A stretch of 58,602 nt of DNA from SAR202 cluster bacterium (GTDB lineage Bacteria; Chloroflexota; Dehalococcoidia; Lucifugimonadales; Lucifugimonadaceae), in the NCBI GenBank assembly GCA_009392285.1, contig VFGU01000005.1:1-58602 (forward strand), written 5' to 3'. Within the stretch, counting starts at the first letter, position 1. Each line of letters starts with the position of its first letter. Below, in pieces: positions 1 through 58,602 of this stretch. The notes beneath the pieces are model-generated. The model had not been told where the DNA came from and ran no database searches. It was given only the letters and a program-made list of their open reading frames with translations. The translations under genes were made by a program, and so were the position numbers.

Positions 1-1668
1 TTTGATCTTTACCATATTAAAATCTTCTTCTCCTCTCTTTAAAATCTCAACCTCAGAATTTTCTATGGACCTTTTACTGATTACGATTCGTATAGGAACC
101 CCTGATAGTTCGTAATCACTAAATTTAACGCCTGGGCCTTCGTCTCTATCATCAAAAAGAACATCGTAATCAGAATTGATTAAATCAGAATAAACACTAT
201 TAGATACTTCTTTTACTTCTGGGTTATCAGAATTCAAATTTACAAGATATATCTGAAAAGGGGATATATGTTTATTTAAAACTAATTCTTTCTCACTTGA
301 ATTTGCCTCAACTACTGCAGCAAGCAACCTTCCAACCCCAATGCCATAGCAACCCATTTCTACACTCTTTTGTTTGCCTCCTGTATCAATAAAATTCAAA
401 CCCATCTTTGCACTATATGTATTCCCTAATTTAAATATATGCCCAACCTCTATTCCTTTGTATTCATTCAGACCTTTGCATTTGCTTTCATCACAATCGA
501 CTGAAAGGAATCCTTTCTTAGCACTAGCTATATCCTCATAAGACTTAATATTAAATTCTTTCCCAGGTAAAATTCCTGAAATATGTAAATTATCTTTGTT
601 TGCACCAATTATGTAGTCAGATTTTAAATTAATGGAATCATCAACTATTAAATCAAAATCATTATTAATTGGTGATATGAAACCTGGAACTAAACCTAAT
701 TGAATTATTTCTTCATTGTCTGCCAATCTGACATCGCCACCTATTAAGTTTCTCAATTTTGTTTCATTTACTTCAAGATCTCCTGCTAAAGAAACTAAAA
801 TTGGCTTTTTACCAGAGAAATAAACCATTGTTTTTATAAAACAATGAGGGTCTAAATTAAAGAAATTGGATAAATCCTGAATAGATTTAATATTTGGAGT
901 CTCTGTTTCAGATTTTTCTACAAGATTGTCAGTATCATTTTTAATTATTTTTTTGAATTCGGCCTTTTCTTCGTTGGCAGCATATAAACATTCATCACAT
1001 TTAAGAATTGTATCTTCGCCATTTTCTGCCACTGAAATAAACTCAGACGATACTTTCCCTCCTATCGCTCCACTATCAGCAGCAACTTTTATCACATCAA
1101 TGCCACACCTATTAAAAATATTAAAATATGCTTGAGAGAATTTTTCATATACTTCATCAAGGCTCTCTTGGTCTGAATGAAAACTATAAGCATCTTTCAT
1201 CTCAAACTCCCTGACTCTTAAGAGACCACCTCTAGGTCTAGTCTCATCTCTAAATTTAGTTTGTATATGAAACAAAGAAAAAGGCATATCCCTATAACTA
1301 TTCACCTCACTCCTGACCATAGATATTACCGACTCTTCATGGGTAGGAGCAATTATCATAATTTTATCTCTTCTATCGGTAAATCTAGCTAGAGGAGGTA
1401 TAAAAGAATCGATACGACCACTTTCTTCCCATATATCTGAAGGCTGAACTACCGGAAAATTTGCCTCATGACAATCAATTGAGTTCATCTCAGATCTTAT
1501 TATATTCTTAATTTTTTCAATTACTCTCCAACCAATAGGGGTAAAACTAAATATTCCAGCACCCAACTGGCTAATATAACCTGACCTAATTAATAGTCTA
1601 TGACTAAGCATTTCTGAGTCATCAGAAATATTTCTTGAAGTAGACCAATAATATTTTGAAAGTTTAAT
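1..1668 (-). CDS. proS: Prolyl-tRNA synthetase, 3' end cut by window
   Basis: Charges tRNA-Pro with proline in the cytoplasm. The visible 556 codons are open from position 1668 to the window edge. They begin with a class II aaRS N-terminus of the ProRS type (KLSKYYWSTSRNISDDSEML, then HRLLIRSGYIS). Bacterial-type ProRS with the editing insertion is about 570 aa, so only the last few residues are missing. No ATG/GTG/TTG lies at the expected start: the best start is ATT at 1668, preceded by a perfect AGGAGG four bases upstream. An in-frame stop lies just upstream of that site, and the first in-frame ATG is 19 codons in and would delete conserved N-terminal sequence. It is the last visible gene of the rpsB operon, 18 bp after ispG. 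The function call is firm; the AUU start is inference. Confidence 0.9.
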   Translation of the reverse strand, partial: MKLSKYYWSTSRNISDDSEMLSHRLLIRSGYISQLGAGIFSFTPIGWRVIEKIKNIIRSEMNSIDCHEANFPVVQPSDIWEESGRIDSFIPPLARFTDRRDKIMIIAPTHEESVISMVRSEVNSYRDMPFSLFHIQTKFRDETRPRGGLLRVREFEMKDAYSFHSDQESLDEVYEKFSQAYFNIFNRCGIDVIKVAADSGAIGGKVSSEFISVAENGEDTILKCDECLYAANEEKAEFKKIIKNDTDNLVEKSETETPNIKSIQDLSNFFNLDPHCFIKTMVYFSGKKPILVSLAGDLEVNETKLRNLIGGDVRLADNEEIIQLGLVPGFISPINNDFDLIVDDSINLKSDYIIGANKDNLHISGILPGKEFNIKSYEDIASAKKGFLSVDCDESKCKGLNEYKGIEVGHIFKLGNTYSAKMGLNFIDTGGKQKSVEMGCYGIGVGRLLAAVVEANSSEKELVLNKHISPFQIYLVNLNSDNPEVKEVSNSVYSDLINSDYDVLFDDRDEGPGVKFSDYELSGVPIRIVISKRSIENSEVEILKRGEEDFNMVKIK

Positions 1669-1686
1669 TTTTCCTCCTATTTATTT

Positions 1687-2901
1687 CTAATTACTCCATC
1701 TTTTTTTAACATAATCTTCTACCATTGAGATAAATTCCTTAGCAATACCATCACCTTCTAAAACTCCAACTTTATCACCATCTATAAATATAGGAGCTTT
1801 AGGCGATTCTCCAGATCCAGGCAAAGATATTCCAATATCTGCACTCTTTGATTCTCCTGGTCCATTAACTACACAACCCATAACTGCCACCTTAAGATCA
1901 GAAGAGCCAGGATATTTCTTGCTCCATTCCTTAGAATTATTTTCAAGATATTCTTGAATTTCTTCACTTAATTCTCTGAAAAAAGTAGAAGTTGTCCTAC
2001 CACAACCAGGACATGAAGTAACCGAGGGTCTAAAATTTCTAATACCAATTGCCTGAAGAATCTCTTGGCTTAATTTTACTTCTTTTGTTCTATCCCCGCC
2101 TACTTCAGGGGTCAAACTACATCGAATTGTATCTCCAATACCATCTAATAAAAGATTACCTAGGGCAATAGAGGTTGAAGATACCCCCTTAGTCCCCATG
2201 CCAGCCTCTGTCAGACCTAAATGAAGAGGGAAATTACATCGATCAGCTAGGTCTCTATATACAGATATCATTTGCCTTACCCTTGAAACCTTGCAGGAAA
2301 TGATAATCTTGTTCTCTTCTAGGCCTAAATCAATCGCCTTATTTGCACTAATTAGCGCACTATCAACAAGAGCTTCTTTTTCTACTACCTCAGAATCTTC
2401 TGGAATCTCTTTCTTAGCATTATTTTCCATTTTAGAATCTAAAAGTTCAGGATCTAAACTTCCAGCGTTTACGCCTATTCTAATGGGCTTATCGAATTCT
2501 TTGGCAACCCTAATGAACATTTCAAAATTTTCATCTCTTCTATTCCCTCTGCCTACATTTCCAGGATTAATTCTGTACTTATCTAAATTTTCTGCGCATG
2601 ATTTGTGAGAAGATAAGAGCCTATGACCAATAAAATGGAAGTCTCCAATAAGAGGAACACTACACCCTAAATCCATAAGTCTTTTCTTAATTTCTGGTAT
2701 TGCCTTTGCAGAATTATCATTATTAACTGTCACTCTTACTAATTCACTTCCTGCGTCATATAAGGCTTTTACCTGCGAAACTGTTGCATTGATATCTGAG
2801 GTATCAGTATCAGTCATAGATTGCACTACAATCTGCGAATCACTTCCAATGGGAATATCACCCACTTTAACTAAATTACTTTTTCTTCTGTGAATTTCCA
2901 C
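1687..2901 (-). CDS. ispG: 4-hydroxy-3-methylbut-2-enyl diphosphate synthase (IspG/GcpE)
   Basis: Penultimate step of the MEP isoprenoid pathway, converting methylerythritol cyclodiphosphate to HMBPP with a [4Fe-4S] cluster. The 404-aa product has the N-terminal TIM-barrel opening (VKVGDIPIGSDSQIVVQSMT) and the C-terminal cluster-binding cysteines in SCPGCGRTTSTFF and MGCVVNGPGES. It is slightly longer than E. coli IspG because of an acidic insert around residues 160-185. The start is GTG at 2901. The gene lies between rseP and proS in the same operon, as does dxr, so two MEP-pathway genes are co-transcribed. Confidence 0.95.
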   Translation of the reverse strand: MEIHRRKSNLVKVGDIPIGSDSQIVVQSMTDTDTSDINATVSQVKALYDAGSELVRVTVNNDNSAKAIPEIKKRLMDLGCSVPLIGDFHFIGHRLLSSHKSCAENLDKYRINPGNVGRGNRRDENFEMFIRVAKEFDKPIRIGVNAGSLDPELLDSKMENNAKKEIPEDSEVVEKEALVDSALISANKAIDLGLEENKIIISCKVSRVRQMISVYRDLADRCNFPLHLGLTEAGMGTKGVSSTSIALGNLLLDGIGDTIRCSLTPEVGGDRTKEVKLSQEILQAIGIRNFRPSVTSCPGCGRTTSTFFRELSEEIQEYLENNSKEWSKKYPGSSDLKVAVMGCVVNGPGESKSADIGISLPGSGESPKAPIFIDGDKVGVLEGDGIAKEFISMVEDYVKKRWSN

Positions 2902-2925
2902 TTAAATATTATATTCCTCTCAACA

Positions 2926-4278
2926 TTAGCCCACAACATCTACGCCTTGATAAATTCTAATTATATCTTGAGCGGTTATTATGAATAAAAGAGTAAGCAT
3001 AAAAATAAAACCTAAACCATGTACTATTCTTTCTTTGTCAGGTGAAACTCTTTTTCCATTTCTCAGAATTTCAATTAATACAAACAAGATCCTACCTCCA
3101 TCAAGTGCTGGTATTGGCAATAAATTTATAACAGCTAAACTCAAACTTAATATTGAGGTAAGTTCTACAAAAATCATTATTTTATCTCTGAATTCAATTT
3201 CAGCTATAGCTATTTCACCAGTAATTTGACTGATACCAACAGGACCCACTGCACTTGGACCAGAAAATTGAGGGTTAGTACTTCCAGCAATCATAGCTTT
3301 TATACTATTTATAGATAAATCAAATAACTGAAAAACACTAAATACAGATTCTCTAATAGAACCAATTATTCCATAGTTGGAATCAATCTTAGTAAAATTA
3401 CTAGAATAGATAGATATTCCTAGAGCACCTTGGCCCTCAGGAGGATTCCATCTAGGCCTAGATTTAAATGTTTTAATATCTCCATTATAAAAGAATTTTT
3501 CCTCCCAAGATTTTGAAAAAACATTGGGAATCCCTCTTTCGATTTGAATTTCTATGTTTTCTCCTAGCGAAGAGGTTATTATTTTCTGCAATGAGTTCAT
3601 GTTATTCATAGATCTCCCATTAATAGAAAGGATTTTATCTCCTGATTTCAATCCAGAATGATATGCTGGCGACTCTTTAATAACATCCATAATTATTAAA
3701 TCCGACTTCTGGATCTGGCCAGGCATTAGAAAGGCAATAAAAAATAATACGAAAGGCAATAAAAAATTAATCAAAACTCCTGAAATTAATACAATTAATC
3801 TTTGATAAGGCTTCTTCATATAGAAACTCTCCGGATGATCAGAATGCTCTTCACCAAAAGGCCTTACAAATCCACCTAGAGGCAGAAGATTGAAGGACCA
3901 TTGCATCTCTTTAAAATAGATTTTTCCATCTTGATGATAATGAGATGTGATTTCTATTGAATCGCTCTTAAGGCTTGCAGGAATTTCATTTTTGTCATCG
4001 AATATCTCTGCAACTGATAATCTATTATAAGTTAGTTTAGTAGTAACGAATAAGATTTTTCTTGAATTAAAACTTTTGTACTTTAATAAAAGTTCTTTGG
4101 AAATAAATAAAGAGTTTCTGCCAGACCATATAGAAAATAATCTTGGGGGGAATCCAAAACCAAATTCTAAAACCTTTATCTTAAAAAACTTAGCTGAAAA
4201 ATAATGTCCAAATTCATGAAAAATAATAAGAGGCAATAGAACCAAGATAAAACTTGCAATGCTTACAATAACTGTCAT
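2926..4278 (-). CDS. rseP: RseP-type site-2 intramembrane zinc metalloprotease (M50)
   Basis: Membrane-embedded protease of the RseP/RIP family that cuts substrates within the membrane, such as anti-sigma factors or leftover signal peptides. The HEFGH zinc motif is at residues 21-25 in the first membrane helix. The C-terminal LDGGR motif (PIPALDGGRILFV) lies in a late helix. A single PDZ domain is visible around residues 185-250 (GLKSGDKILSINGR), with a longer soluble stretch before it. The ATG overlaps the dxr stop as ATGA, so the two genes are translationally coupled. The substrate cannot be read from the sequence. Confidence 0.93.
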   Translation of the reverse strand: MTVIVSIASFILVLLPLIIFHEFGHYFSAKFFKIKVLEFGFGFPPRLFSIWSGRNSLFISKELLLKYKSFNSRKILFVTTKLTYNRLSVAEIFDDKNEIPASLKSDSIEITSHYHQDGKIYFKEMQWSFNLLPLGGFVRPFGEEHSDHPESFYMKKPYQRLIVLISGVLINFLLPFVLFFIAFLMPGQIQKSDLIIMDVIKESPAYHSGLKSGDKILSINGRSMNNMNSLQKIITSSLGENIEIQIERGIPNVFSKSWEEKFFYNGDIKTFKSRPRWNPPEGQGALGISIYSSNFTKIDSNYGIIGSIRESVFSVFQLFDLSINSIKAMIAGSTNPQFSGPSAVGPVGISQITGEIAIAEIEFRDKIMIFVELTSILSLSLAVINLLPIPALDGGRILFVLIEILRNGKRVSPDKERIVHGLGFIFMLTLLFIITAQDIIRIYQGVDVVG

Positions 4279-5393
4279 CCAATTTCCTCTATAGTCTTTA
4301 AATAAGACCTTTGGACGGTCTCTTTAATAGTTTCCAAATTGTATTCATCTGAAAAATCAAATTTATCGTAAACCCTCTTCATTGCATCTAGCATGCCTGT
4401 ATAACTAATCTTTCCTTCTAGAAACATTTCCACAGCAGCCTGATCAGAGCCTACCAAGAATGAAGGTGCCAATTTTGATGAATTTAATAATTGAATGCCA
4501 AAATTAAACCATCCAAGTTTATCCTCAGGAAAAGATTCAAAAGATAAACCCTTTATCGATCTAAAATCTATTTTCTTAATTTTAGAACTTGATTTCCTTT
4601 CCGGGTAGTACAGACCATATAAAATTGGTATTTTCATGTCAGGATATGATAGTACAGCTAATATATTTCCATCTTTAAATTCTGCTAATCCATGAATCAA
4701 ACTTTGCCTATGAAACAATACTTCTATTTTATCGAGAGGTAATGAGAAAAGGTTGGATGCTTCTTGAACTTCAAATACCTTATTTATCAAGGTAGAAGAA
4801 TCAACAGTAATTTTTCTTCCCATTTTCCATGTTGGATGAGCCAAAACGTCTTTGACAGTAATTTTTTTTAATTCTTCAGCAGTACGATCTCTTAAAGCTC
4901 CTCCAGAAGCTGTTAGAATCACCCTATCAATAGATACACTGTCTTCATTTTTTATACATTGCCATATTGCAGAATGTTCACTATCTAATGGAATTATTTC
5001 TGAACCTTTATCTTTAGATAATTCAACTATTATATCTCCTCCAGCAACTAAACTTTCCTTGTTGGCTAATAATACTTTTCTACCCTGCTCTATTGAGAAG
5101 ATCGTAGGATCAATACCCTCAATCCCTGACAAAGCAATTACCATGAGATCTGAGTCATCAAAATTTAATATATCTTTATAACTATTCATTCTTTTGCCAT
5201 ATGAATAATCAACGTCACTATTTGAATAATAATATTTTGGTTTAAATTTATTCACTTGCTCTTCTAATTTATTTTCATTATTACCTGCAGTAATAGTGAT
5301 CAGTTCAAACTCTTCTATATTCTCTTCAATTAGATCTAAGCATTGAGTTCCAACAGAACCTGTAGATCCAAGAATAGAAACTTTTCTTTTCAT
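4275..5393 (-). CDS. dxr: 1-deoxy-D-xylulose 5-phosphate reductoisomerase
   Basis: First committed step of the MEP isoprenoid pathway: NADPH-dependent rearrangement and reduction of DXP. The 372-aa product has the N-terminal nucleotide-binding motif GSTGSVGTQ, LANKESLVAGG, the metal/substrate residues in PLDSEHSAIWQ, and the conserved SSTLINKVFEVQEA. Length is normal for the family. It overlaps both neighbours (rseP and cdsA) by 4 bp through ATGA. Confidence 0.96.
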   Translation of the reverse strand: MKRKVSILGSTGSVGTQCLDLIEENIEEFELITITAGNNENKLEEQVNKFKPKYYYSNSDVDYSYGKRMNSYKDILNFDDSDLMVIALSGIEGIDPTIFSIEQGRKVLLANKESLVAGGDIIVELSKDKGSEIIPLDSEHSAIWQCIKNEDSVSIDRVILTASGGALRDRTAEELKKITVKDVLAHPTWKMGRKITVDSSTLINKVFEVQEASNLFSLPLDKIEVLFHRQSLIHGLAEFKDGNILAVLSYPDMKIPILYGLYYPERKSSSKIKKIDFRSIKGLSFESFPEDKLGWFNFGIQLLNSSKLAPSFLVGSDQAAVEMFLEGKISYTGMLDAMKRVYDKFDFSDEYNLETIKETVQRSYLKTIEEIG

Positions 5394-6235
5394 ACTATTG
5401 CCTTTACTAACGATAATAAGGTTAAAACTATAACCACAGAGTCTATTCTATCAAGAATTCCACCATGACCTGGAAGAGTCGAACCAAAATCCTTTACGCC
5501 AAAATTTCTTTTAACTCCTGAAGCATAAAGGTCACCAATAATTGCAAAAAAAGGTAAAGAAAAAGCCAAAATTAAATTTAAATTAAATGAATTTATAGGG
5601 TTATTGAATAAAAAATTAATAAATAAATAAAATAAAATACCTGACATATACCCTGAAATATACCCTTCAATGCTTTTATTAGGGCTAAGTTTAGAAATCA
5701 AATTAATTCTGTGCCTGCCAAATTTGGATCCAACTAAATAGGATACGGAATCTACAACAAAAACTGTTAATACAGGAATAAGTATCCATTTAAGATCTGA
5801 GAATGAATCATATAACAACAATATAGAAGAGACACCTGTCACAAAAAACAATGAGGATGATTCTCTTAATAGAAATTCATAAATTCTTTGGTCTTCAAAA
5901 TAGGAAAATTGGGATCTATCAATTATTTCTTCGTCTCTTTTTCTTATCCCAACAATTATTGATAATATTCCGACAATAAGCGCAAGAAAATGTAAAATTA
6001 AGTTGGTAACTACAGAATATCCACCCCACTCTATATAGGATAAATATATTGGGATAAATATTATAAAGTATATAAAAGTTCTTATATTTCTTTTCTCTTC
6101 AGTTAACAAAAGATTAGTTTCGATAATAATAAAAAAAATTAATACTAAAACTAATAAGAAAGTAAAAATATTAGATACTAATGATAATAGTAATATTGGT
6201 CCTAAGATTAATGATGTTCTAATCCTCTGATTCAT
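5390..6235 (-). CDS. cdsA: Phosphatidate cytidylyltransferase
   Basis: Makes CDP-diacylglycerol from phosphatidic acid and CTP at the membrane for phospholipid synthesis. The protein is strongly hydrophobic with about seven to eight membrane segments. It ends with the CdsA signature (VKRNFGVKDFGS, then LPGHGGILDRIDSVV). A longer frame reaches a TTG at 6283 inside uppS, but the ATG at 6235 gives the usual N-terminus MNQRIRTSLIL and lies 7 bp after the uppS stop, so I chose it (281 aa). pgsA, which uses CDP-DAG, is elsewhere in this window. Confidence 0.93.
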   Translation of the reverse strand: MNQRIRTSLILGPILLLSLVSNIFTFLLVLVLIFFIIIETNLLLTEEKRNIRTFIYFIIFIPIYLSYIEWGGYSVVTNLILHFLALIVGILSIIVGIRKRDEEIIDRSQFSYFEDQRIYEFLLRESSSLFFVTGVSSILLLYDSFSDLKWILIPVLTVFVVDSVSYLVGSKFGRHRINLISKLSPNKSIEGYISGYMSGILFYLFINFLFNNPINSFNLNLILAFSLPFFAIIGDLYASGVKRNFGVKDFGSTLPGHGGILDRIDSVVIVLTLLSLVKAIV

Positions 6236-6242
6236 AAAATAA

Positions 6243-6992
6243 CTAATCTGCTCCAAATCTTCTTTTTCTCTTAGAAAATTCAATCAAAGCCTTAGAAAAT
6301 TCTGAAATATCAAAATCTGGCCAGAGCACATTGCTAGTAAAAAATTCGCTATATGCTGTTTGCCAAATTAAAAAGTTACTAAGTCTATACTCGCCTCCGG
6401 TTCTTATTACCAAATCTGGATCTGGGGCTCCATCGTTAAGGTATTTATTAAATAAACTTTCGTCTATTTCAAGCGAATCTATCTTGCTGTCAACGATTTT
6501 CTTCGTAGCTTCTATAATCTCTCTTCTGCCCCCATAATCAAAAGCTATTATTAAGTTAATATTTTTATTTTCTTCGGTTTTTTTTACTGCTTCTAATATA
6601 TTTGCTCTAGTTTTAGAATCTAGTTTTTCTATACTTCCTTTTATCAAAATCCTCACACCTAATTCATGAAGATTGGCAAAATTTTCTGATAGAGATTCTG
6701 AAAGTAAAGTTTTAGTTATATAATTAACTTCTTTCTGGGGTCTATCCCAATTTTCTGTAGAAAAAGTAAATAGTGTTAGAAATCTAATTTCTAAAGATTT
6801 CATAAATTTTACTATTGATTCAATATTTTTAGTTCCTGCTTTATGACCTGAAAAAACTGGGATTTTTTTCATAGCCGCCCACCTTCTATTGCCATCCATT
6901 ATTATGGCAATATGGGAAGGCAATGACGAAGAATTTTCTTTAAATGAATCTAAGACAATAGATTCAAAACTTTTATCGGATCGTTTATCCAA
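6243..6992 (-). CDS. uppS: Undecaprenyl diphosphate synthase (cis-prenyltransferase)
   Basis: Condenses IPP units onto FPP to make the lipid carrier for cell-wall glycans. The catalytic Asp33 lies in IIMDGNRRWA. Further family motifs are FSTENWDRP, RILIKGS, and the C-terminal DLVIRTGGEYRLSNFLIWQ with YSEFFTSNVLWPDF. The start appears to be TTG at 6992, with GAAGG a few bases upstream; the first ATG falls inside the catalytic motif and cannot be the start. It sits between frr and cdsA in the operon. Confidence 0.95.
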   Translation of the reverse strand: MDKRSDKSFESIVLDSFKENSSSLPSHIAIIMDGNRRWAAMKKIPVFSGHKAGTKNIESIVKFMKSLEIRFLTLFTFSTENWDRPQKEVNYITKTLLSESLSENFANLHELGVRILIKGSIEKLDSKTRANILEAVKKTEENKNINLIIAFDYGGRREIIEATKKIVDSKIDSLEIDESLFNKYLNDGAPDPDLVIRTGGEYRLSNFLIWQTAYSEFFTSNVLWPDFDISEFSKALIEFSKRKRRFGAD

Positions 6993-6998
6993 AAGCCT

Positions 6999-7556
6999 TC
7001 AAACTTCCATTAACTCGTTTTCTTTTTCTTGTGAAATACTAGAAATAAGGTCAATATTATCGTCTGTATTCTTTTGTATTTCTGACTGAAGTCTTCTGCT
7101 ATCATCTTGTGAAATTTCACTTGATTTCTCAAGCAATTTTACCTCATCCATACCATTTCTTCTGACATTTCTTATTGAAATTTTTGCATCTTCTGACTTC
7201 TTTTTTAAAGATCTGACCAACTCCAATCTTCTTTCCTCATTAAGGGGAGGAACAACAAGTCTAATTGTATCTCCTTCTATTCCAGGGCTAATACCTAAAT
7301 CAGACGATTCTATTTCTTTAGCAATTGAAGGTACTGCAGACTTATCCCATAATTGAATTAATATCATAGATCCTTCGGAAACACTTATTTGGCCTAGTTC
7401 TGATAGTTTCATTTGAGTACCATGATAATCTACCATTAAACCTGAAACTAATCCTGAATGAGCCCTATTAGTTCTCATTCCTGAAATATCTTCTTGAAAA
7501 TATTCTATTGTATTAGCCATATTAGACTTAACGTCTGATATTAATTCTTCACTCAT
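6999..7556 (-). CDS. frr: Ribosome recycling factor
   Basis: Splits post-termination ribosomes together with EF-G. The 185-aa length is standard. The family pattern is clear: SGMRTNRAHSGLV near residues 25-37, then LVVPPLNEERR and NVRRNGMD, with a long helical C-terminus. The start ATG at 7556 is one base from the pyrH stop, and uppS follows 6 bp downstream, so it is within the tightly packed operon. Confidence 0.96.
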   Translation of the reverse strand: MSEELISDVKSNMANTIEYFQEDISGMRTNRAHSGLVSGLMVDYHGTQMKLSELGQISVSEGSMILIQLWDKSAVPSIAKEIESSDLGISPGIEGDTIRLVVPPLNEERRLELVRSLKKKSEDAKISIRNVRRNGMDEVKLLEKSSEISQDDSRRLQSEIQKNTDDNIDLISSISQEKENELMEV

Positions 7557-7557
7557 T

Positions 7558-8280
7558 TTAGATATCCTGAGTAATTAATGTTCCTAGATCTTTTCCACTT
7601 AGGATACCTGATAAAGTTCCTTTGTTAAAAATATTAAATACACTTATAGGCATATCATTATCCATGCACATAGATAATGCAGTGCTATCTAAAGCCTTAA
7701 TTTGCCTTGAAAGAGCATCAATATGAGTAATTTTATTAATTTTTTTTGCTGAAGGGTTAATCTTAGGGTCAGAATCATATACACCATCAACATCATTTTT
7801 TGACATCATTAGAAGATCAGCAGAAATTTCTAAAGCCCTTAGAGCGGCAGCAGTATCAGTTGTCATGTAAGGATTTCCACTTCCTCCAACCAAAATTACA
7901 ATCCTGCCTTTATCCAAATGCCTCAATGCTCTTCTTCTAATAAATAATTCTGCGACAGAAGGATTGGAAAGAGCAGACATGGTTCTCACAGGTAGATTTA
8001 TATTTTCTAGAGCATCCTGAAGGGCCAATCCATTAATCATAGTTGCAAGCATTCCTGCAGAATCTGCAACAGATCTATCCATACCTAACTTCTCATAATC
8101 AGCCCCTCTCCAAATATTTCCTCCACCAACAACCATTGCGATCCTTATTTTCTTAAATTTATCTTTAACGTCAGAAATCTCTTTAGATAAGTAATCGAGA
8201 ATGTCGGTATCTATACCAAACTTCCTATCTCCAACAAGTGCTTCCCCGCTAAGTTTTAAAAGTATAGTGCGAGGAGTCAT
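7558..8280 (-). CDS. pyrH: Uridylate kinase
   Basis: Phosphorylates UMP to UDP in pyrimidine nucleotide synthesis. It belongs to the amino-acid-kinase fold: LKLSGEALVG at the N-terminus, VVGGGNIWRG, GGSGNPYMTTDTAAALRALE, and NDVDGVYDSDP. The 240-aa length is normal. ATG at 8280 has GGAG-like purines upstream. Its position between tsf and frr matches many bacteria. Confidence 0.96.
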   Translation of the reverse strand: MTPRTILLKLSGEALVGDRKFGIDTDILDYLSKEISDVKDKFKKIRIAMVVGGGNIWRGADYEKLGMDRSVADSAGMLATMINGLALQDALENINLPVRTMSALSNPSVAELFIRRRALRHLDKGRIVILVGGSGNPYMTTDTAAALRALEISADLLMMSKNDVDGVYDSDPKINPSAKKINKITHIDALSRQIKALDSTALSMCMDNDMPISVFNIFNKGTLSGILSGKDLGTLITQDI

Positions 8281-8285
8281 ATATA

Positions 8286-8780
8286 TTAAGATAGATCAAA
8301 TTTAGTTATTCTAGAAATATTTACGTTCTCTCCAACTTTAGAGATCATAGATTTAATCATATCCTCAATTGTAAGAGATGGGTCTTTAATAAATGCTTGG
8401 GACATTAATATTTCTTCATCAGAAACTTTGTCTGCTCCTTCATCATCTTTAGATATGAATAAAGGTCCCATTGCGGCTACCTGCATAGCAAGATCTTTTG
8501 CTAAATTCACAAAATCATCAGTCCTAGCCACGAAATCTGTTTCACACTTCAATTCTACCAATGAACCTATTTTGTTTCCTGCATGAATATAACTCTGAAC
8601 TACACCCTCTGAAGTCTCTCTGCCAGATTTTTTTAAAGCGTTTGCAAGGCCTTGCTTCTTTAAGATTTCCTCTGCCTTGTCAGCATCTCCATTTGACTCA
8701 TCAAGTGCCTTTTTAACAGCCATTACTCCAGCTCCAGTTTTTTGCCTGAGTTCTTTTACTACATTCAAATCTACTTCCAT
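8286..8780 (-). CDS. tsf: Elongation factor Ts, short form
   Basis: Guanine nucleotide exchange factor for EF-Tu. The N-terminal UBA-like domain (VKELRQKTGAGVMAVKKALD) and the TDFVAR motif in ELKCETDFVARTDDF are intact. At 164 aa it is much shorter than E. coli EF-Ts (about 283 aa), lacking the second core subdomain and coiled coil. Short EF-Ts is known from Chloroflexota and some other phyla, so this is normal for the inferred lineage and not a truncation. It is one base downstream of rpsB. Confidence 0.95.
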   Translation of the reverse strand: MEVDLNVVKELRQKTGAGVMAVKKALDESNGDADKAEEILKKQGLANALKKSGRETSEGVVQSYIHAGNKIGSLVELKCETDFVARTDDFVNLAKDLAMQVAAMGPLFISKDDEGADKVSDEEILMSQAFIKDPSLTIEDMIKSMISKVGENVNISRITKFDLS

Positions 8781-8781
8781 T

Positions 8782-9564
8782 TTACTCCTTATCTTCTTTA
8801 GAAGATTCTTTAAGTTGAGATTCTTTTGCTTTCTTTAGTTCCTCTTCTTGGATTTGAGCATATTTTTCTTTACCTTCTAAAATTGAATCAGCTATAAACT
8901 TAGTTATTATACTTATTGACCTAAGAGCATCATCGTTACCTGGAATAGGAACATCGATTTTACTAGGATCGCTATTGGTATCAACTACCGCTATAATAGG
9001 AATGCCTAGTTTATTAGCTTCATTTACAGCGTTAAATTCCATCTCGGTATCAATTACAAACATCAATTGAGGAATCTTCTCTATTCCGGTTATTCCTCCA
9101 AAAAACTTCTTCAACTTCTTTGCCTTTGTAGCGATAACCTGAAGTTCTCTTTTGGTATTAGTCTTGTCATCTTGTTGCTCAGTAGCTTTGTTTTCAAGAT
9201 TTTTTAATGTGTCAACTCTTGACTTCATAGTTTTAAAATTTGTTAGCATACCGCCAAGCCATCTTTGGTTTACATAAAAACTTTCGCATCTTTCTGCCTC
9301 ATTCTGGATGGCTGACTTTGCCTGAAGCTTTGTGCCTACAAAAATACATTCTCCGCCCTGAGACACAATATCTATAATTAGTTTCCTTGCTTCTTCAAGT
9401 TGAGTAATTGTTTTTTCAAGATTTATAACATGAGATTTAGATTTCTTAGTAAATATGAAAGAATCCATCTTGGGATTCCACTTTCTTGTGGGATGACCAA
9501 AATGAACTCCTGCTTCAAAAAGTGTTCTTAAATTTATTTTTCTTTCTTCAGTTAAATTATCCAA
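8782..9564 (-). CDS. rpsB: Ribosomal protein uS2
   Basis: Small-subunit ribosomal protein S2, first gene of the operon. The hallmark [19 protein letters not shown] appears near residue 14, followed by [27 protein letters not shown], and [11 protein letters not shown]. The lysine/glutamate-rich tail is common in S2. The start is TTG at 9564, since an in-frame TAG lies just upstream and there is no ATG option. It is preceded by an extended -10 promoter. Confidence 0.96.
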
Positions 9565-9594
9565 TTTATTTTTCTTCTAAAAACTCCGTTGTGG

Positions 9595-9625
9595 AGTATA
9601 GCACATTAAAATAGATTAAGTACAA
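9595..9625 (-). promoter_or_regulatory. Extended -10 promoter of the rpsB operon
   Basis: On the minus strand the divergent intergenic region reads TTGTAC (9625-9620), a 19-bp spacer, then TGC-TATACT with the hexamer at 9600-9595. The TGn extension compensates for the long spacer. The start TTG is about 30 bases downstream. A short inverted repeat (ACTCC-GTTGT-GGAGT, 9583-9597) overlaps the -10 and the likely transcription start; its meaning is unknown. Confidence 0.55.
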
Positions 9626-9673
9626 GTTTCTCATACTGTCGTTAAGTTTAATTACTTCTAGTAACATTGAAAT

Positions 9674-10534
9674 ATGAAAAAATTAATAACAAATAACCTG
9701 ATAGTTACTTTTCTTATAACAATAACAATCAGCTTTTTAACGTTTTATACTGATCTATTCACTAACACCTATATTAATCAAGTACTGAAAATCTCTAGTG
9801 AAGGGTCAAATGCTCTTTCAAGCACTTTAGATATATTTAATTTCGGATATTCTTTTGTGGCTGGAGTTCTAGCAGCCATTAATCCTTGCGGAATAGTAAT
9901 GCTGCCTGTTTACTTGGGGCTTTATGTATACAATAATTCTGATTCCAATCACATAACTACCTCAAGAAAAATAGTTAATTCGGTTAATATAATTTTATTT
10001 GTTGGAATAGGATTTGTGGCTTTATTCTCCTTAGCGGCAATCATAGTTTCGCTAAGTTCAGAGTTAATAGGTGATCTAATACCATTTATATCAATACTAC
10101 TATCACTACTTATTCTTTATTTTGGAATTGGAGAATTAAGTGGAGAAAAATTTTTTAGCACTAAAATATCATCAATCAGCTCAAAGATCGGAAATCCGAA
10201 AAACATTAACCCTCTTGGTTTTATACTCTTTGGGGTAAGTTACGGATTGGCTTCTGTAGGTTGCGCTCTTCCAATATTTATTTCAGTCGTGACAAAATCT
10301 ATTAATTCATCAAATAATCAAAGTACCTTTATAGATTTCATTTCTTATTCATTTGGGATGATATCAGTAATAACTATATTAACTATTGCTACTTTTATAT
10401 CGGTAAATAGCACTAAAATCATAAATAATTTTTTTAGAAAATGGTCGAATTTAATCTTTGGAATATTCTTAACTTTAGCAGGAATATTCATGTTAAGTTA
10501 TTGGGTATATGACATAAAAATATTATTCAGTTAA
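9674..10534 (+). CDS. ccdA: CcdA/DsbD-family membrane thiol-electron transporter
   Basis: Probably moves reducing equivalents from cytoplasmic thioredoxin across the membrane to keep apocytochrome c cysteines reduced. The 286-aa product has an N-terminal anchor and about six further membrane helices. It carries the two CcdA signature cysteines: AAINPCGIVMLPVYL near residue 75 and SVGCALPIF near residue 197. It lies just upstream of the ccm genes, which fits cytochrome c maturation, although an opposite-strand FAH gene intervenes. No Shine-Dalgarno is visible. The stop overlaps the convergent gene by TTAA. Confidence 0.88.
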   Translation: MKKLITNNLIVTFLITITISFLTFYTDLFTNTYINQVLKISSEGSNALSSTLDIFNFGYSFVAGVLAAINPCGIVMLPVYLGLYVYNNSDSNHITTSRKIVNSVNIILFVGIGFVALFSLAAIIVSLSSELIGDLIPFISILLSLLILYFGIGELSGEKFFSTKISSISSKIGNPKNINPLGFILFGVSYGLASVGCALPIFISVVTKSINSSNNQSTFIDFISYSFGMISVITILTIATFISVNSTKIINNFFRKWSNLIFGIFLTLAGIFMLSYWVYDIKILFS

Positions 10535-11280
10535 ACGCAATGATTAACTAATTTTCCTATTCCATCAATTTCAATTTCAACTATATCGCCAGGCTTTATC
10601 TGCCCAGCAGTGCCAGATGTACCAGTAAAGATACAGTCGCCAGGAAATAATGTTACATATTTTGTGATAAATTCAACCGTTTTTGGTATAGACCAAATCA
10701 TTTCGCTAGTATTACAACTTTGAACAATGTTTCCATTTACTTTGCCAATGATATTAAGGTTTTCTGGATCTATTTCAGTCTCTATAAAAGGCCCGATTGG
10801 AGAAAATGAATCTGATGATTTAGCCCTCCACCAACTCTTGTCTCCTTTTTGCCAATCTCTTGCACTAACATCATTTCCGCAGGTATAACCAAAAATATAG
10901 TCAAATACCTTATCCTGAGGTACATCTTTAGCGAGCTTCCCTATTACTACGACCAATTCGGATTCAGCATCTACTTTTTCAGAATCTCTAGGAATTATTA
11001 TTTCCTGATCATGACTTGTTATAGATGAGATAGTTTTAAAAAAAGGTTCGGGCTGCTTTGGGGGAGCTTCACCCTGCAAATGAGAACCATAATTTTTTGC
11101 TAATGCAATCATGCTTGATGGTGACACAGGTGGTAAAATTTTTAACTCAGAAATACTATAGGAATCTCCAGTTTTACCATATTCACCAGTAAAGATATTG
11201 CCATTAACCTTTTCAACATTATCGCCGTTAACTATTCCAACAAATTTCTCGCCTGATTTTTCAAATGAACCAAATTTCAC
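10531..11280 (-). CDS. Fumarylacetoacetate hydrolase (FAH)-family protein
   Basis: FAH-fold, metal-dependent hydrolase/decarboxylase/isomerase of small 2-oxo acids; the substrate is not identifiable. Family motifs: ALAKNYGSHL, the metal-binding acidic residues in DAESELVVVIGK, FGYTCGNDVSARDWQ, and the C-terminal LFPGDCIFTGTSGT with IKPGDIVEIEIDGIG. A reading frame extends to ATG 11292, but that puts GGAGG inside the gene. GTG at 11280 lies five bases after GGAGG and gives a normal N-terminus, so I chose it (249 aa). A related paralogue is at 25.7 kb. Confidence 0.87.
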   Translation of the reverse strand: MKFGSFEKSGEKFVGIVNGDNVEKVNGNIFTGEYGKTGDSYSISELKILPPVSPSSMIALAKNYGSHLQGEAPPKQPEPFFKTISSITSHDQEIIIPRDSEKVDAESELVVVIGKLAKDVPQDKVFDYIFGYTCGNDVSARDWQKGDKSWWRAKSSDSFSPIGPFIETEIDPENLNIIGKVNGNIVQSCNTSEMIWSIPKTVEFITKYVTLFPGDCIFTGTSGTAGQIKPGDIVEIEIDGIGKLVNHCV

Positions 11281-11360
11281 TATGGCCTCCATTTATAAAT
11301 TACGATTTAAAGAATATAGTCTATCATTGTATAAAACTAAAATTATTTTACTTAAAAAAA

Positions 11361-12005
11361 TTGCTTTTATCTGCTAAGAAAATTAATAAAAGTTATCAGG
11401 ATAATAATGTCTTGCAAGATGTTAGCCTAGACATTAAATCTGGAGACAGTATTTGTATTTCAGGGGAAAATGGATCTGGAAAATCTACGCTTCTAAAAAT
11501 TTTTTGTGGTCTTTTAAGACCTAATATAGGCACGCTTAGTGTCTTCGGCAGAGATCCTTATAAGCAACCAGAAAACTTATTCATTAAGCAAAGGATGGGT
11601 GTGTTAATGCATTCAAACATGCTTTATCCTCAATTGACTGTAAAAGAAAATCTATTATTCTTTTCAAAATTATTAGGAATCATCAATTACAGGCCAAGAG
11701 TTTGCGAAGTCACAGATGAACTAAATATTTCAAAATTTCTAAATATTGAAATTTATAAACTTTCTAATGGAAATAGAAGGAAGGCTAGCTTTGCCAAAAG
11801 CTTACTAAATGATCCAGAAATATTGATAACCGATGAACCTGAAGCAAATATTGATAACGATACTATTGAAATATTTGCCAATATTTTCACACAGAGATTA
11901 AAGAGATCAAAGGCCAATATTTTCACAAGTCATAATGAAAAGTTTTCTGAAAAATGTTCTAACAGAAGAATGAAATTGGAGAATGGAAGGCTTTTGGAAT
12001 TATGA
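11361..12005 (+). CDS. ccmA: Haem exporter ATP-binding protein CcmA
   Basis: ABC ATPase of the CcmAB complex, which drives release of haem-loaded CcmE in cytochrome c maturation system I. Walker A GENGSGKST is at about residues 35-43, the CcmA-type signature is LSNGNRRKAS, and Walker B is ILITDEPEANID. The frame is open back to 11265 inside the divergent FAH gene, but TTG at 11361 gives the normal CcmA N-terminus and length (214 aa). No clear ribosome site precedes it, so the start is uncertain. It overlaps ccmB by 4 bp (ATGA). Confidence 0.9.
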   Translation: MLLSAKKINKSYQDNNVLQDVSLDIKSGDSICISGENGSGKSTLLKIFCGLLRPNIGTLSVFGRDPYKQPENLFIKQRMGVLMHSNMLYPQLTVKENLLFFSKLLGIINYRPRVCEVTDELNISKFLNIEIYKLSNGNRRKASFAKSLLNDPEILITDEPEANIDNDTIEIFANIFTQRLKRSKANIFTSHNEKFSEKCSNRRMKLENGRLLEL

Positions 12006-12676
12006 AAAATTGGATAAAAATTCTTTTAACTATTTCATCTAAGGATTTGATAGTTGAATTAAAGTCAAAAGAAACAATTGTAACTATTACACTTTTCTCT
12101 TTACTTGTAGTCTCTATATTTGCAGTAACATCTTCGAACCCTTCTAATTTATCTGCAGAGATTGGTGCAGGCATTATGTGGGCAGCAGTAGTCTTTTCTG
12201 GCTCTATAGCAATGTCTAAATTATTCTCTCATGAAGAAAAAAACGAAACGCTAAATGCAATATTGCTTATGCCTGTACCTATTGAACTTATTTTTTTCAG
12301 CAAAATATTGTCTTTATTTTTATTCTTGACTATATCTGAATGCTTTATCATTGCTGTTTTTTCAATATTATTTAACTCAAACCCTCTGTCTATATATATC
12401 TTGACTGCTATCCCTATCTTTAATTTAGGATTTAGTTGTGTAGGGACTTTCTTTGGAATAATTTCATCAAAATCTAGATCAAATGAGATTTTACTTACTT
12501 TATTACTTGTGCCAATAATAATTCCATTAATAATGTTTGCTACAGAATTAACTAAAGCAGGCTTACTGGGGATTAGTTCTCAAAATTTCAATCTATGGCT
12601 AAGTTTAGGAATTCTTTTTGATATAATATTTTTAGTAGTCTTAACTTTTTTATTTGGAAAAATAATAGAACAATGA
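12002..12676 (+). CDS. ccmB: Haem exporter membrane protein CcmB
   Basis: Membrane subunit of the CcmAB transporter. The 224-aa product has six hydrophobic segments and the usual CcmB N-terminus, with a cytoplasmic start rich in Lys/Ser (SSKDLIVELKSKETI), then LFSHEEKNETLNAILLMPVP and SRSNEILLTLLLVPIIIPLI. It directly follows and overlaps ccmA. Position and length support the call, since primary sequence is weakly conserved in this family. Confidence 0.9.
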   Translation: MKNWIKILLTISSKDLIVELKSKETIVTITLFSLLVVSIFAVTSSNPSNLSAEIGAGIMWAAVVFSGSIAMSKLFSHEEKNETLNAILLMPVPIELIFFSKILSLFLFLTISECFIIAVFSILFNSNPLSIYILTAIPIFNLGFSCVGTFFGIISSKSRSNEILLTLLLVPIIIPLIMFATELTKAGLLGISSQNFNLWLSLGILFDIIFLVVLTFLFGKIIEQ

Positions 12677-12722
12677 TATATCTTTATCATTGCATCATAA
12701 AATTACAAACGATTAATTGCTA

Positions 12723-13388
12723 ATGTTTAGAAACTTATATCTGATAATATCTGGTGCTATAACTCTCCTATCAATATGGATGATATTTATATGGGTTCCA
12801 ACCGAAGTTAATCAAGGCTTAGTTCAAAGAATTCTCTATGTTCATGTGCCTTTTGCATGGGCTTCAATGGTGGCAATAATTGCTGTAGCAATTACAAGTC
12901 TAATGTTTCTAGTAACAAAAAAAATACTTTGGGATAACCTTTCTCAATCTTTAGCTGAAGTTGGTGTAGTTTCAGCAATTGTAATGCTTTTTTCTGGAAT
13001 AGTTTGGGCAAAACCAGTATGGGGCGTTTGGTGGACAGGTGAGGCAAAACTAACCACCGCATTAATTTTATTTCTAATATATTGTGCCTATTTGGTATTT
13101 AGAAATTATTTTCCTCCAGGTGAGGCAAGAAATAGGATTGCTGCAATAATTGCTTTAATTGGGGCTATAGATAGTCCTATAATTTATTATGCGGCTCAAA
13201 TTTGGCAACAAAATCATCCGCAAGCAGTTGTAGGTCCTCTTGCAACGCAAGAGTCTAGCCTAAGTTCCGAAATGGTGATTACATTATTAACTTGTGTTTT
13301 AGCCGTAACATTAATGTTCATCGGAATAGTTTGGGTTCAATATAAAACAGTTTCAGAAAAAGGATTGAAAAATGTACAAATTTCTTAG
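12723..13388 (+). CDS. ccmC: Haem exporter protein CcmC
   Basis: Haem-handling protein of the HHP superfamily that loads haem onto CcmE. The 221-aa product has six membrane helices. The tryptophan-rich periplasmic motif is WAKPVWGVWWTGEAKLTTAL. A conserved histidine is in LYVHVPFAWASM near residue 42, and a second haem-ligand histidine candidate lies in QQNHPQAVVG. A TTG two codons earlier is also open, but ATG at 12723 is preferred. The 3' end overlaps the next gene by 17 bp. Confidence 0.94.
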   Translation: MFRNLYLIISGAITLLSIWMIFIWVPTEVNQGLVQRILYVHVPFAWASMVAIIAVAITSLMFLVTKKILWDNLSQSLAEVGVVSAIVMLFSGIVWAKPVWGVWWTGEAKLTTALILFLIYCAYLVFRNYFPPGEARNRIAAIIALIGAIDSPIIYYAAQIWQQNHPQAVVGPLATQESSLSSEMVITLLTCVLAVTLMFIGIVWVQYKTVSEKGLKNVQIS

Positions 13389-13851
13389 CCTATTACTAGT
13401 TACTACATTTCTAGGAATGAATCCTATCAGTTTAGATGCTGATGATGGAAAACAAATTACATCGGGAGTAATAAGCAGCGTAGAAGAAGAGAGTGGAAAA
13501 TCTTCTAAAATATCTATTCTTACAAACGAAGGAGAGATAAAAACTTTTGAGATAGAAAATCAAAATAATTCCACTAAATACGGACTTGAAAATATTGCTG
13601 GAGAGAGATGGACTGGAAATCAATCAGAAAATGGCGAGGAGGCTTTTAAGAGGTTAAAAAAACATCAATCTAGATTGGCTCCTGTCACAATAGTTTCAGA
13701 AAATGGATTAGCTTTAGAAATTGTTGATATGGAAAGCAGGGACGTGAGAACTAATCTGTGGTATTTATTTGCTTGCTTTGCGGTTGCATGGATTGCTTTT
13801 TTTGTATACTTAATAATTATTAACGGAAGATTAAGCAAAACATCTAAATAA
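13372..13851 (+). CDS. ccmD: Enlarged CcmD-like protein with periplasmic domain
   Basis: CcmD is normally a roughly 50-aa single-helix protein that stabilises CcmABC-CcmE. This 159-aa product has an N-terminal signal or anchor segment (residues 1-22) and an extracytoplasmic domain of about 100 residues (roughly 23-120). It ends with a CcmD-like helix and tail, NLWYLFACFAVAWIAFFVYL followed by a short charged end. Its place between ccmC and ccmE matches ccmD. The extra domain is not one I recognise; its EGEIKTFEIE-type strands suggest a small beta domain. The CcmD assignment is by position and C-terminal similarity. Confidence 0.65.
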   Translation: MYKFLSLLLVTTFLGMNPISLDADDGKQITSGVISSVEEESGKSSKISILTNEGEIKTFEIENQNNSTKYGLENIAGERWTGNQSENGEEAFKRLKKHQSRLAPVTIVSENGLALEIVDMESRDVRTNLWYLFACFAVAWIAFFVYLIIINGRLSKTSK

Positions 13852-13856
13852 ATATA

Positions 13857-14327
13857 ATGAGTAATAACAAGTTAAAGTCAGAAGAATTGGCTCAATCAAA
13901 GCCAGTTTATATCTCTTCTAAATTAAAGATTTTAGTTGCACTTTTATCTATTATTATCGCAGTTTCATACCTAGCTATTTCAAGTTTTGGAGCAGCAACC
14001 ACGAAATATATTACCGTACAAGACGCTATTAATAAATCTGATAACGAAAACAAGGAAAGTTTAGGAGTAATCGGAAAACTTGTTCCAGATACCTTTCATA
14101 GATCTGCTGACGGATTGACCGCTTTTTTTAGTATTACCGATGAAGAATCATCAGGAATAATGCCTGTTTCCTACTCTGGAGAAATAGGTGAAATATTCTT
14201 TAATGAAAATGCTGAAATTATAATTCAAGGTACTATTAAAGAAGATGGGATTTTCGAAACTACCTCACTTTCAATCAAATGCCCTTCCAAGTATGTTGAT
14301 AGATTAGAAGAAGGCAATGACATCTAA
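13857..14327 (+). CDS. ccmE: Cytochrome c maturation haem chaperone CcmE, CxxxY type
   Basis: Periplasmic OB-fold chaperone that binds haem covalently and passes it to apocytochrome c. One membrane anchor (about residues 24-43) is followed by the CcmE fold: GVIGKLVPDTF, FFSITDEES, MPVSYSGEIGEIF, and EIIIQGTIKEDGIFETTSL. The classical covalent haem ligand is His in HxxxY; here the motif is CPSKY, so Cys replaces His. A CxxxY CcmE class is known from some archaea and sulfate reducers. No ccmF, ccmG or ccmH is in the window. Confidence 0.92.
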   Translation: MSNNKLKSEELAQSKPVYISSKLKILVALLSIIIAVSYLAISSFGAATTKYITVQDAINKSDNENKESLGVIGKLVPDTFHRSADGLTAFFSITDEESSGIMPVSYSGEIGEIFFNENAEIIIQGTIKEDGIFETTSLSIKCPSKYVDRLEEGNDI

Positions 14328-14785
14328 TGAATAAGTCTTCTATTGATGGTGAGGAATATTATTCTAATCCTGATGTTTGGTCTGCTGGAGGCGTAGTCAT
14401 GAGAAATAATAGAGGTAATTTTGAGGTTATTCTGTGCGAGAGGGCCTCTGAAGATTTAGTAGCCCTTCCAAAAGGTAAACCAAATGAAGGGGAAATCGAA
14501 CCTGAAACAGCTTTAAGAGAAGTAAAAGAAGAAACAGGAATTACTGTAAAAATTATTAAGAAAATCAAAGAAATTTTTTACTCTTTTAGGTCATCTGAAA
14601 GCACAATAAATAAGAGAGTTTCATTTTTTCTTATGGAGCATACTGGAGGCAATATTCTGGAACATGATGACGAATTTGATAAAGTATATTGGGAGCAGAT
14701 AGATTCTGCTTTGAGAAAATTAACTTTCCAGGGAGAAAAAGATGTACTGGAAGAAGCTATTAAATTGGTCAAAAACTCCAGATAA
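14327..14785 (+). CDS. Nudix hydrolase
   Basis: Hydrolyses a nucleoside diphosphate linked to another group; the substrate is unknown. The full Nudix box (G-x5-E-x7-REVxEExGI) is present as GKPNEGEIEPETALREVKEE followed by TGI, near residues 47-69. Upstream, SAGGVVMRN is the usual Nudix first strand. The length (152 aa) suits a single-domain enzyme such as diadenosine polyphosphate or MutT-like hydrolase. The start overlaps the ccmE stop by one base (TAATG), so it is probably co-transcribed with the ccm genes. Confidence 0.9.
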   Translation: MNKSSIDGEEYYSNPDVWSAGGVVMRNNRGNFEVILCERASEDLVALPKGKPNEGEIEPETALREVKEETGITVKIIKKIKEIFYSFRSSESTINKRVSFFLMEHTGGNILEHDDEFDKVYWEQIDSALRKLTFQGEKDVLEEAIKLVKNSR

Positions 14786-15332
14786 TGAAAAGCCTGTAGA
14801 AATTGAAGGCATAAAGATAAATTTGCGCTCAAAAAAAATTGAAGATGCCGAACAAGATTATGAATGGAGATCGGATCCAGAACTTTCAGCATTGGACGCA
14901 ACAGTTCCTATAAATATCTCATTAAGAGAATATATTTCTCACTTTAAAGATGAGTTAAGGTATCCAGTGCCTTGGTCAGTTAAATATGCCATAGAAACCA
15001 AGTCAGGGAACTTAATTGGAAATATAATGTACTACGACATTGATCCAATAGACAAAGAGGCTGAAATCGGGATTATAATTGGTGATAAATCATTCGTAGG
15101 GAAAGGGTATGGAACCGACGCGTTGTCCACTTTGGCTTCTCACGTATTTGATACTACCAACATTATTTTATTGTACCTTCATACACTTACAACAAATGAA
15201 AGGGCAAGGAAGGCATTTAAAAAAGTTGGATTCAAAGAATCAGGACCTGTCAGAAAAGAAGGAATGAATTTTATAAAAATGAGCCTTTATAAAGAAGGTT
15301 GGAAGAAGATTAATCCTCAAAATAGTCACTAA
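14742..15332 (+). CDS. GNAT-family N-acetyltransferase
   Basis: RimJ/RimL-like acetyltransferase acting on an unknown amine. Features are IKINLRSKKIEDAEQDYEW at the N-terminus, GNIMYYDIDPIDKEAEIGI, the acetyl-CoA loop DKSFVGKGYGTDAL, and the C-terminal TTNERARKAFKKVGF. The ATG at 14742 overlaps the Nudix gene by 44 bp; no better in-frame start lies nearer the acetyltransferase fold. The 3' end runs 23 bp into the convergent helicase gene. Confidence 0.85.
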   Translation: MYWKKLLNWSKTPDNEKPVEIEGIKINLRSKKIEDAEQDYEWRSDPELSALDATVPINISLREYISHFKDELRYPVPWSVKYAIETKSGNLIGNIMYYDIDPIDKEAEIGIIIGDKSFVGKGYGTDALSTLASHVFDTTNIILLYLHTLTTNERARKAFKKVGFKESGPVRKEGMNFIKMSLYKEGWKKINPQNSH

Positions 15333-17637
15333 AATCGTCGTCATCTACTGAATCTTTGCCAGATATTTCAGAATCTTTTGAATAGTCGAAGTTATCCTTT
15401 TCAGTTTGATTCTCTTTATGTATTGATCCAAAAGCCGGAAGTATAAGCTTGGGCTCTTCAATATCATCAAACTTTATCAATAACTCATCTTCATCATTAC
15501 TTTTATCTATAGAAACAACTATGCCTTTTCCAAATATTTTATGAATTACTACGTCTGAAACGTAAAAATTTGAATTACTCGTTTTTATCTTTTTTTCAGT
15601 TTTTATATAATCCGTTTTGCTGAAATTCTTTTCCGTATAATTAATATTTCCAAAATTATAGTCTGCAGTTTTAAGCAGTTCTTTTGGTATTTCAGATAGA
15701 AATTGAGATGGGACTTGGGTTTGAGAAAACATATTTTTACCCTGATTGTTCCATGTGACTCTATTAAGGCAGTTGGTGAGATAAAGCCTTTCTTTTGCTC
15801 TGGTAATTCCAACATAACACAGCCTTCTCTCCTCTTCCATTTCTTTATGATCGTCGAGTGATCTTATATGGGGAAGCATTCCCTGCTCAAAACCTATTAT
15901 AAATACTACTGAATATTCCAATCCTTTTGCTTGATGAAGGGTAATCAGTGTCACTTTGTCTAATTCTTCGTCTGTTTCAACAGAATCATCTACCTTTGTT
16001 ATAAGTGCAAATTTTTGTACAAATTCAGTGGTTTTATCAAAAGGATCAGTTATATCTAAAGATATTTCTCTGGCCTTGACCTTTAATTCTTCAATATTCC
16101 TCAGCCTGTTATCATAGTCTGGATCTTCTTCAAGGTAGGTTCCGTATCCTGAAGTTTCAATTATTTCTGAAATAAGGCTTTCTGTGCTTAATACCTTCGC
16201 CTTAGGGATCATATCAGCAATCATCTCAGCAAACCTATCCAATGCTGCCTCTGCCCTCTTGTTAACTTTAAAATCCTCTTTCCATGGCCTATTAAGCAAA
16301 TACCCCAATATGCTTTGATACTGACTTTGAGACATAAATGCTTGCCTGAAAGATAAATAGGTCGCATCACTTATGCCTCTTCTAGGGGTATTAATGATTC
16401 TAGACAGAGAAACTTCGTCGTTATGATTAATAAGTATAGAAATATATGCAAGCATATCCTTGATTTCCCTTCTCTCCCTAAAACCAAGTGCACCTATAAG
16501 CCTGTAAGGAATTTGCAACTCTTCAAGTTTATCTTCCATATTTCTAGATTGAGAATTAACTCTGTACATAACAGCAATCTCTTCAGGTGAAATTCCCTTG
16601 CTAATTAAATAACTAAGCTCCCTTGTGACAAATTCTGCTTCTGAAGAAGGGTTTCTGGCTGTAATCAAAACAGCATCATTACCGTCTTTATTGCCTGTCC
16701 AAAGCTCTCTTTTAAACCTTTCCGTGTTATTTGAGATCAATTTATCCGCTACCGCTATTATTGATTTAGTGGATCTATAATTCTGGTCTAGTTTAATTAT
16801 TGAAGCTTCTGGAAATAGTTTCTCAAAATCCAATAAGTTCCTTGGCTCTGCATTCCTCCAAGAATAAATTGATTGGTCAGGATCCCCAACCACAAAAAGA
16901 TTTTTATTTTTTTCGGTTAGTTTTTTTGATATTTCTAATTGCAACTTATTTGTATCTTGAAACTCATCTACCAAAAGATACTGATACCTTTCCTCTATCT
17001 CATCCCTGACATCTCCAAAATTTTCAAGTAATAAAACAGTTTTCAGCAGAAGATCATCAAAATCCAATGAATTTGCTCTTTTGAGAGCCTTCTCATAGTT
17101 ATCATAAATTTCATAAATAATTTGAGAAAACAGGGCACCATCAGGGTCATTTTGTTCTCTAGAAACATATTCTGATGGGGCCAGTTTATTGTTTTTTGCA
17201 ACTGATATTTCTGAAAAAAATGTTGAAATCTTAAATGGAAGTTTCTTGGGATCCTTATTCATATCTTTCAAAATTCTTTTGACTAGTCTTGTTTGGTCAG
17301 AATCGTCATAAATCGAAAAATTCGGATCTATATTTATCCTTGATCCGTATTGACGCAGCAAAGATACGCATAGGCTGTGAAAAGTGGAAATATTAACATC
17401 TGATTTATTTGTAAGGGCAATGCACCTCTCTCTCATTTCACCTGCAGCTTTATTTGTGAAAGTCACCGCAAGGATCCTTTCGGGGAAAATTTGATGCTTG
17501 CTTATTAAATAAGAGACTCTGTTGGCAATAACTCTTGTTTTGCCCGACCCAGGTCCGGCTATAATCATGGCAGGTCCATCCTTATGGACTACAGCCGCTT
17601 TTTGAATTTCAGATAGATTGTCTAATTCTTTTAACAT
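15310..17637 (-). CDS. pcrA: UvrD/PcrA-type superfamily 1 DNA helicase
   Basis: 3'-5' DNA helicase for nucleotide excision repair, replication restart and removal of recombination proteins. All SF1A motifs are visible: Q-motif/Walker A AGPGSGKTRVIANR near residue 28, VTFTNKAAGEMRER, STFHSLC, LLVDEFQDTNKLQ, VVGDPDQSIYSWRNA, DQNYRST, VMYRVNSQSR, TLHQAKGLEYSVVFI and YVGITRAKERLYL. The 775-aa length fits PcrA. The C-terminal Tudor-like segment (VSDVVIHKIFGKGIVVSI) and acidic tail also match. The ATG is at 17637. Confidence 0.95.
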   Translation of the reverse strand: MLKELDNLSEIQKAAVVHKDGPAMIIAGPGSGKTRVIANRVSYLISKHQIFPERILAVTFTNKAAGEMRERCIALTNKSDVNISTFHSLCVSLLRQYGSRINIDPNFSIYDDSDQTRLVKRILKDMNKDPKKLPFKISTFFSEISVAKNNKLAPSEYVSREQNDPDGALFSQIIYEIYDNYEKALKRANSLDFDDLLLKTVLLLENFGDVRDEIEERYQYLLVDEFQDTNKLQLEISKKLTEKNKNLFVVGDPDQSIYSWRNAEPRNLLDFEKLFPEASIIKLDQNYRSTKSIIAVADKLISNNTERFKRELWTGNKDGNDAVLITARNPSSEAEFVTRELSYLISKGISPEEIAVMYRVNSQSRNMEDKLEELQIPYRLIGALGFRERREIKDMLAYISILINHNDEVSLSRIINTPRRGISDATYLSFRQAFMSQSQYQSILGYLLNRPWKEDFKVNKRAEAALDRFAEMIADMIPKAKVLSTESLISEIIETSGYGTYLEEDPDYDNRLRNIEELKVKAREISLDITDPFDKTTEFVQKFALITKVDDSVETDEELDKVTLITLHQAKGLEYSVVFIIGFEQGMLPHIRSLDDHKEMEEERRLCYVGITRAKERLYLTNCLNRVTWNNQGKNMFSQTQVPSQFLSEIPKELLKTADYNFGNINYTEKNFSKTDYIKTEKKIKTSNSNFYVSDVVIHKIFGKGIVVSIDKSNDEDELLIKFDDIEEPKLILPAFGSIHKENQTEKDNFDYSKDSEISGKDSVDDDDFSDYFED

Positions 17638-17683
17638 AAATTTACCTGTTAAATGATTCTTACCTGCTAACGCAAGTTACACG

Positions 17684-18646
17684 CTAAAGAGTAGTCAGTT
17701 CCAAGGCTTTGTCAACGGCATTTTGACTCATATTGTCCTTAAAATAACTAAGGCAACTACTCAATTTATCAGGATGGTCAAATATTGATTTTGAAACTAT
17801 TCCAGAAATTTTGTCAGCAGTATCATGAGTGTCAGAATCAACCAAGATTAACGGAATTTCAAGTTTCTTCGCTTCATAAAATACATACTCAATAGGCTCT
17901 ATACCTTTGGTTAACACCAGCCCTTTCACATTGCCTCCTGCCTGCATTGCTCCTAGCTGAAGATCTGGCCTGTCCCCTCTTATAAGAGCTAAAACATCTT
18001 TCTGTGACTCATAGTATAAAACACTCCAATCAAGAACTATTCCCCCTATAAGAATATTAAGAACGAGTTCATTTTTCTTTTCAGATTCATAAAGATATTT
18101 ACCTTTAAGATGCTTAACATATTGATCCACAGTGCTTGAAACCATATGTCTATTTTCTGGAATTATACTTATAACGTCGTCTCCCTTCTCCGACTTAACA
18201 GAGTCAACTCTGTGGCGAGGAATATTGTTATATATAATACCCCCCAAATATTCTCCAAGTTTGCTCCTTGCCTTCTCCGCGTTATCTTTTGAGTCAGTAA
18301 CCAGCAGAATCTTTGATCTGCTGACTTCGGCAAGTTTTCTGTTGAAGTCCATGTCAGTAGAGCTAGATTCAGAAATAAGCATTTTTTTATTAGAATTCTT
18401 AGATATAAGATCTGAAATTTTTTGCAAGTATTTATCGGGCATATTTTTCACATCAATATCTTCAAGTCCAGGTATGGTTTCTACTTCAGGTAAGTCTATA
18501 ATTTGTCTATCAGAAGAGGGCGTTTTATAAAAAGAGGATATTGTTGAGACTGAAATTCCAGTGGATTTTAAATATGACAAAATTACTGATCTAGCCATAG
18601 TTTTTCCACTATTTAATTTATCGGATGCTATTATTATTGAAGACAT
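17684..18646 (-). CDS. BioD-like P-loop plus DRTGG-domain protein
   Basis: Resembles the N-terminal regulatory half of long phosphotransacetylases, here free-standing (320 aa). Residues 1-200 form a dethiobiotin-synthetase-like P-loop domain with SDKLNSGKTMARSVI in place of a perfect Walker A. Residues about 205-310 form a DRTGG domain (LVLNILIGGI, ALIRGDRPDLQLGAM, KGLVLTKGIEPIEYVF, IPLILVDSDTHDTADKI). No acetyltransferase half follows. Such proteins may sense nucleotides and act near acetate metabolism, but the role is unknown. It sits alone between pcrA and tRNA-Phe. Confidence 0.75.
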   Translation of the reverse strand: MSSIIIASDKLNSGKTMARSVILSYLKSTGISVSTISSFYKTPSSDRQIIDLPEVETIPGLEDIDVKNMPDKYLQKISDLISKNSNKKMLISESSSTDMDFNRKLAEVSRSKILLVTDSKDNAEKARSKLGEYLGGIIYNNIPRHRVDSVKSEKGDDVISIIPENRHMVSSTVDQYVKHLKGKYLYESEKKNELVLNILIGGIVLDWSVLYYESQKDVLALIRGDRPDLQLGAMQAGGNVKGLVLTKGIEPIEYVFYEAKKLEIPLILVDSDTHDTADKISGIVSKSIFDHPDKLSSCLSYFKDNMSQNAVDKALELTTL

Positions 18647-18738
18647 AAACTAAACTATATATTTTTACATTTCGGTCATCAAGAATATTTTAACACTTGA
18701 AAAGAATTGAAACCTAAAATAACATCTGATGATTGCGT

Positions 18739-18814
18739 GCCTCGGTAGCTCAGTTGGTAGAGCAATGGACTGAAAATCCATGTGTCGGCGGTTCGAGCCC
18801 GCCCTGAGGCACCA
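18739..18814 (+). tRNA. tRNA-Phe (GAA)
   Basis: Complete cloverleaf with CCA encoded. The acceptor GCCUCGG pairs with CUGAGGC, including one G-U. The D arm contains AGCTCAGTTGGTAGAGC. The anticodon stem AUGGA/UCCAU encloses the loop CUGAAAA with anticodon GAA at 18772-18774. The T arm is GGCGG-TTCGAGC-CCGCC. The gene for an SDR starts 20 bp downstream, so they may share a transcript. Confidence 0.97.
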
Positions 18815-18834
18815 CTTTTCTAAGGGAGAAAATT

Positions 18835-19713
18835 ATGAAAGTACTTGTGACTGGGGGGAGTGGAAGAGCAGGAAAATACGTAATAAAGGATTTGCTTGAA
18901 CATGGGCACAGTGTGGTAAATGCCGACGTGGTCAACGGATACCTAGAAGACAGAAGCCCAGAACTTTCCTACAAGAAAATAGATTTTACGGACTACGGAG
19001 AAACAGTATTTGCGACTTCAGGTTGTGATGCGATTATACATCTTGCAGCAATACCTAGTCCTGGAGTAATCCCGAACCAAGAAGTTTTCAGGGTCAACAT
19101 GACTTCCACATTCAATGTTCTCGAGGCTGCCGAGGAAAAAGGCATAGAAAAGATAGTACTTGCCTCATCAGTAAATGCACTGGGAGCCGGATGGCCCGCA
19201 ACACTGTGGGGAGAGTCTCCCATCCCTCCTAAATATTTTCCTATAGACGAAAAGCACCCCACAAGAAACAAGGACGTATACAGCATGACGAAATGGCTCG
19301 GCGAAGAAATGGGCGAGTCGTTCGCAAGAAAGAGGAAGGTGCAGATTTCGAACATGAGATTCCACGGCCTTTGGGACGAAGAGATGGCAAAAAATTACGT
19401 GAGGGCCGAAAAGAAGATGGATCTGACCGGACACAACGCTGCGGGATTCTTCGCATGGACCGACAGAAGGGATGCCGCGTCTGCGTGCAGGCTCAGCATA
19501 GAGGGTGACTGGACCGGGCACGAAGCCTTCTTCATAAACGGCAAGGATACGGTTCTTGAAATTCCCACCAAGGACGCTACCAACGAACTGTTCCCAGATA
19601 TTCCCTACGTTAAAGAAGTGGAAGAATACGGAACATTACTGGACATAGACAAGGCGAAAGAAATTCTGGGATGGGAGCCGAAATACTCTTGGAGAGACGC
19701 CTCAGACTGGTAA
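18835..19713 (+). CDS. Extended SDR, NAD-dependent epimerase/dehydrogenase
   Basis: Rossmann enzyme acting on a sugar or sugar acid; uronate/aldose dehydrogenase is one possibility. It has the GxxGxxG motif VLVTGGSGRAGKYV at residues 3-16, IIHLAAIPSP, a catalytic Ser in VLASSVNALG, and YSMTK (YxxxK) near residue 150. The ribosome site AAGGGAG precedes the ATG. It is a paralogue of the SDR at 24.8 kb: both begin MKVLVTGGSG and end with GWEPK(Y/F)SWRD. Its G+C is clearly above the local background, mostly after 19150, and it sits between two tRNA genes. Confidence 0.86.
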   Translation: MKVLVTGGSGRAGKYVIKDLLEHGHSVVNADVVNGYLEDRSPELSYKKIDFTDYGETVFATSGCDAIIHLAAIPSPGVIPNQEVFRVNMTSTFNVLEAAEEKGIEKIVLASSVNALGAGWPATLWGESPIPPKYFPIDEKHPTRNKDVYSMTKWLGEEMGESFARKRKVQISNMRFHGLWDEEMAKNYVRAEKKMDLTGHNAAGFFAWTDRRDAASACRLSIEGDWTGHEAFFINGKDTVLEIPTKDATNELFPDIPYVKEVEEYGTLLDIDKAKEILGWEPKYSWRDASDW

Positions 19714-19750
19714 AAATAGTTGTTTTCTATTAATATTTTCTAACTAAAAT

Positions 19751-19825
19751 GCGGCTATCGTATAATGGTTATTATGGAACCTTGCCAAGGTTCAGATACG
19801 GATTCGATTTCCGTTAGCCGCTCCA
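19751..19825 (+). tRNA. tRNA-Gly (GCC)
   Basis: Complete cloverleaf with CCA encoded at 19823-19825. The acceptor GCGGCUA pairs with UAGCCGC and the discriminator is U, as usual for glycine. The anticodon stem GAACC/GGUUC encloses UUGCCAA with anticodon GCC at 19784-19786. The T arm is ACGGA-TTCGATT-TCCGT. It follows the SDR gene by 37 bp. Confidence 0.97.
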
Positions 19826-19916
19826 ATAAACGCCTATGCCATACCTTCGCACATAGGAAGTACTATCAACCCTAAAAACATAATCCACAGCAAGGCGGAT
19901 ACTGGGCTAGTAAATT

Positions 19917-20423
19917 TCAATTTGCCCTCCAATTCTTAAGTCCTTTAATTCTTCCCTTATTAATTATTTTGATTAACTCATTTATCTTTTTTTGAAACTC
20001 ACCATCTTCTTCAAATTCGCTCCTCATTTCATTTAGATTAGGAGAGTCGTATGGATAGAAATAATCATAAACTTCAGTCTCATGCCAGTTTATTAAATGT
20101 ACCGGACACTCAATTCCATCTGGATTATTCGAATAATTAAAAAATAAAAGGTCATTAATATATTTATCCCAATATACTGGGTCATCAAGATAAACCTCAG
20201 TCATCTTAAATAAAGAAAAATACTCAGCATCAGTACAGCCAAACTCCTCACTAATTTGAGAATTAATTCTATGCCCAATAGTTGAAAATTTATTAGATTG
20301 GTTTAAATATGATTTCATTTTTACATCTCCATTTCGCCTGCCTAAATTAGCAGGTGTTTTAAATCCAAGAATCAAGTCTTCATAATTTTTATAAACAATA
20401 TATTTATCACTATTTTTTGACAA
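19917..20423 (-). CDS. Hypothetical protein, 168 aa
   Basis: I do not recognise this protein. It is soluble with no signal or membrane segment, rich in Asn, Tyr, Asp and Glu, with aromatic-acidic stretches (WHETEVYDYFYPYDSPNLNE) and a basic C-terminus (GRIKGLKNWRAN). The start is TTG at 20423 with a strong AAGGAG seven bases upstream, which supports real translation. It is isolated, running back toward tRNA-Gly with a long AT-rich intergenic region upstream. A gene of unknown family beside a tRNA could be a recent arrival, but no integrase or repeat is present. Confidence 0.6.
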   Translation of the reverse strand: MSKNSDKYIVYKNYEDLILGFKTPANLGRRNGDVKMKSYLNQSNKFSTIGHRINSQISEEFGCTDAEYFSLFKMTEVYLDDPVYWDKYINDLLFFNYSNNPDGIECPVHLINWHETEVYDYFYPYDSPNLNEMRSEFEEDGEFQKKINELIKIINKGRIKGLKNWRAN

Positions 20424-20858
20424 AGAAACACTCCTTAGAGAAAGAAAAATTGAAATTTATAACTGTTTGAACTAACTATCAAACTAGTTATAATTATATC
20501 ATATTGATGGCAGATGTGTCAAATTATTTCAAGGCAAATAAAACTATTTATTAGAATCTTTTCATCAAAATATAAGTAATATTTAATAGGCATAATGGGT
20601 ATTTAAAAAGGGAGGTTAATCTATTTATCTTTTGGCTTTTTATTCAATATCTATTTTTGATTTTTTTTTCTATTTTTTATGGAATTGGACTTTCTTCTTA
20701 TTAAATCCACTATGAGATTTACGGACTTTCGGTTATCCGAAGCCTTTTTCCTGAGAGACTCTCTCTTTCTTTCTCTTCTTTCGCCTTTAGTTTCCATATA
20801 TAGAATTTATCATTAATAACTTATTTTAAAAATTTACTAATTCAATTAGGATAATAAT
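20424..20858. other. Intergenic region with small ORF and short inverted repeats
   Basis: The longest gene-poor stretch here (435 bp). About 20424-20690 is very AT-rich with poly-T runs and nothing I can name. From 20690 to 20797 the composition rises in G+C and holds a minus-strand frame of 48 codons. Two short inverted repeats lie there: TTCGG-TTAT-CCGAA (20728-20741) and GAGAG-ACT-CTCTC (20753-20765). The rest (20798-20858) is the leader of the downstream gene, with AGGATAATA just before its ATG. Confidence 0.6.
20651..20797 (-). CDS. Possible small basic protein, 48 aa
   Basis: Open frame from ATG 20797 to TAG 20651. The product is strikingly basic: it opens METKGERRERKRES, contains a short hydrophobic strand or helix SVNLIVDLIRR, and ends in a Lys/Asn-rich tail. 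The higher G+C of this block against its AT-rich surroundings is what coding sequence would look like here. No Shine-Dalgarno is seen. It could be an RNA- or ribosome-binding small protein, or the DNA may instead be a structured leader. I do not recognise a family. Confidence 0.35.
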   Translation of the reverse strand: METKGERRERKRESLRKKASDNRKSVNLIVDLIRRKSNSIKNRKKNQK

Positions 20859-22136
20859 ATGAATTCTGAAAATATCTTCACTATAGACACATCTTCAATA
20901 AAATTTGGAAAAGGTTGCACCGAAGAAGTTGGGTATGAAGCAAAAAGATTCAATATTCAAAATGCTATGATTGTCACAGATAAAGTCATTTCAGAACTTC
21001 CATTATTTGAAAAAGCACTTAAGGCATTGGAAAAAGAAAAAGTTAAGTTCTCAGTATTCAGTAAAGTAAGCGTTGAACCAACCGACACCTCATTTAAAGA
21101 AGCTTCTCAATTCGCAATTGATGGAAATTATGACGGTATTATAGCTATTGGTGGAGGCTCTTCTATGGATACAGCTAAAGGAGCAAACCTTTACTCAACT
21201 TATCCTGCAGACTTCCTGGACTACGTAAACGCCCCCATAGGTAAAGGCATAAGAGTGCCGGGACCCCTGAAGCCATCTATATGTATTCCTACAACTGCAG
21301 GGACTGGTTCAGAAACTACAGGGGGTGCAATATTCGATCTTGAGGAGATGCATGCAAAAACCGGGCTTTCCGATAGATTCCTGAGGCCTAGCGTTGGAAT
21401 AATCGATCCAGAAAATATTAAAACCATGCCTAGAATGGTGGCTGCATGCAGTGGGTTTGACGTTTTATGCCACGGCATAGAATCGTATACGGCAATGCCC
21501 TTCTCAGACAGAGAAAGTCCCGATGATCCGGGAGAAAGGCCCGCATACCAGGGATCAAATCCTGTAAGCGACGTGTGGTCAATGAGAACCATAGAAGAGG
21601 TGTCCCAAAACATAGTAAAGTCTATAAATGACCCTAACAACATAGATGCTAGGGAAAGCATGATGCTTGCCGCATCCGCTGCCGGAGTAGGATTCGGAAA
21701 CGCGGGAGTACACCTTCCTCACGGAATGTCGTATGCGGTTTCAGGGAATGTAAAGGAATTTACTCCTGAAGGATATCCCCAGGGAAAGCCTATAGTTCCT
21801 CACGGGCTTTCCGTTATACTTAACGCTCCTGCGGTATTCAGATTTACTTCTCCATCCAATCCGCAAAAACACTTAAAAGTCGCTTCTCTTTTGGGAGTAG
21901 ATACTTCAAATATCAACGAAGAAGATGCGGGTAATGCGATCGCTGATAAACTCATTGAACTATTGAGGGAGTTGGGTATGCCTAACGGGCTGAGCGGAAT
22001 TGGATACACTGAAAATGATGTCGAAACTCTCGTGAAAGGAACTCTTCCTCAGCACAGAGTAACCAAGTTATCCCCAATTCCAGCAGACAAAAAGGATTTC
22101 GAAATGTTATTCTCAGAATCCTTAAAACTCTGGTAA
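20859..22136 (+). CDS. Hydroxyacid-oxoacid transhydrogenase (ADHFE1-type iron alcohol dehydrogenase)
   Basis: Group III iron-dependent dehydrogenase. The HOT subfamily oxidises 4-hydroxybutyrate-like hydroxyacids while reducing 2-oxoglutarate or similar. The NAD-binding GGGSSMDTAK is near residue 98 and TTAGTGSETT near 145. Metal-site regions are FDVLCHGIESYTA and VHLPHGMSYAVSG, plus VPHGLSV. The insert FSDRESPDDPGERPAYQGSN is typical of the ADHFE1/HOT clade, as is the 425-aa length. Base composition changes inside the gene: AT-rich ends with a G+C-richer middle (about 21190-21900). An EamA transporter follows after 4 bp, probably the same operon. Confidence 0.88.
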   Translation: MNSENIFTIDTSSIKFGKGCTEEVGYEAKRFNIQNAMIVTDKVISELPLFEKALKALEKEKVKFSVFSKVSVEPTDTSFKEASQFAIDGNYDGIIAIGGGSSMDTAKGANLYSTYPADFLDYVNAPIGKGIRVPGPLKPSICIPTTAGTGSETTGGAIFDLEEMHAKTGLSDRFLRPSVGIIDPENIKTMPRMVAACSGFDVLCHGIESYTAMPFSDRESPDDPGERPAYQGSNPVSDVWSMRTIEEVSQNIVKSINDPNNIDARESMMLAASAAGVGFGNAGVHLPHGMSYAVSGNVKEFTPEGYPQGKPIVPHGLSVILNAPAVFRFTSPSNPQKHLKVASLLGVDTSNINEEDAGNAIADKLIELLRELGMPNGLSGIGYTENDVETLVKGTLPQHRVTKLSPIPADKKDFEMLFSESLKLW

Positions 22137-22140
22137 TTGA

Positions 22141-23001
22141 ATGGGATTAGAAGTAACGTTATTAATACTTTTTTCAGCGGTCATCCACTCTATTTGGAAT
22201 ATCCAATTAAAAAAATCAAATGATCCCATTACATATGTTATTGCTATTGCTATTGTTGGGTGGGTCATATTTACTCCCTACGCAATATATAAACTGTTTA
22301 ATTCAACAATATCAACGGAGACATACCTTTTTACTTTTTCAAGTTTTTTGATTCATTTTTTATATTTTTTATTTCTTGGAAGAGCTTACTCAAAATTCGA
22401 ACTTTCAGTTGTTTATCCCATAGCAAGAGGACTATCGGTTTTCCTGATTCCTGTGTACGGAATATTAATATTAAATGAGCAAATGACGCTTCAGGCTATT
22501 TTTGGATGCTCTCTTATAATATTCGGAATCATAATGACAGGGTCTATTTCAATTGGAGATTTAAAGACCAAAGAAAAGAGAAAATTATTCTTAAAAAGTG
22601 GAGCATTCTCAGCGATATTAATAGGGATCATAATTTCTTTATATTCTTTAGTGGACAAAAAAGCCGCATCAGGCATTGATCCTTTTCTGTTTGTTTGGCT
22701 TACTGATACATCGGCAGTGATTTTGGGAATCAAGTTTTTTAGAAATAACAATTTCAGAAATCATTTTACAAAAGAAAATATTAAGTTAATTATTCCTGGA
22801 GTTTTTCAGTTTAGTTCGTATGCGATTGTTATATATGCATATTCTTCTACTATGCTAAGTTATGCAGGAACTTTCAGAGAAATTGGAACAGTATTTGGAG
22901 CAATATTTGCGAAGATTTTTTTAAAAGAAGAATTTGGAAGGAAAAAGACTTTGGGGATTTTATTGATAGTGTCAGGGGCTTTTCTTATATCAATTTTCTA
23001 G
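22141..23001 (+). CDS. EamA/DMT-family transporter
   Basis: Drug/metabolite-type transporter, 286 aa with about ten membrane helices in two EamA halves (SVVYPIARGLSVFLIPVYGI in the first; SYAGTFREIGTVFGAIFAKI, then FLKEEFGRKKTLGILLIVSG, in the second). The substrate is unknown. It starts 4 bp after the transhydrogenase stop, so a link to that enzyme's substrate is possible. The stop TAG lies in a CTAG shared with the convergent gene's stop. Confidence 0.87.
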   Translation: MGLEVTLLILFSAVIHSIWNIQLKKSNDPITYVIAIAIVGWVIFTPYAIYKLFNSTISTETYLFTFSSFLIHFLYFLFLGRAYSKFELSVVYPIARGLSVFLIPVYGILILNEQMTLQAIFGCSLIIFGIIMTGSISIGDLKTKEKRKLFLKSGAFSAILIGIIISLYSLVDKKAASGIDPFLFVWLTDTSAVILGIKFFRNNNFRNHFTKENIKLIIPGVFQFSSYAIVIYAYSSTMLSYAGTFREIGTVFGAIFAKIFLKEEFGRKKTLGILLIVSGAFLISIF

Positions 23002-23864
23002 CCTGTTAAACCAGTTCCTTCAAGCATATAAACTGCTCCAGTAGCAAAAGTTACATACAATATATCCTTCTTATCTCCTCCAAAAGTACAATTAGTTGGA
23101 GAGTCTTCTGGGGCTTCAAAAGTTTGTATAACTCTGCCCTCAGGATCAAAATGATAGATCATTGGGCCAGGGCCAGATGTGTTAAATCCTGCAGTCGCAA
23201 CTATGTTTCCTTCAGAATCAAGAGTCATTCCATCTACACCTCGATGTGGGCCAAAATCATGCATTACTTCATATGAACCGAGGCTCAAATCATCTTTAAT
23301 TTCATATGACCTAAGTTCTCTTCGTATGTCAGGGTTATCAAAATTGTGAGGGCTATTTGCGACATAAAGTTTTCCTGAATCCTTCGATAGCAGAACCCCG
23401 TTTGGTCTGTCTGTATCAAATGTTGCTCTTTTTACTTTCCAAGACGACCCCTCTTTAGATGCCAAATAAACTGATTCATGATCAATTGATAAGGGTCTTC
23501 CTCCATAATTTGGGTCAGAAAACCAAATATTTTTTCCATCTGGGAATATTGCAAGGTCATTTGGCTCATTAAATTTTCTTCCTTCAAATTCAGTTGCTAT
23601 AACTTCAGTATCTTTTCCTGACTGATAACTGACCAACCTTCTTCCTTCTCCCTCACATGCATATAGTTTTCCATTCCGATCCAGCAGCATTCCATTACTG
23701 CCTCCAGTATTTTCTCTCCATATACTATTAGATTCGTCTTTAGGGTTATAAATCCATGTAATACTTTCAGAGCATTCAGAATACAATAATCCTTCGCTAG
23801 TCCATGTAGGACCTTCCGTTAAATTACTCTGATCGGCTATCTTATTCCAATTTAAATCTTTCAT
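22998..23864 (-). CDS. SMP-30/gluconolactonase-family protein (copy 1)
   Basis: Six-bladed beta-propeller lactonase likely to hydrolyse a sugar-acid lactone. Metal and active-site regions: LTEGPTWTSEGLLYSE (Glu ligand), GRKFNEPNDLAIFPDGKNIWFSDPNYG (Asn ligand), DTDRPNGVLLSKDS, and HRGVDGMTLDSEGN (Asp). An upstream TTG at 23870 is in frame, but ATG at 23864 has AGGAG at proper spacing, giving 288 aa. It is a tandem duplicate of the next gene upstream, with only 2 bp between them, so the two are co-transcribed. Confidence 0.88.
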   Translation of the reverse strand: MKDLNWNKIADQSNLTEGPTWTSEGLLYSECSESITWIYNPKDESNSIWRENTGGSNGMLLDRNGKLYACEGEGRRLVSYQSGKDTEVIATEFEGRKFNEPNDLAIFPDGKNIWFSDPNYGGRPLSIDHESVYLASKEGSSWKVKRATFDTDRPNGVLLSKDSGKLYVANSPHNFDNPDIRRELRSYEIKDDLSLGSYEVMHDFGPHRGVDGMTLDSEGNIVATAGFNTSGPGPMIYHFDPEGRVIQTFEAPEDSPTNCTFGGDKKDILYVTFATGAVYMLEGTGLTG

Positions 23865-23866
23865 GG

Positions 23867-24745
23867 TCAATCTCCTTTCGGGTACAATAATGATCCTCTA
23901 AGTCCAGAATTCCTGATTCTGTAAAGGTGCCCTTCAAGACTAGTTACATAAATATCTGCTAGGTCTTTACCTCCAAATGTTATATTAGAAGGCCTCATGC
24001 AGGGAGTTCTAACAGTTTCAATTATTCTGCCCTTAGGATTAAAAATATATATCATGGGTCCTGGTCCAGATATTTCCCATCCACAAGTAGCAAGTATGTT
24101 TCCTTCAGAATCAAGAGTCATTCCATCTATGCCCCTGTGAGGGCCAAAATCATGTAAAATTTCATATTTTCCGAGAGTTTCACTATCGAGAACGGGATAA
24201 GATCTCAACTGCCTCCTTTGATTGCCACTAAAATCACTTTGAGCTACAAATAATTTCTTGTAGTCTGCCGAAAAAAGAATTCCATTGGGAGAAGAGCAGT
24301 CAAATGTCATTCTCTCGGTTTTGTAATTTCCAGATCCTATATTTGAAGCTTTTATCACAGAAGAAAAGTGCAGGTCAGGCTTATTGTCGATAGAGGATAT
24401 CTGATCAGAAAACCATATATTATCTTCTAAATCAATTGCCAAATCATTAGGAGCATTAAGTCTCTTGCCGTAAAGTTTATCTGCAACTACAATGGTCTTC
24501 CTGTTCTCATATCTTACGATTCTTCTGCCCTTTTGCTCACATCCAAACAGTTCCCCTTTTGAATTATAATTAAGACCATTCACACCTAAAGTTCCCTCAA
24601 TATCAATAGAAATATCATTTGTTGATGGGTCAAGTCTTAAAATCCTGTTTTCTATACCATCAGTAAAAAGTATATTTTTACCGTCCCAAACAGGACCTTC
24701 TGTAAGGTTTCCGTTAGCTCTTTTTAACTCTTCAAATTTCCACAT
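23867..24745 (-). CDS. SMP-30/gluconolactonase-family protein (copy 2)
   Basis: Second beta-propeller lactonase-like protein, 292 aa. It has the same landmark residues as its downstream tandem copy: NLTEGPVWDGKNILFTDG, GKRLNAPNDLAIDLEDNIWF, CSSPNGILFSADYKK, and HRGIDGMTLDSEGN. The copies have diverged clearly but align end to end, so they may act on different lactones. The gene is divergent from the SDR at 24.8 kb, 54 bp apart; a dehydrogenase followed by a lactonase is a standard sugar-oxidation pair. Confidence 0.87.
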   Translation of the reverse strand: MWKFEELKRANGNLTEGPVWDGKNILFTDGIENRILRLDPSTNDISIDIEGTLGVNGLNYNSKGELFGCEQKGRRIVRYENRKTIVVADKLYGKRLNAPNDLAIDLEDNIWFSDQISSIDNKPDLHFSSVIKASNIGSGNYKTERMTFDCSSPNGILFSADYKKLFVAQSDFSGNQRRQLRSYPVLDSETLGKYEILHDFGPHRGIDGMTLDSEGNILATCGWEISGPGPMIYIFNPKGRIIETVRTPCMRPSNITFGGKDLADIYVTSLEGHLYRIRNSGLRGSLLYPKGD

Positions 24746-24799
24746 ATTTTTTGAATTATTATAAACTTTTTAACAAATATATAAGAAAAGGAAGGTCTT

Positions 24800-25738
24800 A
24801 TGAAGGTTCTTGTAACAGGAGGTTCTGGGATAGTAGGTCATTACGTTATAGACGAATTAATAAGAAATAACCATGAAGTAGTGAATGCAGATAAGGTGAG
24901 ATGGGGTGCGCTTTCACATAGTGGCACAACCGCAACTGCTAATGCAGATGTTGCTCTAGAGATGAGAAAATCATGGGGAGAACTGCCAACTTTTTTTGAA
25001 GTTGATGTAACCGATTATGGGCAGGTAGTATCAGCAATGGAAGGGTGTGAAGGAGTGATTCATTTAGCTGCTTGTCCAAGTGCGCAATACTATACAGAAG
25101 AATTCGTATTCTTTACCAACACAACTTCGATGTGGAATATATGCAGGGCCGCAGAACAGCTGAACATTAAAAATGTCCTTCTTGGGTCATCTTATAATTC
25201 AATTGGTGCAATGGGAACAGCAGCCAGGTGGGATAAGAATGAGGTTAAGCCTCCAGAATATTTTCCTATAGATCAATATCAAGGGACAAGATCTGAAGAT
25301 CCATATTCAGTGGCCAAATGGATAGGAGAGCAAGTTGGAGATGCCTTTGCAAGGAGGAATCCAGATATGTCTATCGGGAGCATGAGATTCAATGGAATGT
25401 GGGACGATGATAAGTTTAAGGAACTAAACAAAAATCCAATTTCTAATGCATGGGAGAGGTGCCAAGGATTCTGGACATACCTTCATATCAAGGATGCAGC
25501 AACTGCTTGCAGAATGGCAGTTACGAAACCTAAGTGGAAAGGTCATGAAAAATTCTTCCTTAATGCAAAAGACACGATGATAACAATTGATACTATGGAA
25601 GCCATAAAAATTGTATATCCTAACGTAGAACTAAGAGAGGAAATTGTTGGGCACAATGCACCGCTTAAAATAGATCTTGCTAAAGAAAAGTTCGGCTGGG
25701 AGCCTAAATTTTCTTGGAGGGATTCTATCTTTGGTTAG
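24800..25738 (+). CDS. Extended SDR, NAD-dependent epimerase/dehydrogenase (paralogue)
   Basis: 312-aa Rossmann enzyme, paralogue of the SDR at 18.8 kb. GGSGIVGHYV is the cofactor motif; VIHLAACPSAQYY, LLGSSYNSIG and YSVAKWIGEQ (YxxxK) follow. It has an N-terminal insert around residues 35-55 absent from the other copy. Its base composition matches the surroundings, unlike the other copy. SD GGAAGG precedes the ATG. It is divergent from the SMP-30 pair, suggesting sugar oxidation to a lactone then hydrolysis; that link is inference. Confidence 0.85.
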   Translation: MKVLVTGGSGIVGHYVIDELIRNNHEVVNADKVRWGALSHSGTTATANADVALEMRKSWGELPTFFEVDVTDYGQVVSAMEGCEGVIHLAACPSAQYYTEEFVFFTNTTSMWNICRAAEQLNIKNVLLGSSYNSIGAMGTAARWDKNEVKPPEYFPIDQYQGTRSEDPYSVAKWIGEQVGDAFARRNPDMSIGSMRFNGMWDDDKFKELNKNPISNAWERCQGFWTYLHIKDAATACRMAVTKPKWKGHEKFFLNAKDTMITIDTMEAIKIVYPNVELREEIVGHNAPLKIDLAKEKFGWEPKFSWRDSIFG

Positions 25739-26571
25739 GCAACATCTTGAGATTGTTCTCCTAACCCTTCAATACCCAACTTCATAGAATCGCCGGCCTT
25801 CAAGTAAGTTGGAGGATTCATTCCAGAACCAACTCCTGGAGGAGTCCCTGTAGAAATTATATCTCCGGGCTGAAGAGACATAAATTGACTTAGATAACTA
25901 ATTGTAAAAAATACCTTGTGAATCATAGTATTCGTATTACCGTCCTGAACTCTTTGCCCATTAAGTTCAAGCCAAAGATTCAAGTTTTGAGGATCTTCCA
26001 CTTCATCTCTTGTAACTAAATATGGACCAATCGGACCAAAAGTATCACAACTTTTCCCTTTGACCCATTGACCTAATTTTTCTAATTGAAATTCTCTCTC
26101 ACTGAGATCATTTATAACACAGTACCCAGCAACATAATCTTCTGCTTCTGATTCTGAAATATATTTTGCTTCTTTTCCGATTACTACCCCAAGTTCTACT
26201 TCCCAATCAGATTTCACAGAATTTTTAGGAATAACGACTTTATCGTTGGGACCACTTATTGCACTAGTAGCCTTCATAAATAAGATTGGTTCTGCAGGCG
26301 GATCCATTCCAACCTCTTTTGCATGATCAGAATAATTAAGTCCAATGCACAAAAATTTTCCTACGTCTCCTACGCATGGTGCATAATCGATATCTCCTTG
26401 GACTAAAGGCAACGAATTGAGATCGGAGTTCATTATCACTGAAAGTGACTCATCTGTAATAGTTTGTCCATTCCAATCTTCTACTAATCCTGAAGCATCC
26501 CTAGCGGAACCTGAGTCGTCTAATATTCCGGGTTTAACTTTTCCATTTTCTCTGTACCTTAGAAGTTTCAT
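25735..26571 (-). CDS. FAH-family hydrolase (2-hydroxyhepta-2,4-diene-1,7-dioate isomerase-like)
   Basis: 278-aa FAH-fold enzyme. N-terminal KLLRYRENGKVKPGILDD is typical of the long-domain subgroup. The catalytic domain has FLCIGLNYSDHAKEVG, the metal ligands in DWEVELGVVIGKEA, GYCVINDLSEREFQ, KSCDTFGPIGPYLVT, and SLQPGDIISTGTPPGVGSG. The substrate is probably a 2-oxo or 2,4-dioxo carboxylate. It lies among sugar-acid enzymes, so a late step of deoxy-oxo-sugar-acid degradation is plausible but unproven. The stop is shared (TTAG) with the SDR. Confidence 0.89.
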   Translation of the reverse strand: MKLLRYRENGKVKPGILDDSGSARDASGLVEDWNGQTITDESLSVIMNSDLNSLPLVQGDIDYAPCVGDVGKFLCIGLNYSDHAKEVGMDPPAEPILFMKATSAISGPNDKVVIPKNSVKSDWEVELGVVIGKEAKYISESEAEDYVAGYCVINDLSEREFQLEKLGQWVKGKSCDTFGPIGPYLVTRDEVEDPQNLNLWLELNGQRVQDGNTNTMIHKVFFTISYLSQFMSLQPGDIISTGTPPGVGSGMNPPTYLKAGDSMKLGIEGLGEQSQDVA

Positions 26572-26651
26572 CTTGTCCTCTTATATTGTTTTTTCGTTTA
26601 CATTAGAATACATTTTTAAATTAAAAATTCCAAACAGAAATTAGGCTTAAT

Positions 26652-27632
26652 ATGTCGAATAAGAAAATAATAATGACAAAAAAACCAATAGGTTTTCCTG
26701 AAGAATCTAACTTTAAATTAATTGATGAAGGTTCGATCGACTTAAAGGCAAATGAAGTCAGACTTCAAACTTTGTGGCTATCTCTAGATCCATATATGAG
26801 GGGTGCTATGAATAGAATTCGCGAGGGAGAAACAATGGTGGGAGAACTAATTGGGAAGGTGGTAGAGTCCAAGTCTCAGATAATTTCTGAAGGGGCTATT
26901 GTTCTAAGTAAAGCTGGCTGGCAAACAAGCCCTATAGTAAATGAAAATGATATAAAAATTGTCGATCCTAGAATAAGCCCATTAAGTTTGGCTCTTGGTG
27001 CAATTGGCATGCCGGGGCTTACCGCATACTTTGGGCTTACAAAAATAGGAGACCCCAAACCAGGAGAAACAGTAGTTGTGTCTGCAGGAAGTGGAGCAGT
27101 AGGTTCTGTTGTTGGTCAAATTTCAAAAAAAATAGGATGCAAAGTAGTTGGGATCGCTGGGTCAGATAAAAAAGTAGAATACATGACTAGCGAATTAGGA
27201 TTTGATCATGGCATAAATTATAAGAATTCAGATTGGACTGAAAATCTTAGTAAAAGTACCGAAAGTGGAGTAGATATCTATTTTGATAATGTAGGTGGGA
27301 TAATTAGCGACGAAGTAATAGATAGAATCAATGAAAATGCTAGGGTGCTTATTTGTGGACAAATTTCTCAGTACAATAATTCTGGGGTTGAATTAGGCCC
27401 AAGAAATTTAAAACAATTTTTATTTAAAAGAGCAAAATTAGAAGGATTCATGGTTTACACCTATGAAGATCAATACAAAGAAGGATTAGACTTTCTTATA
27501 AATATGTTAGATAAAAATGAACTGAAATTTAAAGAAACTGTGATTGAAGAAATAGAGAATGCTCCTCATGCCTTTTCAAAGTTATTTACAGGAGAAAACT
27601 TTGGAAAACTGGTTATAAAAGTTCATGACTGA
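26652..27632 (+). CDS. NADP-dependent MDR-family reductase (CurA/leukotriene B4 12-HD-like)
   Basis: Zinc-independent medium-chain reductase, 326 aa. The N-terminal LWLSLDPYMRGAMN is the hallmark of the CurA/PTGR clade. The nucleotide-binding motif is VVSAGSGAVGSVVGQIAKK-like (SAGSGAVGSVVGQ), followed by YFDNVGGIISDEV and the C-terminal EGFMVYTYED. It probably reduces an activated double bond of an enone substrate. The ATG has a weak AGG upstream. It abuts the convergent MFS gene with no spacer. Confidence 0.88.
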   Translation: MSNKKIIMTKKPIGFPEESNFKLIDEGSIDLKANEVRLQTLWLSLDPYMRGAMNRIREGETMVGELIGKVVESKSQIISEGAIVLSKAGWQTSPIVNENDIKIVDPRISPLSLALGAIGMPGLTAYFGLTKIGDPKPGETVVVSAGSGAVGSVVGQISKKIGCKVVGIAGSDKKVEYMTSELGFDHGINYKNSDWTENLSKSTESGVDIYFDNVGGIISDEVIDRINENARVLICGQISQYNNSGVELGPRNLKQFLFKRAKLEGFMVYTYEDQYKEGLDFLINMLDKNELKFKETVIEEIENAPHAFSKLFTGENFGKLVIKVHD

Positions 27633-29054
27633 TTAATTTTTGGACTTTGAAAGAAGGGCAAAGATTATTGAAATAAAATTGATTCCTAATAAAGTAAAAT
27701 ATGTATTCCTAAACCCATTCATAAATGCAAAAATTTGATTGGCATCATAATAATCTATTGAGGAAAAATCAGGATTCAAATTCAAGTTTATAAAAGACAA
27801 AGTAATTACGCTTGAAGCTATAGCTATAGAAGTTCCCATGGCTATTGTTCTAACAAGATTTATTAATGCAGAAACTGAACCATACATATACTTTGGAACT
27901 AACGAAACTGTTTGGCTCCCATTAGGAGATGCCCAAATCCCCATACCAAGACCATGAAAAACTAATATAGATATCAATAATAAATTTGAAGAATCTTTTG
28001 ATAATTGAGAAAAAATAATCCCAGCCAAAAAAATTATTATTAGTCCTAATAATATAAAAGGTTTTTCTCCAAATTTATCTGACAATCTTCCGCTTACACT
28101 TGCTGTTATTGCCATTCCAACTGCACCTGGAAAAATCAACAGTCCGGCTTGATCTGGAGGAATTCCTTTTACCATTTGAATATAAAATGGCATAAGAAAT
28201 AATGTGGAACTTCCTGCTAAAAATCCAAAAAGTCTAGTTCCCATTGAAAAAATAAATTTAGGGTCTTTTAATAAAATCGTGTCTAGAATCGGAGTATCTG
28301 CTTTTGATTCGACATAAATAAATAATGAGAAAAGTATAAATACTGCTAATACACTACCAATTATTAAAAAAGTAGACATCGACACAATGCTAAAGTTAAT
28401 TGAAAAAAGCAAAACGCTAAATGCAGCAGCTGATATCAAAGATCCAGTATAATCAAATTTTCCTGAATTTTTTTTTCTAGATGCATCTACAACATTTGGA
28501 TCTAAATAATAAAATCCTAAAATAAAGACCGGAACACTTAATATGAATTGAGTTAAAAAAACTGACTCCCATCCGAAATTAGAAACTAAAAAGCCCCCAA
28601 ATATTGGTCCTGAGATTGCAGCTAATCCTACTGTGGTTGTGTTTGCTCCTAATCCAGTGCCCCTTTCCTTATCTCCAAATATCATCATAACCATAGCCAA
28701 CCCCGTACTCATTCTCATAGCAGCACCAATTGAAACTATGATTCTTAAAAAAAGTAAAAATGAAAAGTTTTGAGAAAGAGAGCATAATAATGACCCAACG
28801 GCCATTATCACGACTCCAAATAAATAAAGTCTTTTCCTTCCTATCCTGTCTGACATATTTCCAGCCGGCAAAAGTATTGCAACAACTGTAATTGTGGAAA
28901 CTAAGGAGACCCATGCAGCTTTTGAAATATCTAAGGAAAAATCTTTTGAGATTTGCGGGAGAGCAATTCCTATCATGCTCCCATCTAAGACTGCAGAAAA
29001 AAGACCAATTGCAATTGCAGAAAATGGTAACCATTTTCTTTGATGGGTTTTCAT
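27633..29054 (-). CDS. MFS transporter, DHA2 (14-helix) family
   Basis: 473-aa membrane protein with the DHA2 signatures: AVLDGSMIGIALPQI in helix 1, the GNMSDRIGRKRLY loop between helices 2 and 3, LRIIVSIGAAM, and the antiporter motif region LAAISGPIFGGFLV. Fourteen hydrophobic segments are countable. The family exports drugs or metabolites by proton antiport; the substrate is unknown. The ATG overlaps the stop of the upstream lipoprotein gene (ATGA), so PhyH, lipoprotein and MFS form one minus-strand unit. Confidence 0.88.
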   Translation of the reverse strand: MKTHQRKWLPFSAIAIGLFSAVLDGSMIGIALPQISKDFSLDISKAAWVSLVSTITVVAILLPAGNMSDRIGRKRLYLFGVVIMAVGSLLCSLSQNFSFLLFLRIIVSIGAAMRMSTGLAMVMMIFGDKERGTGLGANTTTVGLAAISGPIFGGFLVSNFGWESVFLTQFILSVPVFILGFYYLDPNVVDASRKKNSGKFDYTGSLISAAAFSVLLFSINFSIVSMSTFLIIGSVLAVFILFSLFIYVESKADTPILDTILLKDPKFIFSMGTRLFGFLAGSSTLFLMPFYIQMVKGIPPDQAGLLIFPGAVGMAITASVSGRLSDKFGEKPFILLGLIIIFLAGIIFSQLSKDSSNLLLISILVFHGLGMGIWASPNGSQTVSLVPKYMYGSVSALINLVRTIAMGTSIAIASSVITLSFINLNLNPDFSSIDYYDANQIFAFMNGFRNTYFTLLGINFISIIFALLSKSKN

Positions 29055-29548
29055 TCTAATCTATCAGCTAAATCTTGACAGTTATTAATTAAATCTTGGC
29101 AAAGGATTACCGCATTCCCTGCTATTACGTAAGATTGGTAAGATACTCGATTATTTGTTGAGGTAATTATTCCTCCTTTAGAATTTGCATTTACTGCTCT
29201 ACCCACTGCAGCTTCTGCACTGTCTGCTCCAGAAGACAAAGCTTTTAAATGATTTTCATAAAATCTAATTTCTATATCCTTTCTATTATAAAACCCGTAC
29301 CAAATTTCTTTGGCATCAGGGGTGAGAGGTTTTCCTTCTTTATCTAAAGCATCTGTTATAAATGATTTCGATTTTTTCCATCCAGCATTTACAAAATCAT
29401 CAACAGAAAAAGACTTATCTTCTTTGGTGATTGAAAAATAAGAAAATTCTTCTGAAGATAAACTTACTTCATCTTCAGAGGTATTGCCTGAACTACAACT
29501 GAAAAATACCAATGAAAATATAAAAAATATAAATAGGTTTTTATGCAC
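29051..29548 (-). CDS. Small lipoprotein, new three-member family (copy A)
   Basis: Unrecognised 165-aa predicted lipoprotein. The signal peptide ends in a lipobox FFSC (Cys18), followed by a Ser/Glu-rich linker. The globular part has DDFVNAGWKKSKS, IWYGFYNRKDIEIRFYENH, a helix with repeated Ala, and the end SYVIAGNAVILC with a second Cys seven residues later. The same pattern occurs in the proteins at 49.5 and 56.3 kb. The start is GTG, overlapping the PhyH gene by 8 bp; the stop overlaps the MFS gene. The function is unknown. Confidence 0.8.
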   Translation of the reverse strand: MHKNLFIFFIFSLVFFSCSSGNTSEDEVSLSSEEFSYFSITKEDKSFSVDDFVNAGWKKSKSFITDALDKEGKPLTPDAKEIWYGFYNRKDIEIRFYENHLKALSSGADSAEAAVGRAVNANSKGGIITSTNNRVSYQSYVIAGNAVILCQDLINNCQDLADRLE

Positions 29549-30521
29549 AATCTACAGACTGATTAAAATTGAAATCTGTCATTCCATCTTGATTTATTTC
29601 GCTCATTTTTACTCTTGTTTCTTCCCATAAACTTTTCCATTTCTTTGCATCTCTAAACTCAGAAGATAAATTTTTCCTGCTTCTCGCAACAAATCCAGGG
29701 AAAACTTCTCTGCCAGTATCTTGGCCAGTGGGATTATATCTTAAATCAAAACTCCATCTTATGTTATCGCTCACGTTTGATAATGATGCATGAACAGTTT
29801 TTTTATTTAAGATAACCAAATCTCCTCTATTTAAAGGAACTGGAACTGCCCCTTCCTCATCAAACAAATGTTCAGGGATTTGAGTAAGACCTAGGTTTTT
29901 ATAATTTGCACAATGCCTCAAAATTTCTCCTTTGTGGCTACCAGGTACAACCTTTAAGGGCCCTGCCTCTACCGGTGCATCAAAAATAGGAAACCACACG
30001 GTTAGCATTTCTGTTTCCTGCGCCTTTTCATTAACAACTCCGGCATCTTGGTGATATGCAGTAGCGCCTATTATAGGTTGACCTATCTCATTCTTGGGTA
30101 GTAACTTTTCTGGTGGCTTTATTCTTACATGCTGAACAGGGTTAGAATATATCTCTGGCCCTATGATTGATTCGACTACATCTAGAATTTCCTCGCAAAC
30201 AAGAGATCTGAAAACAGCCTCTCCAAACCACATAGGAGTATCTTTTTTAACACCTTGGAAAGGTAATGAGAAGTCAAAATACTGCGCGTGTACCTCGCCT
30301 GTTTCTTGCATTACTCTCGTAATTCTTTCTCCGAAATTGAGTTGTTCATAACTTGAGGATAGTCTATTTTCTTTAACTAGATCTGAGCACAAATTGTCCA
30401 GCACAGAATGATATTCATCAATTATCGGGTCTAATATTTTCTGGGGATCAAAGACATTCTTAAGAGGCAAAAAACCAAATTCTTCAAAATAATCGAGTTG
30501 TTTTTCAGTTAATTTAGACAT
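29541..30521 (-). CDS. Phytanoyl-CoA dioxygenase (PhyH)-family oxygenase
   Basis: Fe(II)/2-oxoglutarate-dependent oxygenase, 326 aa. The metal triad is visible: HxD in AYHQDAG near residue 156 and the distal His in KTVHASLSN, followed by the 2-oxoglutarate Arg in SFDLRYNPTG. VEAGPLKVVPGSHKGEIL is characteristic. The family hydroxylates diverse small molecules; the substrate here is unknown. The gene heads a unit with a lipoprotein and an exporter-like MFS, and is divergent from an aminotransferase. Confidence 0.9.
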   Translation of the reverse strand: MSKLTEKQLDYFEEFGFLPLKNVFDPQKILDPIIDEYHSVLDNLCSDLVKENRLSSSYEQLNFGERITRVMQETGEVHAQYFDFSLPFQGVKKDTPMWFGEAVFRSLVCEEILDVVESIIGPEIYSNPVQHVRIKPPEKLLPKNEIGQPIIGATAYHQDAGVVNEKAQETEMLTVWFPIFDAPVEAGPLKVVPGSHKGEILRHCANYKNLGLTQIPEHLFDEEGAVPVPLNRGDLVILNKKTVHASLSNVSDNIRWSFDLRYNPTGQDTGREVFPGFVARSRKNLSSEFRDAKKWKSLWEETRVKMSEINQDGMTDFNFNQSVDCA

Positions 30522-30599
30522 TCTATTACTCTCTTAGTTTTTAAAAATATTAATTAAATTAAAATGAAAATTCAAATTATAAATTACCTAGGTATGTAG

Positions 30600-30611
30600 T
30601 ATTATTAAAAT
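30600..30611 (+). promoter_or_regulatory. -10 element for a probable leaderless mRNA
   Basis: TATTAT at 30600-30605 lies six bases before the ATG at 30612, and no Shine-Dalgarno is present. Transcription would start at or next to the A of the ATG. A TG dinucleotide lies a few bases upstream but not at the exact extended -10 position. Confidence 0.45.
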
Positions 30612-31979
30612 ATGAGCAATAAATATAAAAATAATTTTGCCGAATCTGCCAATAATCATATGTATATTGGGATGATTAATGAATCTAGTTTAGAAAAAGA
30701 AGGTGGCCCATTAATCGTAAAAAAGGCTGAGGGAATTTATCTTACCTCTTATGACGATGAAAAATATTTTGATGGGATAAGCGGAATGTATTTTAGGAAT
30801 GTTGGTCACGGAAGAGAAGAAATAGCTAAAGCAATATATGAACAATTAACAGATGTAAGCATGAATGTTTACGCAGCTACTACTCCAGTAGCAGTCAAGT
30901 TAGCAAAAAAAATTGCCGACATTACCCCAGGAAATCTTAACAAAACATTCTTCTGTCAAGGGGGGTCTGAGGCAAATGAATCAAGCCTAAAAATGGCCCA
31001 AGCATATCATGTAAGAAATGGAGAAAGAGGCAGATACAAAATAATTTCTAGAGACGGTTCTTATCACGGCTCGACATATCAAACTATGTGGTTAGGTGGT
31101 CATCCCGGATTTCCAAGAACTGATTACCACCCTGCCCCAACGAACCTGATTCATGTGGATCAACCAAATTACTACAGAAGGTCAATTAAAGATCAAAGTC
31201 CAGAAGAATTTGCCGAATATCTAGTTAAAGACATAGAAGAAAAAATTCTTTTTCATGGCCCTGACTCGATTTCTTGTTTTTTGGGAGAACCTGTTTCTCA
31301 ACCGCTAGGAGGAGTTGTGCCTCCAGATAATTATTGGCCTATGGTAAGAGAAGTGTGTGACAAATATGGAATTTTATTAATCTTTGATGAAGTTATTACA
31401 GGATTTGGAAGACTAGGAGAATGGTTTGGTTCTAATATAGTCAATACCACTCCTGATATTATGAGTTTTGCAAAAGGAGTCACAAGTGGATATTTTCCAC
31501 TAGGAGGATCTATATCTACTAAAAAAATATCAGACTCTTTTCTCGGGGAACCTAAAAAATCATGGTCTCATATGTATACATATTCGGCACACCCTGGAGG
31601 TGCAGCCGCAGGATTGAAAAATCTTGAAATTGTTGAAAGGGAGAATCTGGTTGAAAATGCTAAGAAGAGAGGTGAACAATTGTTCGAAAATCTCTCAGAA
31701 ATAAAAAACAAATACAAGATTGTAGGAGATAATAGAGGGGTAGGTCTTCTGCAAGGCTTGGAAATAGTAAAAAATGAGGAAACAAAAGAACATTTTGATT
31801 CCTCTCTTAATTTAAACCAAATCCTTACAGAAAAATTGAAAAATAGGGGAATTTGGATAAGGGTTCCTGCTTTTATTCTTCCAGTTGCCCCTGCTCTTAC
31901 CGTTACAAAAGATCAAGTAGATCAAATCTCTACTGCAATTGATGAGTCAATTGGTGAATTAGAAAAAGAGATTTCTTAA
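30612..31979 (+). CDS. Class III (omega) aminotransferase
   Basis: PLP enzyme of 455 aa that transfers an amino group between an omega-amine or amino acid and a 2-oxo acid. Family marks are DGISGMYFRNVGHGR, FFCQGGSEANESSLKMA, DGSYHGSTYQT, LLIFDEVITGFGRLGEWF, and the PLP lysine in MSFAKGVTSGYFPLGG near residue 290. The amine substrate cannot be read off. The stop TTAA is shared with the convergent pgsA. Confidence 0.9.
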   Translation: MSNKYKNNFAESANNHMYIGMINESSLEKEGGPLIVKKAEGIYLTSYDDEKYFDGISGMYFRNVGHGREEIAKAIYEQLTDVSMNVYAATTPVAVKLAKKIADITPGNLNKTFFCQGGSEANESSLKMAQAYHVRNGERGRYKIISRDGSYHGSTYQTMWLGGHPGFPRTDYHPAPTNLIHVDQPNYYRRSIKDQSPEEFAEYLVKDIEEKILFHGPDSISCFLGEPVSQPLGGVVPPDNYWPMVREVCDKYGILLIFDEVITGFGRLGEWFGSNIVNTTPDIMSFAKGVTSGYFPLGGSISTKKISDSFLGEPKKSWSHMYTYSAHPGGAAAGLKNLEIVERENLVENAKKRGEQLFENLSEIKNKYKIVGDNRGVGLLQGLEIVKNEETKEHFDSSLNLNQILTEKLKNRGIWIRVPAFILPVAPALTVTKDQVDQISTAIDESIGELEKEIS

Positions 31980-32548
31980 CGCAAAAAAGAATAACTTTCT
32001 TTTAGATATTTAAAAGCTGATATAACTCCTATAGTTGCTCCAATTAATAAAACAATTAAAGAGAATTCATGGAAATATCTCCATATAAGCAAAGTAGAAT
32101 CTTTAACTAACGGAGCTCCAACTACTAAACTTATTCCGCTCATTTGAATTATTGTTTTTACCTTTCCTAAGGCAGAGACTTCAACTAATTGACCTTTTTC
32201 TGATGTAGCCATCCATTCTCTTAATGACATTATTAATATTTCTCTAGATATAATCACCATAGAGATAATAAATAAAGCATTAGAATCTCTGTTAAATACT
32301 AAAGATATCAGTACTAGAAAAACCAAAAATTTATCAGCAATAGGGTCAAGAAATGCTCCAAATTTAGAAGGGTTTTCCTGTCTTCTTGCAATAGCACCAT
32401 CTAGGGCATCACTCAGTGATCCAATAACAAATAAGATAACTGAAAGTAACACGAAAAAATTAGAATCATAACATAATAACCAGGCGACTATTCCAGCTAA
32501 TATGAATCTAGTAAATGTAATTATTGTTGGAAGATTTTTTATACTCAT
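31976..32548 (-). CDS. pgsA: CDP-diacylglycerol-glycerol-3-phosphate 3-phosphatidyltransferase
   Basis: Makes phosphatidylglycerol phosphate from CDP-DAG at the membrane. The CDP-alcohol phosphotransferase signature is complete: DALDGAIARRQENPSKFGAF followed by LDPIADK, i.e. D-x2-DG-x2-AR-x8-G-x3-D-x3-D. It has about five membrane helices and 190 aa. PgsA is the best match because of TITRFILAG near the start and the length; other CDP-alcohol transferases are possible. It is the last gene of a minus-strand run from the enolase-superfamily gene. Confidence 0.9.
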   Translation of the reverse strand: MSIKNLPTIITFTRFILAGIVAWLLCYDSNFFVLLSVILFVIGSLSDALDGAIARRQENPSKFGAFLDPIADKFLVFLVLISLVFNRDSNALFIISMVIISREILIMSLREWMATSEKGQLVEVSALGKVKTIIQMSGISLVVGAPLVKDSTLLIWRYFHEFSLIVLLIGATIGVISAFKYLKESYSFLR

Positions 32549-32559
32549 TAAGTAAATAC

Positions 32560-33261
32560 CTAGTCCATGTCGACAGGCAGTCCTTTTAAATGTCCTTTTT
32601 TATGCATAATTTTCCACTCATCCAAAAATATTTTATTCCACTTATCTGTATATGTATTCTTTAGCATCTCCTGAAAAACTGGCCAAAAAACTATTATACC
32701 ATCTGCTCCATCTTTCAAAGCAGAATGTGCCACATCCACAGACCTAACAAGTGCGGCAGTAATTTTTGGTCTCTCGGCCCAATCTCTAAATGTATCCACA
32801 CAATCTTTAACTAACTTAGATGGGCTTACCCCTATTTCCTTCATAGGTTCGCAAAATGGAAGGATATGATCGGCTCCTGCTTGAGCTACAGATACTGCTT
32901 GGTTTAATGAAAAAACAGTTGTGCAGAATGTTTCAATTCCTTCTTTTTTAAGAAATGAAAAAGCATCTAATGCAATTTCACTGCAAGGAATTTTTAAAAT
33001 TATTTGATCTGACATCTTTGTAAATACTTCACCAACATCTAGAAGTTCTTGAGTTGATTCTCCGTCTATTTCTATTGCAATTTTTTTATCAGTTATTTCA
33101 AGATATTTCTTTGTGAGATTTATCAATGATCCATATTTTTCAGTCAATTCCCTCTGAACAACTGTATTTGTAACGATTCCTTTGACACCAGAACCCATCC
33201 ATCTAACAAGATCCTCTGGATCTCCAGCTAGCCATATATCAGGGCTTCTTCCTTCATTCAT
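32560..33261 (-). CDS. Transaldolase-family protein
   Basis: TIM-barrel aldolase of the transaldolase/fructose-6-phosphate-aldolase class, 233 aa. The Schiff-base lysine region is QIILKIPCS near residue 92. The N-terminal IWLAGDPEDLVRWMGSGVKG matches the DxAxxxxI(K/R)xxxxxGxxxGVTTNP strand in a diverged form (VTNTVV). CTTVFSLNQAVSVAQAGADHI and the C-terminal helix agree. It may act on a sugar phosphate or a non-phosphorylated aldol substrate. AGGAG precedes the ATG. The gene shares a run with the enolase-superfamily enzyme. Confidence 0.8.
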   Translation of the reverse strand: MNEGRSPDIWLAGDPEDLVRWMGSGVKGIVTNTVVQRELTEKYGSLINLTKKYLEITDKKIAIEIDGESTQELLDVGEVFTKMSDQIILKIPCSEIALDAFSFLKKEGIETFCTTVFSLNQAVSVAQAGADHILPFCEPMKEIGVSPSKLVKDCVDTFRDWAERPKITAALVRSVDVAHSALKDGADGIIVFWPVFQEMLKNTYTDKWNKIFLDEWKIMHKKGHLKGLPVDMD

Positions 33262-33273
33262 GTAATTAATCTC

Positions 33274-33492
33274 CTAGTTATTTGGTTTATCCCAACCAGA
33301 TCTTCCTCCGCATCTGAGGCATCTTCTAACTGAAAAAATTTCTTCAATATCCCCTTCTTCTGCAACATAATCTAAAATTACTCTTAAAGCTTTCGATCTA
33401 TCTGCAAGTTTATACTTACTAGCCAAATATTCGAGCATATCCGTCATATCTTCTTGTATGCTAAATACTTCTTCTTTCTTAATGCCAGCCAT
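33274..33492 (-). CDS. Small ribbon-helix-helix-like protein with CxxC
   Basis: 72 aa, cytoplasmic. The N-terminal half (EEVFSIQEDMTDMLEYLASK, then YKLADRSKALRVILDY) looks like an extended RHH fold: a strand followed by two helices, the second beginning RSKALR. The C-terminus carries RRCLRCGGRSGW, so a metal site formed by two CxxC of a dimer is possible. It could be a small DNA-binding regulator of the adjacent transaldolase or enolase-superfamily genes. No family name assigned. Confidence 0.65.
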   Translation of the reverse strand: MAGIKKEEVFSIQEDMTDMLEYLASKYKLADRSKALRVILDYVAEEGDIEEIFSVRRCLRCGGRSGWDKPNN

Positions 33493-33546
33493 AGAATTTA
33501 TCTCATATAATTTCGTTCAAGTTAAAGGTTAACTTTTAATTATTTA

Positions 33547-34716
33547 TTAATCTACCCTATATCTCTTAACTGCATCCTCATTAATTTCAATTCCAAGCCC
33601 ACTTCTAGTTGGCAATTGTATGAGCCCATCCGTAAAATCAAATCCCTCTATGGCTAATTCGCGCCTAAGTGTTTCGTGGCACAATTGTGGCGGTAAATAC
33701 TCAATAAATTTACATGAAGGAGTATTGAAAGCAAAATGGGCTGTTGCACTAATGGAAATAGAAGTTTTCCAACAATGAGGAACAATTATTCTTCTATTTT
33801 TATCAACAATATCTGAAACCTTCTTGGCCTCTGTCAGCCCTCCTACCCTTCCTATGTCAGGCTGAGCCACATCTACATTACCTCTTTCTATTAAATCTTT
33901 AAATTCATGAACAGTGCTAAGCCATTCGCCAGCAGCAATTTTCATAGGAGCTTCATCATGCATTCTTGCATAATCATCAAGATTATCTGTCCAAACTGGA
34001 GTTTCTAAAAAATAAATATTAAATTCCTCCCAATCTTTCACTGTTCTAAGAGCCTGCTCAGCAGTTTCCCATTTATACTGAACATCTACCATAAGTTCTA
34101 TATCAGGACCCAAAGCTTTCCTGACAGCCTCAATAACTTTAGTATGCTTATCATCATCTTCATTCATTCCATTGTGAGAATATGGTCCATTCATAGTAAC
34201 TTCTGACTTTACTGCTTTAAATCCTAAATTCTTTGCTTTTTCTGCCCACTCTACTAACGAGTCTCTATACTCTTCAAAACTAGTACCTAAAGGCTGAAGT
34301 GAGGCATAAGGAGTTATAGTTTCATGAACATTGCCCCCTAATAATTCAAAAATAGGCTTATTCTCAAATTTTCCTTTAATGTCCCACAAAGCCATATCAA
34401 TTGCGCCAATTGCATTTACCCCTGCGCCTCTTCTCCCAGTCATTGCTGTTCCAACGTAAAGTGAGTTCCAGCAGTCATCTATATTTAAGGGATTTTTTCC
34501 AATTAAAATATCTTTCATAGATTGGTCCATCGTGTGAGTTCCAGGTGATTGTATTAAAGCTTTGATAACCCAAGGATTTGTATCTGTTTCTCCATAACCA
34601 GTTATTCCTTCATCTGTCTCAATGATTACCAAAACTGTATCTTGGGCAGATGATGTAAGAGAAACGTCAGCATTATCTGCAACTAATACATATGTCTTTA
34701 TATCTGTAATTTTCAT
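33547..34716 (-). CDS. Enolase-superfamily (mandelate racemase/muconate lactonizing-like) enzyme
   Basis: Probable sugar-acid dehydratase, 389 aa. The N-terminal capping domain (MKITDIKTYVLVADN) is followed by a barrel. Metal ligands are Asp in LMVDVQYKW, Glu in YFLETPVW, and Glu in KIAAGEWLS. DIGRVGGLTEAKKV and the catalytic His in VPHCWKTSISISA fit the MR/mannonate-galactarate dehydratase groups. The second-strand base region reads AVKSEVTMNG, i.e. KxE and not the usual KxK. The ATG lies 29 bp from the divergent YaaA gene. Confidence 0.87.
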   Translation of the reverse strand: MKITDIKTYVLVADNADVSLTSSAQDTVLVIIETDEGITGYGETDTNPWVIKALIQSPGTHTMDQSMKDILIGKNPLNIDDCWNSLYVGTAMTGRRGAGVNAIGAIDMALWDIKGKFENKPIFELLGGNVHETITPYASLQPLGTSFEEYRDSLVEWAEKAKNLGFKAVKSEVTMNGPYSHNGMNEDDDKHTKVIEAVRKALGPDIELMVDVQYKWETAEQALRTVKDWEEFNIYFLETPVWTDNLDDYARMHDEAPMKIAAGEWLSTVHEFKDLIERGNVDVAQPDIGRVGGLTEAKKVSDIVDKNRRIIVPHCWKTSISISATAHFAFNTPSCKFIEYLPPQLCHETLRRELAIEGFDFTDGLIQLPTRSGLGIEINEDAVKRYRVD

Positions 34717-34728
34717 ATGTAAAATATA
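34717..34728 (-). promoter_or_regulatory. -10 element for a probable leaderless mRNA (enolase-superfamily gene)
   Basis: On the minus strand TATATT (34728-34723) is six bases from the ATG at 34716, with no purine-rich ribosome site between. This matches the spacing seen at several other genes in the window. Confidence 0.4.
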
Positions 34729-34745
34729 TTATTAATGAGGACAAA

Positions 34746-35441
34746 ATGAAAATTTTAATACCGCCAAGTGAAGGAAAGTCAGAAGAAAATACTACGTCTA
34801 TAAAGTTTGAGGATACTAATTATAAATTTACTAATGAAATAAAAGGTGTTCTTAACAATTTGTCAGATTATGATACTTCAAATTTACAAAAAATATACGG
34901 TACATCAATTGAAAAATCAAAAGATTTACATATTAAAAATTTAAGAATTTTTGAATCAGAATGCTCCCCTGCGATGAATAGATACACTGGAGTTGTATAC
35001 AATAATCTAAATCCATTAAATTTAGATAATAATTCCTTAGAATTTTTAAACGAAAATTTCTTAATTACTAGTGCTCTGCTCGGTTTGGTTTCTCCAAATG
35101 AATTGATACCTTTTTATAAATTAAAGATGAATGTCTTGAAGCTTTTCGATTATTGGAAACCTATATTTACCAACTTTTTAAAAAACGAAGATTTGATTAT
35201 AGACTTACTTCCCGAAATTCATAGAAAATCATATGAATCAAAAAAGGTCTTAAAAATAAATTTTTTGTTTATAAAAAATGGAGAAAAAATTTCTTCTGGT
35301 CACAATGGTAAAGCAATAAAAGGTCAATATCTAAGATACCTAGTAGAAAATCAAATTTCAACTGAAAAAGGATTTAAAAGTTTCAAGGAAGATGATTTTG
35401 AGTGGAGCGAAAAAGACCAAGGATATATTAAAGAAGTTTAA
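34746..35441 (+). CDS. yaaA: YaaA-family peroxide stress protein (UPF0246)
   Basis: 231 aa, beginning MKILIPPSEGKS, the diagnostic opening of the family. Other marks are MNRYTGVVYNNL, LLGLVSPNELIPFYKLKMNV, and the C-terminal SSGHNGKAIKGQYLRYLVEN. In E. coli YaaA lowers free iron and protects DNA from peroxide damage; a similar role here is inference. GAGGA precedes the ATG. The gene is co-directional with two lipoproteins. Confidence 0.88.
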   Translation: MKILIPPSEGKSEENTTSIKFEDTNYKFTNEIKGVLNNLSDYDTSNLQKIYGTSIEKSKDLHIKNLRIFESECSPAMNRYTGVVYNNLNPLNLDNNSLEFLNENFLITSALLGLVSPNELIPFYKLKMNVLKLFDYWKPIFTNFLKNEDLIIDLLPEIHRKSYESKKVLKINFLFIKNGEKISSGHNGKAIKGQYLRYLVENQISTEKGFKSFKEDDFEWSEKDQGYIKEV

Positions 35442-35465
35442 CTTTCTCCTTATTACCAAATTCGT

Positions 35466-35474
35466 TGATAAAAT
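35466..35474 (+). promoter_or_regulatory. Extended -10 for a probable leaderless mRNA
   Basis: TGA-TAAAAT at 35466-35474 (TGn plus hexamer) lies six bases before the ATG at 35481; there is no Shine-Dalgarno. The spacing places the transcript start on or beside the start codon. Confidence 0.45.
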
Positions 35475-35480
35475 AACTAC

Positions 35481-36338
35481 ATGAGTAGAAATTTATTTTT
35501 TATATTTTTAACTATAATCTTAATGATAATTGGATGTTCTCAAAATAATTTAACCACCAATACATTTACTTCCTCAGTAAATGGACAAGAAATCTATTTC
35601 AGAGAGTATGGTAATAACAATAATCCAGAAATATTGTTTATTCATGGTTTAATGGGTAGCTCAACTTCTTTCACTAATGTTGCGAAGGGCATCTCAACTG
35701 AATTTAATGTCACTTTAATAGACTTGCCAGGGCATGGAAATTCAGGTCTTGAAATTGATTTCAGCATAGACAAATTAACCGAATTAGTAGATGAATTTAT
35801 AAATAAAAAGTATACAAAACCAGTAACTTTAGTTGGGTATTCATTAGGCGGAACTATTGCAAATGCTATTTCAGAAAAATCCAATAACAAAGTAAATTCA
35901 TATGTATTAATAGATCCATGGTTTAGTAATAATACAAGTACTGATTCCTTGGCATTTAATTTTCTTTCTGTAATTGAAAAAAATGCAAAAAATTCTTGGG
36001 CAACAAATAATGACTCTATCAATTATGTTAAGAAAATGAATCCTGATTTATCAGAAGATCAGATTAATATTATATCAAATAATAGATTTGATTATGATAT
36101 AAAAATTTGGGATTCATCAGTACAAAAAGGCACCCTCATAAGAAATTTAAATGTTCCTTCAAAGTCACCGTTACTTTTAATAAAACCTGCTGCAAGTCTA
36201 ATTAAAGAATCACAAATCAAAAAATTATCCAAAAACTTCTTAAACCTAAAAGTACAAGCAATCCCAGATACAACGCACATGATTATATTCGAAGAGCCAG
36301 AATCTATTAGCAACCTTATAAAGGATTTTATAAAATGA
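35481..36338 (+). CDS. Alpha/beta-hydrolase lipoprotein
   Basis: 285 aa, predicted to be lipid-anchored: a signal peptide ends at MIIGC (Cys19). The mature part is an alpha/beta hydrolase with the oxyanion region FIHGLMGSST, the nucleophile elbow GYSLGGT, and a C-terminal catalytic His candidate in IPDTTHMIIF. It should act outside the membrane on an unknown ester or lactone. It overlaps the cupredoxin gene by 4 bp (ATGA), so the two are coupled. Confidence 0.85.
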   Translation: MSRNLFFIFLTIILMIIGCSQNNLTTNTFTSSVNGQEIYFREYGNNNNPEILFIHGLMGSSTSFTNVAKGISTEFNVTLIDLPGHGNSGLEIDFSIDKLTELVDEFINKKYTKPVTLVGYSLGGTIANAISEKSNNKVNSYVLIDPWFSNNTSTDSLAFNFLSVIEKNAKNSWATNNDSINYVKKMNPDLSEDQINIISNNRFDYDIKIWDSSVQKGTLIRNLNVPSKSPLLLIKPAASLIKESQIKKLSKNFLNLKVQAIPDTTHMIIFEEPESISNLIKDFIK

Positions 36339-36946
36339 AAAAAATTTTATTGGGCGTTTTAATAACAACTCTTCTTATTTCCTGTTCAAGCGATAATCAA
36401 AATTTAATATCTCAAGAATCTGATGAAATAATTCTTTTTAAACCCAAGCCTGAGCCAACATCGACACCCAAGCCTGAGCCAACATCGACACCCAAGCCTG
36501 AGCCAACATCGACACCCAAGCCTGAGCCAACATCGACACCCAAGCCTGAGCCAACATCGACACCCAAGCCTGAGCCAACAGAAATAGTTGTAAAGATTAT
36601 TGATTTTATGTTTGATCAGTCAGATATTTCTATTTATAAAAATTCAACCATAACCTGGATAAATTATGACTCTAGTTCACACACAGCATCATCCCTTGAA
36701 AATAAATTTGATTCCGGATACTTAAATAATAACCAACATTATTCATTTAAATTCCTTGATGCTGGTATATATACATATAGATGCAATTTGCACCCGAGCA
36801 TGAGAGGAGAAATAAGAGTGCTAACTAAAGACGGAAAACTTATCGACCCTACACCTGCACCCAGACCAACGTCTACCCCTAATCCAAACAGAAGTAAAAA
36901 TGATCAAAATATCAGCCCACCTCAATCATCAGAAAGTTATTATTAG
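36335..36946 (+). CDS. Cupredoxin-like lipoprotein on a proline-rich repeat stalk
   Basis: 203-aa predicted lipoprotein (Cys17 in LLISC). Residues about 36-82 are a PKPEPTST repeat stalk, encoded by a perfect 24-bp tandem repeat. Residues about 83-165 form a plastocyanin-like domain with all four type 1 copper ligands: His116 (SSHTAS), then Cys150, His153 and Met156 in YRCNLHPSMRG. A second Pro/Thr-rich tail follows. It may carry electrons at the outer face of the membrane. The stop TTAG is shared with the convergent photolyase gene. Confidence 0.88.
   Translation: MKKILLGVLITTLLISCSSDNQNLISQESDEIILFKPKPEPTSTPKPEPTSTPKPEPTSTPKPEPTSTPKPEPTSTPKPEPTEIVVKIIDFMFDQSDISIYKNSTITWINYDSSSHTASSLENKFDSGYLNNNQHYSFKFLDAGIYTYRCNLHPSMRGEIRVLTKDGKLIDPTPAPRPTSTPNPNRSKNDQNISPPQSSESYY
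36443..36580 (+). repeat. 24-bp tandem repeat, 5.75 perfect copies, coding
   Basis: Five identical 24-bp units (first begins CCCAAGCCTGAGCCAACA) at 36443, 36467, 36491, 36515 and 36539, plus an 18-bp partial unit at 36563. All stay in frame and encode PKPEPTST. Identity at every synonymous position indicates recent expansion or homogenisation, so the copy number probably varies between strains. Confidence 0.97.
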
Positions 36947-38283
36947 TTTTTTAAAGAGTTAAATATGTGGAGGGCTTTTTTTCGCGAATCCTCGTGAGAT
37001 ACAATTGGATCAGGATACTGATTAATTGCTTTATATTTTGAAGGATCATGGATAAATTTTGTTTCCATATCGCTTAACTCAGACACCCATTTTCTGATAT
37101 AAGTCCCATCTGGATCAAATTTTTCTCCTTGAGTAATTGGGTTAAAAATTCTGAAATAAGGAGCTGCATCTACACCAGAGCCAGCAGTCCATTGCCAGCC
37201 ACCAACGTTAGAAGCAGTATCGGCATCTACCAAATTTTCCATAAACCATTTTTCACCTTCCCTCCAATTTATAAAGAGATCCTTAGTCAAGAAAGAAGCA
37301 ACAATCATTCTTCCTCTATTGTGCATCCATCCAATATCTAATAACTGCCTCATGCATGCGTCTACGCAACTAAAACCAGTCAAACCTTGTTTCCAACTAT
37401 TTAGGTGATCTTCATTTTCTTCCCAAGGATAATAGGATAATTTGTTATTGAATGAAGAATGAATTATTTTTGGAAAATGAAACATAATATAGGCATTAAA
37501 TTCACGCCATAGCAACTCATTTATCCAAGATTTGACACCAGGATTATTGAGACCAAAATTTTCAGCTAAAATATAGGATCTTTTGATATCAACAATACCT
37601 GAATTAAAGTAAGCAGAAAGCATTGAAGTTCCATCTAAATCTAATCTGTTGCGCAGTTTGTTGTAACTTAAGAGATTTTTTTCAATATAATTAGATAACC
37701 TTTTATTTCCGAATAGTTTACTGGCCTTAAATGGTGTGTTGTTTGGGGGAGGGGAAAAATCATTCACTTCATCAATAACTAAAAAGTTTGACTTAGTTGG
37801 TGTGATTTCATGTTGAATATCGAATTCATTTCTAAACCAAGCTCTTGAAAAACTTGAGAATGTTAAATATGGGGTCCCGTCATCTTTCAATGTTTTGTTT
37901 AGGTCAGATAAGTAAGACGTATTTAAGAGTTTTACTTCAAATTTTTTAGAAATATTTTTAATAAATTCTCTATGTCCTGGATCTACATCAAATTGAGTGT
38001 ATATAGAACATACACTATATTTTGATTTTAAATGATCTAATACTGCTTCAGAGTCACCTAATTTTATTAAAATTTGACCATTCAAATTATCTAACTCTTT
38101 GGATAGATTGTTTAATGCCTCACGGTAAAATGATGCAATTTTAGAATCAGAAGAAGATCTTCTAAGTTTTTCGTCCCAAACAAAAACTGGCAAAACTGAA
38201 TCGCAATCATTTAATGCTTGCACAAGAATATTATTTTCGATTCTAAGATCTTTATTTATTAACCAAATTCCAATTTTACTCAT
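36943..38283 (-). CDS. phrB: Deoxyribodipyrimidine photolyase
   Basis: Blue-light-dependent repair of UV cyclobutane pyrimidine dimers using FAD. The N-terminal antenna domain opens IGIWLINKDLRIENNILVQA. The C-terminal FAD domain has WINELLWREFNAYI, MRQLLDIGWMHNRGRMIVAS, and the flavin-binding WQWTAGSGVDAAPYFRIFNP near residues 360-380. The 446-aa length fits class I CPD photolyase. It lies beside a UV-dimer-glycosylase-like gene and a B12-type light regulator. Confidence 0.93.
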   Translation of the reverse strand: MSKIGIWLINKDLRIENNILVQALNDCDSVLPVFVWDEKLRRSSSDSKIASFYREALNNLSKELDNLNGQILIKLGDSEAVLDHLKSKYSVCSIYTQFDVDPGHREFIKNISKKFEVKLLNTSYLSDLNKTLKDDGTPYLTFSSFSRAWFRNEFDIQHEITPTKSNFLVIDEVNDFSPPPNNTPFKASKLFGNKRLSNYIEKNLLSYNKLRNRLDLDGTSMLSAYFNSGIVDIKRSYILAENFGLNNPGVKSWINELLWREFNAYIMFHFPKIIHSSFNNKLSYYPWEENEDHLNSWKQGLTGFSCVDACMRQLLDIGWMHNRGRMIVASFLTKDLFINWREGEKWFMENLVDADTASNVGGWQWTAGSGVDAAPYFRIFNPITQGEKFDPDGTYIRKWVSELSDMETKFIHDPSKYKAINQYPDPIVSHEDSRKKALHIFNSLKN

Positions 38284-38359
38284 TTTTTATTTATGTTGAC
38301 TATAATCAATATTAGTGATAACTTTATCTTAAATCAATTTTATTAGAAAGGCAATTATT
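38284..38359. promoter_or_regulatory. Divergent promoter region of photolyase and zinc-ribbon genes
   Basis: On the plus strand TTGACT (38296-38301), a 17-bp spacer, and TAACTT (38319-38324) resemble a sigma-70 promoter. A TATAAT at 38302-38307 is an alternative -10. The 14-bp near-palindrome TTGACTATAATCAA (38296-38309, 12 of 14 symmetric) sits between the two genes. Its core TATAATCAA also occurs at the promoter of the B12-HTH regulator, read from the minus strand at 40009-40001. It is a candidate operator. Confidence 0.4.
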
Positions 38360-38578
38360 ATGATTATAGTAAACAGTTGCCCTAAATGTAAGGGCACATT
38401 AATAGTAAATCAAACTATAGAAAATGAAGAAGAAATTAGATGTGTAACCTGTGGATTATCAACACCTACTACAGATAATTTTCACAAATTAACTGGAAGA
38501 GAAATAATGTTAATGCTAACGGAAAAATCTAACTTAATTAAAGAAAAAATTGAAGCAAAAAACTTTGCTATTAATTGA
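38360..38578 (+). CDS. Small zinc-ribbon protein
   Basis: 72 aa. Two CxxC knuckles, SCPKCKG and RCVTCGL, 22 residues apart, form a probable zinc ribbon. The C-terminal half is helical and charged (GREIMLMLTEKSNLIKEKIE). AAAGG precedes the ATG. It is 21 bp upstream of the UV-dimer-glycosylase-like gene and divergent from photolyase, so it may belong to the light/UV response, possibly as a DNA- or RNA-binding factor. I do not recognise a family. Confidence 0.72.
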   Translation: MIIVNSCPKCKGTLIVNQTIENEEEIRCVTCGLSTPTTDNFHKLTGREIMLMLTEKSNLIKEKIEAKNFAIN

Positions 38579-38599
38579 TTTACATTTGCCGAGGAAAAC

Positions 38600-38995
38600 A
38601 TGCAAACTTTTATGCCATATGCTGATATAGAAAAATCTCTTAAGTGCTTAGATTACAAGAGATTAGGAAAACAACGTGTAGAAGCAATGCAAACATACAA
38701 TCAAGTTACAAAGGGTAAAGGTGGCTATCCTCATCATCCAGTTAACAAATTATGGGAAAATTATCCTGATTCTTTAGCTCTATATCATAACTTGTGCATA
38801 AATGAGTGGATTTTCCGAGGCTACAAAAATACTATGGAATTGTTACCAATTCCTAGCAAAATTGAATTACCCAATTGGTTCGGCAACGAAGAGTTGCACT
38901 CATCACATAGGTCTAACTTGTTACGCAAAGATGAAGATTTTTATCGTAAGTATGGCTGGCTAGAGCCAACTGATTTAGACTACGTTTGGTTGTGA
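38600..38995 (+). CDS. Pyrimidine-dimer DNA glycosylase-like protein (MSMEG_6728 family)
   Basis: 131 aa, full-length for a family annotated as similar to T4 endonuclease V, a UV-dimer glycosylase/AP lyase. Conserved landmarks are MQTFMPYADIEKSLKCLDYK at the N-terminus, RLGKQRVEAMQ, YPHHPVNKLWENYP, NEWIFRGY, LHSSHRSNLLRKDEDFYRK and a YVWL end. SD GAGGA precedes the ATG. Placement between photolyase and a putative light regulator fits a UV-repair role. The activity of this family is inferred from annotation, not proven here. Confidence 0.85.
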   Translation: MQTFMPYADIEKSLKCLDYKRLGKQRVEAMQTYNQVTKGKGGYPHHPVNKLWENYPDSLALYHNLCINEWIFRGYKNTMELLPIPSKIELPNWFGNEELHSSHRSNLLRKDEDFYRKYGWLEPTDLDYVWL

Positions 38996-39009
38996 TTAAT
39001 CTTATGGCT

Positions 39010-39963
39010 TTAATTCATTAATTCATTGATTGATATATTTAATGCGTCTGAAATTTTATGTAAGGCGCTTATGCTTAAATTCCTTTTTCCATTTTCTACT
39101 GAACTCAAAAATGCTCTGTCCATAGATGACATGTTTGCTAATTCTGTTTGACTAAGTCCTAGATTTGTCCTCACATTTTTAATTTTTATGCCTATGCCTT
39201 CTAAGGTTTGATCGAGATTAATTTTCGCATTTGCATGATGAAATCCTGTTAAAAATTTGGAACATTTATTTGATTCAAAAAATTCAGATGTACAACATAC
39301 AAAGTCGGGTGAAGATTTAATTTGGTAATTAATATTTTTAATTTGAAAATTTAAGACTTTAGGTTCATCATTTTTTTCATAGTCTGTCGTTCTATCAATA
39401 ATTGATCTGTTAATAGCAGGTCCTCCCCATATGATCTTTGGAACTTTTCCTTCTGATTGCAATGACTGAGTTATTTCATCACATTCTTCCAAAGATGAAT
39501 CCATAGTTACTGAAATAGCTACTAAATCGGGCAACCTTTCTTGAATGAATTTTTTTAGATCAAATAATGGAACTTGATTAGTAATAAAATCTACTTTCCA
39601 GCCATCCATTAATAAAAAGTCAGCAAACATTCTAGCTCCAGTCGAATGAGAATCTGATTTTGGTGTTGTGACTACTACTAATGGAGAATTATCTTTAGGT
39701 ATATAACTTTGCCTAAGCCTTGCCATCAACTCTAAAGTAATGCTAGAAGCTCTATTTTCATGAGATATAGATATTTCTCCGTTATGCCACATCTCTCCAA
39801 TTTCTCTTAAAGATTCAGTAAAAATCTTTTTATATAAAAATTTTTCACCCCATCCTTCGGCTAAGATATAAGAAACACAGGCAAATGCATCTTGCAAATT
39901 TCCATCAAGCAATGAAGAAGTATACCTATCTTTAATATTAATTATTGATCTGTTGTTTTTCAA
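39010..39963 (-). CDS. B12-binding photosensor-like regulator with C-terminal Xre HTH
   Basis: 317 aa with an unusual domain order. Residues about 10-90 are a helical cap of the CarH/methionine-synthase type. MWHNGEISISHEN holds Trp59, His60 and Glu69, matching the CarH W-x9-E pattern, but Asn70 replaces the usual His. Residues about 94-190 are the B12 domain with DSHSTG (Asp104, His106, Gly109), SVTMDSS and IIWGGP. Residues about 255-315 are an HTH_3 domain (LGLSQTELANMSSMDRAFLS, then VENGKRN). CarH/LitR proteins instead carry an N-terminal MerR domain. The start is TTG. Light-dependent control of the adjacent phr block is inference. Confidence 0.85.
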   Translation of the reverse strand: MKNNRSIINIKDRYTSSLLDGNLQDAFACVSYILAEGWGEKFLYKKIFTESLREIGEMWHNGEISISHENRASSITLELMARLRQSYIPKDNSPLVVVTTPKSDSHSTGARMFADFLLMDGWKVDFITNQVPLFDLKKFIQERLPDLVAISVTMDSSLEECDEITQSLQSEGKVPKIIWGGPAINRSIIDRTTDYEKNDEPKVLNFQIKNINYQIKSSPDFVCCTSEFFESNKCSKFLTGFHHANAKINLDQTLEGIGIKIKNVRTNLGLSQTELANMSSMDRAFLSSVENGKRNLSISALHKISDALNISINELMN

Positions 39964-40003
39964 AATGTGGAATAAATTAATCTATTAATATGATGTATTG
40001 TTG

Positions 40004-40009
40004 ATTATA
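40004..40009 (-). promoter_or_regulatory. -10 element upstream of the B12-HTH regulator
   Basis: TATAAT on the minus strand, followed by CAACAATA and a leader of about 35 bases to the TTG start. No convincing -35 is seen, as expected if an activator is needed. The TATAATCAA core is also found between photolyase and the zinc-ribbon gene. Confidence 0.4.
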
Positions 40010-40030
40010 CTACACAAATTGATAATTATA

Positions 40031-40861
40031 TTAATCTAAAATATTCCCACCATTTACATTCAATGCTTGGCCTGTGATTTGGCTGGCATCTTCAGAAGCA
40101 AGAAAGGCAATTGCATTTCCAATATCTCTAGGCTCTTGAGGCCTACCTAAAGGAAAATTAGATTTTATCTGATCGACAAAAATATCATAAGGGTCCATAT
40201 CAGCAAAATCTGGATTTAGCGCTTTATGATTCTCTGCAATTTTTTGCCAAAATGAAGTCCATAGCCTACCAGGGCATACTGTATTTACATTTATATTAAA
40301 TCTGCCTAATTCGATTGCAAGCGCATGAGTAAATTGAATTGCTGCTGCTTTAGAAACTAAGTAAGGGTTTAAAACATTACCTCTGCCCTTATCTCCTACT
40401 CCTCTTGGCTTACGGCCTCCTTGAGATGAAACAATCACTATTTTGCCACTCTCCCTTTCTATCATATGACCTTTTACAGAATCAGTAGTATTTACTAACC
40501 CCTTCACATTAACCTTATATGTAATATCCCAATCTTCATCGTTATAATCCTTACGATCAGAGAAGCCCGAAGAGCCTATTGCGCCTGCATTAGGAACACA
40601 TACATCAATCTTGCCAAATTCATTTATTGTTCTTTTGACAAATTCTTCAATATCTTCTTTTACAGTTACATCAACTTTGTCAGTTATAATTTCTGTACCT
40701 TTTGAAGAAAATTCAGTTTCTAATCTTTCTAGTTCTTCGCTATCAAGGTCAGAGATCGCAAGTTTAGCACCTCTCTCTGAAAATACTTCAGCTGTGCCTT
40801 TACCTATCCCTCTTACTCCTCCGGTTATAAATACAACTTTATCTCTAAATTGATCATTCAT
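40031..40861 (-). CDS. Classical short-chain dehydrogenase/reductase
   Basis: 276-aa Rossmann oxidoreductase with TGGVRGIGKGTAEVF (TGxxxGIG), NAGAIG, the catalytic Ser in VIVSSQGG, YLVSKAA (YxxxK), and a C-terminal LNVNGGNILD. An insert around GRKPRGVGDKGRGNVLNP resembles mycofactocin-linked SDRs; no mycofactocin genes are visible. The substrate is unknown. The gene begins 2 bp after the SRPBCC gene, forming a unit ahead of the B12-HTH regulator. Confidence 0.87.
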   Translation of the reverse strand: MNDQFRDKVVFITGGVRGIGKGTAEVFSERGAKLAISDLDSEELERLETEFSSKGTEIITDKVDVTVKEDIEEFVKRTINEFGKIDVCVPNAGAIGSSGFSDRKDYNDEDWDITYKVNVKGLVNTTDSVKGHMIERESGKIVIVSSQGGRKPRGVGDKGRGNVLNPYLVSKAAAIQFTHALAIELGRFNINVNTVCPGRLWTSFWQKIAENHKALNPDFADMDPYDIFVDQIKSNFPLGRPQEPRDIGNAIAFLASEDASQITGQALNVNGGNILD

Positions 40862-40863
40862 TA

Positions 40864-41355
40864 TTACTCCAAACTACTAAAAAACTTATTCAATGCTCTT
40901 TTCCTATAGTTAAATATATTCAATAAATCTCTTTTAACAAATAAATTATGTATAAGTGCCCCACCTGGAACAATATATTCAACCTTATCAGTAATCTTAG
41001 TCTTATCACCTAAACTTGAAAACAAATGAACATGGTGCCATTTAATAAAAGGACCGCTTAACTGAATATCCACAAATTTATTGGGAGGGCTCCATTCTTT
41101 GATGAGGCTTTTCCATTTAACAGGAATTCCATGAATTTTTAATCTATATTGAAAAATAGTAGATTCATTAATTGAAGAAGATTGAGACAAAATATTAAAA
41201 TCTAGAAAAGGAGGAGTAATCAGATTTAAATTTTTTGCTTCAGAATAAAAATTGAAAACTTCTTTTATAGAGCATGAGATATACTGTTCAGCAAATAATT
41301 CAAATCTCCATAATCCTATTCTTTTTATAGATATGTCATTATTTATAGAATCCAT
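40864..41355 (-). CDS. SRPBCC-domain protein of the photolyase-associated type
   Basis: 163-aa START/SRPBCC helix-grip protein. Pattern: FELFAEQYISCSIKEVFNFY, SEAKNLNLITPPFLDF, YRLKIHGIPVKWKSLIKEW, FVDIQLSGPFIKWHHVHLFS, VEYIVPGGALIHNLFVKRDL, and IFNYRKRALNKFF. This subgroup is often annotated as a cell-division-inhibitor-like protein and is frequently found near photolyase genes or fused to TIGR01777 epimerases. It heads the minus-strand unit with the SDR. The ligand is unknown. Confidence 0.82.
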   Translation of the reverse strand: MDSINNDISIKRIGLWRFELFAEQYISCSIKEVFNFYSEAKNLNLITPPFLDFNILSQSSSINESTIFQYRLKIHGIPVKWKSLIKEWSPPNKFVDIQLSGPFIKWHHVHLFSSLGDKTKITDKVEYIVPGGALIHNLFVKRDLLNIFNYRKRALNKFFSSLE

Positions 41356-41471
41356 TTAATAAAATTTATTTCCTAAAATACCAAAAGATTGGGATGTTTG
41401 CTATTGATTCAATGTATGGCATTATTTATACTCCCCATTATGCACAAAACACCTAGAGTTTATTAGAAATA

Positions 41472-42344
41472 ATGATTGCTATCGGAGAATCATTAGCTCT
41501 ATTATCTGCATTTCTTTGGGGAAATTCAGGGGTTTTAATTAAATCCCTCCCCGTTAACAAAAGAATATCTTTTATATTTTTGGAAAGTATAATTTCTGGA
41601 ATTGTAATATTCATATTGATTTCGGCTCTCAATCAATGGAAAGAGTTTACCGAATTCACTTACATCACTGTCTTCTTTGCAGTACTAGCCGCCTCAGTTA
41701 ACCTAGCCGGCTCAGTTTTCTATATTTATACAATTAAACATGTAAAAGTTGGGATGGGCTTCGTTATCATAAACAGCCTTTTCCCATTATTTTCAATTAT
41801 TGGAAGTATCTTTTTTCTTGGGGATAAACTATCTCTACCGATTTACTTAGGTGCTGTTTTTATCCTCATAGGTATATCAATAATTGCAATTAAACGAGAT
41901 TCTAGTTTCAGTTTCTTAGAACAAGGCTCTTCAATGAAAATAGCAATAATTTTTTGTACTTTAACCCCTCTTTCATGGGCAATTGGGGCATTAATTATGG
42001 ATAGGCTCTTAGATTATCATGCAGTTCTACCTTTAGTATTTATAAGAGCAATAAATACTTTCATAATCTGTATTGGATTATCTATTCTTATCAAAAAAGT
42101 TTCTTTTAAAGTCCAGAGAAGTGAAAAAAAATTGATTTTTGCATCATTATTAACTACGGGAGCAATGCTAGGATGGTTCACGAGCCTTAGTTTGTCAGAA
42201 GCCGCCCTGACAGTGATATTAGGTAGTAGCGCTCCTATATTTGCTCTGTTTGGAGGATGGTTATTTCTAAAAGAGAAGATCAATTTGGCAGGTTTCGCTG
42301 GAATAGTCTCATGTCTCATTGGAGTTATAATTGTTATCTTATAA
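41472..42344 (+). CDS. EamA/DMT-family transporter
   Basis: 290 aa with ten membrane helices in two EamA repeats (ALLSAFLWGNSGVLIKSLPV at the start; LGDKLSLPIYLGAVFILIGI; then AALTVILGSSAPIFALFGGW and LFLKEKINLAGFAGIVSCLI). The substrate is unknown. It abuts the convergent HPP-family gene with no spacer. No clear Shine-Dalgarno precedes the ATG. Confidence 0.87.
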   Translation: MIAIGESLALLSAFLWGNSGVLIKSLPVNKRISFIFLESIISGIVIFILISALNQWKEFTEFTYITVFFAVLAASVNLAGSVFYIYTIKHVKVGMGFVIINSLFPLFSIIGSIFFLGDKLSLPIYLGAVFILIGISIIAIKRDSSFSFLEQGSSMKIAIIFCTLTPLSWAIGALIMDRLLDYHAVLPLVFIRAINTFIICIGLSILIKKVSFKVQRSEKKLIFASLLTTGAMLGWFTSLSLSEAALTVILGSSAPIFALFGGWLFLKEKINLAGFAGIVSCLIGVIIVIL

Positions 42345-42875
42345 TTAGATTAAATTATCAATCCATCTGCTCATTAATATTCTTATAATAGATAATGTTA
42401 ATGCTGCCAAAAAAACGAAACTTGCGTTACCAAATGTTACACCTCCAAGTGTTAATCCTAACAAACATCCGGCAGCAGGGGCATGTTCGCAATTTAGTAT
42501 TCCCATAAATACAATCAGTAACCCTAAACTTATAGATGAGTAGAGATATAAAAATACCAATGAAACTTCTTGTGTGTCAGGGAAAATTAATCCAAATACA
42601 AATGATGTCAATGCTGAGATTAAAATTGCTATAGAATGGCCTCCCATAACTCTGCGTGTTTCAGAAGCATATGAATGAGGTGCGAAGAATATAAGGGCGG
42701 CAGATCCTGCAATTCCAGCAATTATTGCACCATCTGTAATGCTGCCTTCAAATAATAAAATAAAAAATAAAGCAACAGACGCAAAAAAAGATTGCAAGAA
42801 ATATCTTTTTCTCTTGGACTTAAATCCAGGGTCAACCAAATGGAATTCTCTATCAAATTTTAATCTAATTTTCAT
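42345..42875 (-). CDS. HPP-family integral membrane protein
   Basis: 176 aa with five hydrophobic segments. The HPP-family core is present in two places: LIFFAPHSYASETRRVMGGH and the signature region MGILNCEHAPAAGCLLGL, where the usual HPP reads HAP. HPP proteins are thought to act as nitrite or small-solute transporters, and plant HPP is a nitrite transporter; the role here is not known. It is divergent from the alpha/beta hydrolase at 42.9 kb. Confidence 0.75.
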   Translation of the reverse strand: MKIRLKFDREFHLVDPGFKSKRKRYFLQSFFASVALFFILLFEGSITDGAIIAGIAGSAALIFFAPHSYASETRRVMGGHSIAILISALTSFVFGLIFPDTQEVSLVFLYLYSSISLGLLIVFMGILNCEHAPAAGCLLGLTLGGVTFGNASFVFLAALTLSIIRILMSRWIDNLI

Positions 42876-42912
42876 TTTATCTATTTATATCGTAAATTAG
42901 CCTGATTAAATC

Positions 42913-42918
42913 TATAAT
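42913..42918 (+). promoter_or_regulatory. -10 element for a probable leaderless mRNA
   Basis: A consensus TATAAT ends eight bases before the ATG at 42927, with AAAACATT between and no ribosome site. The intergenic region to the divergent HPP gene is only 51 bp. Confidence 0.5.
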
Positions 42919-42926
42919 AAAACATT

Positions 42927-43847
42927 ATGAAAAAGTTAATTATCTTATCATCCTTTATTATAATATTCCTGATAATAATATATTTTGGGCTGTCATTATA
43001 TATTACCGACTTAGCCTATGACGCCAAAAGAAATTTTCCTGAAGAAAATCCATCTGACTACTCATTAATTTATGAAGATGTGTCTTTCAAATCATACAGC
43101 AAAGATGAAATAGAATTAAAAGGCTGGTGGATACCTTATGGGAGCAATGAAAAAGGTGAAGCAATAATTTGGATTCATGGGCTGGACGCGGAAAGAAGTG
43201 GAGGAGAGGGAAAGTTAGAGATGATGAAGGAAATTAATGAAATGGGATACTCATTGCTTACTTTTGATCTGAGAGGGCATGGAGAATCTGGCACAGCTCC
43301 ACTTGGATTAGGTGTTCGAGAAAAAGAAGATATATATGGTGCTATGAAATTTCTAAATGACGAAAAAAATATTAGCAAGGTTGGCTTATGGGGTATAAGT
43401 TACGGAGCCGTAGTTGCGATTGATGCTGGAATTAACGAACCTGACTTAGGGCCAGATATAGTAGGGATAATGGCAGACACTCCATACTTCAGTGTACTTG
43501 AACTATTAACTAAAGAGGTTTCAGACAGGACTCCAATACCAAAGTTCATTGCAGAGTTATTAAAATTTGGAATTATACAAAGTGGAAAAATGCTTCATGG
43601 GATGGACATAAACGATGTGCCAGAATCTATGGCCAACAATGATAAAATTAATTTCCCAATCTTAATTACTTCCTGTAAAACTGATGAAAGAGTGCCTGAG
43701 AGCCATCCAAGCAGAGTATACTCTTTTTCTAAAGAATCTTCTGAATATTACATTTTTGATGAATGCGAAGATCATGGTGAAGCATATGAAACAAATAAAA
43801 GTAAATACATGACTCTATTCAAAGAATATTTTTCTAGCAGATTTTAA
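42927..43847 (+). CDS. Membrane-anchored alpha/beta hydrolase
   Basis: 306 aa. One N-terminal membrane helix (residues about 4-30) precedes an alpha/beta hydrolase of the FrsA/DUF1749-like group: IWIHGLDAERSGG, TFDLRGHGESG, the nucleophile elbow GLWGISYGAV, LITSCKTDERVPESHP (Asp) and ECEDHGEAYE (His). It probably faces the periplasm and hydrolyses an unknown ester or peptide. Confidence 0.86.
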   Translation: MKKLIILSSFIIIFLIIIYFGLSLYITDLAYDAKRNFPEENPSDYSLIYEDVSFKSYSKDEIELKGWWIPYGSNEKGEAIIWIHGLDAERSGGEGKLEMMKEINEMGYSLLTFDLRGHGESGTAPLGLGVREKEDIYGAMKFLNDEKNISKVGLWGISYGAVVAIDAGINEPDLGPDIVGIMADTPYFSVLELLTKEVSDRTPIPKFIAELLKFGIIQSGKMLHGMDINDVPESMANNDKINFPILITSCKTDERVPESHPSRVYSFSKESSEYYIFDECEDHGEAYETNKSKYMTLFKEYFSSRF

Positions 43848-43883
43848 CCGGTTTAAATTAAGCCATACTCCTAATTTATGTTG

Positions 43884-43889
43884 TATAAT
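43884..43889 (+). promoter_or_regulatory. -10 element for a probable leaderless mRNA
   Basis: TATAAT at 43884-43889, then six bases, then the ATG of a 48-codon gene at 43896. No Shine-Dalgarno is possible in that space. Confidence 0.5.
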
Positions 43890-43895
43890 TTAACT

Positions 43896-44042
43896 ATGAG
43901 TAATAAGAAAAAATGTATAATTTGTGGATTGCCTCAAAAAGATCACAAAACTAATATGCATATCTTTGGTGTGCAAATCGGATGCCCTTTGGGTGGAGTC
44001 GATCCTAAAAAATCAACTGATATGAAAGTTTCAAAAAAATAA
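43896..44042 (+). CDS. Small Cys/His protein, 48 aa
   Basis: Short gene from ATG 43896 to TAA 44042. The product starts MSNKKKCIICGLPQKDHKTN and contains CxxC, DH, MH and a later Cys (IGCPLGG), arranged as CxxC-x7-H-x4-H-x7-C, a plausible single zinc site. It ends in a Lys-rich tail. A consensus -10 six bases upstream supports real expression. The 3' end overlaps the convergent amidohydrolase gene by 12 bp. I do not recognise a family. Confidence 0.65.
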   Translation: MSNKKKCIICGLPQKDHKTNMHIFGVQIGCPLGGVDPKKSTDMKVSKK

Positions 44043-44828
44043 TTTCATTGGCACCAAATTAAAAATATTTTCCTTATCTTGCTCGGTAAAAATTTCTAAT
44101 TTTTTCACACCTTCAAGCGCGCTTCTATATCCTTCCCTGTTAGAAACAGGCGGAAAGTCACTTCCCCACATCATATGACTAGATCCAAATGCATCAAGAG
44201 TCATTTTAATTAAATTATTACTGTCGGAATTGAATGGCATATCATTACTTAATGAAGGAGGCCTATTATTTAGTTCTCCTAGCCCAGGTATTTTAATATA
44301 AAGATTCTCAAATCTAGATAAATCAAGGACTGCATCATACTTAAGCAGACCTTCAGAATTAACATGTTTATTTTTATGAGTAGTATATTCACCTACTCCT
44401 GCCAGATGCTCAATTATAAAATTTGTATCCCCTGCTTCTTCCAGTAGTTTTTTAAATCCTGAAGAAGAAAACTGATCCAATGTTCCTGCTACACTTGCGA
44501 CTAAATTCAAATCTCCAAGAATTTTACAAAATTCTATGCCTGGACTTAAAAATAACTCTTCGTAATCCAAATAAACTCTTATCCCAGAAGCACCATTTCT
44601 TTTGACTTCTTCCACTTGGTGCAGTTTTTTATTTCCCCACTTTATAATAGGAACTACACTTAATTTATTTGGATATTTTTTTAAGCAATCAAATATATAT
44701 TCATTACCTGATCCATAATGTTGTATAAGGGCAGCTCTCTGAACATTATTTAACTCCATTTGTGCTAATAACATTTCTAAAGGTTCAAACCAATTTATTC
44801 CTGCATGACAATGTGTGTCTATAATCAT
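44031..44828 (-). CDS. Amidohydrolase_2-family metal-dependent hydrolase
   Basis: 265-aa TIM-barrel hydrolase/decarboxylase (COG3618-like lactone hydrolase group). Metal-binding DTHCHAG is at residues 3-9, the middle His is in NFIIEHLAGVG, and the late Asp in MMWGSDFPP. A second conserved His is in AALIQHYGSG. It may open a lactone or decarboxylate a small acid; the substrate is unknown. The gene is isolated, with a lipoprotein gene divergent 36 bp away. Confidence 0.85.
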   Translation of the reverse strand: MIIDTHCHAGINWFEPLEMLLAQMELNNVQRAALIQHYGSGNEYIFDCLKKYPNKLSVVPIIKWGNKKLHQVEEVKRNGASGIRVYLDYEELFLSPGIEFCKILGDLNLVASVAGTLDQFSSSGFKKLLEEAGDTNFIIEHLAGVGEYTTHKNKHVNSEGLLKYDAVLDLSRFENLYIKIPGLGELNNRPPSLSNDMPFNSDSNNLIKMTLDAFGSSHMMWGSDFPPVSNREGYRSALEGVKKLEIFTEQDKENIFNLVPMKLFF

Positions 44829-44852
44829 TTACCTAATCCCTAAATAAGAATG

Positions 44853-44858
44853 TAATAT
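44853..44858 (+). promoter_or_regulatory. -10-like element for a probable leaderless mRNA
   Basis: TAATAT at 44853-44858 lies six bases before the ATG at 44865 without a ribosome site. The hexamer is an imperfect match, so this is weaker than the examples at 42.9, 43.9 and 46.2 kb. Confidence 0.3.
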
Positions 44859-44864
44859 ATTAGA

Positions 44865-45590
44865 ATGAAAAATATCTATTTCATTCTAATAATAACTTTA
44901 TTTTGCCTATCTTGTCAGGAGCAGACTGAATTTCAAAAATTATTTGATGAAGAACTTTATGCTAAATCATTCTTTTCTTCTCTAGACCTAAAAACTGTCT
45001 CTTCAAATTCATTTAAAAATGATGAATTAACGAGATTTACTCTTATTAGCCACTTACCTAGCAATAATGAAGAATTAACAAAAATTCGGATAAATAACGG
45101 GGTGGAAGTCGACAGATTAACTTTATCAGGGAAAGAAATTGAATCTATGAGAGGAAATTTTGACTCCTTTGTTTCTTCAGGAAAATTTGAATGTTATTTC
45201 TTTATGGATACTGAATATCCAGAAATAGACACCTCGGAAACCCACAAAATGTGCGATCAAATGTCTTCAAGTTTAGACCTATTTTTAGGGGACAACCAGA
45301 TGAAATTATTTGGAGTACACACAATTATTGATGGAGAGCAATTTACTGAGCATAAAGGCGAGACAAGAAGGTATACAAAATATTTCAGTATTCATATGTT
45401 AGATAAAAAACCAGATGAATCATTAGTATCTAGCCTAACTAAAACCTTTTTCCAAGAAGAAACCTTGAATGATGTAAGAGTAGTAGGAAATAATATTTTG
45501 CAATGTAATCTAAAAGTCACCTCTGTCTCTGCCCCAAACTCTAGTGGATGTGATGAGATAGAAAAATTATTATTAACCACGATAAAATAA
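44865..45590 (+). CDS. Predicted lipoprotein of unknown function, 241 aa
   Basis: Signal peptide with lipobox CLSC (Cys17). The mature part has no recognised domain. It holds five more cysteines (in KFECYF, HKMCDQ, ILQCNL, SSGCDE and near them), suggesting disulfides, and beta-rich stretches such as LTRFTLISHL and RRYTKYFSIHML. It is not similar to the three-member lipoprotein family in this window. It converges on the exonuclease-like gene, 5 bp away. Confidence 0.75.
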   Translation: MKNIYFILIITLFCLSCQEQTEFQKLFDEELYAKSFFSSLDLKTVSSNSFKNDELTRFTLISHLPSNNEELTKIRINNGVEVDRLTLSGKEIESMRGNFDSFVSSGKFECYFFMDTEYPEIDTSETHKMCDQMSSSLDLFLGDNQMKLFGVHTIIDGEQFTEHKGETRRYTKYFSIHMLDKKPDESLVSSLTKTFFQEETLNDVRVVGNNILQCNLKVTSVSAPNSSGCDEIEKLLLTTIK

Positions 45591-45595
45591 TTCCA

Positions 45596-46171
45596 TTACT
45601 TCTTTAACCATTTTGATATTTCTGAAATAGAATTAGGAATTTCTGAAAATTCTTTCATCTGGCCTATCATAATTTCTATCATACCCTCCACTCTGTCCCT
45701 TGAATCATAATAATTAGAAATTTTACTATCAGAAAATCTTTTATAAGCTGATTTATAATCTCTAGGCTCAACCCTGTGATATATATTCATTAAATCAATT
45801 ACAGATCTGTTTTTAACTGAAAAAAATGTTTTAGATTTTCTGAATTCTTTGCGTAATAATGGCAATGAATATCTCTTGATCCCAAAGCCAACCAAGTCAC
45901 ATCCTTTTAGATGTTTAGAAATTGATTCAGAATAGTTAGAAAATGACTTCTCTTTCTCTAAAACCTTATCATTAATACCATGTATTTTAGTTGCCTCTTT
46001 GGAGATACTGATCCCTGGATTAATAAGATTTGTTACAAAAATCTTTGTAGTATCTGGTAATATTTTTATTGTAGAAATTCTTACAATCCTTGCAGATTTT
46101 AAATCTAAACTAGTTGAAGCTAAATCTAAAAATACTATAGGATTAACCAAGTTAACAAAATCATTAAACAT
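45596..46171 (-). CDS. DnaQ-like (DEDD) 3'-5' exonuclease homologue with degenerate active site
   Basis: 191 aa. The fold is that of a DnaQ/PolC-type exonuclease: PIVFLDLASTSLD at the N-terminus, then NPGISISKEATKIHGI, CDLVGFGIKRYSLPLLRKEF, and a C-terminal DSRDRVEGMIEIMI. The catalytic residues are mostly lost. Exo I D-x-E is Asp16-x-Ala18, the Exo II Asp is Ser102, and the Exo III His/Asp pair reads Tyr155 and Arg160. The frame is intact, so it is probably a non-catalytic protein that still binds nucleic acid or a partner. SD AGGAA precedes the ATG. Confidence 0.8.
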   Translation of the reverse strand: MFNDFVNLVNPIVFLDLASTSLDLKSARIVRISTIKILPDTTKIFVTNLINPGISISKEATKIHGINDKVLEKEKSFSNYSESISKHLKGCDLVGFGIKRYSLPLLRKEFRKSKTFFSVKNRSVIDLMNIYHRVEPRDYKSAYKRFSDSKISNYYDSRDRVEGMIEIMIGQMKEFSEIPNSISEISKWLKK

Positions 46172-46177
46172 TATAAT
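46172..46177 (+). promoter_or_regulatory. -10 element for a probable leaderless mRNA
   Basis: TATAAT begins one base after the start codon of the divergent exonuclease-like gene and ends eight bases before the ATG at 46186. The two divergent starts are only 14 bp apart, so the -35 of this promoter must lie inside the neighbouring coding region. Confidence 0.5.
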
Positions 46178-46185
46178 TCCTATAA

Positions 46186-48474
46186 ATGAACATAGATAAA
46201 TTTAGAAAAATAACAAACATAGTTAATGAATCGATATACCTTTTTGTTGTTTTTTCAATCCCATTAATTTTTTCTCCTGAAGAATTTTTTGGTTTTTACC
46301 AACTCCCTAAAGAATCTATGCTACATTTCGGGGCAAACCTTTTGCTAGTGCTTCTTCCTATTATATTTATTTTAAATCCTCATAAGTTTATTTCAAACAT
46401 ACTTAACAATCGCCTAATTCTATATGCGATTTTACTTATACTTTTTTCATACGTAATTTCTACTTTATTCTCTATTACAATATTAGGTAGTCTTTGGGGC
46501 AGAGAGTATGGGATGTCTAGTTATTCTTTGCAAACTTTTTTCTCTTTTTCAATAATATCAATAAATATAATAGCTACTAATTTTGATACCTCCCAAATAA
46601 GGAGACTATTTTTAACAATCTTTGCCAGCTCAACTTTAGTTGCAATTATTGCTATACTGCAAAATTTTCTGCCTAGTATATTTCAAACTTTTACTTTTTA
46701 TCAGCAAAACAGAATTGTAGGGACTCTGGGCAACCCAATTTATTTAGGGTCATTTCTTCTAATTGGTAATTTATTATCAGTAATTTATTTTTATGGGTTT
46801 TCAGAAATTAGCACCAAGAATAAATATAATTACTACTTATTTTTATTAGCCTCAACTATTCAAATTAGTGCTATCCTGCTATCTCTAAGCAGTGGTCCTA
46901 TTATATCTTTCTTGATTGGATATGCGGGCATTGCTATTTCATATTATTATTTAAAAAACAGATCTATTAAAGATTTCATTATTTTATTCCTAACCCCTTT
47001 CTTGATTGGCTTGATAATCTTGGGTATCCCTAAATATGGTGTTGAAGAAGAATATTTTGACGAAAAAGTTGAAAGATCAGGAAGTTTATCAAAAGAACTC
47101 GAATTATCTATAGATATAGAATCAGGAGTTAATATACTTTCTCCAAACTCATTTAACTACAGAGGAGAAAACTGGATAGGAGCTCTCAAAATATTACAAA
47201 ATTGGCCTACAGTTTTGGACAATTCAAATTCTAATTATTGGAGAGCATTTGTTGGTTATGGGCCAGATACATATGTTTATTTATATCCCATAACTGTACC
47301 AATTCAAGAAAAAATTATTATTTCTTCTCACGCTCATAATTTATTCTTTAATATTCTAATCGAGAATGGAATTATAGGTCTTGCATCTATAATTTTCCTA
47401 ATTTGGATATCATTTAAAAGATTAAAAAATAAGTTCCTCTCATCTAATAATTCATTAAAGTTTATTGTCCTTTCTTTAGGAATAATTATTATTTCAAGAT
47501 TTATTGAACAGATGTTTGGTTTGGCTGTTATAAATGATCTTCTATATTTTTACTTACTAATTGTTTTTATCTCCTTAATTACTAAAGAAAAATTGGAAAG
47601 AAAAATTAATTTAAATTTTGAATCAATAGTGCTTAGAAGTGGACTAATGTTAACAATATCTATCAGTATTGCTTTATCAACAATACTCATTATAAAAGAT
47701 TACAATTCTACATTATCTGGATTTTATTTTGGCAAAGGAATATCTCAAATAAATAATGGAGAAATAGATAAAGGTATAAGAAATTTAGATAGTGCAAGAC
47801 AGTTAAATAAACGTTCGGAATATATACAAACTGAACTATTCAAAATCTCATATAAAGTTTATAACTATGAGAATCAAAGAGACTCATTCAGGGCAGGAGA
47901 ATTGCTTCCTGCAATGTATTCAACTCTAATTGAACATGAAGCACTAGAACCTTATGCTTTTAATACCCAAAACTTTCTTACTCAGGTGACTTGGAATATG
48001 TCTTTGAGAAAGCCTGAAGTTTTTATGGAAGAAGCAATTGGGAGATATATCAGACTTAGAAATTTAATGCCACAATATTTAAATCCTCAAGAAATTTTGG
48101 CAAATGTTCTAGTTGGTGTTGGTGAATTAGATCTAGGAAAACAAGAAGCAGAACTTGGGATAATGATGGCTGAATCTAGCGATCTATGGACCCCTCAAAG
48201 TTGGTGGGTATTGGGAGAAGTAGAGAAGATAAATGGAAATTTAAATAAAGCAATTGAAGCATTTGAAAAATCAGTAATTCATTCTCAGCGAAAAATTGAT
48301 GACTACAATTCATTTGAAAATCGTGCATATGCTTTCCTTGTATTATCTCATCAGTCTTTAGGGTTAATATATGAATTCACAGATATAGAAAAGGCAATTT
48401 TTCATATTGGAGAAGCACAAAAGCATGCCTATAATTCTGCAAATGTTCTTCTGTTAGAGAAAAGATTCCAGTAA
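46186..48474 (+). CDS. O-antigen ligase/Wzy-like membrane protein with C-terminal TPR-like region
   Basis: 762 aa. About eleven membrane helices fill residues 15-510. The Wzy_C/WaaL signature lies in the large periplasmic loop and following helix: GRE in SLWGREYGMSS and the loop His in ISSHAHNLFFNILIENGIIG. Residues about 515-760 are helical repeats (NGEIDKGIRNLDSARQLNKR; NLNKAIEAFEKSVIHSQRK) resembling TPRs. Such proteins join oligosaccharides to a lipid or protein acceptor, or polymerise them. Ugd and a glycosyltransferase lie nearby. Confidence 0.85.
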   Translation: MNIDKFRKITNIVNESIYLFVVFSIPLIFSPEEFFGFYQLPKESMLHFGANLLLVLLPIIFILNPHKFISNILNNRLILYAILLILFSYVISTLFSITILGSLWGREYGMSSYSLQTFFSFSIISINIIATNFDTSQIRRLFLTIFASSTLVAIIAILQNFLPSIFQTFTFYQQNRIVGTLGNPIYLGSFLLIGNLLSVIYFYGFSEISTKNKYNYYLFLLASTIQISAILLSLSSGPIISFLIGYAGIAISYYYLKNRSIKDFIILFLTPFLIGLIILGIPKYGVEEEYFDEKVERSGSLSKELELSIDIESGVNILSPNSFNYRGENWIGALKILQNWPTVLDNSNSNYWRAFVGYGPDTYVYLYPITVPIQEKIIISSHAHNLFFNILIENGIIGLASIIFLIWISFKRLKNKFLSSNNSLKFIVLSLGIIIISRFIEQMFGLAVINDLLYFYLLIVFISLITKEKLERKINLNFESIVLRSGLMLTISISIALSTILIIKDYNSTLSGFYFGKGISQINNGEIDKGIRNLDSARQLNKRSEYIQTELFKISYKVYNYENQRDSFRAGELLPAMYSTLIEHEALEPYAFNTQNFLTQVTWNMSLRKPEVFMEEAIGRYIRLRNLMPQYLNPQEILANVLVGVGELDLGKQEAELGIMMAESSDLWTPQSWWVLGEVEKINGNLNKAIEAFEKSVIHSQRKIDDYNSFENRAYAFLVLSHQSLGLIYEFTDIEKAIFHIGEAQKHAYNSANVLLLEKRFQ

Positions 48475-48535
48475 ATTGTTTATTTTTTTTCGATTTATCA
48501 ATAAGAGGTATAGAATTTGATATTATCTTTATTTT

Positions 48536-48619
48536 GCCGAGGTGGCGGAATGGTAGACGCGCTGGTCTCAAACACCAGTAGGGCAACCTGTGCGAGTTCG
48601 ACTCTCGCCCTCGGCACCA
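48536..48619 (+). tRNA. tRNA-Leu (CAA)
   Basis: Complete gene with CCA encoded. The acceptor GCCGAGG pairs with CCUCGGC. The anticodon stem CUGGU/ACCAG encloses CUCAAAC, anticodon CAA at 48569-48571. A long variable arm (GTAGGGCAACCTGT region) marks a class II tRNA, and the discriminator A fits leucine. It lies 61 bp after the O-antigen-ligase-like gene. Confidence 0.96.
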
Positions 48620-48675
48620 TTGATAGATAATCAAAGTTATATAGAATAAAAAAAATAAACCGAAAAGAAGGCAAA

Positions 48676-49464
48676 ATGATTGAGATTCCTAAGATAAAAA
48701 GACCAGATAAAAAAATAGTAAAAAAAATAGAAGAGTTAGGCAGTGCTACTGTATCGGGAACTTTATATGGAATGGGGATTACAAACCCGTTTATTATGGG
48801 CCCGACCACTAAAACGCCCGGCAAATCAGTTGCTGGACCTGCCATTACATTACAATTTCTTCCAAAAAGAGAAGATATTTACAACGAAGATGAATATAGT
48901 GATCCTGAACTACAACTTCATAGGCATGCTCTTTATCAGACTGAGCCAGGAGATGTAGTTGTAGTCGATGCTATGGGAGATATGACTAGCGGAGTATTTG
49001 GCGAAATGATGCTTACATTCTTTCAAGGGAGAGGTGGAGCAGGAGTGGTTATAGACGGATGTATAAGAGACTTCGTGCATGCACAAGAATTGGAAATTGG
49101 GATGTGGTTAAAGGGAGTTACGCCTAACTTTCATACTCAAACCAATAAGTATCCTAGTGCTGTTAATATTCCAATTGCTTGCGGAGGAACACTGGTAATG
49201 CCTGGGGATATTATAGTTGCTGACGATGATGGGGCTGTTGTAGTACCTCAAAATATGGCTAAAGAGCTTGTTGAATCTGCAGGGTCACATAGTGATTGGG
49301 AAGTTTGGGTAAGACAGAAGTTAGCAGCTGGCGGTCACCTGAAAGATTATTATGGACGAACTGTCTGGTCTAAGGAGACAGACGATGAATATAAGAAATG
49401 GTGTAAAGAAAATAATATAAAGTACATCTCTCTAGAAGAAGAAATGAAACATAAAAAGAAGTAG
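48676..49464 (+). CDS. RraA-like / HMG-CHA aldolase family protein
   Basis: 262 aa. Signature strands are GDVVVVDAMGDM, GAGVVIDGCIRDF (the GxxxDGxxRD active-site motif), and GDIIVADDDGAVVVP. Family members are either RNase E regulators or class II pyruvate aldolases for 4-hydroxy-4-methyl-2-oxoglutarate. The intact DGxxRD Arg/Asp and the long C-terminus favour an aldolase/decarboxylase role in carboxylic acid breakdown. AAGAAGG precedes the ATG. Confidence 0.87.
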   Translation: MIEIPKIKRPDKKIVKKIEELGSATVSGTLYGMGITNPFIMGPTTKTPGKSVAGPAITLQFLPKREDIYNEDEYSDPELQLHRHALYQTEPGDVVVVDAMGDMTSGVFGEMMLTFFQGRGGAGVVIDGCIRDFVHAQELEIGMWLKGVTPNFHTQTNKYPSAVNIPIACGGTLVMPGDIIVADDDGAVVVPQNMAKELVESAGSHSDWEVWVRQKLAAGGHLKDYYGRTVWSKETDDEYKKWCKENNIKYISLEEEMKHKKK

Positions 49465-49502
49465 TTAATTGGATTTTTTTATTCAACAAATATGGCTAAA
49501 AA

Positions 49503-49946
49503 ATGATTAAAAAATTTATACTCATAAATCTTATATTAATCTGTTTTATCTCTTGCTCATCAGAAGAAGAATTAGTTGTATCAGATGAGATTATAACTTC
49601 GATGATAACTGATGAAGATAAGATTTATAAGATTGAAGATTTTAAAAATATTGGGTGGAAGCAAAATAAGAAACTTAATAACTCAGATTTTCCTAAAACT
49701 ATAGGTATTTGGTACGGTTTTTTTAATAAGCGTGATGTAGAAATATGGATTTATAATTCTCATTCTGATGTACTAGAAAACGGAATGTCATATGCTGAAG
49801 AAGCAATAAATAAAAGACCTACTAATAGAGACCCAACAAATCCAACTGAAATTAGATATCATGCGTATGTTATATCTGGAAATTCCTTAATTCTTTGCGA
49901 AGACAAAATAGAAGACTGCATAGAATTGCTTTCTAAAATTAATTAA
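49503..49946 (+). CDS. Small lipoprotein, three-member family (copy B)
   Basis: 147-aa predicted lipoprotein (lipobox CFISC, Cys18). It aligns through its length with copies A and C: IEDFKNIGWKQNKK, IWYGFFNKRDVEIWIYNSHSD, YAEEAINK, and HAYVISGNSLILC followed by a second Cys. It is the shortest and most diverged copy. The downstream DNA methyltransferase gene starts 3 bp after the stop, so the two are probably co-transcribed. Function unknown. Confidence 0.78.
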   Translation: MIKKFILINLILICFISCSSEEELVVSDEIITSMITDEDKIYKIEDFKNIGWKQNKKLNNSDFPKTIGIWYGFFNKRDVEIWIYNSHSDVLENGMSYAEEAINKRPTNRDPTNPTEIRYHAYVISGNSLILCEDKIEDCIELLSKIN

Positions 49947-49949
49947 TTT

Positions 49950-50933
49950 ATGAATTTATACTGGAAAAATAAACCAGAAAAAATAGACCCTTCGTTATTA
50001 TCTGATAAAAAAATTGTGGATAAGTTAAATGTATATCCAAATCAAAAAACAAAGAATATTTTAATTAGGTCAGATAACAAAGTAGGAATTTCTTCTCTTA
50101 TTAATTCTAATGCCATTAATGAAATTAATGAGTCAGGAGGTATCAAATTGATATATATTGACCCTCCTTACTTCACAGAGAAATCTCAATTAATGAAAAA
50201 AACTAAAAAAGAGATAATTGCATATAAGGATATATACAACCACTCATTAGAAGAATATTTAAACGAAATATATATTCAAATTAAGCTTCTTTATTCGCTG
50301 TTAAGTGATGATGGCTCTATATATGTTCATGTCGATTACAGAACAAGTAGTTATATCAGAATAATCTTAGACGAAATATTCGGATATAAAAATCTTAGAG
50401 GTTATTTAATATGGAATATTGATAATGGTGCTAAAAGTAAAAAATTTTGGAGTAATCAGCATAATGACATTTTAGTGTATTCAAAATCTAATAAATTTAT
50501 TTTTAATTCATCCTCCAAACTACTTAAAACCGACTTCTCAGAATCAAGTTTAAAAACTCACTTTAGAAAAAAAGATTCTGAAGGCAGGGCATACAGAGAA
50601 AGAAAAATTAATTCTAAATCATATAAATATTATGCAGAAGATGGAAAATTAGTAGGATCTGTCTGGAACGATATTAAATCAATGGAAGCAAATTCCCCTT
50701 TAATGAAAGAATACACTACTTACCCTACCCAAAAGCCAATCAGTCTTCTAAGTAGAATTATCTCAGCTTCTTCAAAAAAGGGTGATTTTATACTGGATAC
50801 ATATTGTGGTTCTGGAACATCACTAATAACAGCAAATAACTTAAATAGAAATTGGATTGGAATTGACCAAAGCGAAAATGCTATAAAAATAACTAAATCT
50901 CGACTTGATAATAATTACTATGAAATCATATAG
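49950..50933 (+). CDS. Site-specific DNA methyltransferase (beta-class, amino-methylating)
   Basis: 327 aa, transferring methyl from SAM to adenine N6 or cytosine N4. Motif IV DPPY is at residues 71-74 (LIYIDPPYFTEKSQ), before the SAM motif near residue 285 (FILDTYCGSGTSLITANN), the order of beta-class enzymes. The tail NWIGIDQSENAIKIT is typical. No restriction enzyme, specificity subunit or Res gene is nearby, so it looks like an orphan methyltransferase. Target-recognition residues probably lie at about 150-240. Confidence 0.87.
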   Translation: MNLYWKNKPEKIDPSLLSDKKIVDKLNVYPNQKTKNILIRSDNKVGISSLINSNAINEINESGGIKLIYIDPPYFTEKSQLMKKTKKEIIAYKDIYNHSLEEYLNEIYIQIKLLYSLLSDDGSIYVHVDYRTSSYIRIILDEIFGYKNLRGYLIWNIDNGAKSKKFWSNQHNDILVYSKSNKFIFNSSSKLLKTDFSESSLKTHFRKKDSEGRAYRERKINSKSYKYYAEDGKLVGSVWNDIKSMEANSPLMKEYTTYPTQKPISLLSRIISASSKKGDFILDTYCGSGTSLITANNLNRNWIGIDQSENAIKITKSRLDNNYYEII

Positions 50934-50937
50934 GTCT

Positions 50938-52269
50938 CTAAGACCCTAAGCCTATATAATTTAGCCCTGAACCTTCAACCTCAAATCTACTTAATATATT
51001 TCTCATATCAAAAATAGTATTGGATTTGATGAGATCTTTTAATTTGTGTAAATCAATAGATTTAAACTCTTCCCATTCTGTCATAATAATCACACTGTCT
51101 GCAGATTCTAATGCTAAATACATATCATCTAACTGAGAATATTTATCATTTTCGGACTCAAATTTTGCAACTGGATCATACGACTTAACGGAATATCCAT
51201 CCTGCAACAACATATTTATCAATTTAATAGATGCTGAATTTCTTATATCATCTGTTCCCGCTTTAAACGCTAGCCCTAGCACTGTAATAGTTAAATTAGG
51301 ATAATCTAATTCTTTAACAACTTTATCTCGGATTAAATCAATTTGTCTTTCATTTCTTTCCAAAATTGCTTTCATGAAAGTAGACTCTAATTCAAAAAAA
51401 TTCCCTAATTCTACTAGAGCCTCAAGATCTTTTTCTAAACAAGGACCACCGAAACCTGGTCCTGGCTGCATATAATTACTGCCAATTCTTGGATCTAAAC
51501 CCATTCCGTTAATAACATCTTTAATGTCGGCTCCCACCGATTCACAAATTTGAGCTATTTCGTTAATAAAAGATACTTTATTTGCTAAGAATGCATTAGA
51601 TCCATATTTTATCATTTGAGCAGCAGGCAAGTTTGTAAATACAAAATCAATTACTTTTTTCTCAATAAGTATGCCGTCTGGAACCGAAAGATTTCTTTCG
51701 ATCAATGGAGAGTAAAAATTTGCTAAGAAATCCCAAGATTTAGTAGTATTCGCCCCTAAAACAATCCTGTCTGGATTAAAGAAATCATATACTGCCCTAC
51801 CTTCTCTTAGGAACTCAGGATTAGAAGCAATTTCAAAATCTATGCCTTCTTTAAAAACTTTACCTAATTCCTCCTTCAGCATATTTACAGCAGTAATGGG
51901 TAAAGTACTTTTGATAACAATAAGAGTAAAGGGGCTCATATTATTAATTAAGTCATTTAGAACAGCCTTTACTTGGGAAAGATCAATATTACCATTTTTA
52001 TCAATTGGAGTGCCTACAGAAATTATTATTAGATCAGAATTTTTTATAGCTAAATCAGTATCTGTAGAAAACTCAATTAGTTTATTATTATTGCAATAAT
52101 CTAAAAGAGGTTTTAGCCCTTCTTCAAATATAGTAGGATGCCCATTTCTTAAAAGGTCAATTTTATCTTTATCGATATCAGTAGCTGTTACTTGATGCCC
52201 CATCGTAGAGACACCTAAGCCAGTAATAAGGCCAACATATCCTGCGCCACCTATTATAGAAACTTTCAT
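50938..52269 (-). CDS. ugd: UDP-glucose 6-dehydrogenase
   Basis: Oxidises UDP-glucose to UDP-glucuronate for surface polysaccharide. 443 aa with the N-terminal Rossmann motif IGGAGYVGLITG (an Ala in place of the second Gly of the usual GxGYVG), IISVGTPID, SNPEFLREG, the conserved Lys in MIKYGSNAFLANKVSFINE, and the catalytic Cys in GFGGPCLEKDLEAL near residue 277. The C-terminal domain has VLGLAFKAGTDDIRNSAS. AAGG precedes the ATG. It groups with the O-antigen-ligase-like and GT4 genes. Confidence 0.94.
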   Translation of the reverse strand: MKVSIIGGAGYVGLITGLGVSTMGHQVTATDIDKDKIDLLRNGHPTIFEEGLKPLLDYCNNNKLIEFSTDTDLAIKNSDLIIISVGTPIDKNGNIDLSQVKAVLNDLINNMSPFTLIVIKSTLPITAVNMLKEELGKVFKEGIDFEIASNPEFLREGRAVYDFFNPDRIVLGANTTKSWDFLANFYSPLIERNLSVPDGILIEKKVIDFVFTNLPAAQMIKYGSNAFLANKVSFINEIAQICESVGADIKDVINGMGLDPRIGSNYMQPGPGFGGPCLEKDLEALVELGNFFELESTFMKAILERNERQIDLIRDKVVKELDYPNLTITVLGLAFKAGTDDIRNSASIKLINMLLQDGYSVKSYDPVAKFESENDKYSQLDDMYLALESADSVIIMTEWEEFKSIDLHKLKDLIKSNTIFDMRNILSRFEVEGSGLNYIGLGS

Positions 52270-52290
52270 ATGAACCTTAACTCCAATATT

Positions 52291-52299
52291 TGCTATAAT
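52291..52299 (+). promoter_or_regulatory. Extended -10 promoter of the Cys-rich lipoprotein gene
   Basis: TGC-TATAAT at 52291-52299 is a perfect extended -10. The GTG start at 52354 is about 48 bases after the expected transcript start. The divergent ugd start is at 52269. Confidence 0.5.
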
Positions 52300-52353
52300 A
52301 ACAATTGAAATAACATTAATTTATTTAAACAATAAAGTCTAACAATAATCATA

Positions 52354-53028
52354 GTGAAAAAAATAACAACAATTCTCGTTTGCTTAATATCAATATTAAT
52401 ACTGTCTTGTGGTTCTTCAGATGTACTAAATTTTGATCCTGACCCTACTCCTACGCCAGTTCCTACTCCTACGCCAGTTCCTACTCCTACGCCAGATGGA
52501 TATTCAGATACCATAAAAGAATTATTTTTAGGCTTATGCACAACTTCAGCTAGTGAAGAATTTTGCGAATGTAGTGTTAATCAGATTGAGGAAAATATTC
52601 CTGTACAAGATTTCCCGGTAGAACCTCTTATGGAAAAAGTTTTAAGTGGAGAAATTAATGAAAGTTCTGATCCATCAGGTTTGGCCAATATTTTTCCTGC
52701 TGAAGTAATGCAAGCTGTTGCTCCATGTTTTGAACTTATTGAGCCAGAAGAAGATATCAAATTAGAAGTTACAGAAGAGGAGGTTGAAGATTTAAAACTT
52801 CCTGAAAATACAGATGATTTATCTAAAGAAGATCTGTTGGCTCCTATTACAGAATTATGCTTAATACAAGGATCTCCAAAGTTTTGCGAATGCACAAAAG
52901 AGACGGTGGCAGATAATTATACTGATGATGAATTGCTTGAGTTGAGAAAGGAATTAGAAAAAGGATCTCTACCTCCAGAACTAATTCAACTTGGCATGAT
53001 GAACTGTGCTATTTATATAGGTCAGTAA
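52354..53028 (+). CDS. Lipoprotein with PTPTPV stalk and duplicated four-cysteine domain
   Basis: 224-aa predicted lipoprotein (Cys19 in LILSC). A short stalk of PTPTPV repeats (residues about 30-47) leads to two similar domains. Domain 1 has GLCTTSASEEFCECSVNQIE and ends VAPCFE. Domain 2 has ELCLIQGSPKFCECTKETVA and ends MNCAIY. Each has the cysteine pattern C-x8-C-x-C then a distant C, consistent with two disulfides. An acidic linker joins them. The start is GTG. I do not recognise the domain. Confidence 0.8.
   Translation: MKKITTILVCLISILILSCGSSDVLNFDPDPTPTPVPTPTPVPTPTPDGYSDTIKELFLGLCTTSASEEFCECSVNQIEENIPVQDFPVEPLMEKVLSGEINESSDPSGLANIFPAEVMQAVAPCFELIEPEEDIKLEVTEEEVEDLKLPENTDDLSKEDLLAPITELCLIQGSPKFCECTKETVADNYTDDELLELRKELEKGSLPPELIQLGMMNCAIYIGQ
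52444..52495 (+). repeat. 18-bp coding tandem repeat
   Basis: Unit CCTACTCCTACGCCAGTT: two full copies (52444-52461, 52462-52479) plus a 16-base partial copy, all identical. It encodes the PTPTPV stalk just after the lipobox. The layout is the same as in the cupredoxin lipoprotein, but the unit is unrelated. Confidence 0.95.
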
Positions 53029-54149
53029 GTTAATACTTTTTGGTATTCTTGGGTGATTTTTTCTATCGTAAAATCTTTTGATCTTAACTTCGCATGATTT
53101 ATTAGTTCAGAATTATCAGATAATATTGTGTCTTCGATAATTTTAGCTAAATGTTTATAATCACCCACTTGAAATAATTTTCCACTTTGCCCATTATTTA
53201 AAATCTCCCTAGGGCCACTTGGGCAATCAGAAGAAACTACAGGAATACCTATCAGCATTGATTCTACTATTACATTTCCAAAGCCTTCCCATATCGAAGG
53301 TAATACAAATAGATTAGATTTAGACAAAAACTTCCAAGGATTATTCTGATAGCCAAGCAATTTTACTTTATCACCAATATTATTATCTTTAATGAACTGT
53401 TCCAGATTTCTTCTTTCTGAGCCTTCCCCAATAATATATAAATTACAGTCAATATTAGAGTGAATTTCATTAAAAGCCTTTAATAAAGTAATGTGATCTT
53501 TCTGCTTAGTTAACCTTCCGATACTAACAATTAGTGGTCTATCACTTATCAAATCCAGACCTACCTCCTCTTTAGCTAGAGATAAAATTTTTTCATCTGC
53601 TGAAGGGTTATATATTGTCTGTATTTTTAATGAATCTAATCTAAAATTTTTAACTAAACTTTGCTTTACTCCTTCAGATATTGCAATTATATTATCTGCC
53701 TTTGGATATAAAAATTTCTTGAGATTATTGACAAAGAATCTAGAGAATAATGTTCTCTGAGTAATAGAAGAATATTTGGGATCAACAGCCTCCCTAATAA
53801 TAAGTTTAAATTTATTTTTTAAACTGATTTTTAGAACAATAGATACTGGAATATTCTTAACAGCTAATAAAACATCAGGGGAATGTTTTTTTATATATTT
53901 TCTAATCTTAAAATAATAAATAATGTTTTTAAAAATTGAGAAAAGGATATTTGAATTCTGATCTATAAAACTTGATCCTAGAGATAGTAACTCAACCCTT
54001 TCATCGAAATAAGAAATACTTTCATCTGATGGTTTTTCAGAAATAATTGAAACATCCCAACCCTCACTCAATAATCCCCTAGATAACCTGCTCATGGATC
54101 TTTCAATTCCTCCTTTTTCCAAAGAAGGGATTAATATAAATAATTTCAT
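53022..54149 (-). CDS. Glycosyltransferase family 4
   Basis: 375 aa, GT-B fold, retaining sugar transferase of the GT4 type. N-terminal FILIPSLEKGGIERSMSRLS is the acceptor-side glycine motif. The donor domain has LIVSIGRLTKQKDHITLLKA, LYIIGEGSERRNLEQFI, VKLLGYQNNPWKFLSKSNLF, and the EX7E-like LPSIWEGFGNVIVESMLIG. The sugar and acceptor are unknown. It ends 7 bp inside the convergent lipoprotein gene and follows the aminotransferase by 1 bp. Confidence 0.91.
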   Translation of the reverse strand: MKLFILIPSLEKGGIERSMSRLSRGLLSEGWDVSIISEKPSDESISYFDERVELLSLGSSFIDQNSNILFSIFKNIIYYFKIRKYIKKHSPDVLLAVKNIPVSIVLKISLKNKFKLIIREAVDPKYSSITQRTLFSRFFVNNLKKFLYPKADNIIAISEGVKQSLVKNFRLDSLKIQTIYNPSADEKILSLAKEEVGLDLISDRPLIVSIGRLTKQKDHITLLKAFNEIHSNIDCNLYIIGEGSERRNLEQFIKDNNIGDKVKLLGYQNNPWKFLSKSNLFVLPSIWEGFGNVIVESMLIGIPVVSSDCPSGPREILNNGQSGKLFQVGDYKHLAKIIEDTILSDNSELINHAKLRSKDFTIEKITQEYQKVLTY

Positions 54150-54150
54150 C

Positions 54151-55329
54151 TTAATATGGCCTTGGAAATTCAGAATTAATTATTGAACTGGCAGATGATA
54201 ATGAAGAGCCTTTCTCTATTTCATAATTATTCTTTATTAATAAATTCTCAAATGCATTGAGAATCCCAAATACACTAGAGGCAACACAAGATTCACCCAT
54301 AAGCCCTATTCTCCAAACTTTACCCGAAAATTCTCCCAAACCTCTTCCTATTTCAATCAAATAATTTCGTAACAAGTCAGTTCTAAAACTTTCATCATCA
54401 ATACCTTCAGGTATTTTTACTACTGTTAACTGATTTAGCGCTATGGATTCATCTACTGGAAGTTCAAGGCAAAGAGATTTCAATCCAGATTTCAATGCCT
54501 TAGACATTAATTCATGTCTTTGAAATTTACTTTCAATTCCTTCCTCAAATGTGATTTGCAGAGCTTCTCTAAGAGCATAAACTAAATTTACAGGAGTTGT
54601 TTGATGTGCAATGTGATCTTTACCCCAATATTCTGATATACCTAATAAATCCAAATACCATGAAGAAGGGGCCTCTTCTCTATTTCTAATATAATCTAAT
54701 GCTTTTTCGCTAATTGCTACTGGACTCAAACCTGGAGGTGCAGCCAAACATTTTTGGGTTCCACTATATGCATAATCAATATTCCATTCATCAAATTTTA
54801 TTTCAATACCTGCAAGTGAAGTTACACAATCAACCATAAACTTGGCTCCATATTTTTTGCATAATTGACCTATTTCAGCAATTGGATTAATCACCCCAGT
54901 AGATGTTTCTGCATGAATTGCAGTAACTAATTTAATATTTGAATTCTTTAATTTATTCTCTAACAAATCTAGATCTATGGCTGTTCCCCATTCAAAATTT
55001 AATGAAGAATAATTAAGATTCAATCTCTCAGCCATCATTATCATTCTTTCGCAGAAATAACCGTTATTACAAATTAGTACATCTTCACCATCCTCTGCTA
55101 AACAATTTAAACCAGCCTCCATTCCTGCAGATCCAGTTCCCGCTATAGCAAAAGAAGTGCCTTCAGTGTTATAAAGCATTGAAAGCATTCCTGAAACTTC
55201 TTCTAAAATTTCAAAAAAGTCAGGATCTAAATAGCCCATGACAGGATTAGACATCGCTTTCAGGATTCTAGGATGAGCAGAACTTGGGCCTGGGCCTAAA
55301 ATTATTCTTCTTGGAATATTTTTTGTCAT
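54151..55329 (-). CDS. Class V aminotransferase (alanine/serine-glyoxylate type)
   Basis: 392-aa PLP enzyme. The opening LGPGPSSAHPRILKAMSNPV is typical of the alanine-glyoxylate / serine-glyoxylate group. Others are FAIAGTGSAGMEAGLNCLA, HAETSTGVINPI, MVDCVTSLAGIEI, and the PLP lysine in SGTQKCLAAPPGLSP near residue 193. It would transfer amino groups to glyoxylate or a similar oxo acid. The ATG is at 55329. Confidence 0.9.
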   Translation of the reverse strand: MTKNIPRRIILGPGPSSAHPRILKAMSNPVMGYLDPDFFEILEEVSGMLSMLYNTEGTSFAIAGTGSAGMEAGLNCLAEDGEDVLICNNGYFCERMIMMAERLNLNYSSLNFEWGTAIDLDLLENKLKNSNIKLVTAIHAETSTGVINPIAEIGQLCKKYGAKFMVDCVTSLAGIEIKFDEWNIDYAYSGTQKCLAAPPGLSPVAISEKALDYIRNREEAPSSWYLDLLGISEYWGKDHIAHQTTPVNLVYALREALQITFEEGIESKFQRHELMSKALKSGLKSLCLELPVDESIALNQLTVVKIPEGIDDESFRTDLLRNYLIEIGRGLGEFSGKVWRIGLMGESCVASSVFGILNAFENLLIKNNYEIEKGSSLSSASSIINSEFPRPY

Positions 55330-55427
55330 TCTTTCTGTATCTATATTTTGGTTTGATAAGTGATTTTACACCCAACATTAATAAACTTAAAGAAGATTTA
55401 AATTATTAATTTTATATTGTAAATTCT

Positions 55428-55436
55428 TGCTATAAT
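55428..55436 (+). promoter_or_regulatory. Extended -10 promoter of the CGNR-like gene
   Basis: TGC-TATAAT at 55428-55436, 26 bases before the ATG at 55463. No -35 is visible, which is normal for an extended -10. There is no clear ribosome site. Confidence 0.45.
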
Positions 55437-55462
55437 AAATTAAATTATAGTAATGTTTTATT

Positions 55463-56239
55463 ATGGTTAATTCAAATAAAAAATTTGAAATAAATGAGTT
55501 CAGCGATATTTTTTTGATTATCTATTCAATATGGGTCTATTCATATAATAATAATTTTTCTGTAAAAAACTCATATCTGAGTAACCAATTTATGTTGAAT
55601 TATGGAATCAGAATAGAAGATTACTTAATTGAGAACCCAATATTAGAACAAGAGATGCAAAATGAATTAGAAGCCAAAGATCTAATCAACTCTATATACT
55701 CATTAATGAATATACAAAATTCTTTAGATAAAAAAATATCAAATCATCTTGTAGAAAATTATAATCTTGAAAAAACTAGTACTAGCCTTGATAAGTTATC
55801 TCAATATATAAACTCTAAATTAGAAAAAATTGTTATAACAACTAGATTAATAAGCAAAAATAAAAATAAATTTTCATCTATAAAAACTTGTGATTCTTTG
55901 ATGAGTATAGCGTGGATAAATCTGTCAGAGATTATCGCCACACATAAATTGGTGAAAATGTGTAAATACATAAAATGTAATATGATTTTTGTTTCCAATA
56001 GAAAATCTTCTGCATACTGTAATTCCAAGTGCCAAACAAGAGCCAAGTCTCACAGGGCTTATTACGGTGCGTCAAAAAAATATGACGAGGACAAATTAGA
56101 AGTTAGTTCAAATAAGATTATTAAAGACAATGATGTAAATAGATTGCCTCCTGAAGAATACAAAATACCTGACGAATATGAACCTGATTTTGGATTTTTT
56201 GATGGAGAAGATGATAAATTAAAAATAATGGGTAATTAG
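55463..56239 (+). CDS. CGNR-like zinc-finger protein
   Basis: 258 aa. The C-terminal part (about residues 170-205) has CKYIKCNMIFVSNRKSSAYC, then NSKCQTRAKSHRAYY, matching the CGNR zinc-finger pattern (C-x4-C, F, R, YC-x3-C, R) with a variant first knuckle. The N-terminal 160 residues are helical, resembling the stress-response ABATE-like domain only weakly. A long acidic tail follows (PPEEYKIPDEYEPDFGFFDG). CGNR proteins are probable transcriptional regulators; the target is unknown. Confidence 0.7.
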   Translation: MVNSNKKFEINEFSDIFLIIYSIWVYSYNNNFSVKNSYLSNQFMLNYGIRIEDYLIENPILEQEMQNELEAKDLINSIYSLMNIQNSLDKKISNHLVENYNLEKTSTSLDKLSQYINSKLEKIVITTRLISKNKNKFSSIKTCDSLMSIAWINLSEIIATHKLVKMCKYIKCNMIFVSNRKSSAYCNSKCQTRAKSHRAYYGASKKYDEDKLEVSSNKIIKDNDVNRLPPEEYKIPDEYEPDFGFFDGEDDKLKIMGN

Positions 56240-56285
56240 ATACAACAATAAATAATGAGATTAATCTTATGAAAGGAACTTAATA

Positions 56286-56798
56286 ATGCATTTAAAAAAC
56301 ATATTACTAATTTCAATTATATCAATGTCATTGTCATTAATAGCATGTGGAGATGCTTCATCTGAAAATGGAAATTCTGATGATGGCGGAATTGTGACAT
56401 CAAGGATAATGAATGAAAGTTCTAATCATTCTATTTCAGATTTTGAAACTGCTGGCCTTAAAAAGCCAAAATCAATAAAAGCAGATGCTGTTGATAAAAA
56501 AACTGGAGAGAGAATAACACCTGAGGCAACTGAAGTTCATGTGGGATTCTTTAAAAGTTCTCTAGGCCCTAAAGATATAGAGGTTAGATTTTACCCTAGC
56601 CATGAAGATGCCAAAACTTACGGGGTGCCTCCAGCAGAAAAAACAATAAATGCTGCTGTTGAAGCGGGGGGAGCCGTGAAAGGTGCAGGTACATTTGCCA
56701 AATCAAGTTATGGTGCATATATAGTAAGTGGAAATGCAGTTATGTTGTGCCAAGTTCAAATTGAAGTTTGTGATGAATTAGCAGCAGGATTGAAATAG
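56286..56798 (+). CDS. Small lipoprotein, three-member family (copy C)
   Basis: 170-aa predicted lipoprotein (lipobox SLIAC, Cys21). It aligns with copies A and B: ISDFETAGLKKPKSIKADAV, EVHVGFFKSSLGPKDIEVRF then YPSHEDAK, AEKTINAAVEAGG, and YGAYIVSGNAVMLC with a second Cys eight residues later. It is closest to copy A (both have a D(A)xDKxxGxxxTPxAxE segment). AAGGA precedes the ATG. The amidohydrolase start GTG overlaps its stop (TAGTG), so the two are coupled. Confidence 0.8.
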   Translation: MHLKNILLISIISMSLSLIACGDASSENGNSDDGGIVTSRIMNESSNHSISDFETAGLKKPKSIKADAVDKKTGERITPEATEVHVGFFKSSLGPKDIEVRFYPSHEDAKTYGVPPAEKTINAAVEAGGAVKGAGTFAKSSYGAYIVSGNAVMLCQVQIEVCDELAAGLK

Positions 56799-57973
56799 TG
56801 AAATCTTATGACTTACTTTTAAAGAATGGCAATCTAATTGATCCTTTAAATAAAATAGATGGATCATTTGATGTAGCTATATCTAACTCAAAAATAGCAA
56901 AAATAGCAAAATCTATAGATCAGAATGCTTCAAAATCAGTTATAGATGCAACTGGAATGATAATTTGCCCTGGCTTAATTGACCTCCATGCACATTGCTA
57001 TGGATATTTTGCATCTATTTTTCCTGATGAAATGTGCCTACCATTTGGAACTACAACAATGCTAGATGCCGGAGGATCAGGCTGGAAAACTTTTGATGAT
57101 ATGAATGAAAAGGTGGTATCGAAAAGCATAACCAGAGTATTATCTCTTTTAAATATAGTAGGGTCAGGAATGATTACAGATAAAGAACAAGTAGTATCTG
57201 ATATGGACCCTATTTCTACTGCTGCAAAAATAAACGAGAGAAAAGATTTACTTGTTGGTGTTAAAGTAGCCCATTTTGAAGCAAATTCTTGGGAAGCAAT
57301 TGAAAGAGGAAGGAAAGCCGCTGAAATTTCAGATACTTTTATTATGGTAGACCAAAACCCTATTAAGGGGCGATCTATGAAAGAATTATTACTTAATCAT
57401 ATGGTCTCAGGAGATGTACTAACTCATATGTATGCATGGGGAAAACCAATTATTAATGAAAAAGGGGATGTTGAGGATTTCTTTTTGAAAGCAAGAGAAA
57501 ATGGAATATTATTTGATCTGGGCCATGGAGCAGGAAGTTTTTCATTCTCTATGGCAAAGCCTGCTATAGATCAAGGATTCTACCCTGATACAATCAGTAC
57601 AGATCATCATAGATCTTCTTTGTTAAGCAACCATTCAAATATGCCTAATTGTATGTCAAAAATGCTAAATTTAGGTATACCTCTCCAATTAATTATTGAA
57701 AAGTCTACTCTTTCACCTTCTAGAGTTCTCGGGCTCCCTGAGTTAGGGCACTTAGGAGAAGGATCAGAGGCAGATGTAGCAATATTAAAAATTGTTGATG
57801 GAGAATTTGGGCTTATTGATAACGGATTAACAGGCAATAGAAAATTAAATGCTTCTAGTATTATTGAAAACCAACTAACAATAAAAGGTGGAAATATAGT
57901 TTGGGATAAGAATGGTTTGTCTTTCAGTAACTATGAAAATACTCCCAAGCCAGACTACGGCAGCATATACTAG
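56798..57973 (+). CDS. Dihydroorotase-like amidohydrolase/deacetylase
   Basis: 391-aa metallohydrolase of the EF_0837/AHD family. The urease-type fold is marked by LLLKNGNLIDPLN, the metal-binding LIDLHAHCYGY, VKVAHFEAN, VSGDVLTHMYAWG (His), DLGHGAGSFSF and ISTDHHRSS (Asp/His). The C-terminal beta-sandwich ends with LTIKGGNIVWDKNG. Family members hydrolyse N-acyl-D-amino acids or cyclic amides; the substrate is unknown. The GTG start overlaps the lipoprotein stop. Confidence 0.88.
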   Translation: MKSYDLLLKNGNLIDPLNKIDGSFDVAISNSKIAKIAKSIDQNASKSVIDATGMIICPGLIDLHAHCYGYFASIFPDEMCLPFGTTTMLDAGGSGWKTFDDMNEKVVSKSITRVLSLLNIVGSGMITDKEQVVSDMDPISTAAKINERKDLLVGVKVAHFEANSWEAIERGRKAAEISDTFIMVDQNPIKGRSMKELLLNHMVSGDVLTHMYAWGKPIINEKGDVEDFFLKARENGILFDLGHGAGSFSFSMAKPAIDQGFYPDTISTDHHRSSLLSNHSNMPNCMSKMLNLGIPLQLIIEKSTLSPSRVLGLPELGHLGEGSEADVAILKIVDGEFGLIDNGLTGNRKLNASSIIENQLTIKGGNIVWDKNGLSFSNYENTPKPDYGSIY

Positions 57974-57979
57974 TTAAAT

Positions 57980-58602
57980 TTATTCAATAGTATATTGAGC
58001 AGTATTTACTGCTCTCCAATTTTTGAAATTATAATTGCTTATATTTCCTTCTGGATCAGTAATAGTAATTATTGGATCATACGTCCAGTAGAACCACTCA
58101 GTTGGAGTTCTTACCGATACTTTAGAAGTGTAAATTATAGTCCCATCCCATCCTAATATTGCTTTGGATGGTATCCATTTTTCTTCTGCATAAGTGTAGT
58201 CATTCAATAGGGGCTGCGCGATTAAGGCTGCAAATCCATTTTCTCCAGAAGTTTGCCAGCAAGGACTAGCATGCGGATAGCAAAGATCAATATCTATTTT
58301 TAATTCAGAAGCTTCATAACCTGAAATAAAACTTAGATTGATATCGTAAATTTTTGATGGAGAAACATCATATGTACTAGTTGATTGCCCAGAAGCAATT
58401 TTGCATTCTTCGCTACTTGGGGCACAATCCCATTCTTGATCTATTTCATTAGGTAGTTTTGTAACTTTGGGGGTTGGGGTTGGGGCAATAGTTTCAATTT
58501 TCTCTACTGGTACCTCAACTATTTTTTCTACTATTTTTATTTTTTCTACTATTTTTTCTACTGGTACCTCAACTATTTTTTCTACTGGTACCTCAACTAT
58601 TT
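57980..58602 (-). CDS. Secreted/surface protein with VEKI repeats, 5' end cut by window
   Basis: Open frame from the stop at 57980 through the right window edge, 207 codons visible and no start in view. The upstream part is a Val/Glu/Lys/Ile-rich repeat (VEKI, VEVPVEKI units), then a Pro/Thr linker (APTPTPKVTK), then a soluble domain with four or five cysteines (EWDCAPSSEECK, DLCYPHASPCWQ) and aromatic C-terminal strands (WFYWTYDPIITITDPEGN). The layout matches the other stalked lipoproteins here, so an exported protein is likely. Domain not recognised. Confidence 0.7.
   Translation of the reverse strand, partial: IVEVPVEKIVEVPVEKIVEKIKIVEKIVEVPVEKIETIAPTPTPKVTKLPNEIDQEWDCAPSSEECKIASGQSTSTYDVSPSKIYDINLSFISGYEASELKIDIDLCYPHASPCWQTSGENGFAALIAQPLLNDYTYAEEKWIPSKAILGWDGTIIYTSKVSVRTPTEWFYWTYDPIITITDPEGNISNYNFKNWRAVNTAQYTIE

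Follow-up and report, generated by a model that had tools for sequence, protein, structure and literature searches.

Among the described systems closest to the regulator analyzed here are the B12 photoreceptors CarH and LitR, in which a MerR domain stands at the N terminus, and in the CarH model AdoCbl holds the active oligomer together in the dark and light releases it (PMC10442372). According to the main text of the SignatureFinder paper (PMC11796333), B12 domains that respond to light are found joined to HTH and other outputs at either the N- or the C-terminal side, photocobilins carry a bilin-binding globin-like domain, to which AbDPcob adds a diguanylate cyclase, and CtMerR has an N-terminal MerR domain, unlike the C-terminal Xre domain described below. 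In that main text, no Xre fusion, operator or regulon is mentioned, and a literature search of partial coverage found no work joining a cobalamin-binding domain, Xre, and a photoreceptor. On the DNA-binding side, the closest described proteins are the C proteins of restriction-modification (R-M) systems (C.AhdI, C.BclI, and C.Esp1396I), which are stand-alone HTH dimers with no sensor, whereas the HTH found here is fused to a B12 sensor.

The window, i.e., the whole analyzed stretch of 58,602 nucleotides (G+C content of 33%), encodes a regulator of 317 amino acids with a TTG start codon (positions 39963 to 39010, minus strand), for which the architecture, predicted fold, conserved residues, predicted operator, and gene linkage were established by computation. 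A four-helix cap (residues 12 to 83, positions 39715 to 39930; Pfam B12-binding_2, E value of 4.3e-6; helices at residues 4 to 84 in the model) is followed by a Rossmann B12-binding domain with a structural match to CarH (residues 95 to 183, positions 39415 to 39681; Pfam B12-binding, 1.3e-13), a linker, and an HTH_3/Xre DNA-binding domain whose nearest relatives are R-M C proteins (residues 261 to 315, positions 39019 to 39183; Pfam HTH_3, 4.2e-13), all on the minus strand and all with matches exceeding the curated Pfam cutoffs. Pfam and 65 homologues of the same order thus bear out the initial annotation, which had placed the cap and B12 domains ahead of a C-terminal HTH_3/Xre domain. On the same strand, the cap holds Trp59 (39787-39789), His60 (39784-39786), Glu69 (39757-39759), and Asn70 (39754-39756), and the Rossmann domain holds the putative lower-ligand His106 (39646-39648); these residues and the Asp104-Ser105-His106 motif lie where they had been placed before. 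In the stretch leading from the B12 domain to the HTH (residues ∼184 to 245, window positions 39229-39414), the window clade has an insertion of roughly 25 to 35 residues, for which the model shows a beta hairpin with lower confidence. The regulator shares with CarH and LitR a cap and Rossmann B12 sensor with the Trp, the Glu, and the lower His, but differs in having Xre at the C terminus and no MerR domain. CarH was its best NCBIfam match (3.9e-17), with a score of 62.4 bits that lies below the CarH equivalog cutoff of 400 bits, which was passed by none of the proteins in 301 sampled Chloroflexota-like genomes, MerR types included.

The best solved structures by sequence were Thermus thermophilus CarH and photocobilins, and structural comparison pointed in the same direction. 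An AlphaFold2 model built from the family alignment (mean pLDDT of 85.8, pTM of 0.71) gave 50 best Foldseek hits that were all B12 photoreceptors (photocobilins, CtMerR, and CarH), the CarH and CtMerR matches falling mostly at 2.1 to 2.9 Å over ∼180 columns; the kind of match that the initial annotation had held to count against a photosensor, to a methyltransferase corrinoid subunit lacking the adenosyl-side cap, did not appear among them. The nearest structural matches of the sensor were the photocobilins (SasPcob and AbDPcob) and CtMerR, in keeping with a B12 sensor that serves as a module for diverse outputs. The VIA-align Z scores were 23.5 for photocobilin, 20.9 for CtMerR, 20.5 for T. 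thermophilus CarH, 19.8 for AerR, and 19.3 for MetH, and the predicted fold alone does not strongly separate a photoreceptor from MetH. The capping Trp and Glu do separate them, because the W-x9-E part of the motif is absent in MetH (PMC8156234); with Trp59 and Glu69 invariant in the family, the regulator stands apart from the corrinoid methyltransferase subunits (MtaC/MtbC and MetH), and no corrinoid methyltransferase gene was found among the scanned neighbours of the window regulator.

A search for other proteins with the cap-B12-HTH_3 order, as had been suggested earlier, returned 65 full-length homologues from Chloroflexota (SAR202 and other Dehalococcoidia) and uncultured deltaproteobacteria, which formed the family alignment (52 after 95% reduction). 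The full cap-B12-Xre architecture was present in 18 of the 60 nearest genomes, the window's own included, and 400 genomes sampled from the phylum added members in two further families. Moreover, a contig scan of named genomes, run with a 6-sequence B12-domain alignment (a 17-sequence alignment being too divergent), yielded 36 full-length members from Dehalococcoidia/SAR202, other Chloroflexi, and uncultured deltaproteobacteria, while a single-protein query found no relatives in viral contigs. Among the deltaproteobacterial members L068, L072-L076, L078, and L079, the regulator lies in several cases beside a J-domain-like gene. Gly56, Trp59, Glu69, His106, and Pro132 were invariant in all 65 aligned members, the Glu-His motif was found in 62 and His60 in 52 of them, and the published light signature (GxxW, EH, GxxH, and GxxxP, as given in the main text of PMC11796333) was complete in 40 of the 52 nonredundant members.

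In the B12-domain tree, the Xre-type (22 rows, support of 92/80), MerR-type (9 rows, 100/99), and other architectures (13 rows, 92/66) each formed one side of a branch, the tree being unrooted and support for the Xre branch being moderate. Because the Xre and MerR types lie on distinct branches, the tree fits a single joining of the sensor to an Xre head, separate from the MerR joining, and it agrees with the "independently built" switch of the initial annotation.

The HTH was closest in sequence to C.BclI (1.6e-10), C.AhdI (5e-9), and C.Esp1396I variants (∼1e-7), and its model superposed on C.AhdI and C.BclI with an rmsd of 1.0 to 1.1 Å and a Z score of 14 (VIA-align). Arg283 and Arg294 of the window protein align with Arg35 and Arg46 of C.Esp1396I, and in most of the family the position equivalent to Arg46 is occupied by Gln. 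The gene is not a stand-alone HTH gene of an R-M locus: it is fused to a B12 sensor, and no restriction or DNA-methyltransferase gene was found among the scanned neighbours; what it shares with C proteins is a related Xre HTH and a C-box-like predicted operator around a central TATA.

This predicted operator emerged from the regions upstream of the regulators. By exact palindrome counting, ATGT-N12-ACAT occurred upstream of 11 of 41 distinct regulators, whereas no palindrome exceeded 7 in 20 shuffled sets, and the trained palindromic matrix reads TGTnKAnTATAnTMnACA. In a five-fold held-out test, 29 of the 41 upstream regions passed the 99% shuffle threshold; with the symmetry constraint dropped, a matrix trained from the same starting pattern stayed symmetric. 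Across the loci read, a predicted site was found at 36 of 50 regulators versus 20 of 683 other genes; strong sites were seen at photolyase, fasciclin-like, FolE, and SRPBCC genes, among others. The MerR-type loci (n = 21) contained no operator site (best score of 8.7 bits), and some of the deltaproteobacterial regulators tested had a weak or absent upstream operator. Promoter sequence could account in part for the TATA-centred motif. Fasciclin-like lipoprotein genes, recognized by eye, lie beside the regulator with operators in front at L066:9196-9813, L067:11013-12056, L069:11080-11655, and L088:8824-9822, those of L066 and L069 being preceded by two tandem operators with ∼48- to 54-bp spacing.

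Within the window, the simple pattern ATGTT-N10-AACAT, with two mismatches allowed, occurred in chance numbers only, which is why the full matrix was used together with the TATA-centred pattern. Predicted operator O1 (TGTTGATTATACTACACA, positions 39999 to 40016) lies in the regulator promoter and is the sole match with 0 mismatches in the 751-kb draft genome; predicted operator O2 (TGTTGACTATAATCAATA, positions 38294 to 38311) lies in the photolyase promoter and is the best of the palindromic near-matches in that draft, those matching on both strands. A weaker candidate, O3 (positions 38358 to 38375, 2 mismatches), stands at the start of the CxxC/pyrimidine-dimer glycosylase gene pair and overlaps the called start codon. 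C.Esp1396I recognizes GAC boxes around TATA with an outer TG, and its OR oligonucleotide is TGTGTGATTATAGTCAACA (PMC3758141); the layout resembles that of the family operator, with a central TATA in both. The minus strand of O2 contains TGATTATAGTCAACA, 15 consecutive bases of the C.Esp1396I operator (PMC3758141) that occur once in the draft, and the only copy with one mismatch is at O3, 67 bp from the exact one. Since this 15-mer was chosen after the match had been seen, its rarity is supporting and no clean test, while the draft-wide operator ranking is free of that weakness for the photolyase, the site of which was absent from training. Taken whole, C.Esp1396I OR and OL have low family-matrix scores of 2.2 and -3.2, respectively, and the likeness is one of layout and of the 15 bases shared with the photolyase promoter rather than of the full consensus. 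Sister genome G008 has predicted sites at the regulator and photolyase promoters, as does the window's own draft (G000), and in G051 a contig lacking the regulator holds a DICT-photolyase operon preceded by three strong sites and additional weaker ones; no operator was found in front of the unlinked photolyases of G014 and G006.

The genes around the regulator include the predicted targets. The predicted target photolyase (positions 36943 to 38283, minus strand; PF03441, 3e-80) is linked to the regulator, and between the two lie, on the plus strand, a small CxxC zinc-ribbon-like protein that is a recurrent regulator neighbour (38360 to 38578) and a predicted target similar to MSMEG_6728/pyrimidine dimer DNA glycosylase (38600 to 38995; PF03013, 1.9e-20; NF038085, 7.9e-38). 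An SDR oxidoreductase gene (40031 to 40861, minus strand) is directly upstream of the regulator in the same orientation, and beyond it lies a gene for an SRPBCC (polyketide-cyclase-like) protein (40864 to 41355, minus strand), which recurs near the regulator and has an operator in front of its L098 counterpart. Further CxxC zinc-ribbon-like proteins were seen at L097:597-803, L094:7652-7837, and L098:7282-7473, and a predicted operator often precedes such a gene. In L050, L054, L058, L082, L089, and L102, a divergent neighbour that recurs encodes a small membrane protein (VGALNWGLVGLFKFDLVA) resembling DUF378 by eye, and a cupredoxin-like protein in the window (36335-36946) contains consecutive TPKPEP repeats close to its N terminus, a similar repeat-bearing gene adjoining the regulator locus in L097.

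Across 27 regulator-bearing genomes, 8 of 11 photolyases lay within ∼6 kb of the regulator, with 0.1 expected (P of ∼7e-15 naively and ∼8e-10 with genera collapsed), and this proximity was seen in five genera. In addition, a photolyase was present in 9 of 18 regulator-bearing versus 5 of 42 regulator-free near relatives (Fisher P of 0.003). The Thermus brockianus MerR-type locus, used as a control, likewise has a photolyase near its regulator. No photolyase was found in the regulator flanks of sponge-associated Chloroflexi or deltaproteobacteria, where the context differs and the role may differ too. Other neighbours were FAD oxidase, DUF1365, CMAS, SDR, SDR-DUF2867, FolE, DICT, and fasciclin-like genes, and these neighbour genes come close to the light-induced Pseudomonas LitR set, which includes phrB, SDR, FAD oxidoreductase, ufaM, and folE (PMC9758184). 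The draft genome also encodes a microbial rhodopsin (G000:C12:71925-72587, E value of 1.7e-48), and enrichment in phr as well as possession of proteorhodopsin has been reported for streamlined euphotic SAR202 (PMC11994032), both of which fit a sunlit life.

The reading that we prefer, at a probability of roughly 0.7, is that the regulator is a dark-state AdoCbl-dependent repressor released by light, which couples a CarH-type sensor to a C-protein-like Xre HTH and controls its own gene, the photolyase gene, and probably the glycosylase pair. Under this best reading, it would work like CarH yet stand outside the CarH family, and the functions under its control would be UV repair and photo-oxidative defence. 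We infer AdoCbl binding, photolysis, the change of oligomer, and the dark direction of repression, and by analogy with CarH we expect an active oligomer in the dark and its release in the light. In the dark, AdoCbl would bind base-off, with His106 below the cobalt and Trp59 and Glu69 capping the adenosyl group, and the bound sensor would be kept as an oligomer that presents pairs of HTH domains to the palindromic operator TG-N2-(G/T)AN-TATA-NT(C/A)-N2-CA. Repression is suggested because the predicted operator is centred on a TATA resembling a promoter -10 box, and binding there would silence the regulator's own gene, the photolyase gene, and probably the pyrimidine-dimer glycosylase pair. Visible light would then cleave the Co-C bond, upon which the oligomer would fall apart and the genes would be switched on.

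The most serious alternative, though an unlikely one, is that the family senses light but that in the three-species clade of the window (L001-L003) the pocket has changed too far for the protein still to do so via AdoCbl, a state comparable to that of B12-independent CarA or class II LitR; the protein would then be constitutive or work with a partner. The initial annotation had described the photosensor residues as largely kept, which holds for Trp59, His60, Glu69, and His106 but not for the glycines of GxxH (Ser103) and GxxxP (Thr128), and its Asn70 in place of the usual His proved to be restricted to this clade (3 of 65 members). Measured against the published signature, the window protein thus keeps GxxW and has EN, SxxH, and TxxxP for the rest; measured against the W-x9-EH cap motif of CarH and LitR, it has Trp59 and Glu69 with Asn70 for the His. 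All three clade members have Asn70, a non-Gly residue at 103, and Thr128, so that EH, GxxH, and GxxxP are altered together, which speaks for this alternative, while His106, Trp59, His60, Glu69, and Pro132 are kept, which argues against it. The change looks recent, since L004 of the same genus carries the full residue set, including Glu-His. Cofactor supply bears on the same question: an adenosyltransferase was found in 15 of the 20 regulator-bearing genomes checked, and none was found in the window's own draft, which is 55.6% complete, yet the sisters G008 and G009 both carry one. The predicted operators at the regulator and the photolyase in both G000 and G008 likewise speak against this alternative.

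It is improbable, in our view, that the regulator senses cobalamin supply rather than light, with its genes switching when AdoCbl is scarce. Any AdoCbl-dependent repressor would be expected to respond to the AdoCbl level as well, but the predicted targets and neighbours are genes of DNA photorepair and photo-oxidative defence, the photolyase is linked to the regulator, and no B12 biosynthesis or transport genes were recognized next to the window regulator or as recurrent neighbours. Genomic context and operator evidence thus favour light over plain cobalamin sensing. Least probable of all, and ranked low accordingly, is a corrinoid or redox sensor akin to methyltransferase corrinoid proteins that uses methyl- or aquo-cobalamin, or heme as in SCHIC, a reading in line with weaker matches to MtbC/MtgC, MetH, and AppA SCHIC but opposed by the invariant capping Trp-x9-Glu that MetH lacks (PMC8156234) and by photoreceptors outranking methyltransferase domains in both sequence and fold.

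Beyond the light-released repressor itself, we lean slightly towards a broader reading, in which these proteins form a second class of B12 photoreceptor repressors, assembled apart from the MerR type from the light sensor and a restriction-controller-like HTH, and acting on C-box-like operators as a photodamage switch in sunlit SAR202 and other Chloroflexota, with the retuned adenosyl pocket of the window clade still responsive to light. A natural clade that has passed from EH to EN beside EH relatives provides a ready-made experiment on the role of the capping His. If true, the B12 light sensor would have been coupled to a DNA-binding head unrelated to it, and the outcome would be a repressor under the control of light whose operator is short and defined and which could be tested and reused; there would also be a testable answer to how euphotic SAR202 might turn on the repair of sunlight damage.
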